The notes beneath the pieces are model-generated. The model was not told the DNA's origin. It made no database searches and saw only the letters and a program-made list of their open reading frames with translations. Below are positions 1 to 64,000 of a stretch of DNA of 64,000 nucleotides, piece after piece. A program made the position numbers and the translations under genes. Numbering within the stretch: position 1 is the first letter of the stretch; every line of letters starts with the position of its first letter. Origin of the DNA: Bretschneidera sinensis (lineage: Eukaryota; Streptophyta; Magnoliopsida; Brassicales; Akaniaceae); the NCBI GenBank assembly GCA_023935145.1, contig CM043698.1, positions 36,172,001-36,236,000 of the forward strand, written 5' to 3'.

Positions 1-47
1 TGAGTTGGATTTTTGAGTTTTGATTTGTGTATTTGTGTCTGTGGTAG

Positions 48-5261
<5,214 letters not shown>

Positions 5262-5973
5262 TTGAGTTTCTGCAGCCTACTTATGATGAAGTACCAAGCA
5301 TCATGCAAAAAATCTGCTTATACTGTCCCATTCACAATAATTTTGATGCAGGGGTATAACGTACCCTGTCCCCTGCACCCTCATCTTTGATCCTTTGTGA
5401 AATAATAATACAAGTTAAAGGGCTATACTAATTTTTTGATGAGCTGAATTACTTTCTGGGCATCTGGACATCCTATCAACTCATAAATGTCTCGTGTCCT
5501 CACCAATGCTTAGCTTGTGGGTTTTTGATGAGAGACAACAGATTTGTAAATTAAGTTAGATGGTAGACCAAGATTTTGAGGCATTTACATGTACAAGTCC
5601 AACTTGTTATTGTATGAACGATGGAATGCTATGGTATTCAATAATAATTGTGAAGCGGCTCCTTGTGTTCTACTAAAAATGTCAATACTTTAAGGTATTC
5701 ATTCATGAAATTTAACCTAGAACTCATCTTCGTGTATATAGAAGAAAGGGTGTGGCTCTTATCATGTTCTATGGCCTGACTTGATTTCACGTCATATTCT
5801 CTTTACTTATCATGTTCTATGGCCGGTTCCTTGTGTTCTGTTTCTCCATGATGTGTAACAGTGTAAGGCATGCTATAATTTATATGACAATATTATTAAC
5901 AGAAACGTAATTAAACGGTGCGGTTCATACATCAAATCAATGAGTATTGATGAAATGGCCAAACAGAAAAGTA

Positions 5974-6514
5974 GGAGCATATTTGGAATGGGTTTTTAAA
6001 AATTGTTTTCAGTTTTCAAAACTAAAATCAGTTTTTGAAAACTCATTTTTATATTTGGCAAACAGTTTTTAAAAATAATTTTTTAAAACTGTTTTCAAAA
6101 ACTGTTTTCTGGAAGCTTCAAATTGATATTTTCTGATATAATTTTTGAAAAATAGCCCTAAGTCAATGTTCACTTTTCTGTTTCATTCTTCTTCTATGAT
6201 ATATAAAAAATATTACAATTTGGAAAAAAAAAAAGATTACTTATTTTTAAGTATTTAGTAAAAACGAAAAATAAAGTTAATATAGATTTTAAATTTAAAC
6301 TCAAAATTAAAAATAATTACAAGTTGTATCAAAACAGTTTTCAAAATAAGACTATCCAAATAACATTTTATTGTTTTCTGTTTTGGAAATAGTTTTCGAA
6401 TTACAGTTATCCAAACATGTTTTTTTCAAAAAACATCTGAAAACTGTTTTCAGCTTTTATTTTAAAAAACAATCTTCTAAAACTAAAAAAAAAAATTAAT
6501 ACCTAAATATTCTC
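5974..6514. mobile_element. MITE-like element with terminal inverted repeats
   Basis: The left end GGAGCATATTTGGA is imperfectly inverted at the right end (CCTAAATATTCTCT, 6502-6514). The interior is self-complementary, with many GTTTTCAAAA/TTTTGAAAAC words mirrored about the centre, and there is no coding capacity. Size and structure suit a non-autonomous DNA transposon. I could not define the target-site duplication. Confidence 0.6.
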
Positions 6515-7390
6515 TTAAAAATTCAAAAGTACTAAAGCTTGTGGTTGAAATGGTAGTTAATATGGAAAAGATGAGGTAACAATTTCATTTCTCTAATATT
6601 TTAAGCAGTAGTATTAGCCGACCTAATTAACTACAGTTCCTTGTTTTTTTGTTCTTTTAACTTAAAAGTTCTGTACCTTTCACGCTGAGATTTTATTATC
6701 TTAAAATTGTGCTGACCATATGCTTACGTAGCTAAATTTGTTTAAAGGCATGATTTCTTTCTGTGTTTAAAGGCTGGATGATTTTTAAAAAATTGATGAC
6801 TTTAATATTAATATGTTTTAACACGTTCTCGCATGTTTGTAAATCCAACTTGCACGAATGAAACTTCACATGGTGCATGCTCTTTTGAGATAAAAGTTCG
6901 TTTTTTGGAAACAGATAAAAACTTGAAGGAAAAACATAAAAACAGTTAAATAATATATATTTTTTAAAATCTACCCTCAAATAATGCGCATAACGCGTTT
7001 GAATTTCTGTTTTTTTTTCCGTATGTGAACTTACATGCATTGAACATGAGACAATTTTTTGTTAATTTTAATTTAATTATATATGATATGGTACTATTGG
7101 ATATTAGAGTAAAGTATTAAAGTAACATATGGGTTTAAATTATAGTAATTAAATTTGAGATACAAATTGACATATGGGTAAAAATGTAGAATGCATATAT
7201 GATAAAACTTTTTTTTCCCATTAACACTAGATAACATACACAATCATCATTATCTATCCAACTCAAACAAACATTAGTAGAAAAAAAATTCTTATAAAAA
7301 AAACTCCCAAAAGAAACTTAATAATGGAGGGCTTGCACCTTACCCTTAAATTTCCAAGTTAATGGTTTATAATTATTCATCAGTAACAAA

Positions 7391-7392
<2 letters not shown>

Positions 7393-7475
<83 letters not shown>
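7393..7475. repeat. (AT)n(AG)n compound microsatellite
   Basis: About 32 nt of AT dinucleotides are followed by about 50 nt of AG dinucleotides. No gene overlaps it. Confidence 0.95.
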
Positions 7476-7479
<4 letters not shown>

Positions 7480-8015
7480 TGAAAAGAAAATTTTTACGTT
7501 TCATATATCTAATTTTTTTACAATAAATAAATCAATAATGCTGGGTTGGTAATTATAAATTAGTGTCCGGACGAATAAATTTAGAGAGAGAAATTGAGAT
7601 GAGGAAACCGAAATAGTGGCCATTGCCTAGTCGACACCTAATATAACAAGTAATATCCGAAATTACAACCTTGTGGAGGAGGCTTATTAGTCTATTACCC
7701 ATATTGTTGCCATATCTTCAAGTGACCAATTATCAAGTTTGTACCAGAGGATGAAATTGTCCATTCACTTTAAAGAGAGGGACTTTTTAGTCCTAATTGT
7801 ACAACAAGACAAAGAAGTCTGCTGAAAAGCGGAAATCACTACATAGTACATGAACCCAACAACAATAACAGCCACTACCATAGTACTTGGTCTCAGCTTC
7901 CTGTCAAAGTCTGATTGGTTTCCTTCTTCAAGAAGGCTATTCTCTTCTCTCTCTCTTTGCAAATTGCAAAGTCCTTGTTTTGACATATTACATTAAACCT
8001 GCGGCCTCTCCCTCT

Positions 8016-8022
8016 TATAAAT
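8016..8022 (+). promoter_or_regulatory. Putative TATA box of the HIPP gene
   Basis: TATAAAT in a pyrimidine-rich context about 195 bp upstream of the inferred ATG at 8215, leaving room for the leader. Position-based inference only. Confidence 0.45.
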
Positions 8023-8214
8023 GCCTTGTTCAACAAGCCAAAGCTCACATTTTTTCGTTTTTTTCACACCTTCTATATTCTTCATTATTATATATATACT
8101 CAATCTGTGCCTGTTTTTTTGCGTGTTTTGTTAATTTATCTTTTGATTTGTTGAGAGTCCTCTTCCAAGTCCAGGTCACAGGCTCACAGCGTCTTAATTT
8201 GGACTCAACTGAAA

Positions 8215-9409
8215 ATGAAGGTGAAGTTTCCTTCTCTGTAAGATATATTATTAATCCCCCATTTCTCAGCCTTATTTTGTTTTATGTTAATTAATGTAAC
8301 ATCGTGATCTTTTTGTTAACAAGCATAATCCTTTAATGGGTTTTTTCCTCTAATTTAGTCTAGAGTTAGTGTCTTTGATGATTTGGTATTATAAATTAGC
8401 TTTTAGGATAACTTTAACCCTGTTTCTTGATGGGTTCTGTTTTTTTTTTCAATCAAATATAGAAATCAGAGATCAGTCTCTGAAAAAATTCCTGTTTCAT
8501 TTCAACTTTAATGCTTATTGGCTATGTTGGGGTTTGAGGATGTTATTGGGCTTTCCTGTTTTAAGGTAACTTTTCAATTGTTCTGATTCTCATATTAACA
8601 ACTGTTTGATCTTAAAAAGTACTAAAGTTTGCTGGGGCCTTTATTTGTTTTTAGTCATGGACAGCATAAAGTTTGATTGTCTTTTTGACAAGTCCTGTTG
8701 TTTTTGTTGCAGAAAGTTGTATTGAAATTGGATTTACATGATGACAAAGGAAAGCAAAAGGCCATGAAAGCAGTTTCTGGCCTTTCAGGTATTGAATTTA
8801 CTTACCAGAACTTCTGTTTTCTTGATGAAAATGAATATTTGTCAAGGTCAATTAAATCCGTTGACTAAGTGCATTTTCAAATTTTTTGGTGTCCCAAATC
8901 ATGAAAAAGTTTTTGTATTCCCAAAATTCAACTTTCTTAATGATAGTCTTACTAGTCAAATGGAGCATAACTCTATTGAGCATTACTTTGTTTGCATTCA
9001 CCATATAATAGCAAACAGAAACAACATTTTTAGGCAAGTTTTACTTTCTTATCTAATATGTTTATGTTCTATAATATTTGTAGGGATTGATTCCGTTGCT
9101 ATGGACATGAAGGAGAAGAAATTAACAGTGATTGGAGATGTTGACCCAGTTGATGTGGTAGACAAATTGAGAAAACAATGGTACACAGAGATCTTGACAG
9201 TTGGGCCTGCGAAAGAGGAGAAAAAAGATGGAGGAGGGACAGGAGGAGTCAAGAAGGAAGAAGGCAAAAAGGAGGAAGACAAAAAGAAAGATCAAAATGC
9301 TCAAATAGCTCAGCTTGTTCAGGCCTACCAAGACTATAATCCTCACATGAGCAGATATTACCATGTAGTGAGTGTAGAAGAGAACCCAAACGCTTGTGTT
9401 ATATGCTAA
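8215..9409 (+). CDS. Heavy-metal-associated isoprenylated plant protein (HIPP39-like)
   Basis: Small HMA-fold protein of the HIPP family, 135 aa. Exons: 8215-8220 (only ATG AAG), 8713-8788, 9084-9409 (TAA). The 2-codon first exon is chosen because joining it to 8713 gives [12 protein letters not shown], the usual start of this subgroup; using the later GT at about 8237 would hit a stop. The HMA domain is about residues 2-67, with the second half [21 protein letters not shown] Lys/Glu/Gly-rich linker follows, then a C-terminus ending CVIC, a CaaX box for prenylation and membrane attachment. Odd: the metal-binding CxxC of classical HMA domains is absent (LDLHDDKGK at that site), as in several HIPPs, so copper or cadmium binding cannot be assumed. 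These proteins often act in stress and protein-protein interaction. It sits next to MDAR, as I recall for At1g63940/At1g63950. Confidence 0.88.
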
Positions 9410-12400
9410 ATAAATTTGAGGCTTTGGTTATCACAAAAATGAGGTTTTGATAACTTTTGCAACATATAGTTGATAAATTACATTTCGAGTTGATTGAGAT
9501 TTAATGTTGTGATATAGAGGATGTAACGTATAGATCACTATAAACTTATAAAGAAAATAAATAAATTTTGGATTGAACATCATTATAATGATAATTTTAC
9601 AAGTAGAGCTTGTTGTGTTTTCTTTGGGAATTTTTCTCTCCGATGTAAGATTATGTATGAAAAAAATTTTTGGTGAATAATTATGAGTACAAACTTTTGC
9701 TTTTTTTGTTATAAAAAAAAGAGATGAACTAATCCACTTATTAGAGTCATAAAAATTGAAGCATACCCCATTTGGGATGATGTATTAATACTCTTATCAT
9801 ATTAAAACATATTCTTGTATACCCTTTTCAAATGTTATGCATGGATTACTATGCTACAACAATTTTCATTTTTGACAACCCAAATCAATTTGTATTCAAT
9901 ATAAACAATGAAATCATTTTTCTACAGTGATGTTCAATCTTGCACAATATCTTATATTTAATATTGATTAGAACTCTCATAAAAAAAATATTGGGTTTGT
10001 TTGCCGGAACATAAAGTCCGTGGCTAATTTTTAAATTATATAATAAAATCGGTCAAATCACATTAAATAACAATTGAAATATTAATTAATAGATGATTTG
10101 ATTTAATTTAATTTAATTATATTTTTTTATCAAATTTAAAAATAAATATTGAGATTTTACACTCACCACCCAAATAAACCCGATTGAAACTTGGGTTGAG
10201 TGACTATTGAAAGTTGGAAATGATATTTCAAGCTCATATGTGACTGGGTAATTCAATTTCGAAAGACAAATCATGTACAATTTGCTAGTGAATTCATTTT
10301 CTAGATTCGATCAACTTTTTTAGCTTATTCTTATAAGTAGTAATTATTCAAACCAACACCTCCTTATTGAATAATTCAACTTGTCGACCGATGAGTGACC
10401 AAACAAAAATCTATATTGGCTGCTAAAATCAAAGTGGTCATCTACCTAATTAATTGCTTAGGGTAGGCCAAATGTCCAATTGCGGACCAAAAATGTCCTT
10501 TTGACACTGGTTTGAAAAAAACGTACCATATGATGTAATCAACGGTGTCATTTCCCAGCAGGTAGTATATAATTACTGAAGAGAACTATGAACATGAGCC
10601 AAAACGTCAAGGAAATGCACATATTGACATAATATTGTTTGTTATCATTGTTATCAAAGTGATCTTTTGGACTTCAATGTTTTTTCTATCCCCCAACCCA
10701 AGAAACAATCACAATACAAAAAACCCACGAGTGCAAAAAGTCACGTGTGTGACGCATGTGCACTCATCCAGGCCATCAAATTTTGATGTTTTTGTTATTG
10801 CAGTGGGAAAAGCTTACATAAGTTCTTTTTTCTTTAGAAGGTAGAAAGGTGTAGATAATTGTTGTAGGCTTAAAACCAAGACTAGATGATATATAATTTC
10901 ATCATTTGTTGTCATGTTTGGTGCTATAATTTATTTACAAGCTTATGAGCAATTGCCATTGGATATGTATCAATGTAACATATGATGTCAATTGTCATGA
11001 CATTTGCCCACCAAAATCTAACTAATCTTTGATTGTTTAAGTAAACTTATCAGAATTCTTGCATCATTCCTTATCCTGTGATGGTATGTAAAATGAAAAG
11101 GTCATAATTGTTTTCTTAATTAATTTCAAAGTGCAAAAAAAAATCATCACAAACAAATTAAGAACTACATGTAAATCATCTACCCCATATCCACTTAAAT
11201 GACATATTTAATTAGAAGATGACCTCAAGTATCCTTGTGATAACATTATTTCACGATTCTAAAACGTAAAAGAGAAAATAGAAATGTTGCAGAGAGATCG
11301 ACATCTAATCAGAAGTGGGTCAATTAATAATATTTATCAAACATCTCACCATGTAATTAATGACTATTCTGATAATCAAACTATTTACAAATTCAATGTA
11401 GAGTAAAAAAATTCAATCTTGAAAAACAAATAAATCTCATATATATGAACTAGATAAAAATACTTGACTTGGCATCAATTAGTTATCTCGAACTGAATAA
11501 AAAAGAGGATATGATGAGATAGATAAGTAGGAGGATGAGATGATAAAAATAATTTCATTTCATTTTAGCTTTTGTAAAAAATAATTAAATAAAATATAAA
11601 ATTTTATTTTATTTTAACAAAAATATTTTTACTGCACATTTTTATCTTTCTTCTCAACTTTACTTTTTCATTGAAATTGAAGAAAATATTTTGAACATTT
11701 TTATATACTAGTAAAAGTATTTTCACGAAAAGAACAAAAATTAAATGAAATGGCCATATAACAACAATTTCTTTGAACATTTTTAATGCCTAAAAAAATT
11801 TGCAAAATAAAAAATAACACATTTTTTTTATCTTTATCTCTGCCACGTAGTCCATCGTCACTGATAAAGAATTTAAAGTGGTTCACAAAAACCCCTGCAA
11901 CCGTTAATGGCACCCATCTACCAAGGGTATTTTTGTGATTTGAAGCAAAATTCAGCCTTAAATCCTTTCTCTCATCTTCTTCTCCAGTCTTTCACCATGA
12001 ATTATGAAACAAAACAAACCTTCAGCCGTGTTTAGGGCTTAGAGATTCTGTTGTGTTATAGGGAAGTTTAATTGTCTTAGTGGAGGCAAATTTCAAATTA
12101 TAAGTAATAATTTTCTTTAGCTTTTCAAATATGAAGTGGGGGCAGTTGCCCACTACCCCCACTGTAAATCCGACCTTACCAGTCTTACAGAAATTCAAAC
12201 ATTTTTTTTTCTCCCCTCCCCACTATACAAAAAGTTTTAATTGCTAAAGAAGAAAAATGAAAGAAAAAAAAAGAGGGAATGTGGAAATATAAAAAGATTA
12301 ATGTTTTTCATCGTATCTTTAGTAAAGACAATAAAAAAGTAAAAGAAATTTTAAAAAATCTTTACAGATAGACTTTCGCTTTCATTACCCAATCATCTTA

Positions 12401-12739
12401 TTTTTCTTATTAAAGATAGAATCACTTTTCTTCCTTCACTTTTTTCTTTTTCTACTAGTGATGACTCAAATTTTAAAAACTTGAACTAAAAGTTGCTCAT
12501 TATCGTATTATAATGGATCTCATCTTTGAACAATTACGTAAAACAAAAGTCATATTTCATGTGATAGATCACAACTCAATCGATAACATTTTTAATTTAT
12601 TTTTTAAAAGATTGTCTTGAATTCGATCTTGTCACTCTATTGCATCGTATCATATTTGCATTTAAAAAGAAAATACTGTACAATGGTCTGTCTTTGAAGT
12701 CTGCAATACCCATGAAAAATCAATACCAAGATTGTGAAC
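9410..12739. other. Intergenic, AT-rich, no supported gene
   Basis: Contains the HIPP 3' UTR and AT-rich sequence. A G-box-like CACGTGTG occurs at about 10743. None of the short open frames shows family resemblance or plausible exon structure. The 3' end abuts the copia element; bases 12735-12739 are its left target-site copy. Confidence 0.65.
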
Positions 12740-13031
12740 TGTTAGTATCCGAAATGGTGAGAAGGAAAAGCTGAGAGCAAATGAAGAAAAAGCTGAGAGC
12801 AAATAAAGGAAAAGCTCTGTATATTCCTCAGTGATTTTTGCTGTACATAGTGCCGTGGGAATATATAGAAACAAACTAACCAACTCTGTACTAAGAGTGG
12901 AAACCAGCAACTCTGTGCTAAGAGTGGAAGCCAGCTAATAATATAAAAAGGATTTACAAATAAAATGTAAAATAAGGAAACTAGTGTAATTACAGATTAG
13001 CCTATTTCTTGATTATCTGTATTGTGTAATA
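12740..13031 (-). repeat. 3' LTR of the copia element
   Basis: 292 bp, beginning TGTTAGTATCC and ending TGTAATA in plus orientation. It is 27 bp longer than the partner LTR because the phrase around AACTCTGTACTAAGAGTGGAA is tandemly duplicated here (about 12880-12930). Confidence 0.93.
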
Positions 13032-16000
13032 GCCCCCCACAAGATGGAGAATAGAGGTTGACTATTCCCATCTTGGATAAATGTAACTTAATGATGAAGG
13101 AGGGCAAAGCCTTTGTAAAAATATCAGCTAGTTGGCACTGTGAGGCAACATGAGCTGTGATGATGCGACCCTCTTGGATCTTGTCTCGAATTAAGTGACA
13201 ATCTAACTCGATATGCTTGGTACGTTCGTGAAAGACCGGATTAGCAGCGATGTGGAGTGCGGCTTGGTTGTCACAATAAAGTAAAGTAGCCTGAGGATGT
13301 GGAACCCGAAGATCAAGAAGCAAGTACCTAAGCCAAGTGAGTTCAGAGCATGTGGAAGCCATTGATCGATATTTGGCCTCGGCTGAGGAGCGAGACACCA
13401 CAGATTGTTTCTTGGATTTCCAAGAAATGAGGGAATTGCCAAGAAGTATGCAATACCCAGTAACGGAGCGACGTATATCAGGACACGAGGCCCAATCTGA
13501 ATCACAATAGGCCTTAAGTTGAAGTGGAGATGAGGATGAGAGTAAGATACCCTGTCCAGGTGCTGCCTTGATGTATCAAAGAGTTTTATGAGCTGCAGCC
13601 AAATGTGAAGTCGTGGGATGATCCATAAATTGGCTAAGGAGCTGGACAACATAAGATATGTCAGGCCGAGTGATTGTAAGATACAACAAACGGCCAATAA
13701 GTCTTCTATAGAGGCTTGGGTCTGGTAGTGGATCACCAGAAGATTTGCTGAGCTTAAAATTCTGCTCAAGGGGCAGTTGAAGTGGTTTGCTGCCGAGGGT
13801 CCCTGTGTCAGCCAAGATGTCCAAAGCATATTTTCTTTGACACAAGTGAATACCTTTGGAAGACCTGGCAACTTCCATACCAAGAAAATAGCGCAAACAT
13901 TCAAGATCTTTGATCTTAAATTGAGTGTGAAGAAAAGATTTAAGTGATGCAATGGAAGAAGGACAATTACCAGCCACAATGATATCATCTACGTAAACTA
14001 GTAAGGCAATGAAAGACGAGCCATCTAGTTTAGTAAAGAGACTATAATCAGCTTTAGATTGTTCAAACTCAAAATCAATGAGAGAAGAGGAAAATTTAGA
14101 ATACCATTTTCGGGAGGCTTGTTTAAGTCCATAGAGACTCTTGAGAAGCTTGCATACTTGATTGGGTCCTCATTTGTTATAACCCGGTGGTTTACGCATA
14201 TAAATCTCCTCATGCAAATCACCATGGAGAAATGCGTTGTGAACGTCAAATTGAAGAAGTGACCAGCCTTGTACTGCTGCAACAGATAATAAGACTCTGA
14301 CAGTAACGAGCTTGGTGACTAGGGAAAAGGTCTCTGTATAGTCTATACTTTCTTGTTGTGTGAACCCCTTTGCAACAAGCCTTGCTTTCAACCTGTCTAC
14401 AGAACCATCAGCATAAAACTTACTTTTGTAGATATATTTGCAATCAATTGCCTCTTTTCCAGGAGGTAAATCAGTGATAATCCAAGTTTGGTTCTGTTCT
14501 AAGGCAGACAATTCAGTGTTCATGGCTTGACACCAGCCAGGGTGTTTGACAGCTTGTCTATAGGAGGTAGGGTCAGAAGCAATGGAAATGGAGGTGGAAA
14601 AAGCAGTAAAAGAAGGAGAAAAATTTTGGTAAGTCAGAAAATTAACTAAAGAGCAGTAATTACCAGTAGAGAAAGAAGAAGCCGTGGACAGCAACCGAGA
14701 AGGGCCTGAATGTGAAGTCTTGTTGCAATAGAATTCCTGCAGGTATTGTGGAGCTGTCCTTACCCTTTGTGACCTGCGAAGAGGAGGTTGAGGTGGAGAA
14801 GCTGGTGGAGAAAGTGAGGGATTAGTAGTGAGAGAAAAAGTGGAGGAATTATGTGATGGTGCAACATGTGGTTGAGATGAATCTGGTACAGGTATGGAGG
14901 GTGGGATGGCGATATGGGGAGGAGAAGGGCTGACTTGTGGAGAGGAAGAAATTGTGGGAAAATCAAGTGAGTCCGGTAAAGGTTTAGTAAAAACAAGGGT
15001 GGGGTTCGGAGAAGGAGTGAATGAGGGATGAGGTAAAGATTGAAATGGAAAAATGGACTCAAAAAAAAGTACATCCCGAGAAACAAAGGTGGTTTTGGAC
15101 TCAAGATCAAGCAATTTATAACCTTTAGTTCCAAAAGGATATCCAAGAAAAATGCACATGCGACCTCGGGGATCAAATTTTGCTCTTCCTTGTGAAAGAG
15201 TGGCAGCAAAGCAAAGAGACCCAAAAACCTTTAAATGAGCATAAGTGGGTGGAGATTTAAATAAAAGTTCAAATGGTGTTTTATTTTGAAGAAGATGACT
15301 AGGGGTCTTATTGATGAGGTATGTGGCGGTCAAAACACAATCATTTCAATATTCAAGAGGAATACCAGCTTGTAATTTTAAAGCACGAGCCACATTAAGC
15401 AAATGTTGGTGTTTCCTCTCCACAACTCCATTTTGTTGTGGAGTGGCAACACAACTTGTTTGATGTAGGATCCCTTTTTTATAAAAAAAAAAAAAACTCT
15501 TTCATTTGAAATTCTCCTCCATTATCACTTCTTAGAATTTTGATGGTGAGGTTGAATTGATTTTCAATCATATTGGTAAAAGACTCAATGCTGGTTCGGG
15601 TGGCAGCTTTGTTAGGAAGGAGATACAACCATGTACTCCTAGTGAAGTCATCAACTAAAGTTAAAAAATATTTTGAGCCATCATAAGCAGGAACAGAACA
15701 GGGTCCCCAGAGATCACAGTGCACAATTTCAAATGGGATTGATGTCTTATGTTTGCTATGAGGGAAAGGAAGTCTATGAAATTTTGCCAATGGACAAATG
15801 TAACAAGGCTTTGTATTAGTAGTGGAAATGCTTTTCTTAACAATAGGATCTGTAATCATATTCAAAACAGGAAAAGAAAGATGGCTTAGGCAACAGTGCC
15901 ATAGGTCAGTAACATTTTCAGTATGTGCAACAGAAGCTGTAGCAGATTTCGTAACTGTGGAAAAGTGATAAAGAGTGGTCACCAAGGTAGAGGGAGAGAC

Positions 16001-16951
16001 AGCCATGTTGAGCAGGTGATATAAACCATTCTTCACTTCACCCTTCCCAATCGTTGTCCAAGATAAAAGGTCCTGAATAAGGCAAAAATCGGAGAAAAAA
16101 ACTAGACAACAGGTGAGATTGGCAGCCAACTTCTTGGCTGAAATTAAATTAAAACTAAAGGAAGGAACACATAAGACTTCAGTGAGGTGAAGTGAGGGTG
16201 TTAAGTGAACTGTGCCCTTGTGTCTAACAGGTACATTTGTGCCATTTGGTAACTTAACAGAGTGAGAAACAGGAAAATTAATAGTGGTAAAAAATAAGGT
16301 ACAACAGACCATATGGTCAGTTGCACCGGTATCAATTATCCAAGGAATTTCTTGTGCGAATGAATTATTGTGTGTGCAGGTGGATAAACAATTTGAAATA
16401 CCAGAAATCTGAGGAGTTGACTTAGGAGGAATGATTGATTGAATCTGGTTGGCAGAGGACTGAGCAATGGTGGAGGGCTGCCGTGGTTGGAGTAATGCCA
16501 TTAATTGCTGATATTGGGCCTGAGTAAGACCAACTCGACCATCACTGGAATCCTCAAGGTCAGAGTCAAAAAGAGCAGTTTGAGCAGTAAAAGCATTTGA
16601 ACCCTGAGATTTGTTGAAAAGTTTGTGTCCAGGGGGGTAGCCATGGAGCTTGTAACACTTCCTCATTGTATGTCCAGACATGTTGCAATGAGAACAAATG
16701 GGGGCCTCGGCGTTGCCAACCTTGAAACAAGTTTCAAAAGAGTGTCTTGTGATCTTGCAGTGAGAATAGTAGGCTCGGTCTTTCTTTGATTTTTGTTGGG
16801 ATGGATTACGGGTAGGAAATGGGAATGGTTTGCGAATGCCAAAGGCCATGGAGTCAGATGGTTTTGAAGTGGGGGTCATTTGGTGGTGGCATTCTTGCTG
16901 TTGAATGAGAGAAAAGACTTTTGTGATGGGTGGAAGGGGATCTAAGAGCAT
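12997..16951 (-). pseudogene. Copia pol region: zinc knuckle, protease, integrase, RT, RNase H (broken)
   Basis: Reading down the minus strand: a CCHC knuckle (CSHCNMSGHTMRKC) near 16690-16650; aspartic protease DTGATDHM near 16330; GAG-pre-integrase LWHCCLSHL near 15895; integrase core with HCDLWGP, DDFTRSTW and RSDNGGEF (about 15715-15510); integrase C-terminal [14 protein letters not shown] (about 15240); reverse transcriptase with [11 protein letters not shown] (about 14390) and YVDD (about 13990); RNase H with [12 protein letters not shown] and DIFTKALP (13395-13090). The reading is interrupted near the A-rich run at 15479-15495, near 15340, around 14170, near 13980 and at about 13575, so no functional polyprotein is possible without repair. 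Confidence 0.93.
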
Positions 16952-17023
16952 TATCTGGTCTCAAACAGGGGAATATGTGTCATTTAAACCCATCAAAAAC
17001 TGAAAGACATAGTCCTGTTGGTA

Positions 17024-17542
17024 TCAGTCTGAGAGAGTTTTCATCGATCCACAAGAGCAAACTAAAACGGGGTCATACATAAGTAACTCATCCCAAAGAG
17101 ATTTAAGCCTTCCATAATATACACTTACAGTGTCAGAGTCTTGTTGAAGGCTGGCAAGGGTCTTCTTGAGCTGGTAAATACGAGGTCCATTTTGATGGGA
17201 GAAACGGTCCTGAATATCGAGCCAAAAGTCACGGGCATTGTCTATGAAAGCAACACTAGATCTGATGGAGGGGCTTATAGAGTTTTGAAGCCATGAAACC
17301 ACCATATCGTTGCAGCACTCCCATAAGTCAAGAAGAGGATCATTGGGTTCTGTTGGTTGAGAAATGGAACCAGTGATGAAGCAGATTTTGTTTTTGGCAC
17401 GGAGAGCTCGTCTCATTGCACGGGACCAAGTGGGGTAGTTATCACTGGTAAGCAAGTCGGTGACCAGAATGATGGCAGGGTTGTCGCCGTTGTCCAGCCG
17501 AAATGGGTTGCTAGGGTCGGTGAGGTTCAGGTATTTGGCCAT
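17024..17542 (-). pseudogene. Copia gag region (nonsense-interrupted)
   Basis: Starts MAKYLNLTDPSNPF about 27 bp inside the right LTR. It carries the UBN2-type gag pattern with NYPTWSRAMRRAL and DIQDRFSHQNGPRIYQLK. It lies in the same frame as the pol open frame beginning at 16951, and two TGA codons separate them, consistent with methyl-C decay of a single gag-pol frame. Confidence 0.88.
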
Positions 17543-17556
17543 GTTTGTGAGGCTCT

Positions 17557-17568
17557 GCTCTGATACCA
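17557..17568 (-). other. Copia primer-binding site
   Basis: On the minus strand TGGTATCAGAGC, the usual plant copia match to initiator tRNA-Met, directly adjoining the LTR boundary at 17569. Confidence 0.9.
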
Positions 17569-17833
17569 TGTTAGTATTCGAAATGGTGAGAAGGAAAAGG
17601 TGAGAGCAAATGAAGGAAAAGCTGAGAGCAAATGAAGGAAAAGCTCTGTATATTTCTCAATGATTTTTGCTGTACATAGTGCCGTGGGAATATATAGAAA
17701 CAAACTAACCAACTCTGTACTAAGAGTGGAAGCCAGCTAATAATATAAAAAGGATTTACAAATAAAATGTAAAACAAGGAAACTAGTGTAATTACAGATC
17801 AGTCTATTTCTTGATTATCTGTGTTGTGTAATA
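17569..17833 (-). repeat. 5' LTR of the copia element
   Basis: 265 bp, same ends as the partner (TGTTAG...TGTAATA in plus orientation). The element-orientation 5' end is therefore TATTAC rather than the standard TG dinucleotide, shared by both LTRs. Confidence 0.93.
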
Positions 17834-18379
17834 CGAACTTAATAACATGAGAGATATCCATGATTTAGTTTATTAAAGATGCACTACTTTGCTAGATGCT
17901 CATTATTGTATTTCTTTTGCTGCTATCTTATCTCTAACACATAAGGGGTGATCAAATATTAATGGTATTGATGTTTGCAGAGCAGGAGTAGGGCAGCAAT
18001 TCGAAAGAACTCTCTATAAAATGCATGTTTTCCTTTCAATCTAAAAATCAATTTCTCCATACATTAATCGTCACTTATCACACGTCAGAAAATTGAAAGA
18101 GGAAAACATTATGCATGATGTAAAACTTAACAACAAGAAATCTCCCATTACCAACTTAGTCATTCATACATTTTTTTTCACTCATTTTGGAAAATTCAGA
18201 GATTAAACAAATGAAGTCAACATATAGTATTAATAAGCTCTAAGTAAGATATTTATCTAATGCAATTGCTAGCAGTGCTTACAAACATTCAACTTCTTTC
18301 ACTCCACTTGTGTATGTGAAAAAAAAAAAGAAGAAGAAATAATTACACTAGAAAATGGTTGAAAAATTGGTTATACTAC

Positions 18380-21295
18380 TTATGTCCTGGTTCGAACAAG
18401 GGGTGATTGAGGTATAGGAGAGTGAGGGGAGAAAATGGAGGGTGACATCATGACATCGTGATCAAATCTTGATGAGAAGCTGAGTCTAAGGCTGTTTTGC
18501 CAGCAAAGTTTCCTCTTAAGCGGCATCATTGCCTCCTTATGCTGAAGCATAAAGGTTTTAATTCTTGATAAAGCAATTTCCAAGGTGTTATCGTCCATAT
18601 TGGCAAAGCAAACCCGAAACCAGCCTGGCTGCGAGCAATGGAAAGAAGAACCAGGTGAAACGTTGAGTTTAACTTCGTTTATTACCATTTTCCATAGCAC
18701 CATTTCTTCTTCGAATGTCTGCTCTTTGAGCAACCCATGCAAATCCATCCACAGAAACAAACCGGCATTGCTCTTTAAATACCCAATTCCTACTTGAGCA
18801 AGTCCACTTGTGAATACCTCGTGCCTCATTGCTAACCTCTTTTTGCTTTCAGCAACAAACCTATCAATAAACTCATCATCTGATAACATCGACGAAATCA
18901 GATGTTGGGTTTGCGAAGATACTAATCCGAAGCTTGACATCTTGCGAGCGCAACTCGTTACTGCATCATTGTATGAATAAACAATGCCAACTCTGAAACC
19001 GGGGAACCCCATGTCCTTCGAAAGACTATAAACAATGTGGATGAGGTCACGATTGTATTCAATGTCTTCCTCGATTATCTCAGAGATGCAAGTGAAATCA
19101 GGCTGGCTGAAGATAGTAGCAGCGTAAATCTCATCGCAGACAAGGTGGATATTCTTTTCATTGATGAAGCTCACTACATTTTTTAGTGTCTCTCGGTCTA
19201 AGATAGTACCCAATGGGTTTGATGGATTTGTTATGAGCAAACCCTTTATTCTGATGTTAGCTTCTTGGGCATTTTCATATGCAGCTTCCAAGGCATCAAT
19301 TGTAATCTTGAAATCATTGGAGCTTTCACAAACAACAGGAATGAGTTTGACTCCAGTTCTCCATCTCAAATCTCTATCAAATCTGCAATATATAGAATGC
19401 CAATCTTGTCATTAAGGCAGTTATAAGAAACATCATAACTTCTTTCAAGTAAATTTTGCTATTGGTTAATATGCTCAATGATATAATGATTTTTAGTTTT
19501 TTTGTAAAAGTAGTTGTGTAGATAAAAATTATTTAATATTTCGTAAAAAAATCATTTTTAATCGTTGTAGTGACACATTCAGTTTTTGAAAAATTGTTTT
19601 TCAGTATCTGATTTTTTTTTTAAATCGTTTTTTAAGGTTTTTTTAAAATAAAAACCATTTTAAAAACTCTATCTAACCGTATTATACAATTTGATTATTC
19701 ATTATCTAACTATCAAGGGTAAGAACACGATTTTCTTTTACTTCATTCTGCACTAACCAGGGTACATGTATTTTTCACGCAAAAATTGATCAATTACATT
19801 GAACCCAAGAAAAAAGTAAAAAGGGGAGAAGGGGGAAAAAGAAGTTGACTCGTAGAGGCAATTAGCATTTTAGTACATATCCCCCACTCACTGTTACTTC
19901 ATAGTTTATTGGACAAATGCCAAATAACTCTCATTCAATAAAGAGATGACTGAAAAGATGGGCCTAATTTTCATGAACTTGTATTGTCTTTGTTTTCTAT
20001 TATTGTTGACATTCAACATGTTAAGATGGAGAGCAATTCATACGGTAGAATATGTAACTTTGAATGAAACTATTGATCATATGTTTAATATAATAAATCA
20101 AATCAAATAAAATCGGTTAAAATATTTTACATGACGGAAGATCACATAAATACGAGCTTAAATATAAACCATAAATAAGTATTAATATGACTCAAAAGTC
20201 TCGAATGCAAACCATGCATATAAGTTATTTTTATTTTTTTATTTTTAACGTGATATCTTAACATAATAATTTATATTATATATATACATGCCCCCACCAA
20301 TAATACAAGTTGGCCAACCTAAGGATTGTGACTCTACGTGTTAGAAGGTTAGGGTTTCAACTTTTAATAGCTTTCGTAAGCTAGACCGTTGACTATTTCT
20401 TGATGTCTAATTGTTGATTTAATTGTTAATCTGTCTTTGTCTCTGTCTCCTTCTTTTAAGTGGGTATGGAGGCAGCCAGGCAGGTAGAGGTCAAGGTTGA
20501 AGGAGAACAACTCAAATACACAGACCATAAAGAACCAAAACCAGCTTTTAAGCTTAAGACCATATAATTAAATGATTGATTAATTACCCTGGATAATAAG
20601 GCGTCGGCACCAGGAATGCATCACCAGGATCAGCCAAGCAAAAGACAATCGTCTCATGAGCACCAGTTGCTCCACCACTCATAACAATGCGGTCAGGATC
20701 AAAACTAACTCTGTTCCCTCTCACCTTCCTCATAAATTTTGCTACAGCCTGTTGCATAGCAAAAAAAACATTCTTATAATACAAATTCATATTCTGATTT
20801 TATCATAAAGAAATGATTTTAATTGAATAATAAACCATAGAGAGCTAAAGGGTAGTTTTTAATTTGTTTCCATACATTTCTGAACTCTGTCAAGCCATGA
20901 TAATCTTGAAAGATAGCTATATCCTTGAATTCATTTACGCCTTCAGAAGTACAAATTGAAGCTGTTGGGTTGTTTACTAGCCATTCATGAATCAAATCAA
21001 AGCAAAGCTGCATAGGAAAATACAACTAAATTAATTAACGACCAAATTTAAGTTGTAATGCCTTTTGATCAAATGAACTTGCTTTAAAATAACACAAATT
21101 TAAAGAAAAATTATAAACTTTTATTACCTGATTTTCTGCAAGACCCATCTGGATAACTCCCTGAGGATTCCGTGTGGGATGAAAAGGGTCACTGTCGTAC
21201 GCCTTCCACCCGTCAAAATAAGGAGAATCTTCACCATGTCCATTGCTTGTTGCAATTTTAGACAACAGAACTTGATTTCTTAACATGAACACCAT
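18380..21295 (-). CDS. ACS: 1-aminocyclopropane-1-carboxylate synthase, type 1
   Basis: PLP enzyme converting S-adenosylmethionine to ACC, the rate-limiting step of ethylene synthesis, cytosolic. Exons (minus): 21295-21128, 21007-20876, 20748-20588, 19382-18380; 487 aa, the usual family length. Motifs in order: [67 protein letters not shown] and the PLP-lysine site [14 protein letters not shown]. The C-terminus has RLSFSSR followed by several Ser-Pro sites ending [13 protein letters not shown], the CDPK and MAP-kinase phosphorylation tail of type-1 isoforms such as Arabidopsis ACS2/ACS6, which controls protein stability. The start at 21295 keeps the usual short N-terminal extension; the Met three codons later is an alternative. 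All splice sites are GT-AG and the frame is intact. Confidence 0.96.
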
Positions 21296-21454
21296 TTTTC
21301 TCTGTTCTTTTGAAATGCACCAAGAGAATGATCACTAGAATTTATAGAGAGAAGCTAAGAGATTGGCTTATTGCTTGTGCTATAAGGTTAAGCAGCTGAG
21401 GAGAAAAACACTAAAGAATGTGAGGTTGAGAACTAAAGCTTCCTTAGTGTCATA

Positions 21455-21462
21455 TATTTATA
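21455..21462 (-). promoter_or_regulatory. Putative TATA box of the ACC synthase gene
   Basis: Minus-strand TATAAATA lies about 160 bp before the ATG at 21295, consistent with a leader of about 130 nt. Confidence 0.6.
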
Positions 21463-21463
21463 G

Positions 21464-24400
21464 TTGTGTTGGAGTCTCAGATGGCTAAGGTGTTTGTGAA
21501 TTTAATAGTGAGAATCATATTAAAAAATGAGAAGTTTCCATGAAAGAGGTAGTTTTTATCTTTGGAATGGGGTTTGGTGGAAGAAGGGAGGCAACAGCAG
21601 TTTGAGGAAATATTAAGACTAGTCGATCTACTTGGGGTCCCATACTGGGATTTTCTTAGTTAAAATTTGATCATCACAGCTGTTTTATTGTATCATATTA
21701 ACATCATCCTTGACACATTAATCTCTTGAAACATACACGAAATTGAAAAGAAACTTTCAGTGCGTTCAGTCATATATAGAAATTCTCTTGTTTTTTATAT
21801 TCTAAAAACATGTTATGAAAAATCTTCTGAAAACTGAACATTTTTCTACAACTGAAGGAATCCGAATATTTTTCCTCTTTGCTGAGTGTTGTAATGTACA
21901 TAATTAAACACTCATGGTGCATCACTGAAAATTGCATGCTACTGCATAACACCGGCAATTATCCACGGCTACATTTGGGCTTTGATAGATAAAGAAGAAA
22001 TGTAAATCGAAAGAAATCAGTGAGAAAAAAATAAAATGAAAAGGAATATTTTATCGTTTAATAAAAAATGAAAATAATAATAAATAATATTTTCTTTTCA
22101 CTTGTACAATTGAGTGAAAGTTAAAATATTTTTTTTCAATCTTATGTCTTTTTTCTTCTATTTCACATTAATTTTACATAAATATCACTATTTTTATTTT
22201 TCCAAAATCTCCCTCCTTTTTTTTTTTCCGAACTCTTTCATCCATTTTTTTCCATTCAAGAACTAATCTATATGTGGTCCTAAAAATACAAGTGTAATGA
22301 AAATAACATCGTATTTATTTCTTTTTGGTGGGTGTTGTACTGTAATATTAATTGTACACATTTCGTACACTTGAAAAAAAAATTTTGTTTAGAAAAAAAT
22401 TCATTCGAAATTTTTCTGTGAAATTTAAAAATTAATATTATCAATAATTTTTTTTAAATTATTAATAAAATTTTAAATGAATCTAAAATATTATACCCGA
22501 TATAAACAAGAATTATTGAGAAATTATAGCCAGTTCCTTCGAAAGACCGATCCTCTTGCCAATTTTTTTTGGCCCTTTTAAGAACTTTGCTTGATACTTG
22601 ATGTTTAACAGTGTGCAGGCTATAGACCAAAAGGGAAGACTATTCTAGCCATGACTATTTAATAAATAAATTGAAATTTATATCAACCACATTTATTGAT
22701 CAGATAATAGTATCCAGCACTGGAAGACTTTGACATTGATACAAAATAACTCAATACTGACCACAAAACCGGAAACTTAAAAAATTCAAGACAGGTCTCT
22801 ATCCAGTTGCTGTTCTTATCTAGAAACTTCAAACTCATACCCCATTTTTATAAATGCACCTATTTTTTGGCTTTCGCTTTAAGGATTAAGACGCGTATCA
22901 AAGCCAATATATATGAGGCATGCTAGCTTCAGTAACGACTGATGGCTATAGGCTAGCATCACACCGTGGTTTGCACGCACGTGATTGAGTGCACATGAAC
23001 CGTGCTTGATCAGGCATGCAACATGATGTCAGTCGTGACTGATGTTAATAATTCTAAGTTAACATTGTCTGAGCCGTGAGGTCTGACATAATTACAGATC
23101 TAACATATGGCTACAAATCACTTGTTACATTCATTGTTGTATTACCTGTCCCATAATATAGAGTAAATTATATGAAATTATCTGAAGTGGTTTTTATCTT
23201 ATTTAGTTTTTAAAGTTTTTAAAGTATGCACTTATTTATTTGTTATTAGTTTTTTTTGTTAGTTTTTTGATAGTTAATTATTTAAAATTCAGTTAAACTT
23301 TGTTTCAATTTATCAAAACATATTGAAAACTTTGTGCCGAATTTTGAAATTATTAAAAGGTAAAGTTGGATTTTTCAATAAGTTTTGATGAGTTGACATA
23401 ATGTTTGATTAAATTTTGAACAATTGACTAAAAGGAATTAACGATAACTAGATAAATGTATATTTTAAAAACTAGACGAAGTAACTGTAACTTTGAATTA
23501 AACTCAAATATGTTAATGTGATTTACCCTGATAATTAACCTTTGATTACAAATTACTTGCAACCCTTTTTCCATTACTTACCTCTTAGTTATTAGTATTA
23601 TTTTCATCTCAAAGTGGATGTCATTTTTAATTTTTCAAATAATTTTGGTTATGATGTTTTTATTATTTTATTAATTAAAAATTATAAAAAAAATTGAGTA
23701 ATAATTTTTGAATATTTGTGAATTATATTGAAAATTTTAATTATTTTATTAATTTAAAATTAATCATTTAATTGAGGAAATAATGTAAAGTGGCAATCTT
23801 TTGCAGCTAATGGGTTATTGTTATTATTATTATTATTATTATGTTGTTTCCTCAAAACCTATTTTTATTTTAAAAAAACAAATGTGTATATAGTTCTTAA
23901 TTGAGTATTTAATATTTGCAGCCATATGCGGTGACCAACATAAGGTCGAGTAAGATTTTCATGGTCAAGATGGAATTGTTGATGCTGAAGCCTTCAAAGT
24001 ATCCATTTTGACCAGCCTGTCTGGTCTAAGTTGAAATTTGCTTGTACATTAAACAAAAAGTCCAACACGTGAGAGTTGAATTTTCATTTTAAGAATGAAA
24101 ATCATATAACTTCCTCTTTGAATTAATCCTTCGAGTCACAAGTCACGGATTCAAAAATTGTTTTGAAAGTCGAGAGAAAATAAAAATTTTGTTCTTTACA
24201 TTGTAAAATAATACTTAATAAAGAGAAGAAGAAAAACAAATCTGTCCCTTCTTTGAATGGAAAATTTTCATAACTAAACATTTTAAATCACAAGAAATAA
24301 AAAATGAAAACACATGTTAAGAATTGAAAGTACTTTCGTCAAACTTACTAAAAAACCACATTACGAATTGAAAGTATTTTGTTAATGCTGTCGAGGAATA

Positions 24401-25122
24401 AGAAACAATAATATGACAGAGTAAGATAAATGTCTCATATGGCGTAGGTCTTGGATTCAATGCTCGTACAAATAACTTTTTAAAGGTTATATCAACGGAT
24501 ATTATTTTAAGTTTTATTCAGTACATGTGCACAGAACGATTTGCATGTATCCAAAAAATAATTAAGTCAAAAGTATTATTTATGTCAAAGATTCTCATAC
24601 ATACGTCACTCAAAATGAGAATTTAAAAAAACAAAAATGTTTTGATTACTAAAAAAGTGTAGCTAACTTAAATCTCTAAAGAACATAAGGGCAAATGCAG
24701 AAGTTAGAATTAGGAGAAGCACACAATATTGAAAAGACCAAATTTGTCTAAAATATTGATTTTCAGGTCACGCATACAGCAAATGGCCACCAAAGTATTC
24801 AAAGATACACGAGGTTAAATTCGAATATTTCTATTTAGTATTCTTTAGTATTATAGTTTTAATTTAAGCGTGGATTAATATGTCAAACTTCTGACCACAT
24901 GCTCGTATCTTATATTTTTAACTTGCTCCTATTCAGAATCTGTGACTGGTCAAAAGTAAACATACCATGATCATTCAAGTCTAATTGAGTGAAACAGTGT
25001 ATAACTCCATAGATAATTCTGTTCAACGAAATGTTTTGGGTGTGAGAACTAACCGATTTGATCTCTGTATACGGTAATGAATATACAACTTCGATAAAAG
25101 ACAATAAACTTGAAGGCCCCCT
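21464..25122. other. Intergenic, promoter side of ACS, no supported gene
   Basis: AT-rich sequence with a (TTA)n run near 23818-23842. A weak tRNA-like B-box phrase (GGATTCAATGC, about 24454) hints at an old SINE but I could not define ends. No exon or RNA gene supported. Confidence 0.6.
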
Positions 25123-28007
25123 TTATTTCTTAATAAGAAGGACGACGGTGTGAGCTGCAATGCTCCTATTCTCACCAAGGCTATCGACCTTCTCGTGAGT
25201 TTTCGCTTTTAGACTTACAACAGAGGGATCTGCTCCTAGCAGCTCTGACAAACTGGCCCTCATAGCTTCCTTGTGCGGGCTCAGTTTTGGTCTTTGGAGA
25301 ATCAATTTTGTAGCCTGCCTCATGCATGAGTCTCACCTGAAATGAACCGTATCAGACTGGATGATGATAATCTGAAATTCTGAACTGCAAGAACCACTCG
25401 CATTATATCCTCCCATGTTCACAGAAAATAAAATAAAATATGTGGCTAGAAGAAGCAATCCCTTGCACAACTAACTCAACAAGTGATGAAGCATGAGAAT
25501 GAGTGTCCAAAACATTATCTCTAGTAAGAAAGGTCCCTTTATGTTTGATATAATTTGCATGGCATATTGAGATACAATTTCTTTTTTATAAGTGAGATAA
25601 TACATATGTAAGGAGGAATGAGGAATCCCCCAGCTGAAGTAAACTTGAACCCATTACTAATTTCCAAGATGTGAGTTCAGAGGAATTAAGAGACCAGATA
25701 GGCCTCTTCCCTTGAATATAATCAACCGACCTGCTACATCAACACTACCCTTTGTTCCTGTCTACCTGTTTGTTTCACCCTTTGCTCATTTGCTTCTCAT
25801 GGTTCTTTCCTACCAAACTCACACCCAAATTGCAACTCAGCTCAATGAAACTCCATCCTACCAAATTAATTTCACAATTTCACATTCAATTATAGCACCA
25901 ACAGTCACAAGAAAGAAAACTAAAAAATTTGACTACCGAAGGCAGTCATAAGAACATTAGAAACCTATTTGTTTTCTGTCTAATCAACATGATGTATGCA
26001 TTAGATGCCAGGTTTGCCAATTATTCCTCTTCTTCTGTGCATGGTGCATTGTATAAATATCTGGGGAAAACCATATAAGGAATATATATGAACCATCGGC
26101 ACACCCAAAAATAAATTAAGATTATCAACTTAAGACCTTGATTGCTGTGTCCTTCTCATTGACTACAAACTTTCAGAATACAAGCCCTAAGCCTAAGATA
26201 ATTGCACACATGCATTATTGTAAGAAACCGATTGTGATAGGCACATCTATATAGACAACATCACTCATCTTTTGCAGGCTAGATTAGTTAACGAAAGCAT
26301 GATTATAATGTTATAGTATTAGGTTTTCCTTCATTTTACACAATACATATCCTAATTCCCTTTCTAACCCTAATTCCATTCTTTAACTAAGAACAAATAA
26401 AGCTGTCCAGAATAAGGGTTCATTTAACTGTCTGACATAGTCACCACCAGACAGGAAGCTACATAGTTTCCCAGGATTGATATTAAAGCATCCATTGCAC
26501 TTGCTTTATTGGTCCAAAATAACTAAACCTATATTACCTTGTTTTACTCTTGCATGTCGAACAAAAAATTGGATCTTTCATATGAGGCCGTGAGTTTTAT
26601 TTAGCAACCAATTCTCTCACCAAGTTCACTCTCAAGCAAAGGAACCAATAATTAAAAAATGATGATTATCATATAAAAGAACTGTTTTCCATTCCCTATC
26701 CTGAACCAGATGACAGCTCTGAACAAGCACCAGTGTCCAGGCTCAAACCCCAAGAATTCAAACAGTAAGGGTGCGTTGGGTGCGTTTAGTTGTGAAAATT
26801 TTCATCAGCGTTTTCTTTAATATTTTCTTCAATAATTTACATATTTTTAACATAATTTGAAAAATAACACTAATAATTCTAATATAGCAAGAAAAAATGG
26901 TTTTTAAATTTTTCCAATAGTACGTTGGAAAGAACGAAAGAGAAGTGTTGTTTTTCAAATTATGTTAAGAATACCCCAATTGTTGAAGAAAATTGAGATG
27001 GAAAATGGAACAGCTAAACGCACCTAAATAGTCTTCCATTGTGCTTAATGCTTACCAAAGAGTGACCAACCAGGCTTAAACTCAATATAACTATTATTTT
27101 TATAAGAAAACTCAATATAACTATAAAAAGGATCTAATCCATTCTTTATCCCTTCAACAAGAACAATATTTCAAGCTAGCATTTTTCAAAATCTTTAATA
27201 CAGTTTCTACTTTTAAAAAAAATACAGTTTCTAAGCACGGCTCATATCAGAGATGCCCAACATGCACCGATTAGAATTACAAAGGAGTCCCTCAAAGCAC
27301 CCACAAACAAATTTAACAACATAAGCACAAAAACAAAACCAATATATAAAAACCATAATTTTTTTTTTCAAAATGAACATACTACATTAAAGAATTAACA
27401 AGAACAAAGAAACTCACAGCTTCTTTGATAAAAACAGACGATGGTGCTCCCTTCCACTTAGGATCAGAATCTGGAAATATCTGCCCAATATCAGGGAGCC
27501 CTAAAGCACCCAAAATCGCATCAACAACACAATGGAGCAACACATCCCCTGCAACACGAATACCAATACAACTCAAGCCAATGAAAGTAACAATAAAGAA
27601 TAATCTATCAAAAATACAAAAAAAAATAACCATCAGGAATCCAACAAATTACCATCAGAGTGAGCCTCACAGCCTCTATCATGTGGGTTATTGATCCCAC
27701 CAATGATCAAAGGGTAGCCAGGCTCCAACCGGTGGAGATCAAACCCGTGGCCCACACGGAATGGCAAGGACTTGGAGGGTTTGATTGAGGTTGCAGGTTC
27801 ACCGAATTTGATGGAGGTTGTAGCAGCCCAAGCTGAAACAGAAGGCCCTGAGTTAGGTGAAATAGAAGCCGGTGTCCTTACGACGAAACTAGGATGTCTG
27901 GTTGCACAAGTACGAGGGTTTAGAACAGGAGAAAGAGGAGAGAGTGGCTTGTTGGTAATTTTTGTGGTGATTGGAGAATAGGTGCATAAGTGAGTAGCCA
28001 TGGCCAT
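25123..28007 (-). CDS. ISPF: 2-C-methyl-D-erythritol 2,4-cyclodiphosphate synthase, plastid, with exon-3 frameshift
   Basis: MEP-pathway enzyme forming MEcPP, precursor of plastid isoprenoids. Exons (minus): 28007-27653, 27548-27418, 25336-25123. Exon 1 has a Ser/Thr-rich plastid transit peptide (about 60 residues), then [18 protein letters not shown] with the metal-ligand DxH and CEAHSDG. Exon 2 reads [21 protein letters not shown] and [10 protein letters not shown]. Exon 3 enters in phase 0 as [11 protein letters not shown], but the conserved continuation [14 protein letters not shown]...HTVVLLIKK lies in a different frame. The residues normally between (GNLDAT in the family) are missing, consistent with loss of about 20 nt between short TTG-type repeats near 25300. 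As read, exon 3 reaches a stop early, losing the C-terminal third. Either a pseudogenised copy or an assembly error. Family assignment is certain. Confidence 0.92.
26778..27025. mobile_element. MITE in ISPF intron 2
   Basis: Terminal inverted repeats GGTGCGTTTAG (26779) and CTAAACGCACC (27014-27024) bound about 250 bp of AT-rich non-coding DNA. TGCGTTTAG-type ends are common in plant hAT-like MITEs. Target-site duplication not resolved. Confidence 0.65.
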
Positions 28008-28738
28008 TGAAATTATTTTCCACAGCTTTCTCTGTGTGTGGTATCAGTTAGTGTTGACCGTTGACTCCTGTGTACGTTAATGTTGGGTTTGGGGCTTTTC
28101 GGATTTTTTTTGGCAATTTTTTCCTTTTTAATAATAGTTTGGCAAGTTTTTACATACTACCACTACATTCAAGACCAGTTTCCTCTAACTTGGGCCAGGT
28201 TGAAACTTTTGTCTTTGTCCTACTAATGTTATGCCTTAACGAAACAAGGGATCCTACTTTGTTTTTTTTAAGCTTTTCGAAAAATCTCAAATCAGTTGAA
28301 GATAAAGGAGTAGTCAACTACATCCAACAAAAAAGTACTCAAGGGGTTAAAATTTAAAAACATTCAATGAAATGATAAAGAGGGTTTAAGATACATAATT
28401 AAAAAAAATGGCAAATATTTTGGGCAAATCAGATAAAGATTCAAATTAACAAGAACTACGGATGTAAAAGATTGATTTGTTTTAGGTTTTCATTTACTCT
28501 TATGATCATATTTGCATTCATGAATTCCTGTCTAAAATCATAGGTGTCCAACAACAAGAACCGGAAAAAAAATAGAAATTGGAAAAAGAAAACAACCAGA
28601 TAATCTACATGTATGGCTAAGCTAAGAAGTTACAACAATGGGTAAGCAAGACCCTTTTCAGTTTACAAACAACATACATGTGACTAAATGAGAGATTTTT
28701 ACATTAACTTCAAGTAAAACTGTACGAGGCAGAAAAGC

Positions 28739-31700
28739 TCAGTATGACGAAGAAGCCCTTGGTTGCTTGCCTCCATGCTCAGGTATTAGATGTTCGGAGG
28801 CAGCTCTCTTTGTTCTCAACTGCAATGAGAAAGCCAATTAGAAACTACAACAGCTAGATTCACTCTCTCCATCTTTCTATCTCCCCCCTTCCGCTCTCCC
28901 TAGCTGTCTTCTTTCCCGTGTGAGTTTGTGTGCTAATGTGACATGCACTCATAAAATATAAGGAACCACAGAGATAAACTACAAACCTTCTCGTCAGCAC
29001 GCTGATAGAAACTTCTTATGAGAATATTTTTGGCTTCAGTAGATATCACTGCCAGAAAGTTCAGGACAGGTCAGGCACAAGATGAAGATGTCCCCATATC
29101 AAAAAAGCTATGAAGTTCATCTAATCAAACATGGACCATTATGCCTATTTACCAAACCTGCCCTTGTAGCAAAGACTCTTCAGGAAAAGCATACAATACG
29201 AAGAATCGCAACATATTGGTTGAAACCTGTGACAGCCTACATAATTACATTCCAATAACTTCAAACATCAATTTGTATCACCCAATCAAATGATGATCAT
29301 CTCTTTATTACCCAATCAACTGATGACACTAGGTTCTTTATGAACTAATTTTCATTGCAAAAGGGGCAAAAAAAAGAATTTTACCGAATCTTAACTGATG
29401 TCAATGGGCAATACCTAGAGGCAAAAGGTCAATAAAAGAAGATATCAATACAACAAGGTCATTTTGTACTTCTTAAAACCTATAAGTCAAACTCAGACTA
29501 GTAGTCTCAATTAAGACAAACTACAGATCTCTCGATTTTATATACCTAACAGCTGTTACAAATCTATTAGTTGTTCAATGATGGTAAGTATTCATTGCAC
29601 AGAGTGATACGAATCCCAACATGAACTGTTTCTAAGGAACTGACCTAACTGCCAGGCCTTCGAAAGACTGGAGCAACCTCAACATGAACTTGACCTGGTC
29701 CTACTATATGCGTGATTGTACAATGTTCACGTATCATCCAACTCAGTCTCCCAACATCACCTAATGTGGTCAACAAGTCAAGGTCACTTCATTCAAGACT
29801 TTTTCTACCTGAGAGTAGCCATGTGGACGCATGAAGACGCAACTACTACAGAATGGATACAAGCATGAATAATATATGCTGAGTATTATGGTTTTCAAAA
29901 AGAGATACAGTAACAAATTACATAAACTCAAACAGTATCACCACAACATGAGATGAAATCTAATAGCTTCAACCAAAGGTTACCATGTTTTTATCATCAA
30001 CCGCTAAAATAGAAGGCATATCCCATTCTTACCCAAAAATTAAAACATGAGAGACAAAGATATCTTTGTTACCTTGATCAGGTGGTGGAAGAGTTCGGCT
30101 GTGAGTAGGATGATAGGTAGCAGGTGTCATTTTCTACCAAAATAAGAAAGTACAACAATAAGAGAGGAAAGAATCCATATACTGGATACATAAATAATAG
30201 TTTGTCACAAACTATATAGTTCATTTAATTCTAGAGGGTTGTAACAGAAATTCTGTCCAACAGCATTCACTCTGGAGCTGGATGGACATAGCATACAGCT
30301 TTAAAAAGCTCAAATACAAATCTCTGCTTGTTGGATATGTCGTATACGCTATCTGGACGTCTCAAAAGCTCGCAACCGATTCCAAAAATTCCAACAGATA
30401 GGCAGATAAATCATCAGATCAATCACAAATAGACACCAAAGAGTAACTCTTCATGATTGATGGCTGAGCAATTCTGGATAAGAGCCCGCCATAAACTATT
30501 CAGAAAGAATATGTATGCAACTGCATAAGCAGATACATGTGAGCATACCATAAAAGGAAACTCTAAGCGCTATATTGAATATTGCTGGCATGCGGCAGTA
30601 TTCCACCATTCATCCTACTTCAACATTACTAGGTGGGATCCACTCATATAAAGATTTTCACAGAAATTTTGCCATATTTCGCGGCTCCTGTTCTTTTTTA
30701 AAGATTGAATATTTCATCTCAACTAAAAAGGCTTCCTTGCAAGAGGAATGTACTTTAGAATAGAAGCCATAGTTACGGAATATCTTCAAATAATTATGTG
30801 CACATGTCACAGTTACTGACTATGGGAATTTATCAATATTTTAATTTATATCATTATTTAATTGAACATTACACTGCAACGTACCGAAGGGGTAAATACC
30901 AACATTTGACAAAGATAGACTTTTGAAGATGAAATAACCTAATGCAAAATAAGAAAATTTCAACGAAACAGTGTCTTCATAAATCTTTGTTAGCATAGTT
31001 GTTGCCTCATCAAAACAGAGACAAGCTGAAAATAAAGCAAGAAGCACCTGAGGGAAAAGCGAAGGAAAATAATTAACAGAAGAAGAATTTTCCGAATGAA
31101 AGAAAGGAAAAAAATTAAATACTAGGTGAAGATCCCTCATTTAACTCTCTTTACCTCCTACTTGTTCTGCTAAAGTGTCCAATAGTATCTCCAAACACAT
31201 GACAATAATGAAGTGCCAAAGCTAGGACAAAAGGCTCGTTTTATCAGTTCCGTTACTTATTTTTTTGACATCACTGGGATTTGTAAAAGGAAACTCATTC
31301 AATCAATCTATGGAAAGCACACCCAGCCCAAACATCTGCCAAAAGGGCTTAACTTTCTGAGAAAGGGTAAAGTGTTAAGTAGGTAAGTGACACGTAAATA
31401 ACTTGTCACGATAAACTCCTATCTGCAATCTTGGAACTAGTTAAGAGCACAATCTTACCGCATTTAAGTTAAAATGTCAAATCATCTTGTTCACAACACA
31501 ATCTGAGAGTTTCTTATCTCAGGATCAATGGAAAGGAGAGGGAAGAAGAGGATAAGAGTATCCTTTCAAATTCTCTCATTTCCTCTCCTTTACTCTCCCT
31601 ACCATCTCCTAAACAAAGGGGAATTAAAAAAATATATATACCCTGTAGTTTTGAGGGGATTTTGAGAGATAAATGTACCCCTCCAAACCCTCTCTTCTCC

Positions 31701-32703
31701 ACTAAAAAACACAGAAAAAAAATCCAAACAAGGGGATACATAAACCCCTTCATTTCCTTTCCCTTTTTTCTTTAATCCCCTCCTTCCAAATAAGGAATAA
31801 AAGTTAATTTTAACACATTAATAACTTTGGAAACCAACAGACACATGCACCAGATAAAACTTTAATATCATTTTTCAGGAAACTAAGCGCATTGCATTAT
31901 CTAAGAGAAGGATTACATTCTAATGTTTATTTACACAAACACATTTTTAGTTTACCAAATATATTACAAAGAATTATAGCAACATTTTTTATGATAAAAA
32001 GTTTACTTCAATGCAGGACCGTAACTACAGCTGATTCAGTTCAGTTCTATCATCCCACGCTCAAATGTATCATAAAACAGATACTACTAACTACAAACCA
32101 CACCAAAATAAGTTTAAATAATAAGCAAATGGCATAACAATTCCAGATATTTAAACAGCAAAATTTCATTCTTTCTTCTTTTTGTCTATATAAAGCTTGT
32201 GGAAACATAATGAGGGTAAACAACTTAAACAAATTATACTCGAAACTGTAGCAACTGGTATCTACCATAGCATTAGGGTACAAACACAGAACTACATATT
32301 CTAAATTATTTATTCAACTTGTCCCAGAAACCCTCAAAATTTCCTAAGCAGATCACAACAAAAACGCATCTGGATGTACCAGGTTGAGCATAACAACCTA
32401 ATCTAAAATGGGACAAACTGATCATAAAAAAATGTGACCCTTTTCACTTCTGAACTCAACTCAGCAAATCCTTATCTCAACAACTTGTGGGTATTTTTAG
32501 CAACAGTTATATCAACATACAAACTTGAGCAGATCATACAAATCCGTACTTTTATTATATAAAATAGTTACAAAAGAAACAAACAGAAGTGATCTGATTT
32601 TAGACATTGAGATACTTACAGAGGGATTTGAAGGATCAGAGGGTCGAAGTTGGCTAAAATTGTGAGGGTCAAATGAGGGCCAGTCACCAAGCATAGACCC
32701 CAT
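28739..32703 (-). CDS. DDA1: DET1- and DDB1-associated protein 1
   Basis: Small substrate-receptor subunit of the CUL4-DDB1-COP10-DET1 ubiquitin ligase, in Arabidopsis reported to target ABA receptors for turnover. Exons (minus): 32703-32620, 30133-30073, 29048-28987, 28819-28739; 95 aa with intact phases. Exon 1 gives [20 protein letters not shown] and SDPSNPS; exon 2 [20 protein letters not shown]; exon 3 [20 protein letters not shown]; exon 4 [17 protein letters not shown] ending SSSY. This is the whole conserved DDA1 core (DDB1-binding N-terminus and central helix) at the normal length. The single-exon open frame that continues past 32620 is intron read-through. Introns are large, the first about 2.5 kb with a MITE. 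It lies downstream-to-upstream of ISPF on the same strand. Confidence 0.94.
31526..31792. mobile_element. MITE-like element in DDA1 intron 1
   Basis: Left end AATGGAAAGGAGAGGG is mirrored by CCCCTCCTTCCAAAT at the right end (about 31778-31792), and the interior has mirrored CCCTCTC/GAGGGG words. Non-coding. Target-site duplication not clear. Confidence 0.5.
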
Positions 32704-33404
32704 TGAATGCCGGTTCCTGCACCCAAAATCTCTAGAGAGAGAAAGAGGGCAAGAGAGAGAACGAAGCACAATGCTTTTGATTCTAGAACCAGCCTTTGTT
32801 TATTTGACTGGGAGTTTGCTGATAAAATGGAGTAAAACGTACGTATATCAGAGACCATCCACGGTTACGCTGAGTCCCCTTTTTGTCCCTCATGATTTTT
32901 CGATAATCCCAGCGGTGTCTTTTTTTTTGTTAAAATGAAACTCCGTTAGGTTCCTCTCATTTGCTATTTAAATTATTCTTTATTATTAAATTATTAAAAA
33001 ATTAATATTATATATATATATAGAGAGTTTAAAGGTTTTTTAAAAATATTTTTATATTTTTTTAAATAATTAAAATTAAACTTAAGTAAAAAAAAAATGA
33101 TAAGTGATTAAAGTTATAAGACGGGGAGAATATATGAAAACTTTACGTAAAAAAAAAATAAATCAAACCACCATAAACCAAGGGATTAAGCTTTTAAAAG
33201 TAAGATCTGATGATGGGATTTAAGAAAATTGTTTTAAAGAGATTTAAATAAATTTGATTTAAATATTTAATCATTAAAAATAATTTTATCAATAAATTAG
33301 TGTCTATTATTTGGATTAAAATGTTTATTTTTATTAAAAAAACAGGAGTAATAAATATTTATCATTTTTAGAGTTAATTTGTGTTAGGTTGAATTCAATA
33401 GTTT
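32704..33404. other. Intergenic, DDA1 promoter side
   Basis: DDA1 leader and AT-rich sequence with no supported gene; bases 33390-33404 are the left target-site copy of the SINE that follows. Confidence 0.6.
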
Positions 33405-33554
33405 GCCAACAAACACTTGGTTTAGTGATAAAAATTCGTCCATCTCGTTAGAAATATTTGGGTTTGAATCTCTCTATAAACATTTGTTTGGTTTAAACTT
33501 AAATTTTCATCGTACGGGTGACCAATCTTTTATTCATTTATACAAAAAAAAAAA
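33405..33554 (+). mobile_element. tRNA-derived SINE with target-site duplication
   Basis: 150-bp unit with decayed Pol III boxes: A box TGGTTTAGTGA (about 33418) and B box GGTTTGAATC (about 33470), and a terminal A-run (33543-33553). It is flanked by a 15-bp direct repeat with one mismatch: TGAATTCAATAGTTT (33390-33404) and TGAATTCAGTAGTTT (33555-33569). Box spacing, A tail and long target-site duplication together fit a LINE-mobilised SINE. Confidence 0.75.
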
Positions 33555-33569
33555 TGAATTCAGTAGTTT

Positions 33570-34442
33570 CCTATATTTAGCTTGTTATTGAAGTTTGATT
33601 GATTTATTAATAAGAAAATTATTTGTAAATAAGTTATAATGGAATTAAATAAAATTTACAAATCAACTCTTGTTTAACTCTTGACCTGAGCTTATATATA
33701 ATTACAAAAACACAATTACCCTCTATCTCTCTCCCCCTCTCGATTTCTTAATAAACGAGTCTTTTCTCTACTTTAAATTTTTATCCCCTTTTAAAATCAG
33801 ATTACTGAGAGAAAATCCTCAAAACCATTTCTTGTTTTCTTTTCTAACTCCCTTGACTGCTTTTCTCAATTTTAGCTAGTTACCTCAAGTGACTCATATC
33901 AGAGAAAATAGATTTGAAGTCTTCTCTTCAACCCCATCTTCTCCCTTTTGTTTTTTTTCTTCTTTATTCTTTTCATGCTTGCGTGTCACCGCTCCGTCGC
34001 TCATAAGGTAAGATGGGTTTTTTCCTTCTCCCCTTTTTTTATCTATTGCATATAAGCTGTCTTCAAACATGTTCCTCCTAGTACTTGGTGACTTTAGGAG
34101 GATTAAGCGTTCTATAAAAAAAATGACGAGCAAGTAAAAAAATTAATGGGATAAAAATTGTTATAAAATTATATAATATTAATTATCAATAAGTAAAAGT
34201 AAAAAATTAAATTAAATTTTAGTTGGTTTCAAACACAAATTTTTTTTCAATTCTACTATATTAAATATAAAAATTCATTTGTAATGAATTATAATTTTAT
34301 TTGAAAATGAAGTATGAATTTATTTACAAATTAATTATAATTTTAGTACATTTATAATTGAATTGAATTCCGTACTTAAGAAAATATCAATTGCCAAACG
34401 GAGTGTAAGAAAATATCAATTGGCGGAAGAAGTTAGATTACA
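33570..34442. other. AT-rich spacer with MITE-like block left of the LTR element
   Basis: The block about 34220-34440 (phrases CAAACACAAATTTT, TCAATTCTACTA, GGAGTGTAAGAAAATATC) has a diverged counterpart at about 37360-37545 on the other side of the LTR element. No gene supported. Confidence 0.5.
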
Positions 34443-35003
34443 TGTGATGGAGCCCACAAAACACACATCCAATAAAATGTCTACACGTGGAATCTGACAC
34501 CACCAATTGGACTATGACACGTGTCAAGCCTCCTCAACCTGGCCAAGCACACGTGGAATGGGCAGCTCACACAACCTCCACGTCAGGGCGTGATTAACGC
34601 GCCTAACTCCCTCTAGAGCACGTGACCCCCTGGCACACTCAACACTCTGAACACGCGATTAAGATTTATCTCTGAAGCTCAGAATCGCAGGAGCATGGCC
34701 ATACCTCCCCCACGTGCGCGGCCTCCACTCAGAGGACTACAAATATCCTGAGGTACGCGAGTCTAAGGGGAAGATTTTTTTTGGATATTCACAATTATCT
34801 ATTTGCACTTAAGCCGTTTTAGATTTAATCCTCGGCCTCGACCCCCTCTCAAGCCCTCGTTCTAACTTAAGCATTGGAGCACCCTCAGAGGTCTCCTCCT
34901 CCCCTCCTTCCGAGGATTTTAGTTCACCTCTGTTACCTGTGCAGGGCCAAGGCCACATCAGCACCAAGGCCACGTCAGCAGTAGCAATTTTTCGGCATCA
35001 ACA
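34443..35003 (+). repeat. 5' LTR of the non-autonomous element
   Basis: 561 bp, TG...CA ends. U3 carries repeated ACGT cores (CACGTGG, GACACGTGTC, CCACGTCA, GCACGTGA, CCACGTGC). The TATA-like ACAAATATCC (about 34739) is degraded compared with the 3' copy. Confidence 0.93.
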
Positions 35004-35004
35004 G

Positions 35005-35023
35005 ATTGGCGCTGTCTTTGGGA
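35005..35023 (+). other. Primer-binding site of the non-autonomous LTR element
   Basis: ATTGGCGCTGTCTTTGGGA starts two bases after the LTR end and resembles the TTGGCGCC-type primer site common in plant gypsy elements. Confidence 0.8.
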
Positions 35024-35127
35024 AATCACCATCTCTCGCTAAATAGTAGAAGTGAAGAAATCTAAAGAACTCATCTGTTGCAATGCCAAGCCATCCGACA
35101 CCATGTTGCACACTTTGGAGTTTCGGG

Positions 35128-35762
35128 TGCACACTACCAAGCCGTAGTGCGCATGCCCCTGTCCGAGCGGTTGCTAAGTGTGCATGGCCGAGCGCCGTAG
35201 TGCACACCTCCCTATCTGAGCCGTTGCTAAGTGTGCACGGTCTAGTGCTGTAGTGCGCATGCCCTTGTCCGAGCAGTTGCTAAGTGTGCACGATTGAGCG
35301 CCGTAGTGCATACATCCCTGTCCGAGCCGTTGCTGAGTGTGCACGGCCGAGCGTCGTAGTGCGCATGCCCCTGTCCGAGTGGTTGCTAAGTGTGCACGGC
35401 CAAGTGCCGTAGTGCACACGTCCCTGTTCTGAGCCGTTGCTAAGTGTGCACGGTTGAGCGTCGTAGTGCACATGCCCATGTTCGAGCCGTTGCTAAGTGT
35501 GCACAGCTGAGTGCCATAGTGCACACGTCCCTGTTCGAGCCGTTGCTAAGTGTGCACGGTCGAGCGCTATAGTGCGCATGCCTCTGTTCGAGCCGTTGCT
35601 AAGTGTGCACGGCCGAGCACTATAGTGCGCACGTCCCTGTCCGAGCCGTTGTTAAGTGTGCACGGTCGAGCGCCGTAGTGCATACAGGCCGAGCACCATA
35701 GTGCGCACGTCCCTATCCGAGCCGTTGTTAAGTGTGCATGACCGAGCGTCGTAGTGCACACC
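35128..35762 (+). repeat. Tandem array 1: 53-bp units in 106-bp dimers
   Basis: About 12 units of GAGCCGTTGCTAAGTGTGCA plus a GGCCGAGCGCCGTAGTGC half. Successive units alternate in the last 15 bases between a CGCATGCCCCTGTCC form and a CACACGTCCCTGTTC form, giving a higher-order dimer. Confidence 0.9.
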
Positions 35763-36190
35763 GGCCGAGCAAAGGCATATGTGTGCACACCCTCGGCCTC
35801 ATCCTAGCAACAGTGCACACTAGTGCACACAGGCCGAGCATCAATGCGCATGACCAAGCTATGGTGCGCACACCCAAGGCCGAGCAAAGGCATATGTGTG
35901 CACACCCTCGGCCTCGTCCTAGCAACAGTGCACACTAGTGCACACAGGCCAAGCATCAGTGCGCACTAGTGCGCATGACCAAGCTATGATGTGCACACCC
36001 AAAGCCGAGCAAAGGCATATGTGTGCACACCCTCGGCCTCGTCCCAGCAACAGTGCACACTAGTGCACACAGGCCGAGCATCAGTGCGCACTAGTGCGCA
36101 CACCCAAGGCCGAGTAAAGGCATATGTGTGCACTCCCTCGGCCTCGACCCAACATTAATGCACATAGGTCGAGCATCAATGCGGCAGAGC
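35763..36190 (+). repeat. Tandem array 2: 105-125-bp units
   Basis: About 3.7 copies starting at GTGTGCACACCCTCGGCCTC (35781, 35896, 36021, 36126). Each contains CAACAGTGCACACTAGTGCA and GGCCGAGCATCA. Period differences come from gain or loss of a GCGCACTAGTGCGCATGACC-like segment. Confidence 0.88.
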
Positions 36191-36670
36191 GCATGAGTTG
36201 TTTGTCATACCCTCGGCAAGGCATCTCTAAGTCCGAGGCCGAGCGTATGAGCTACTTGTCATACACTCGACCAGGTATCTCCAATGCCGAGCGTGTGAGC
36301 TGCTTATCATACCCTCGGCCAGGCATCTTCAAGTCCGAGGCCGAGCGTATGAGCTGCTTGTGATACACTCGGCCAGGTATCTCCAAGGCCGAGCGTGTGA
36401 GCTGCTTGTCATACCCTCGGCCAGGCATCTCCAAGTCCGAGGCCGAGCGTATGAGCTACTTGTCATACGCTGGGCCAGGTATCTCCAAGGCCGAGCGTGT
36501 GAGTTGCTTGTCATACCCTCGGCCAGGCATCTCCAAGCCCGGGGCCGAGTGTATGAGTTGCTTGTCATACGCTCGGCCAGGTATCTCCAAGGCCGAGCGT
36601 ATGAGCTGCTTGTCATACCCTCGGCCAGGCATCTCCAAGTCCGAGGCCTAGCGTATGAGCTGCTTACGCC
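36191..36670 (+). repeat. Tandem array 3: alternating 48- and 54-bp units (102-bp dimer)
   Basis: Units of the form GAGCGTATGAGCTGCTTGTC..CTCGGCCAGGTATCTCCAAG alternate with a version that adds a CCGAGG insertion. About 4.5 dimers. Because 102 is divisible by three, stop-free frames run through the array on both strands; these are a by-product of the period, not evidence of a protein. Confidence 0.9.
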
Positions 36671-36773
36671 CGGCCAAGAAAGGTGCTAGCTACCAACCTC
36701 CTAAATCTCTTAAGTATGAACGCTCGGCCACGGCACCAACATCACGTTTTACTTCCTCAAGGCACAAGTACCT

Positions 36774-36790
36774 GAGGAAGTGGGGGGGCC
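36774..36790 (+). other. Polypurine tract of the non-autonomous LTR element
   Basis: GAGGAAGTGGGGGGGCC immediately precedes the 3' LTR, as expected for plus-strand priming. Confidence 0.85.
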
Positions 36791-37351
36791 TGTGATGGAG
36801 CCCACAAAACACACATCCAATAAAACGTCTACACATGGAATCTAAAACCACCAATTAGACTATAACACGTGTCAAGCCTCCTTAGCCTGGCCAAGCACAC
36901 GTGGAACGGGCAGCTCACACAACCTCCACGTCAGGGTGTGATTAACGCATCTAACTCCTTTTGGAGCACGCGACCCCCTGGCACACTCAACACTCTGAAC
37001 ACGGGATTAAGATTTCTCTCTGAAGCCCGGGATCGCAGAAACAGGGCCATACCTCCCCCACGTGGGTGGCCTCCACTCAGAGACCTATAAATATCCTGAG
37101 GTATGCAAGTCTAAGGGGAATATTTTTTTTGGATATTCACACTTATCTGTTTGCACTTAAGCCGTTTTAGATTTAATCCTTGGCTTCGATCCCCTCTCAA
37201 GCCCTCGTTCTAACTTAAGCATCGGAGCACCCTCGGAGGTCTCCCCCTCCCCTCCTTCCGAGGGTTTTAGTTCACCTCTGTTACCTGTACAAGGCCAAGG
37301 CCACATCAGCACCAAGGCCACATCAGCAGTAGCAATTTTTCGGCATCAACA
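36791..37351 (+). repeat. 3' LTR of the non-autonomous element
   Basis: 561 bp, matching the 5' copy along its length. It retains a good TATAAATA at 37086-37093 within U3, which marks the probable transcription start region for this family. Confidence 0.93.
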
Positions 37352-37550
37352 ATATGATATCTTTAATCATTGTAAACACAAAATTCATTTCAATTCTACT
37401 GTTTAAATAAGATTATATTAAACATTAAATTCATTTGAGTTCATTTATAAATGAATAATCAACTGAATTCAAAATTTAAATTCATATTAAACTGAGTGTA
37501 AAAAAAATCAATTGTAGCGTAAGAAAAGATTGATTATAGTTTCGGTTGAA

Positions 37551-37640
37551 TGGTTTAAGGGGCCATATAAGCTCTTGTATGAAATAACATGAGTTCAAAT
37601 CCCGCCGCATTTATATTGTTATTTTATTTTTATTAATTAA
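37551..37640 (+). mobile_element. Short SINE-like tRNA-derived sequence
   Basis: A box TGGTTTAAGGGG (37551) and B box GTTCAAATCC (37593) match Pol III consensus with about 40 bp spacing, followed by a T-rich end. It does not fold as a tRNA cloverleaf. No target-site duplication found. Confidence 0.4.
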
Positions 37641-39124
37641 TATTACTGCATTTAATTGATACTAAAATGATACCCAACTTATAAAGCAAATAACAAATTT
37701 GTATGTCCACTTAAAAAACCCGACATCAATTTATGGTCATACGATGTTTGTGTTCAGTTTTAAATTGAATTTTTTTTTTAAATTTATTAAAAACATAATC
37801 AAATTAAATCAAAATTTATTAAATATTAATTAATAAGTGATTTGATTTAATTTAATTAAGTTTGTTTCTATGCATTGCTCTTCAACCATACTCTAACGTG
37901 GATCTTGTTAATTTTCCCCATTAGCTCTGTATCAAGCGGGTTAACCATGAAATACTAATCACCACATATGGATTAACCATGAAATGTTTGTTCAATCATA
38001 AAACAATTGAAATCTATTCTCTCTGTATTGAATTTGTGGGATTTCTCTCTGCTGCAAATATACAGTCTTTTTATTTTATTTTTTGTGCTTGTTCAGCTTA
38101 ATCAATGCAAAGATTGAACCCAAATTGTTACTTGTAAATGCATTTCACCTTTTTTTTTTTTAAATATTTCTTCTTGATTTGAGTAAACAATTTGAAGTTT
38201 TTTCTTTAGTCTCATGTTTTTCCAGAATCTACAAAATTGTTGGTTCATGAAAAAGAAGCGAGTTTATTGATGAAAGAGGTTGTTTGAGACGGAAACTTTT
38301 AGGTGTATCGGATATATTTGCATTAAGTGTATATCAATTGTTAATCAAAACAAAAAAAATCATTACTTTTTTTGGATGAATGGTTGTCATACATTTAGTG
38401 CATTTAAAAATTTTCGATTTGAGATAAAATAGTTTGATTAAATTTTCCTTTAATAAATTTTAAGATTAAACCTCAGGTTTTTGAAAGGAAAAAATTTATA
38501 TTACAAATTTCCCTCACATTTTCTTTAAATAATTTTTTCTTCATATTTTTCACGATAACCAAACAGAAAAAAAAATCATTCTTTATATATATATTTTTAT
38601 CTAAACAGAGCCTGAGAATTTGATTGGAGAAATTCAAAATAGAGTAAAATTTTTTTATTTGTTCGAGTCTAAATCATTGAATTTAAGAGTTAAAAATTTT
38701 ATCGATATTTTTAAAAAACTTTAATGATAATATCAATATAAACATTAAATTTAAAAATTAATATTATCAATAAAAATTTTAAAATTATAAATAAAATTTT
38801 TAATTAATCTAAAATTAATGATTTAGACTGAGAGAAGAAAAAAAAAATCACGGTGGCAGAGATTATGGTAAACGGTGAAGCAAACAACACCTCCAAAAAA
38901 ATAAAAATGGTGCGCCGCACACTTGTCCCGCCTTCAATACACTCTACAGTGCGTACACGTGTCCTTGATTGCCTCACGTTTGTCGCCCCTCATCGTTGGT
39001 AATGCCACCTCACCAAACCAAAAACCCCAAACGCACAAACGCACCTGTCGATCAAAAAAGTCAAGTCCGCCAAACACCATCTCTCACACTTTCGCTATAA
39101 TAAACCTTGTGGTGCGCACTGCGC
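37641..39124. other. Intergenic, AT-rich, then 6PGL promoter and leader
   Basis: AT-rich until about 38900, where composition rises to C-rich plant 5' leader sequence. No other gene supported. Confidence 0.6.
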
Positions 39125-42100
39125 ATGGCCTCCTCTCATCTCTCTCTCTCCGCACCTCTCCGTACACTCATCTCATCGTCCGCGCGAAGACTGTCTTGTA
39201 ATAAACCCTACTGTTCGCTAGTACGTAAGAGGATCGGTCGCTCGGTCGGATTCAAGGGGGTTTCCGTGGTTAGCTCGAATCCCAAGAGATTTGGTTGCGG
39301 GACGAAAGCGTTGGTGGCTGGGATGGCGACCGAGAAGAGCAAAGGGAAGAAGGTGGAGGTGTTCGATAGCGAGGAGGATCTGGCGGTGTCTTTGGCCAAA
39401 TACACCGCTGATCTATCTGATAAGTTCGCCAAAGAGAGAGGCGCTTTTACCGTCGTTTTGTCCGGTGGTTCCCTCATCAAGTCACTCAGGTAACGCACAT
39501 TATATTTTCTTATTTGATTTCAAAACTTAATTTCATTCTAACTTAGTATTTTTGCGTAATTTTGTAATGGTCTGTTTGGTTTGTTTTAAATGATCGGAAA
39601 TGGGAAGGAATTTACCTTTTTTCATCAGATTTTTCTTTGGCTAAGATCATTGTGACTAAATTGTGCTCCTAATCGGTCTTGATTGCTCGAATGACGATAG
39701 TTCTTTTAATTTTTAATTTGGAAATATACAAGCCAGAGTGATAGTTTTTTTTTATTTGGTTTCTTTGCTACTAATAAAAGGTAAAAGAGTTAACATTATG
39801 GGTTTGTTATATATGGATGATACCGGGAAATGTTTTTTTATTAGTTGATTTTGGAATTTCAGGAAATTAGTGGAACCACCTTATGTTGATTCAGTGGATT
39901 GGTCGAGATGGCATGTTTTCTGGGTCGACGAGAGGGTTGTTCCCAAGGATCATGTAGACAGTAACTACAAACTAGCATACGATGGTTTTCTCTCAAGGGT
40001 ATAAGTTTTATTCTTATGGCTTAAAGAATCATAAATCCATATTCTGTGGTTATTTTTATTGCTTTACCATTGTTATGGGCTTTTGCTATGTACATTTTTT
40101 TTCGTAGAATTGAGTGGCACATTTTATTTTAGTTAGTTTTGAAATTGCGGAGGCATTACTTAGCATCTAATAAGTTCTTTTCTTGCTATCTTAAGCAAAA
40201 TTGCTATATCATAAAGTGATGCCTTAGAGTTGAGCATTCGAAGAAATTTTGAGCTCATACTGAAGCTAATGACATTTAATTAGGTTTGAGAAATAAAGAG
40301 ATGCCACTGTTTTTTATTTTCATTGTTAAGTCACAGTTGATTGTTGCTCTTCCCTTAAGATGTCTACATTCACAAAGTTGGCTTAATACATGAGATTTTT
40401 CACAATAGCACAATAAGGTGATTCAGTCTCTAAGAGATATCCAAAAATACTCAAAATGGTTGGTCATTGAGTAGTGACTTGATTTCTTTTCTTTTTCTCC
40501 TTTGTGAATGATGGTAATTAGACTCCAGCCCCTACTCTCTACAAATGTCTTTTCCTCCATTCTACTAATGCTATTGGTGATTTGCAAGCTGCATGTAGAT
40601 ACTTGGTAATAAGATACCTGGTGATTTAGAAATGAGTCTTAGTTGAAGTGCAATGGATTCTTGTTAAATTGGTAATCTTGAATAGCGCTACAAAAAAAAG
40701 CTTTTAGATGCTGAACAAACCGCCTCTATAAGTCAAAATTCTGCCTCTAAAAGTTTTAAGAGGCAGAAAAATTCTGCCACAGAACTGTCTCTACTAATGC
40801 CGACTCTAAAAGAGCATCTAGCAGCCTCTAAATATAGAGGCACAAATGTCCTGCGTCAAAACTGTTATATTGGTAGAATTTTTAATTTTAGAGGCTGAAA
40901 TAAACGCCTATGTAACTTGGAAAAAACTGAAAGTTACTTTTGAGCCAGTTTATGCCTGCCTTCGATGTGATGTATTCTGACCTTCACAGTTGCTTTTTAT
41001 CTTGTTGCCTGTGACATGATTTAAAAAAAAATGTTTCGTTTAGATTCACAGAATCAAAATTTAAACGACACTGTAGAAATATATATTGCATTATATTGTC
41101 ATTACTAATAATCATATAGTAACTATGCTTTCATTTCAACTGTACAAAAAATTACAAAGAATCTACCTATAGAGCATAACAACGTATATTTGTTTACGAA
41201 AAAATTCTGAACATCTATAGTGCCAAATCGATTTTTTTTTATCATTAATCATGTAGCATTGGAGTCAATGGGTCATGCATGTCATCGAAAATGAGTATAA
41301 TTTTTCGCATTGAACATTCACCACCGAGATATCTACAGAGTTGACATAAGGGTAGAAGTTAAAGTCTTGCATTCAGCTAGTCATGTACTTTTTTGTTCTC
41401 TCACATACCCTGTATTTCCTCATTTGTGAATCCCATCAAGAGCCTCATAGAATCAATATATCCAGTGCTGAGCTTAAGAGACTACTAGATTAGTACCGTA
41501 TCCTCGCAATTCTTTGTTCTTAATCTACAAGCAAACAGTAAACAATTTATCATATCTTCTATTTCTTCTTTACCTGTAATAACAATTGCAGATTTAAAAA
41601 AGAAACAAATTTCAATTTGTACTATAAACATTGCAGAAGGAACATCAAATATGCTAAACTTAGATCATCTGCTCAACTTAGAAAGGGTTAAGAAAACCAA
41701 TCTAGCATCAAAATTGTTGACATAATATATAAATAAAAAAAAATATGTTCTAGTAAGACCAAATAAGCCATTTGTAGTATGACAGAAGCTAAGCCTTTAG
41801 AAGACAAAATGGTATGGCCTAATTAAATCTCTTCCCAACATAGAAATCCAAACAGCTATATATATTCATTGATCACGCGTTTCTAATATGAAGAATATAT
41901 CATATGACATGGTGAATGAGCACTTGAAACAAAATAGAAAAAAGATATATCTAGAGATTTCCCGAAATGCTCTCAAGCATAGTTATTATAATCTTACGAT
42001 TCACGATTCACGATTCGATTCAATTAAGGACATAAACGATTCGAATCGGTGTGCTGAATCTAAGTTAATCCTGAATCAGTGTCGAACCTACAATTCAATA

Positions 42101-43582
42101 CGATTTGTTTCGCTTCGATTCGATTCGTACGATTCACCCGATTTAATAAAATTTTAATTTTTTTTTTTTATAGAAACAAGGTTTAATGCAAGAAGTTTAG
42201 AGCTAAAATAAACATAGTTCAGTAGTTTTTCTCTTTCATAAGTTAATCTAGAAATTTAGGATTCTAAAACTTTCTGTGATGAAACAAACAAGCCCATATA
42301 GCATTCATACCTTTGATTTCAATCCATAATAGTATTAAGTATAGTAATACTATTATTTTATTTTATTACTTTATTACATTATTTGTTATGTTATGCTATG
42401 TTAGTTGTTAGTTGTTAGCAAATTATTATGTGACTATAATATGTTAATTAGAGTAGGTCATGGTAGACAAACGTTTTTCCAATTGGTCACGTGATCGTTC
42501 AATATATGTCAAAATATTTCACTTTTAATGTATATTGTTTATTTTACATGTATACATGTCAATTTAAATTGATTTAAGAATTAATACTGAATCTTACGAT
42601 TCGATTTTTGAAATTCACAAAATCGAGAATCGAGATTTCGATTCATGATTCGATTCTCGATTTGACAACTATGCTCTCAAGGATACAGAAACAGCCAATG
42701 CTCAACAAAGTCATCTATTAGAAATTTAGAACAGGCCATGCACATGCAGAAACAACCAATGCAACTAATCAATACTTCGGTTACTAACAGAAAGAAGAAG
42801 TCAGATCTTCTTTTTCAATAGAATAACATGAAGCAGTAAACTGTACATGTTGTGATACAAGAATGATTTGTTATTTCTAGTGCATGAAAATTCACTTCCA
42901 TTAGTAATTATATAAATCTGTTTGAACGGTAATATGGCAACCACATGTGGTCTTGCATTCTCATGATTTGCATATGAATAGCAGTGTTTAAGAGTTGAGC
43001 TTAAAATTCAGGAATATGACCCCCTCCCTCTCTTTATGGCTATTCCATTTGAAAAAGTGAGTAGGTTAAACTTATTGTGCCCTAAGAACTTTTATTTTGC
43101 TCCCACTCCCCCTTCAGGTACCTATTCTACCTGGTAATGTCTATGCCATCAATGATGCGCTGTCGGCTGAGGGTGCGGCTAATGATTATGAGACCTGCCT
43201 TAGACAATTGGTTAAGAGTAAGGTGGTTGACACATCAGCTTCCAGTGGGTTTCCAAAGTTTGATCTCATGCTTTTGGGCATGGGCCCAGATGGACATGTA
43301 GCTTCTCTATTTCCGGGGCATCCTCTTGTCAACGAGAGTGAGAAATGGGTTACATTCATCAGGGACTCACCAAAACCACCTCCAGAGAGAATCACTTACA
43401 CTTTTCCTGTTATTAACTCATCCGCATACATTGCACTTGTGGTATGTGGTGCTGGTAAAGCTGGTCCAGTGCATGCAGCATTGGGAGATAGTCAGAACTC
43501 TGATTTGCTGCCTGTTCAAATCGTTTCACCTGAAGGGGATTTGTGTTGGTTTTTGGATAAAGATGCAGCTTCAAAGCTTTAG
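39125..43582 (+). CDS. PGL3: 6-phosphogluconolactonase, chloroplastic (PGL3-like)
   Basis: Hydrolyses 6-phosphogluconolactone, second step of the oxidative pentose-phosphate pathway; the plastid isoform is essential in Arabidopsis (EMB2024). Exons: 39125-39489, 39863-39998, 43118-43582 (TAG); phases close and give 321 aa. Residues 1-65 form a Ser/Arg-rich transit peptide starting MASSHLSLSAP. The mature domain shows VEVFDSEEDLA, the phosphate-site FTVVLSGGSLIKSLR, WHVFWVDERVVPKDHVDSNY, LLGMGPDGHVASLFPGHPL and RITYTFPVINSSAYIALVV. The start at 39125 is preferred to the in-frame ATG 18 bp upstream because it gives a typical MASS transit-peptide start. Intron 2 is 3.1 kb and holds two transposon-derived sequences. 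The frame is intact, so this copy looks functional. Confidence 0.95.
40686..40960. mobile_element. Possible CACTA-type element end in PGL3 intron 2
   Basis: CGCTACAAAAAAAAG resembles a CACTA terminus (CACTACAA) with one change, followed by several GCCTCTAAAA/TTTTAGAGGC words in both orientations, like CACTA subterminal repeats. No matching opposite end seen, so it may be a fragment. Confidence 0.4.
41978..42673. mobile_element. hAT-like non-autonomous element in PGL3 intron 2
   Basis: 696 bp with ends CATAGTT and AACTATG, extended inverted similarity rich in GATTCGATT words, and a perfect 8-bp target-site duplication CTCTCAAG (41970-41977 and 42674-42681). Non-coding interior. Eight-base duplication suggests hAT; a 9-bp reading including the shared G would suggest Mutator instead. 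Confidence 0.8.
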
Positions 43583-45966
43583 GAAGGGAATGTTTATTGT
43601 TGTGTGAGTTGATCTATATAAGATATCACTGTTTGAATATCTATGTTACTAGTTTGCTACTGAATTTGTGGTAGGCAAGTACTAGTGGGGCTTTTTCTCT
43701 TCCTATGATGGCATAGGAAAAGGGTTTGAATAAAATTTAGTTTGATTGTGGTATGGTTTCAGTTTGAAATTTTATTCTTTCGAGAATTGCAAACTATTTG
43801 ATTCATTATTGATTGATGGTTGCCACAATATGCTGATATCTTTCTATTTTCTTTTCGATAAAAATCAAGTATAGGGTTGTTAACAAGTTTAGCATGCAAT
43901 ACGTGAGTAAATTAATGAAAGGAAAAGTGGGAACGAGAGGCATTTACCTTTGACCCATTATTTATTGCATGATTTATCAAAATGTCTTGCTAAAAAATCC
44001 TCATATTTTCAATAGATTTTCATGCTTGGAATTATGTTCGTTATATCCTCTTTTCACAAAAAGCAGCCTTTCTTATGTCAAATTCAATTTTCGTTTCATT
44101 CATTTGGAAACAATTAGTGATGAATTTGAAGCTATCGTGCTTGATAATTGGGAGGATATAAATTTCTTAAGTTTTCATTTTTTTAGATAATTGGTATATA
44201 TTTATAATTTTATATTTTATATTGGCAAAAATGTCAAAACGAATTTATGAGTGATACAATTATTTTAGTTTTTTTAAGCAAAAAAAAGATATATTTTTTT
44301 CTAAAGTTATTATTCAATGAATGAATTCAAAGTTCTCGGATTGGAAAAAGTTGTAAATTATATTATTGTGGACTTCCACTCAGGAATTTTTTGTTAGACA
44401 GGACTTATTCAAAATTTTAATGATAATTTTAAATTTTTTTATTAATAATATTATTTTTTAGATTTTTTTATTTATATTAAAATTATTAATAAAATTTTAA
44501 AAAATTAATAATAAATTCCGGACAAACCTAAATCATTAGTATAACGAAGAATATTTGCCCCACTCAGCAGGAGTATGAGTTTATCGACTTTTTGTCCGTA
44601 GAGAGGAGCATATTTTATTTTTTTTTGGAAACAAAACAGAATGAAATGTTGCATTGACAGTATCATTTGCAGTCAGGTGAGCATGAGCCGAATTGGTTTG
44701 AAAAATCAATCAAACTCAATTATATCGAGTAAAAAAAATATCAATTCAACTCATGAATTTATCAAATCCGAATCAAATCAAACTCATTTAAATCGGTTTG
44801 GGTAACTGATTTAGTATTTTTTCATTTAAAAAATAATGTAAACATATTATATAAGAAAAAATATTTTACTACAATTATCTATCATTTATTATATCCAAAA
44901 TCAAATTCATACAAGAATTTATTAAATCTTACAAACTATAATTTACAAATTAAGTACCTTAATTACTTCACGCAAAAATTCAAATAACTTAATTTAATAT
45001 AAACCATATAAAAGTAAATAGAAACTAGATTTTAAAGTTGTTTGATCCATTAAATTCTTCAAAACTTCAATACTAGTATAGATTTTGTCATGGAATCTCC
45101 ATAACCAAGTTATATCATACAAAAAAACATAAAGTAAGTGAACATAGGATAAACAAATCAATTCGACAGATTTTTAAAAAGTATATTGAAAGTCAAAAAT
45201 AAATTATTTCATGAGAATAAACAGTTTTTTTTAACTAAAAAGTATTAAAAATAAACATATTCCTTACATATTTAAATTTTAATTGGTCTTTGTATAGAAA
45301 TTAATATTTTTGTTGATGAGTTTCTAAAAAAAAAAAACAAAAATATTAATATATATATATATATATATTCAAACACGCGAAATATATATTACAATTCAAA
45401 CTAACTTATAATCTATCATTTTTTAAATTAAATATATTTTAAATATATATAAATGTAATTATATAATGATAGAGAGAGTCAGATTAAAATTTTTTAACCG
45501 TAATCCAATCCTATCCAATCTATTAAATTCAAAAAAATTTCATTAGTTTCAAAAATATTGGAACAAAAACTCTAACATAACTTTTAAAACTTCATCTCAA
45601 CCCATTCATCAGTTCAGCCATTTTTATATTCACCCGTAATTGCGATAGGTGAAAAGGGAAAACTACAAAGCCAAAAGGGTAACCGGGTAAAAAAAGTGGT
45701 CATAAATCACAACAACCACATCACAAAGAACTATATAGATGTCTGATCATGGGCTCACTCTTACACCATGTAATTGAAAACCACTCATGCCTGATCAAAT
45801 CTCCACCGCTAATAAAGGCATCACACCAAAATCTTAAAAGGCTACAAAACATCGTATAGTTTCTCGCTTCCTCTTTAGGTTTCGAGCTCTCTCTGATACA
45901 TTTTCCTCTCGCGCTCCTCACCTGCAACAAACCGCAGCGTATAGGCGGCGGCCGACTAAAGAAGAG
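43583..45966. other. Intergenic, AT-rich, transposon-derived phrases, no supported gene
   Basis: PGL3 3' UTR, then AT-rich DNA. Sequence at 44690-44830 (AGCCGAATTGGTTTG, AATCGGTTTGGGTAACTG) resembles decayed DNA-transposon ends but boundaries are not definable. A C-rich leader for the next gene begins at about 45840. Confidence 0.55.
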
Positions 45967-48900
45967 ATGATGGCCGCTCCTGAAGCCCCTCTCCGCTATG
46001 TCGGCATCCCCCGTGAATCCGCTGCTTTCCGCCTCATGAAACAAATGGTTCTCTCCCTCTTTCTATCTCTCCATATATAAGTATATGTTTGTGTATCTGT
46101 AACTATAATGGTGTGTTTGGACTTTGGATTTGTTTTAGGGGTGGGAAGAAGGAGAAGGTCTTGGGAAGGATAAGCAAGGGATCAAAGGATACGTTAGAGT
46201 AAAAAACAAACAGGACACTACTGGTTTCTTTCTTCTTGCACTCTCTTATTTTTACCTTTTTGGTGATTTAGGTTAAACACTTTGCTTGGTTGCTAAGAAA
46301 GAGTTAGGAAAAAGGAAAACGTGTTGAAATTTTGAATTATGGAGAAGTAGGGATTGTGGTTAAAAAAAGATAGGCATTTTAATCAAGCTAATTGAGGTTA
46401 CATAGAATTTCAATTGTTTTTTTTTTCTGTTTGCCATTGCCTTGGTTTTATTGGCTAAAGCGTTTAGTTAATTTTACTGTTTTTTTAAAAAATAAATTTG
46501 GAACAGGTGTTGGTCTAGACAAGCCAAATCCTTGGGCATTTGATACAGCTCAGTTTGATAGTATCCTCAAAAGATTAAAAGTGGTAAAGTCCATACTTTT
46601 TTCTCCTGATCTTTGATGAATTATAGTAATTATGCTATTCCCAACAAGGGATTAATGTCCAATTTTTTTTCTCTGGTGTGATTTTCAGCAAGCTGTGCAG
46701 AACACTGATGAAGGTAGAAAACGTGATGACCTTATTTCAATATTGCTCGTTATTTACTTATTTTGCTACATATAGTCTAAAGAATGTCGTATTTGTTCTA
46801 ACAGTTGTTGAGAAGAGCAATGCTCAAGATGAAACCGAGATTGATGCTTCTAATGATGTTCAAGATCCAGTTGTTAAGGCTACTCGACCACAAGGAAGGT
46901 TGGGGCAATTATATATGATTTGGGGTTTTGTTTTTTCAAATGCCCAAGAGGCAATTGTTTTGCTGATGCTCGATTTTTGTATTTTTTTTGGTTATTAGAT
47001 ATAAGAGAAGAGAGAGAGGGAAGCTTGTCCATGCATATTCTTCAAAGGATCTCGAAGGAATTCTTGTAAGTTCCAAACATAGTCAATATCCTCATTCACT
47101 GTCCGTAATTCAACATCGTATTCGAAGAGGTACCTGACCACTATCATAGTTGATGGTCTAGGCAACCCAAGAGGGGTGAATTGGATTTTTGAATTTCTTT
47201 TGAATTTAATTAGATAATTAATCAATCAATCAAAATGCACAATTTAGGCAACTCAAACAACAAAGATTAAATTGCAAAAATTAAAAGAGAGATAGGGAGG
47301 AGGAGTGTGTAAACATATTTATAGAGTAAACGCGTGTTGCTTAAACTGGTTACAAGAGATCAAGATAACTTTTCTCACCCAAAACTATATTGCATTTCTT
47401 TTACACTATGAATAGAATAGAATACAAATGAGAGGGGAATAGAATGATTGCAGCTCAAAGATTTCTCTCTCACCAATTTCTTGAATCAAGAATGGGTAAA
47501 AACAATTGAAAAGCTTAAGAACACTTTTGAGCTTTTTAGAATTGTTCAAGATGATCTTAAAACTCAAATTGGCTTGGAATTTATAGCTTTAATCTCAAAG
47601 AGCCTTTGAAATTTAATTTAGGAATGAATTGGCTCAAAATCTTTTTCGTTTAAATCAAAAAGTAGTTATACGTTGTGGTCTGGTTGATTGGCCTTACGCA
47701 GATTTGAAAAAAATGTTGATTTCGTGCATCCAGTTGACTGACCAAAGCCCGGGTCGACTGTGAGGAGGTCCTGCCTGATTCTATTTTTCAGGCCTTGACC
47801 TCCAATCGACTGGGTTCTTTGAAATCTGATTTTTTTTACTTAAATTTCTTTGGTTTTAAATCTTAGTTTAAGTAAATCAATTTTCAAAATGATTTTTGAG
47901 CTATCAAATGAATAAAGTACTTGAGAGAATAGTTCCATTACGCTTATTATAACTTCAAGTTTTCTCTTCATTCTTGTTCTTGGATAATTTTCATGCTTGT
48001 TTGGTGTGAATTTGCTGTGAGACTTATGAGCTTGAAACACACTTAGCAAACACATTAGTATAACAGTTTTGTTATCATCAAAATCAAATTGGGATTAACA
48101 ATCTCCTTTTTTTGACGATGACAAAACCATTGGCTAATAAAGACATTGCAAAAACTGAGTGTTTGGTTTTTTAAGAAAATTTTGAGCGAGTCTCCACTAG
48201 GACTTTTCCTCCATCAATTCAAAGCAATTTAATATATCCAACCAAGCACATATATCCAAACATCTCAAATCTACTTTTTAATATTGATGATTCACCTCTT
48301 TAAGGTTATGCATCTAGCTTTGTGCTTCTTTCTATCTTTCCCCTTTTTCTATGTTTTTAAGCAAATAATGCATATCATGTTATCAAAGCATCCACATCTT
48401 TTTAGTGATCATAAGCATGCTTAAATTTTAGAACTTTTTTCTTTTGCAATTGGAAACCAATCTACCAATGTAATTTGAAAACCATGAGCTTAAGTGCATA
48501 CCTTAGCTTTTTAATTAACGGCATGGTTTGCATTAAATTATATTGATAGATTGATTTTCCATTGCAAGAGAAATTTCTTTTTAAAATTTAAGGAATTGAT
48601 ATTTATGCTTATGATTGCTAAAAGTATGTGGATACTTCGATAACATGATATGCATTTTTTAAGCAAATAACACATCATATTATCAAAGCATCCTCATATT
48701 TTTAGCAATCATAAACATGCTTAAATTTAGAACTTTTTCCTTCTTCATTTGGAAACCAATCTACCAATATAATTTGAATGCAAACCATGAGCTTAAGTGC
48801 ATATCTTAGCCTTTAAATTAATGGCATGGTTTGGATTCAAATTTGATAGATTGGTTTTCCACTGTAGTAGAAACAAGTATTAAAAGTTAAGCAATTTATA

Positions 48901-51900
48901 TTTATGCTTATGATTGCTAAAAATATGTGGATGTTTTGATAACATGATATGCATTATTTTCTTAAAAACCTATTAAAAAAGGGAGAGATAGATGGAGCAC
49001 AAAGCTAGATGCATGACCTTATAGAGTGAAGCATCAATAATAAAAAGTAGATTCGAGATGCTTGGATATATATGTGTTTGGTTGGATATATTAAATTGCA
49101 GAGAAAAGTGCTAAAAATGGAGGAGACTTTGTCGAATTTTCCTTATAAAATTAACACTTGGTTTTTGCTATGTTTTTATTAGCCATTGGTTTTGTCATGT
49201 CATCGTCAAAAAAGGAAAGATTGTTAATCCCCAAATTCACAACAAATAAGCATGAGAATCATCTAGGAAGAAAGATGAAGAGAAGACTCGAATACGTTTG
49301 TCCATTAAATTAAATTTACCTTTTGCCCTATTGGCACTCAACCTCGTAAGACGCGAGTGAAGGTTGAGGTAGGTGTTCAATTTCCCATGTGCTTGTCATG
49401 ATGTGTGTTAAATTGTAAAGCAAAATGAAAAGAGAAAAGGTAAATGAACTTCCAATGAGTAAAGAGTAATAGTAGTATGTAGTCGTTATCTTAACCACTT
49501 AATGTAATTGTGTTCTAATTCATATAAAGACTGGATGCGACATTTTAAGTCCATTTTGAACAAGTTTGATCACTGGTTATTTACTATGGCAAGCTGTACT
49601 GTAGGTTAAAAAAACGGAGGAGTCGCCACATATAAGTCCTAATTTAGATGGCATATTGGAGACTGCAGAGGCCTCGGAAAGTCAAGATTTTTATGCTGAA
49701 GGTAATAATACTGCTAGATAGAAAACAGTAATATTCTCACAGTATGTTGCACTTTCTGGTAATCTTGTTTTGCTCTAAACATCTATCTTGTCACTTGGCA
49801 AAGGAAGATCAAACATAAGTGGCATTAAGTGCTTGCAGTTTTTCTCTACTTATGAATTCTCCAGTATTGCACAAACTATGAAATGCTTTTAATGCTTGTG
49901 ATATTATATGGTTGCTTCATCTACTCTCTGTTTTCAATATCTACTGTTAAAGCTGTTTCTTATGGTAACTTGCTTCATATATCAACTCTTTTGACATTTA
50001 AACGTGTGTTTTGTTCATTTAAAATGTATGAGCTTGATATATATTGTTGGTCCATTTCCAATCATCTTAAGCTTTTGGGATCAGTGGTAGTTAACATGGT
50101 AGCAGAACCAAGTGTTCGAATCTTGGTAACTCCCGCTTGTCTTTGTTTATGTTGTTTATGGGCCTAGCATGTGGGAGGGAGTGTTAAAATGTATATGAGC
50201 TTGATATAAATTATTGGCCCATTTCCTATTAGTTTAAGCTTTTGGATCAATGGTAGTTAACATGTTCGTTTGTGTATAAATGGTATCTGTTGATGTGCAC
50301 ATTGCATTGTTGACTAGGTCTCGTGTGTTGCTGAAATAGTTTGAAAATGTGAAATTGATTGTTACTGGAATAACTTTAGCACATTGGGACAGGAACCAGA
50401 GTTGAAGATATTTCTCCAGAGTGGTGGGGCTTTAAACTTGGGTTTGTTTCGGGAGGTTTTCTTGGCGCACAATCTACTAGAAATAAATTACTTAAAACTG
50501 GAGATCCTCAAGATGGTAACGAGAGAAGAGTATTTTGTGAAGACGATCAAGAAAATCTTTACAAACTTGTCCAAGTATGTATTGTCTTAATTCTTTCTTG
50601 CAAACTTGTTATATGCCTAGTTTCCTTAGTAATATGCATGTGGAAGGGAAATTTTTGCAAGTCTCTGACTGGGAATTTCATGTTATTAATCTTTTTTTTT
50701 TGCTTTATTTCTATCAATATTTCATATAATTAAGTGAATAAGTGGTGTGTAGTGGCATAACTGACATTTTAGTTGATAACGGTACGTCTTTTAAGGTGAT
50801 TGTCGACAAAACTACTATGAGAAGTTGATGGTGTTGTAGTGGGGAGTAACACAATGGACATGAATTGTTTAGTGTGCCTTTTTGACTCTTGAATTTTTCA
50901 GGATAAATCCACGACAGGGAAGCAAGGACTGGGCATTAAGGGCCAGCCAAAGAAAATAGCAGGTGTCCGCTTTCAGGGACAAAAGACATCTTTTGGCGAT
51001 AGTAGTGATGAGGATTCTGCCGATGTTGATTCCTCGTCAAAACGAAAATGTGATGTCGCATTTGAAATGGAAAAGATTGACGAACCAAAAGTGAAATTGA
51101 AAAAACTATGTAAACAACTTCTTCATCAGGTGCGTCGCCCATCATTGCAACAGCTTAAAACTGCTTATAATTTCCTGTATTATTTTTCTTATAGACTGCG
51201 TATTTCAGGTACAAAACTGCTTATAATTTCCTGTATTATTTTTCTTATAGACTGCGTATTTCAGGTACCTGGAGAGTCACTAAAGCTGAAACAGCTTAAA
51301 ACTCTTATTGATGAACATGCATCCTCAGTTTTCTCAGAGTTCTCTTCCAAAAGAGATGCTCTTGGTTACTTGAAACGTAAGGTATGGATGTCTAGCTTCT
51401 GGGTATCAGTTTTGCAGCTTAGATATGATTTAATAATCCTCTAAGGCAACAACATTATTATTCAGGGTAAATTATAACTACATTCCTCATATTTGGCCTT
51501 AAATACAATTACATCCCAAGTTTTCACATGCTATTCTCCTCCCCCCAAAAGAACTCATATAAAATTCGAAATGCATCCCATATTGTTTATAAACATTAGA
51601 AAATCTAACAAAATCAAGTTAAATGATGACATAACATCACATGTTTTTTTATTTAATTCAAGAAGTAATCCATACGTGAGGTTCCAACGAGTTTTAATAA
51701 AGGCAATTTCTATGATTTCAGCTAACATTCTTAGAGTGGGATGCGATTGTCCTTTTTTGAAAACTTTAGCTGTAATTGTATTTATTGTCAAACCTTAGGG
51801 ATGTAGTTATAATCTACTTATTATTATTTAACTTTTTCCTTGGGGAAATAACAATTGTTTATTGGTGAGGAGGAGTAAGCGGTCTAGATACATGTCATGT

Positions 51901-52069
51901 TTGAATCTGAAGATACATCATGTTTTTTATATATATAATGAATTAATTTTTCTTGCTATTTTTGCCAATGTAAGTCTGTTGTCAATTATTTTTCTGGTTG
52001 CAGCTGGAAGGAAGTGAGAAGTTCTATGTGGAGGGAAAGAGAGTTAGTCTCCAATCAAAGAGAGGCTGA
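45967..52069 (+). CDS. G-patch (D111) domain protein
   Basis: Eleven exons: 45967-46047, 46139-46223, 46507-46583, 46689-46713, 46805-46898, 46999-47065, 49605-49701, 50393-50574, 50902-51129, 51265-51381, 52004-52069 (TGA); phases close and give 372 aa. The G-patch is at about residues 20-70: AFRLMKQM, then [35 protein letters not shown]. This module binds and activates DEAH RNA helicases, so a nuclear or nucleolar RNA-processing role is likely. Further on: [20 protein letters not shown], a central [20 protein letters not shown] block, [12 protein letters not shown], then a charged tail with Lys-rich stretches. It appears orthologous to the G-patch gene I recall as At1g63980, adjacent to SPO11-2, as here. 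The second ATG, at 45970, is an equally good start. Introns 6, 7 and 9 are altered by repeats. The open frame at 50384 reads the exon in the wrong phase. Confidence 0.92.
48086..49237. mobile_element. Large fold-back (inverted repeat) element in G-patch intron 6
   Basis: Arms of about 270-300 bp: the left starts AAATTGGGATTAACAATC, the right ends GATTGTTAATCCCCAAATT, with long matched interior such as TTTGACGATGACAAAACCA and CATGCATCTAGCTTTGTGC on opposite strands. The centre holds a further motif that alternates direct and inverted four times (words CATATCATGTTATCAAAGCA and its complement near 48380, 48640, 48670, 48940). The TTTTGACGATGACAAAACC phrase resembles a plant LTR segment, so it may have arisen from two head-to-head LTR fragments. 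Confidence 0.75.
50017..50262 (+). mobile_element. TRIM (terminal-repeat retrotransposon in miniature) in G-patch intron 7
   Basis: 246 bp in all. LTR1 50017-50096 and LTR2 50182-50262 (about 80 bp each, ending GGTAGTTAACA). The interior starts with a primer-site-like TGGTAGCAGAACC and a GTTCGAATCTTGG phrase and ends with polypurine GGGAGGGAG. Target-site duplication TGTTC at 50012-50016 and 50263-50267. No coding capacity. Confidence 0.85.
51157..51268 (+). repeat. Perfect 56-bp tandem duplication spanning a splice acceptor
   Basis: Copies 51157-51212 and 51213-51268 are identical to the base and each contains a T-rich tract and TATTTCAGGTAC. The second copy supplies the acceptor for exon 51265. 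Use of the first AG (51209) would add 56 nt and an immediate in-frame TAA. Confidence 0.95.
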
Positions 52070-52765
52070 ACATTTTGTCAGAATTTTGATACGCCTGTAA
52101 CAGTCTGTATATGGCAGCTGAGACGGGATTTAAATTAGATTAAATAGATCAAGCATTCATTGGAATTGTCATAGTGATCAGTTTGCAATTTTATCGGTCA
52201 TTGCAATCTGTTTGTGTTATTTGATAAGGTCTGTATCGCAAATAAATACAGGGATATGATTTTGGTGTTAAGAGATATAATGAACAGGATTAGAAAAATG
52301 AAACAGGAGGCTTTCCAATTCACAATCAACTTTCTTGTGCTCGTGACTAAGTAGTGCTTGCAATATATATTTGTTTTGACAATCAATTTTCTTAAGTTAT
52401 TATTCCTGTTTTCTATCTACTTACAATCCTCTTCACCCACCCTTTTATTTTACAAATGTTATGCTCATTTGCAACCTACTGATTACAGATTTTTTCAAGT
52501 ATTAGATGTAATTTGCTTGTATAACTTTCTTTGCTATGTATTTTACCAAATAATCATCTGTGGCAAACAGAGCTTCGATTTCTGCTCTGACCACTCTGGA
52601 CCATTAATGCCAACTCTTCTCTGTAGCTAACCTGTTAATCAACCGTTGTTCAAGATTCTAATTTACTATGGTTGAAGTTAATTCAAGATTGAATCAGTCG
52701 CCTCACAAAGATGTGAAAAATGGGACAAAAGAGAGTCCATGATATTGAGGTGCTCGTTACCATAC
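52070..52765. other. Spacer between G-patch 3' end and SPO11-2 remnant
   Basis: G-patch 3' UTR and AT-rich sequence. I looked for the final SPO11-2 exon (ending GKYI-type in orthologs) on the minus strand here and did not find it. Confidence 0.55.
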
Positions 52766-54681
52766 CTGCAAGACATCTGAGGACATCAAACTCTTAGCAA
52801 TTTGCAGGTCCTGTGCCTTTAACGGAACTAAGGATTGTTCAGGTATCAGATGTAGATCATCCCCTGGAAGTCTCATCCACTTCACATTGCAAGATGAATG
52901 GTATGAACATTTAACACTGGTCATTTTCAATCCAGCTGTATGCCCGTAAGAAGAAAATGACCAATGTTAAATGTTCATACCATTCATCTTGCAATGTGAA
53001 GTGGATGAGACTTCGAGGGGATGATCTACATTTTCAATCCAGCTGCCGCACCCATTTTCTTCTTACGGGCATGACTAACCTCTCCTCTACTAAAATGCTT
53101 ACAATAAAACAAATTAAAGGCATCTCATGGACCACCTATAAGCAAAAATCTCTCACTAAATCGATCAATAATCTCTACCATTTAATAACATTTTTTTTAT
53201 TCAAATAACAACTTAAATTTTCACCCACATTAAATAAAAGAAAGAAGACTACGCCACAAGATTATTGTAACAGGGAAGCAGGACTCAAACAAGAAAAGGC
53301 AAAAACTGCTTGCGCACAGCTTAATGTTGGTGTCAAAAGCGGCAATACATTGAACATCATCTGATCAAATAGCGCAAATACATCTAAGATCCATTAGGTA
53401 ATATTGAAGCTTATCAGCTAGCAACAGTTCCAAGAAAGGAGTTTTTAATTTACTCTGATCTGCTGAATTCGAGCTTATAACATAAGGTATAACCTGAAGT
53501 GCAATTTAAAAAATGGAAATGCGGAAAGAGATCAGTTAATTTGCCTGCAGCAATAGCCGCCCTGCAAGAAGTCCCCTTCTAGATGCCATGATTCCAAGAC
53601 TGCACCGGCTGCAACGGAGTAATGCTACAACATCTATGGCACGAATACTTCTTTTTTCTAAGTTCTCTTATGGTTGAAACAAACATAGGAGATCCAAGTA
53701 AAATGCGCTTAGTTGAAAATACAAAATAAAGTACTAATGAGAAAATCAACCTTGGATTATCCTGTTGACCTCCAATTGAGACGAGAAATACTCCAGCGAG
53801 TCACAAAGCAACTTGTAAAAGAGCTCCCTCTGCGTCACTCGCTTCTCTTGAAGCAGAATTTTAAAGCATATTTCCATTACCTTCCACACTACATTTTCTC
53901 AAAAGGAAGGGAAGAAAAGAACGTTGAACACAATATAAACATTTCATGAAGAATAAGAAAGCGAAACAAATGTGAACAATACCTCAAACAAAGGCTTTAG
54001 CTGCGTTTGCTCTCATCAAGGACCGTGTACAAAAGGAACGAGAAAGTAAAACCAACGAAACATCTGTCAACAGCCCCTTACTCGGCTGTTACTCGACTTT
54101 CTATTTATCTGCAAACCGATTATACACTTGTTTTAGTCTTATGTTATGTTTGGTTACCGAGAAAATCCAAAAAAAAAAGTTTGAGTAGAAAGGAACTGCA
54201 GGTAATTTAGCGTGATATATAACTATTTGCCTTCAGATATAAATTAGTACTACATGTTTATTAATATGAAAGAAATCAAGAAATAGTTAATATATGAAAT
54301 TCAAACTAATTGCATAGCCACAAGGTCAGAATCAATTGTTTACACATAATCACCATTTTCAGCACTAATCAAAAGTAGGTGATAATTTGATGAGAAATGA
54401 AAAGACATAAACTGATAGTTACCAGAGGGAGATCATAGATTGCAGGATCTGGAGAGTTCAATATATTGATGAAATTGAGCACCGCAACCTCAATTCTAGC
54501 CCGAGCCTGAATCGAACCAAAATTTTCAACTGAATCCAAAAATCAAAATTAAAATAAAGGGAAATAAAAATATGCTATCGGAGATGAGTTTTGATAAGGT
54601 TACCTCATGAGGAGGGAGAATATCAGCGTAGCAGAGACGTTGATCGGAGAAGAACTTCATTGATTTGCAGAGATTTTCCAT
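52766..54681 (-). pseudogene. SPO11-2: Meiotic recombination protein SPO11-2, truncated pseudogene
   Basis: SPO11-2 is the topoisomerase VI A-like subunit that makes meiotic double-strand breaks. Recognisable exons (minus): 54681-54604 (MENLCKSMKFFSDQRLCYAD), 54506-54423 (ARARIEVAVLNF, LNSPDPAIYDLPL), 54108-53983, 53888-53751 (VWKVMEICFKILLQEKRVTQ, then RELFYKLLCD), 53633-53545 (DVVALLRCSRCSLGIMASRR), and a detached C-terminal piece 52930-52766 (CNVKWMRLPGDDLHLIPE). Lesions: exon 3 has a frameshift and an in-frame TGA; its last codon, expected AGA, reads TGA; the donor after 53545 is GC; the exons encoding most of the Toprim domain are absent; the final exon is absent. It keeps the position next to the G-patch gene seen in Arabidopsis, so this is the ancestral locus, now dead. 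Codons still look protein-like, so decay is recent. Confidence 0.92.
52850..53031. repeat. Near-perfect 78-bp inverted repeat (hairpin) from a SPO11-2 exon
   Basis: Left arm 52850-52927 and right arm 52954-53031 pair at 76 of 78 positions around a 26-nt loop. The left arm reads the SPO11-2 exon on the minus strand (RLPGDDL); the right arm reads the same exon on the plus strand and keeps the conserved RLRGDDL. Transcription through it would make a long dsRNA stem. Confidence 0.93.
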
Positions 54682-55775
54682 TTCTTGTGTTTTGTTGCAG
54701 TGATTTAGAGAAATTAGGAGAGACTTTTGGTTTCGAGAGGGATTGGCGCGCTAGCGGACTGTGAAATTTGAATGATGTTGCCAATGAAACTGGACGGAGA
54801 TGTTGAGATGGGCTTTAGACGAGTAAAAGCCCAATAGTCCCATAGTGTAGCCTTCAATACCCCTCTGCATCACTATGGGCCTTATTATTTTTCTCTTCGT
54901 TTTTTAGTTCTCTTGTACTAATTAAAATAATTGGATAGTGTTTTATAAAATATAAATCACTATTTCTTTTATAGGATAAAATTATTCGCTAACTTTGCTC
55001 AATTAATATATACTTTCGTTATGTTTAATTTTTTGGAATTGAAATTAAAATGAAATTATAGTCATCTTTAATAGTTTTTATGTTGAAAAAAATATAATTC
55101 TATCTCAATTTCAATTCCAGATAACCAAATATAACATATATTTCTATGCAATCATTGAATTCAACAGTTCATTTAACGACCTAATACTTTATAGGATAAT
55201 TTTTTAGTGAACTCGTGAGTTAAACACTTGAGCTTTTAACCGTTGGACCAATTGTTAGATACAGATGGAACAATTGGAAAATCGATTGCATTTTGCATTT
55301 TGAATTTTTTTTTGGTAAATGAGATGAAACGAAGTAAAACTTGGTTAACCCCATACTGCATACCAAATACTTTAATTTATAATTAATTTTATTGAATCGA
55401 ATAATTTAGAGATTGTGATAATTGTCATTAGACTTATATCACATTTTAAAATAAGAGACATCGATTTGAAAAACAGTTTTGAAAACCTTTTTGATCTTCG
55501 ATAAATAAAATGTTTGACGAAACGATACCTAAATACAATCTAATTCTTTTGAAATTAATTTTCTCTAGCAGTTTGAATTGGGTTGTTAAAAACCTAGCTA
55601 ATGGATGGAAAATATCAATTCATTCACCAAACTTTTCAAAGTTATATAATCTTAGCGAGAAGCTGTATCCAGCGGAAAATATTGAACAAAAATCAAAGGG
55701 AGACTTCAAAAAACTCGGTTTCTTGTATTTTTGTACTTCATGATAGTGAAATTGTCATTCCGCGTGCGGTACAGT

Positions 55776-55800
55776 CCCCCCCCCCCCCCCCCCCCCCCCC
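55776..55800. repeat. Poly(C)25 tract
   Basis: 25 consecutive C, continued by C-rich sequence to about 55890. The minus strand is poly(G), able to form quadruplexes. Length is unreliable in most sequencing data. Confidence 0.95.
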
Positions 55801-56863
55801 AACCCAAACCAAACAGCTTTCCAAAATCGCTTTTGTCAAACCTCCTTTTGCTGCTTATACCCCCAACCCCCACAAACACAACCCCCCCATACTCTATACT
55901 CACTAGGATGAAGATGTGAATCCGAACGAAGAAGGAAATCTCAACAAAACGAATCAAGCCATACCTCTTTTTATGGTATGGCCTTTGCCCTTTTGCTTGT
56001 CCAAAATTTCCTTTTCTTTAATTTGATGCCCTAATATCACGATATCTATAATATAAGAATATATGGTAAAATTCAATGAGATCCTTTAAGTTTGACATTA
56101 ATTATAATTTAGTCTCAATTTTTTAAAAAAAATGACGTTATTTTCCTAATTGAAATAGCAATTATATTTAAAATAGGTAATAATAAGAGCAAAAATTAAT
56201 GAATTTTTTTATGATAAGCATGTAATATGAGATATGATGGATAATAATTAAAAAATGTTTGTGTTTTATTATTTTTTATTAAATTATTTAATAATGAGAT
56301 GAATTTATCGTTTTTTTAAAATTTAAAGTTAAGTTATAACTGTTACTAAACTTAAAAGGATGTTAATTGTGTTTTCCCCAAGAATAATAGATGCTTCTTT
56401 ATTTTATCATAACATTTAAAATAGCCATCACTCTCCCGCGGAACTCATGCCTCACTGTTTTGGCAGCTAAGTTGATGTAAGGGTGAGGGATGCATTACAT
56501 GCTTGCAACTTGCAAAATTTTCACATACTTTTTTATTTTTGACTTTGAAGTTGATATTTTGTTGTACACGTTAAATTCCCTTTCACTAAGTAGATCAAAT
56601 TAATTAGGCGGTGATAACAGTAAATCTCAAACATGGACATTTTTTTAAAAAGTGAAATTCAAGTGATAGTTTTCGAAAAATCTAGTGATAATTTTAAGAA
56701 AATCAAATATTAACACAAACACTTAAAATAAATTTTTAATTTTTTTTATCGATTTGGTACATTTTCATTAACTAAAATGTATGGTTAAGCTATACATTTC
56801 AATTGTATGTTTATTTTCACTCGATTAAAAATGCGGTAAGCTAATAAAAGAATAAGAGTAAGG

Positions 56864-57448
56864 ATGGTAACAAAACGGAGAACGGAGAACGGGCGGGGTT
56901 GGATTCTTCATCCCCGTCTCCATCAAGCTCACAAGGAAAAAAAATTCTTTATTTCACGAGGAATTTTTTTAACAAAGTCCAAATTACATAAAATTTGAAC
57001 TATTTTAAGCTAATAGCCCATAAAAAGATGATTTTTAAAAGCCCAAGTTCGGTAAGATCGAAAAATTTAACATTTTTACTTGTTAAAGTCTAAATTAATC
57101 TTGTGATCATTAAAAAATAAAGTGTTATAAAAGAGTAAGTGCAAGTGATATTTATAAGATATGAATTTAATAAATTATCATTAAGATATGAATTATCATT
57201 TAAGTTAAAATTTTATAAATTTGAAATGAAAATTTAATAAATTTATTTAATAAAAAAATTAATTTAAAATAAAAAATATAATACATTATTCAAAACAGAG
57301 ATCTATATTCACGTCTCCAGTCCCACAAAAGCAACAAAGAAAAAATTCATTCTTATTCACGTCCCCAAACGAGACGATTTTTTTTTTTTTTTCAAATCGA
57401 GAAAAGACGGGATGAGACGCTTCGATTTTAAACAAAATTGTCATTCAC
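56864..57448. mobile_element. Probable decayed hAT-type MITE
   Basis: GC-rich ends in AT-rich surroundings: GGAGAACGGGCGGGGTTGG with CCCCGTCTCC on the left, and CGTCCCCAAACGAGACG with GACGGGATGAGACGC on the right, the typical GGGACGGGG-style termini of such elements. Exact ends and target-site duplication not resolved. Confidence 0.4.
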
Positions 57449-58280
57449 AAACAAGAGGTGAGAATCTGCTGTATTGAAGGTGGATTTGGTTTTATGGGCT
57501 TAAAGGTAAGCCTACGTTCTATAGGTGCATGGGGAGAAGGGGACAAACCCAACCATGGTGTTCCTCTGTATCCAAACCAATAACTCAATAATTGGATATG
57601 ATATCCAGTTGTGACATTAAAACAAAAAGGAATGATTTACATTAATTACTACAGTAACATTTTCCGTTTTAAATCGCTATAGAATTTTTCAACATTACTA
57701 AGAAAGAGAAAATTTTATGGACAATCACGTGTAAGATGCGGTAATTCTAATTCGTGCATGTACGATTAAGGTTTTACTAACATTCACATTAATAATTATG
57801 ATACATAATCAATTGTTATTTATGAAAAAACCATATCATCACGTATGTCAATAATTATTTCAATTTAATTAAAACGAAAGATACTTCTTGTTTACATGAT
57901 ATTACGTGGGTCTGCGTCAACTCTAGTAGTTCATTAATTTATAACATTATTTATCTATCACTCAAAAATATTAATTCAAATTATTTTTAAATTCATAAAA
58001 CTTTATATATATATTAAAATTTTTTATTCTGCTCACGTGGGATGTGATTCATCTCAGAACATGCGTTTAATTAAGTCTTGTGCTTGAGAAAAATATATGC
58101 GTAAACGATTAAGATCGAACACTGATATTGAGATCTCTTACTGAATTTCTTAGTTCCATGGTTTAAGATGTATGCAAGTCCTAAAATATAGTGGTCTTCA
58201 ATGATGAAGAACTAGTCAATTATCATAAAGCAAGTAAAATGTTACTGCTGAGTACGTATTATTTCCAGGTTTTACACCCA

Positions 58281-58300
58281 TTGACTTTTTCACAAGTCAA
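58281..58300. promoter_or_regulatory. Inverted pair of W-boxes upstream of the WRKY gene
   Basis: TTGACTTTTTCACAAGTCAA places two TTGACTT-type W-box cores in opposite orientation about 265 bp before the ATG. WRKY promoters are commonly auto- or cross-regulated through such pairs. Confidence 0.7.
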
Positions 58301-58374
58301 CACGATGGAGATTGCCAAAAAAAAAAAAAAACTGGTTTACTTTGGAAATGAAGAGACTTCTAATTAGATGCCTT

Positions 58375-58381
58375 TATAAAA
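58375..58381 (+). promoter_or_regulatory. Putative TATA box of the WRKY gene
   Basis: TATAAAA about 190 bp before the ATG and 75 bp after the W-box pair. Confidence 0.5.
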
Positions 58382-58565
58382 TGAATCAATATCTCTCCAA
58401 TATTTAAAGTAAACAAAGCCTGCCTTTGAAATTATCTCATGTCCATCTTCTTGCAATTCTCTTAACAATCTAAAGCTAGTCAGCCTCGCTAGTATTCTCA
58501 TCTCTCATCATTTCTCTCTGTACTACACAATATAAATCAAATCTTTGATAAGTGAGTTTCTTTTC

Positions 58566-59864
58566 ATGGAGGACTGGGATTTGCAAGCAGTAGTTAATGG
58601 ATGCACCAATATCATCATGGACGGTACCCCTCAATCTTGTTCTTCTCCTTGTATTGAACAACAAGACTTTCTTTGGGGTAGTACCCCTGAAATCTTTGAA
58701 ACCACAACAGTTTTTGAGGAGTTAGGGGAGTTTTACAAACCTTTTTACCCTGAGTTGCACCCTCTTTCAACACAAACCATCCTTGGAAGTTCCCTATCTC
58801 TACCCACAGAAATGAAAGAATTACAAAATGGCCAAAAGCAGCAGCCCCTCTCAACTGGGCCCGTAATTGCCAAGCCTCGTACTGCTGATATCATTATTAA
58901 TGCAGCCAAACCGAAAAGAAGGCGAGTAGATTTAACTTTATGTGCTGGAAAAAGTTAGTGTTCAATATTGATGGATTAATTTACCTAATAATTCTGATAT
59001 TTGTCTACTCATTTTCAGCAAGAAGAATCAGCATAAGAGAGTTGTGAAACAGATAACAGTTGAAGGTCTCTCATCCGATATGTGGGCTTGGCGTAAATAT
59101 GGACAAAAATCAATCAAAGGGTCTCCTTATCCAAGGTTATTAATCAAGCTCTCTCTCTCTCTCTCCATTATACTTTCTCATTTCCAGATGAGATTTAAAT
59201 CTAAGACCTACCAAACCTGATCTACTCTTATAAAGGCTGTGTTTGGATGGGGAGAATGAAGGGAAAAGAAAGGAAAAGAAAGGAAAGGATACACATACCT
59301 CTTCATTAAATTCAAAAAGCAAAATGAAATTCTAACGTTTAGTACTTTAAAGTCTAGTGCTGTGTTGAACGGCTTTTTCTTCATGCTATTGAACCAGACT
59401 TTGTTGCTTTTGTTGAACAAAATTACAGGAGCTATTACAGGTGCAGTAGCTCAAAAGGATGTTTGGCAAGAAAACAAGTAGAAAGAAGTCCTTCGGATCC
59501 GGGGATATTTATCATAACCTACACTGCTGAGCACAGCCATGGACACCCAACTCGAAGAAATTCCGTGTCTGGAAGCACCCGAAACAATAAGTCCATCACA
59601 CCTAAAATTTCAGCTTATATAAATGAACCCCAGATGCCAACAGATCATCAGACAGTTCTTTCTCCAACAACTCCTTCAATCGCACATTCCATTGAAAATG
59701 ACTTGATGCAACAAGAAAGTCTTAAACAAGAGGAGGAACAAATGCTTGGAGACAATGAAGTTAACATATCTGATATGATGTTGAGCGACGAATTGTTCCC
59801 AAGCCTGGACAATTTTAATGGGCTTACCACAGAATTTTCCTTTGATGGTTGCTTCTTGAACTAA
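58566..59864 (+). CDS. WRKY transcription factor, group IIe (WRKY22/27/29-like)
   Basis: Nuclear DNA-binding factor recognising TTGAC W-boxes; relatives act downstream of immune MAP-kinase cascades. Exons: 58566-58925, 59023-59135, 59429-59864 (TAA); 302 aa. N-terminus [13 protein letters not shown] is typical of the WRKY22 group. The WRKY domain shows [20 protein letters not shown] and [15 protein letters not shown] with a C-X5-C-X23-H-X-H zinc site closing at AEHSH. The basic stretch before it and an acidic C-terminus ([13 protein letters not shown]) fit activation. Odd: heptad context has KSIKG where relatives have KPIKG. The intron-1 junction is ambiguous: CGA|gtagat with acceptor at 59022 (used here), or a GC donor at 58922 with the canonical CAG at 59018; both keep frame. 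An in-frame ATG at 58545 exists but family alignment favours 58566. Confidence 0.93.
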
Positions 59865-60880
59865 TTAATCATCAAATAGTAATTTTGCTTAGTCTTGTTT
59901 TATGATTAGTAATTAGTTATGCAACTGTAAGTGGCATGCAATTGATGAGAAAGCCAGACCAGTTAAAAGTTTCTCATCAAAGAGAGAAACTGCTGCTTCT
60001 TTTTTCTACTACTTATTTTTGTTTTGTAACTTAGGTGTAATCTGTATAGTTTACTGTGTCTTCAAGCTCAACAATTATAAAGATGAATTTTTAGCTAATC
60101 TTTCTCCATTTTAATATTGCAGCAAAAGGGTTAATATCACATGATCTCTAATTTTCAATAATTGATACAAGTATTATATATATAAAAATAATAATAATTA
60201 TTATTATTGTACACTCCTCTCAAACATCTTCAAAAATACTCAATTAAAATATACGAAATGAATGTTTAAGGAAAGTGTTTGATTAGCACCACTCGTATAT
60301 AAAATCAACTAGGATATTATTGAAATCACGTGTGATACCAATTGGCTAGCCGCCATTGCCTAACTTTCATTGTAAATGACAGCCAATTATAATTTTGTAT
60401 TTAAGGAGGATTAGTTTAATGATGTACTCACTCTTATTTGATTTCAATGACAGTCTGGTTGCTGTATTGCCTTCAATTTTATTACCATAAGCATGAGACT
60501 GCAGACTCTTTCTTTGGAATTTAAGTAAAATGTTTTTATTTATTTAGAGGGATTTAACGCATTCTTAATTTCTACCAATTTACACAACAATCTTCTTTAT
60601 CTATAAAAAAATTGTTAGTACGAAGAATCGACTCAAGACTTCAACGCAGATAAGTATATTTGACTTGAGACAATAACTATTAAGCTGAAGGCCAGATACT
60701 GATTAAATTTAAGTACAATGTTAAATACAAACCATCAAGTGAATTATCTTAGGAAATTTAATATTCAAAACTTTGTAAACATATTTCCAAAATTTTGCTT
60801 TTTTTTACTTAATATGATGGGAATTTTATTAAGCGCCAGTTACTTACAACCTTCTACAAGTAATAAAAAATATTTGCAGT
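59865..60880. other. Spacer between WRKY 3' end and GH9 remnant
   Basis: WRKY 3' UTR, then AT-rich sequence with an (ATA/ATT)n palindromic stretch near 60180-60210. No gene supported. Confidence 0.6.
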
Positions 60881-63145
60881 TTAATTGATCTGCAAAAATT
60901 GTAAAGATTCTTCATTTTGGACGAGCAAAGCAGCATTCATGTAAGTTGTAGGTTCTGCATGAGAGTAGTCTGATCTCAAATCATTGAAATGATCGTTCAA
61001 ATCAGGACCTCCAGCAATTGCACCCACATGAGTATTTGGATTTGGTTTGCTAGAAGAGTATTAGCTTGAGTAGCCATCATTGAAACCAATCTTTGCCGGG
61101 TGATCGTGGATTGAAGGGATGGATGCACCTCTATGGTGAATCTGCATTGGATACTTGCTGCTAGAGCCTACCATATAAGACATCTTCATTGGGTTATTCC
61201 CTAGTATGTAGTCCACCTGAAATTGCAAGAACTAAAGAAATTAATGTACCAAATTCTGGGCTAGTTTTATGAGTGGAAGAAAGTGATCTTTATTTATTGG
61301 TAGAGAGAAAAAGTAAAAGGAAAAAAGAAAGAGAGAAAAGAAAAGTGAGTCGAAGAACACTTTTCTATCATTTGGTAAAAAAGAAAAATGAAACGATTGA
61401 TGTTTTTTTCTCGCATATATAAATCAGAATACTCTCAAACTAAGAGGACTAAAGAATGAAAGATAAAATAAACTATATTTTTTGTCTTTTTTTTTCTTCA
61501 CTTTTCCATCATCTTTATCTAACATTATTACATGAAGAAAAACATTAATCCTCTTTTTTTTTTTTTATCATATCTCTTTTTTCCTCGATTCTACTTTTCA
61601 ATCATCTTTATCAAACAATATTACGTTGGATAGTGACTCAAATTAATTAGAGAAAAATACACTTTTCACCCTTGTAGTTTAGCTTTGTGACATATTGCTC
61701 TTTATGGTTTTTTGTGATAGACTTCCTCTTGTGGCTCCCTATGATAACACGAGGGGGTTCTCTATTAGTTTTTAAGCATATTATGTTAGTTTTTAAGCAT
61801 ATTTCATTATCATTCTAGTTATAAAGATGGCAGAATACTTTTAAAAATTGACAGAGCAGTCCCTTCATGCTAGTGTCTCAAATCACAAAGGGCAATTTGT
61901 AAACAAAAATGCAAAAAACAATTTGTCATAAGGTCAAACCACAAGGGTGCTAAGTATATTTTGTCCGATTAATTAAGACAAAACGATTGGACTAGGCTCC
62001 GTCCGGATGGAGGAAGAAAATCTTTAGTTTTTTATTTTCCTATTTTATGGTGGCTACTAGTTTCCTATTAAGATAATTACTTGAGGTTAATTATTTCTTA
62101 TTAGAATACTTGGTGGACTCCACAAAGGGGATAAACAAGTTTTTAGTCTCTTGCAAGACAAATTAAGAGCTTCTTATTTTTGGAGAGAATTAAGAACTTG
62201 GGTTAAAGTAATGGTGAAAGTTTTACTCAAGTTTTCTCTCTCAAAGCGCGTAATCCATGATTAATTAGTGAAGAATTAATTTTTTAATAGTTTTTGTGAA
62301 GTAAACATTAAAGGTCGAACCATGTTAAAATCTTGACGTTATATCTTCTACTTTATTTTTCTATTATTGCTCTATATTTTTGCTTGATGTTTTTGTGGAA
62401 TTATGCAGTTAAATTTCTATCAAGTGGATTTTGTGCCCATTTTTTGTTGTAAAAATCCCAACACATTATTAAATGATAGGAAAATATCAACCCTTCTAGT
62501 TTCTCATCCTCTCCCTCCTATTTTTCTTCTCCACCAATCAGAGCAAATTCCGTCTAATCTTGTCATGCATTTCATTTAAATGATCTAGTAGAAGAGAGTG
62601 TGTGAGTCACCTGTGATTTGGCAAAGGCTCTGATTTGAGAGGCAGAGAAATGAACAATGCCACATTGGATTTGATCAACATGAGCTGCAGTTAATGTTTT
62701 GGAGTAGATGAACAGCACCATAGAAGAGCTTGTAACATACTGTAAATTACTACTATATCTAATATACAGAAGACCGCCTGCAACAACCAGAAAGTTATCA
62801 GTCTTGAAAAATTCTTGGAATCATAGTAAAAAGTGATTTTGTGTGGTCTGATAAAGTATACCAGGAGTTGTTTTAATCTGTACAGAGCTTCTCCCTGGCA
62901 TTAAGCTGCATATAAATGAGTCCGCGTCACTCTTGAACTTCCCCAGATCCTTCTTGCCCGCCTAAAATTCCTGATCAGAATTATAAGATTTTTACAGAAT
63001 GTGATGGTTATAATATCTTTGCTAGTAATGCCTGAGCTCCAGCAAATTTGTTGTCCCAACTGAACTCAGAAATTGCATGACTCCACCCTTGATTGCTCGA
63101 AACATCGCTCAAATACTTATTATCTCCACTTGCCTTAAAGAGATC
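60881..63145 (-). pseudogene. GH9 endo-1,4-beta-glucanase, C-terminal fragment, disrupted
   Basis: GH9 cellulases cut beta-1,4-glucans in cell walls. Minus-strand pieces: about 63145-63012 (EFSWDNKFAGAQALLAK), 62961-62862 (KKDLGKFKSDADSFICSLMP), 62777-62611 (GGLLYIRYSSNLQYVTSSSM, FSASQIRAFAKSQ), 61216-60881 ([54 protein letters not shown], ending at TAA 60883-60881). These are the conserved HHR signature and the DLRSDYSHAEPTTYMNAAL end with the catalytic Asp/Glu region. Lesions: TAA at 61071-61073 replaces the Trp of GYSSWYSS, and the donor after LLAK lacks GT. The N-terminal two-thirds is not seen up to the window end. Probably a pseudogene fragment. Confidence 0.88.
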
Positions 63146-64000
63146 ACATCTCTTTTCCACAAGTCATTATTACTTCATGAAACAACATTTGATCCCTTTT
63201 AATCACTCTTCCTCCTTGCTTGTCTTTTATTTTCCTTTTCTTTTGGGTTATTTTATCTAGTAGCTAGCAAATTTTAAACTTCCAGAACCATATACAAGTG
63301 TGTGTATATAAATATACATACAACCAAAGATCATATACATTATCAACATAAGCATCGACTGCAGCCTCTTGGCAGCTAGCGATCTCCTCCAGATTCAAAG
63401 AAAGAGATTTCATACGAAAATATAAAACCCATATATTTGTAAGCATCCCAAAAGTACGTACTGCTTATTTCAGTTACATTTTCTTAAAAGACATCAAAAC
63501 TGAGTATGGGTGCAGAATGGATTGTTGTTTGTTGTTCCTCGTTTATTATTTGTGTATAGGCTTTCCCCTTTACTTAATATTATAACTGGATAGCATTATT
63601 TCTAGTTGCTTTATCCATATATGTTTCTGGTGGATCTACATGCTCATGAATCATAGTCATATATGACAACTGAAAATTGGCAGATTCTCCATTTTAATTC
63701 TGGAGTTGTGATGATACCATTCCATAATTCTAAGGCATATACTTCACGGTTTTTTATTTATTTATTTCTGTTTGTTAGATTATATAAACAAAATAATTGG
63801 ACTTTTTTCTATCAATTTAAGTTGTCGGGATAATTGATCACCTAACTATGAATTATTTCTTTAACATGTTATCATAGATCTAGGTCCTATTTTATCTACA
63901 CCTGGCCTTGTTCAAACCCATTGGTCCCTTTTTAGTTTGTAGTGTTATCGTTTTACGCGAGAAATTTTTACTTAGCACATGTTCATGAAAGATATGATAC
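63146..64000. other. AT-rich sequence at window end, no supported gene
   Basis: I looked for upstream GH9 exons on the minus strand and found none convincing. A short reading near 63350-63410 has no recognisable similarity. Confidence 0.5.

Follow-up and report, generated by a model that had tools for sequence, protein, structure and literature searches.

A decayed copy of the meiotic gene SPO11-2 contains a near-perfect hairpin, which is very probably filler DNA laid down by template-switching repair in a decaying duplicate and most likely has no function. The copy lies in the stretch of DNA analysed here, 64 kb in length, which we refer to as the window. This reading draws mainly on the comparison with an intact-looking SPO11-2 gene on another contig of the same genome, referred to below as C7. 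The positions of the relevant features are listed in Table 1.

Table 1. Positions in the window of the SPO11-2 pseudogene, its neighbour and the parts of the hairpin and filler
Feature	Position	Strand	Description
SPO11-2 pseudogene	52502–54681 (runs 54681 to 52502)	minus	exons 1–5, 10 and 11 kept; exons 6–9 (residues 175–295) missing; from tblastn and exon-by-exon comparison with C7
Exon 11 remnant	52502–52631	minus	130 nt versus 135 in C7; 5 nt missing, frame broken
G-patch/PINX1-like gene, 3' part	50380–52069	plus	adjoins SPO11-2 tail to tail, both here and on C7
Left arm	52850–52928	minus	original copy, collinear with C7; 44 nt of exon 10 (52850–52893) and 35 nt of intron 9 (52894–52928)
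Loop	52929–52952		24 nt; most likely original intron 9; aligns to C7 across a 4-nt gap and several mismatches, well only at its last bases
Right arm (F1)	52953–53031	plus	inverted copy of 52850–52928; still LRGDDL
Filler	52960–53068		109 nt; replaces 717 bp of C7 (C7:14694036–14694752, containing exons 6–9)
F2	53029–53045	plus	direct copy of 52922–52938, 17/17
F3	53043–53072	minus	inverted copy of 52940–52959 (20/20) plus 10 nt of intron 9

The hairpin and its stability

An inverted-repeat search of the window returned two 79-nt arms that are complementary at 77 of 79 positions (97%) and are spaced by 24 nt. This is the same object that a first-pass annotation, made from the sequence of the window, had described as 76 of 78 paired positions around a 26-nt loop. 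Of the 11 inverted pairs reported in the window (arms of at least 40 nt, spacing of at most 2000 nt), no other has arms as long or as complementary. In 14 C7 loci (135 kb), each searched separately, four inverted pairs with arms of at least 50 nt and spacing of at most 400 nt were reported, none of them more than 84% complementary.

Folding of the transcript had been suggested in the first-pass annotation, and the segment 52830–53050 indeed folds far below its shuffles on both strands. The minimum was −144.2 kcal/mol on the plus strand (z −19.4) and −147.4 kcal/mol on the minus strand (z −23.4), with 0 of 200 shuffles as good in either case, whereas the corresponding C7 stretch, folded as a control, gave a z of −0.86, with 40 of 200 shuffles as good. 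Given these z-scores and the rarity of such a pair among the other inverted pairs, the hairpin is real and lies beyond chance. Its long paired stem, formed within one strand, is of the kind that characterizes plant MIRNA and hairpin-siRNA loci. Scans of the window against Rfam, at gathering thresholds, and for tRNAs gave no match, and neither did Pfam on the two short arm reading frames at E 0.1, as expected from fragments.

The host gene is a SPO11-2 pseudogene

Using five SPO11-2 proteins as tblastn queries against the minus strand, we found residues 1–174 at 54681–53545 and residues ~292–382 at 52906–52505, and nothing convincing was found with these queries between the two matched parts. 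The start at residue 292 is slightly early, as it includes intron bases and exon 10 starts in codon 296; one query (P0003) extended to residue 270, at low identity, across arm and loop. The joined pseudogene exons, read through their lesions, gave 501 protein matches. PF21180 and PF04406 are present in all 120 of the matches listed, many of which are named SPO11-2, and the read-through query itself matched PF04406 at 1.6e-15.

Exon 3 carries a 4-nt deletion and a change of R98 to a stop codon, the donor after exon 5 is GC rather than GT, the 3' splice site of exon 10 has been lost through a change from CAG, as in C7, to CAT, and the LRGDDL motif in the left arm now reads LPGDDL. The pseudogene departs from 8 conserved residues, counted with the intron-derived positions 292, 294, 295 and 296 left out; a leave-one-out control over the 120 homologs gave 1.07 such departures on average and at most 5. 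A functional SPO11-2 would have an unbroken frame and all conserved parts; here exons 6–9 are absent, a stop stands at codon 98 and the frame is shifted. The SPO11-2 copy in the window is dead.

An intact-looking sister gene in a duplicated segment

When the arm DNA was used as a query against its own genome (1.21 Gb in 550 contigs, counts being lower bounds), it matched at itself, at the other arm and at C7:14693927–14694015 (88%). The arms are 88–89% identical to C7, with a 5-nt gap. The SPO11-2 gene at this place, on the minus strand of C7, has 11 exons and ten GT-AG introns and encodes 382 aa without a break. It departs from its homologs at 2 of the 148 columns that are conserved in at least 97% of them, and the closest proteins among the 120 homologs listed are 85–86% identical (Pterospermum, Xanthoceras, Dipteronia and others). 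The intact SPO11-2 paralog that the first-pass annotation had supposed thus has an intact-looking representative in the same genome.

The C7 comparison likewise bears out the earlier proposal that the arms go back to a fragment of SPO11-2 duplicated in inverted orientation. Their assignment to the exon that carries LRGDDL holds for 44 of the 79 nt, which belong to exon 10, and fails for the other 35, which are the end of intron 9; the boundary was placed by aligning the arms with the spliced C7 gene. A MITE or another transposon hairpin has virtually no chance of being the source: other MITE-type inverted repeats do occur in the window, but the arms are SPO11-2 sequence and the genome query, with counts as lower bounds, matched only the two arms and C7.

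The similarity between the two regions extends well beyond the gene. Aligned blocks along most of the window are collinear with C7:14.631–14.751 Mb. The exceptions are a few short blocks that are out of order (such as 6029–6369 and 34986–35088), a repeat-rich stretch at ~47.4–49.3 kb, and the interval 32.8–45.9 kb with only two short aligned blocks. A pseudogene of a duplicated segment is expected to keep the gene order of the intact copy, and this order is seen in the mostly collinear blocks and the shared G-patch neighbour. From the block order that they share, we conclude that the window and the C7 region are, on sequence grounds, two copies of one duplicated segment.

Outside the masked exons, 317 of 2653 aligned sites differ between the window and C7, and the four exons that were compared singly differ by 5–7%. 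The lower divergence in exons indicates that, for some of the period, the coding parts were under constraint. A comparison of 252 codons between the pseudogene and the C7 gene gave 16 synonymous differences; a further 27 codons are changed, the stop being one of these. The slices for exons 3 and 11 in this comparison also took in 4 and 9 bases of intron, and these were left unpaired.

Probable filler DNA at the site of a deletion

The window tracks C7 up to position 52959 (C7:14694035), weakly within the loop, and resumes at 53069 from C7:14694753. In the distal flank, ~60 nt from 53069 align well, 53129–53237 poorly, and the following sequence well again, so that the loop, with its 4-nt gap and several mismatches, and the stretch 53129–53237 are the weakly aligned parts of the parse. 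Between the two flanks, we could assign three templated pieces along the plus strand, 79 nt inverted, 17 nt direct and 30 nt inverted. The 10 extra nucleotides of F3 match C7 at 7 of 10 positions, and their direct-orientation version survives only in C7, having been lost from the window. An origin of the loop and F2 from exon 9, with which they share 11 nt, was set aside, as the C7 alignment places the loop in intron 9.

Each of the four junctions shows an overlap. The first, GAAAATG (7 nt, 52953–52959), is common to F1 and the preceding stretch, and the other three are CAT between F1 and F2, CTG between F2 and F3, and GCAT between F3 and the distal flank (3, 3 and 4 nt). Random joins simulated in the C7 gene had a mean overlap of 0.72 nt, and a four-join total of at least 17 occurred in 6 per million draws; the null covers random joins, and the parse itself, chosen by the analyst, stands outside it. 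Filler DNA is recognized by a deletion relative to an unbroken copy, an insert drawn from near the break and microhomology at the junctions. In the window, the deletion amounts to 717 bp of C7, all three sources lie within 52850–52959 and the following 10 nt, that is, within ~110 nt of the junction, and the microhomologies measure 7, 3, 3 and 4 nt.

Order of mutations in the two arms

Compared with C7, both arms carry CAT instead of CAG at the 3' splice site of exon 10, a G303R codon and the 5-nt gap in the intron part. Among the 120 listed homologs, all those that cover residue 303 have G at this position. The arms differ from each other by one change each: in the left arm, CGA has become CCA, with loss of R305, and the right arm has one change in its intron part. 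At each of these two sites, one arm agrees with C7. As the splice-site loss and the G303 codon change are common to both arms, they would predate the inversion, with C7 taken as ancestral, and the source of the inverted copy was, by this comparison, already broken before the inversion took place. The ancestral state is inferred here from one other copy, C7, and the 5-nt gap in the arms cannot be polarised. The divergence between the arms, 2/79, is 0.20 of the divergence between the segments, with a wide range of 0.02–0.75.

These differences also bear on the authenticity of the hairpin. Near-identical inverted copies are a familiar form of artefact. We regard a fold-back arising in sequencing or assembly as extremely improbable here: of the 79 sites, 2 distinguish the arms, with one arm agreeing with C7 at each, two more templated pieces and a deletion are found at the same place, and a simple fold-back read would not regain the far flank. 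This reading was rejected, as was that of a MITE.

A proposed repair-based origin

The origin that we propose would begin with the duplication of the segment, whole-genome or regional, after which the C7 SPO11-2 would have been retained while the window copy decayed. A break in the decaying copy would then have removed ~717 bp, including exons 6–9. During rejoining, a DNA end would have primed on short nearby matches, copying 79 nt backwards, 17 nt forwards and 30 nt backwards, and the copied end would have been joined to the far side of the break. The 79-nt inverted piece, placed 24 nt from its own template, would thereby form the hairpin, and any double-stranded RNA made from it would be incidental. 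We infer that all four joins arose in one event, and that the machinery was either polymerase theta end joining or a replication template switch. At 79 nt, the inverted piece is longer than is usual in inserts made by polymerase theta, and this speaks for a replication-type switch.

Related processes are known. PMC10923293 reports repair deletions in Arabidopsis with templated inserts and junction microhomology, explained by repeated microhomology priming. The scar in the window resembles the plant filler DNA and theta-mediated end joining described there in its deletion, its insert from the nearby flank and its junction microhomology, and differs in that it is a spontaneous evolutionary event and that its 79-nt piece forms a stable hairpin. 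Template switch mutations have been reported to create RNA hairpins in mammalian microRNAs and rRNA (Monttinen and Loytynoja 2022, PMC8794818). As in those cases, a single event sets a reverse-complement copy next to its template and yields a near-perfect stem; unlike them, the present case involves several switches and a 717-bp deletion, lies in a plant pseudogene and is known from DNA alone.

The intact C7 sister makes the individual steps readable, namely the deletion, the three templated pieces, the four microhomologies and a partial order of mutations. The locus offers a clean example from nature: when a break in a decaying duplicate is repaired, the product can be a near-perfect hairpin directed at the gene that was retained. 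Most likely, the hairpin is a well-preserved repair scar, a new and clear case of a mutation type already known, and its capacity to give double-stranded RNA is incidental.

Potential for small-RNA production

The inverted-duplication model of new plant small-RNA genes, as presented in PMC3237417, does not settle by what route the inverted copy arises. The hairpin resembles the MIRNA origin proposed by Allen et al. (cited in PMC3237417) in that part of a protein gene is inverted and an intact relative is a potential target. It differs from that origin in that no 21-nt stretch of it matches the intact coding sequence exactly, in being partly intronic and in being read, so far, from DNA only.

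The match to the potential target was quantified with the 21-mers of the hairpin (n = 324; 162 positions on both strands). None is exact in the C7 coding sequence, where 8 match with one mismatch and 29 with two. Uninterrupted identity extends over 20 nt at most, and the best of 300 shuffled 21-mers still had 6 mismatches. The claim in the first-pass annotation that the double-stranded RNA would be "perfectly matched" to SPO11-2 does not stand, given 0 of 324 exact 21-mers, arms that are 88–89% identical to C7 and 35 of 79 nt that are intron. The siRNAs from the arms, if made, could act through imperfect pairing, with one or two mismatches. Within the stem, one of the two arm changes is unpaired on both strands and the other is a mismatch on the plus strand but pairs as G-U on the minus strand; neither is compensated.

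Transcription of a young hairpin-siRNA or proto-MIRNA locus would start from what is left of the SPO11-2 promoter or read through from the G-patch gene, and the RNA would be diced and act on the C7 SPO11-2. We consider this distinctly unlikely. It would fit the near-perfect 79-bp stem on either strand, the intact-looking paralog on C7, the 37 of 324 21-mers that come within two mismatches of the coding sequence when the shuffled minimum is 6, and the G-U pair that one arm change keeps on the minus strand, but not the failure of every 21-mer to match exactly, the intronic share of the arms or the two uncompensated changes. Also in its favour, a block that is 84% identical to C7 covers the ~250 bp that precede the start codon, and rice pseudogenes have been reported as sources of siRNAs (PMC2708354). 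Against it, meiosis in Arabidopsis and other plants is reported to require SPO11-2, and the spo11-2-3 mutant is sterile (PMC8430568). Strong silencing of the retained copy, the only other one found with the arm DNA query, would therefore be costly. Moreover, the anatomy of the hairpin is accounted for by filler DNA at a deletion in a damaged copy.

A more specific version, in which the repair accident turned the dead copy, still under a meiotic promoter, into a silencer of its C7 partner, with siRNAs of one or two mismatches trimming the SPO11-2 dose, appears very unlikely. If true, the dead copy would lower the amount of SPO11-2 in just those cells that form the breaks. A search for literature on SPO11-2 with a hairpin or inverted repeat found none among the matches listed, which is no proof of absence. 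Under the repair-based origin that we favour, it is possible that the hairpin marks the start of a small-RNA locus, and, though probably silent, it is a good test case for whether newborn hairpins give rise to small RNAs at all.

Other differences between the window and C7

Several further differences were noted between the window and the C7 region. A stretch of ~5.1 kb at 12741–17833 does not align to C7; it contains minus-strand reading frames, which resemble those of a Copia-type retrotransposon, and a 22-nt tandem unit is shared near both of its ends (12761 and 17590). Similarly, ~258 bp at 26769–27026 do not align to C7 and contain an inverted repeat with 50-nt arms that are 86% complementary, a MITE-like insertion in the window copy. 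At 48118–49198, inverted and direct repeats are nested, and the related C7 sequence has a different order and orientation. At the point that corresponds to the gap 54929–55470, upstream of its SPO11-2, C7 has ~27 kb of extra DNA.

In the neighbouring G-patch gene, a perfect 56-bp tandem duplication (51157–51268) spans the end of an intron and its splice acceptor, giving two 3' splice sites that lie 56 nt apart. A 26-nt probe from the start of this duplication has one match, with 1 mismatch, in the C7 locus L004.
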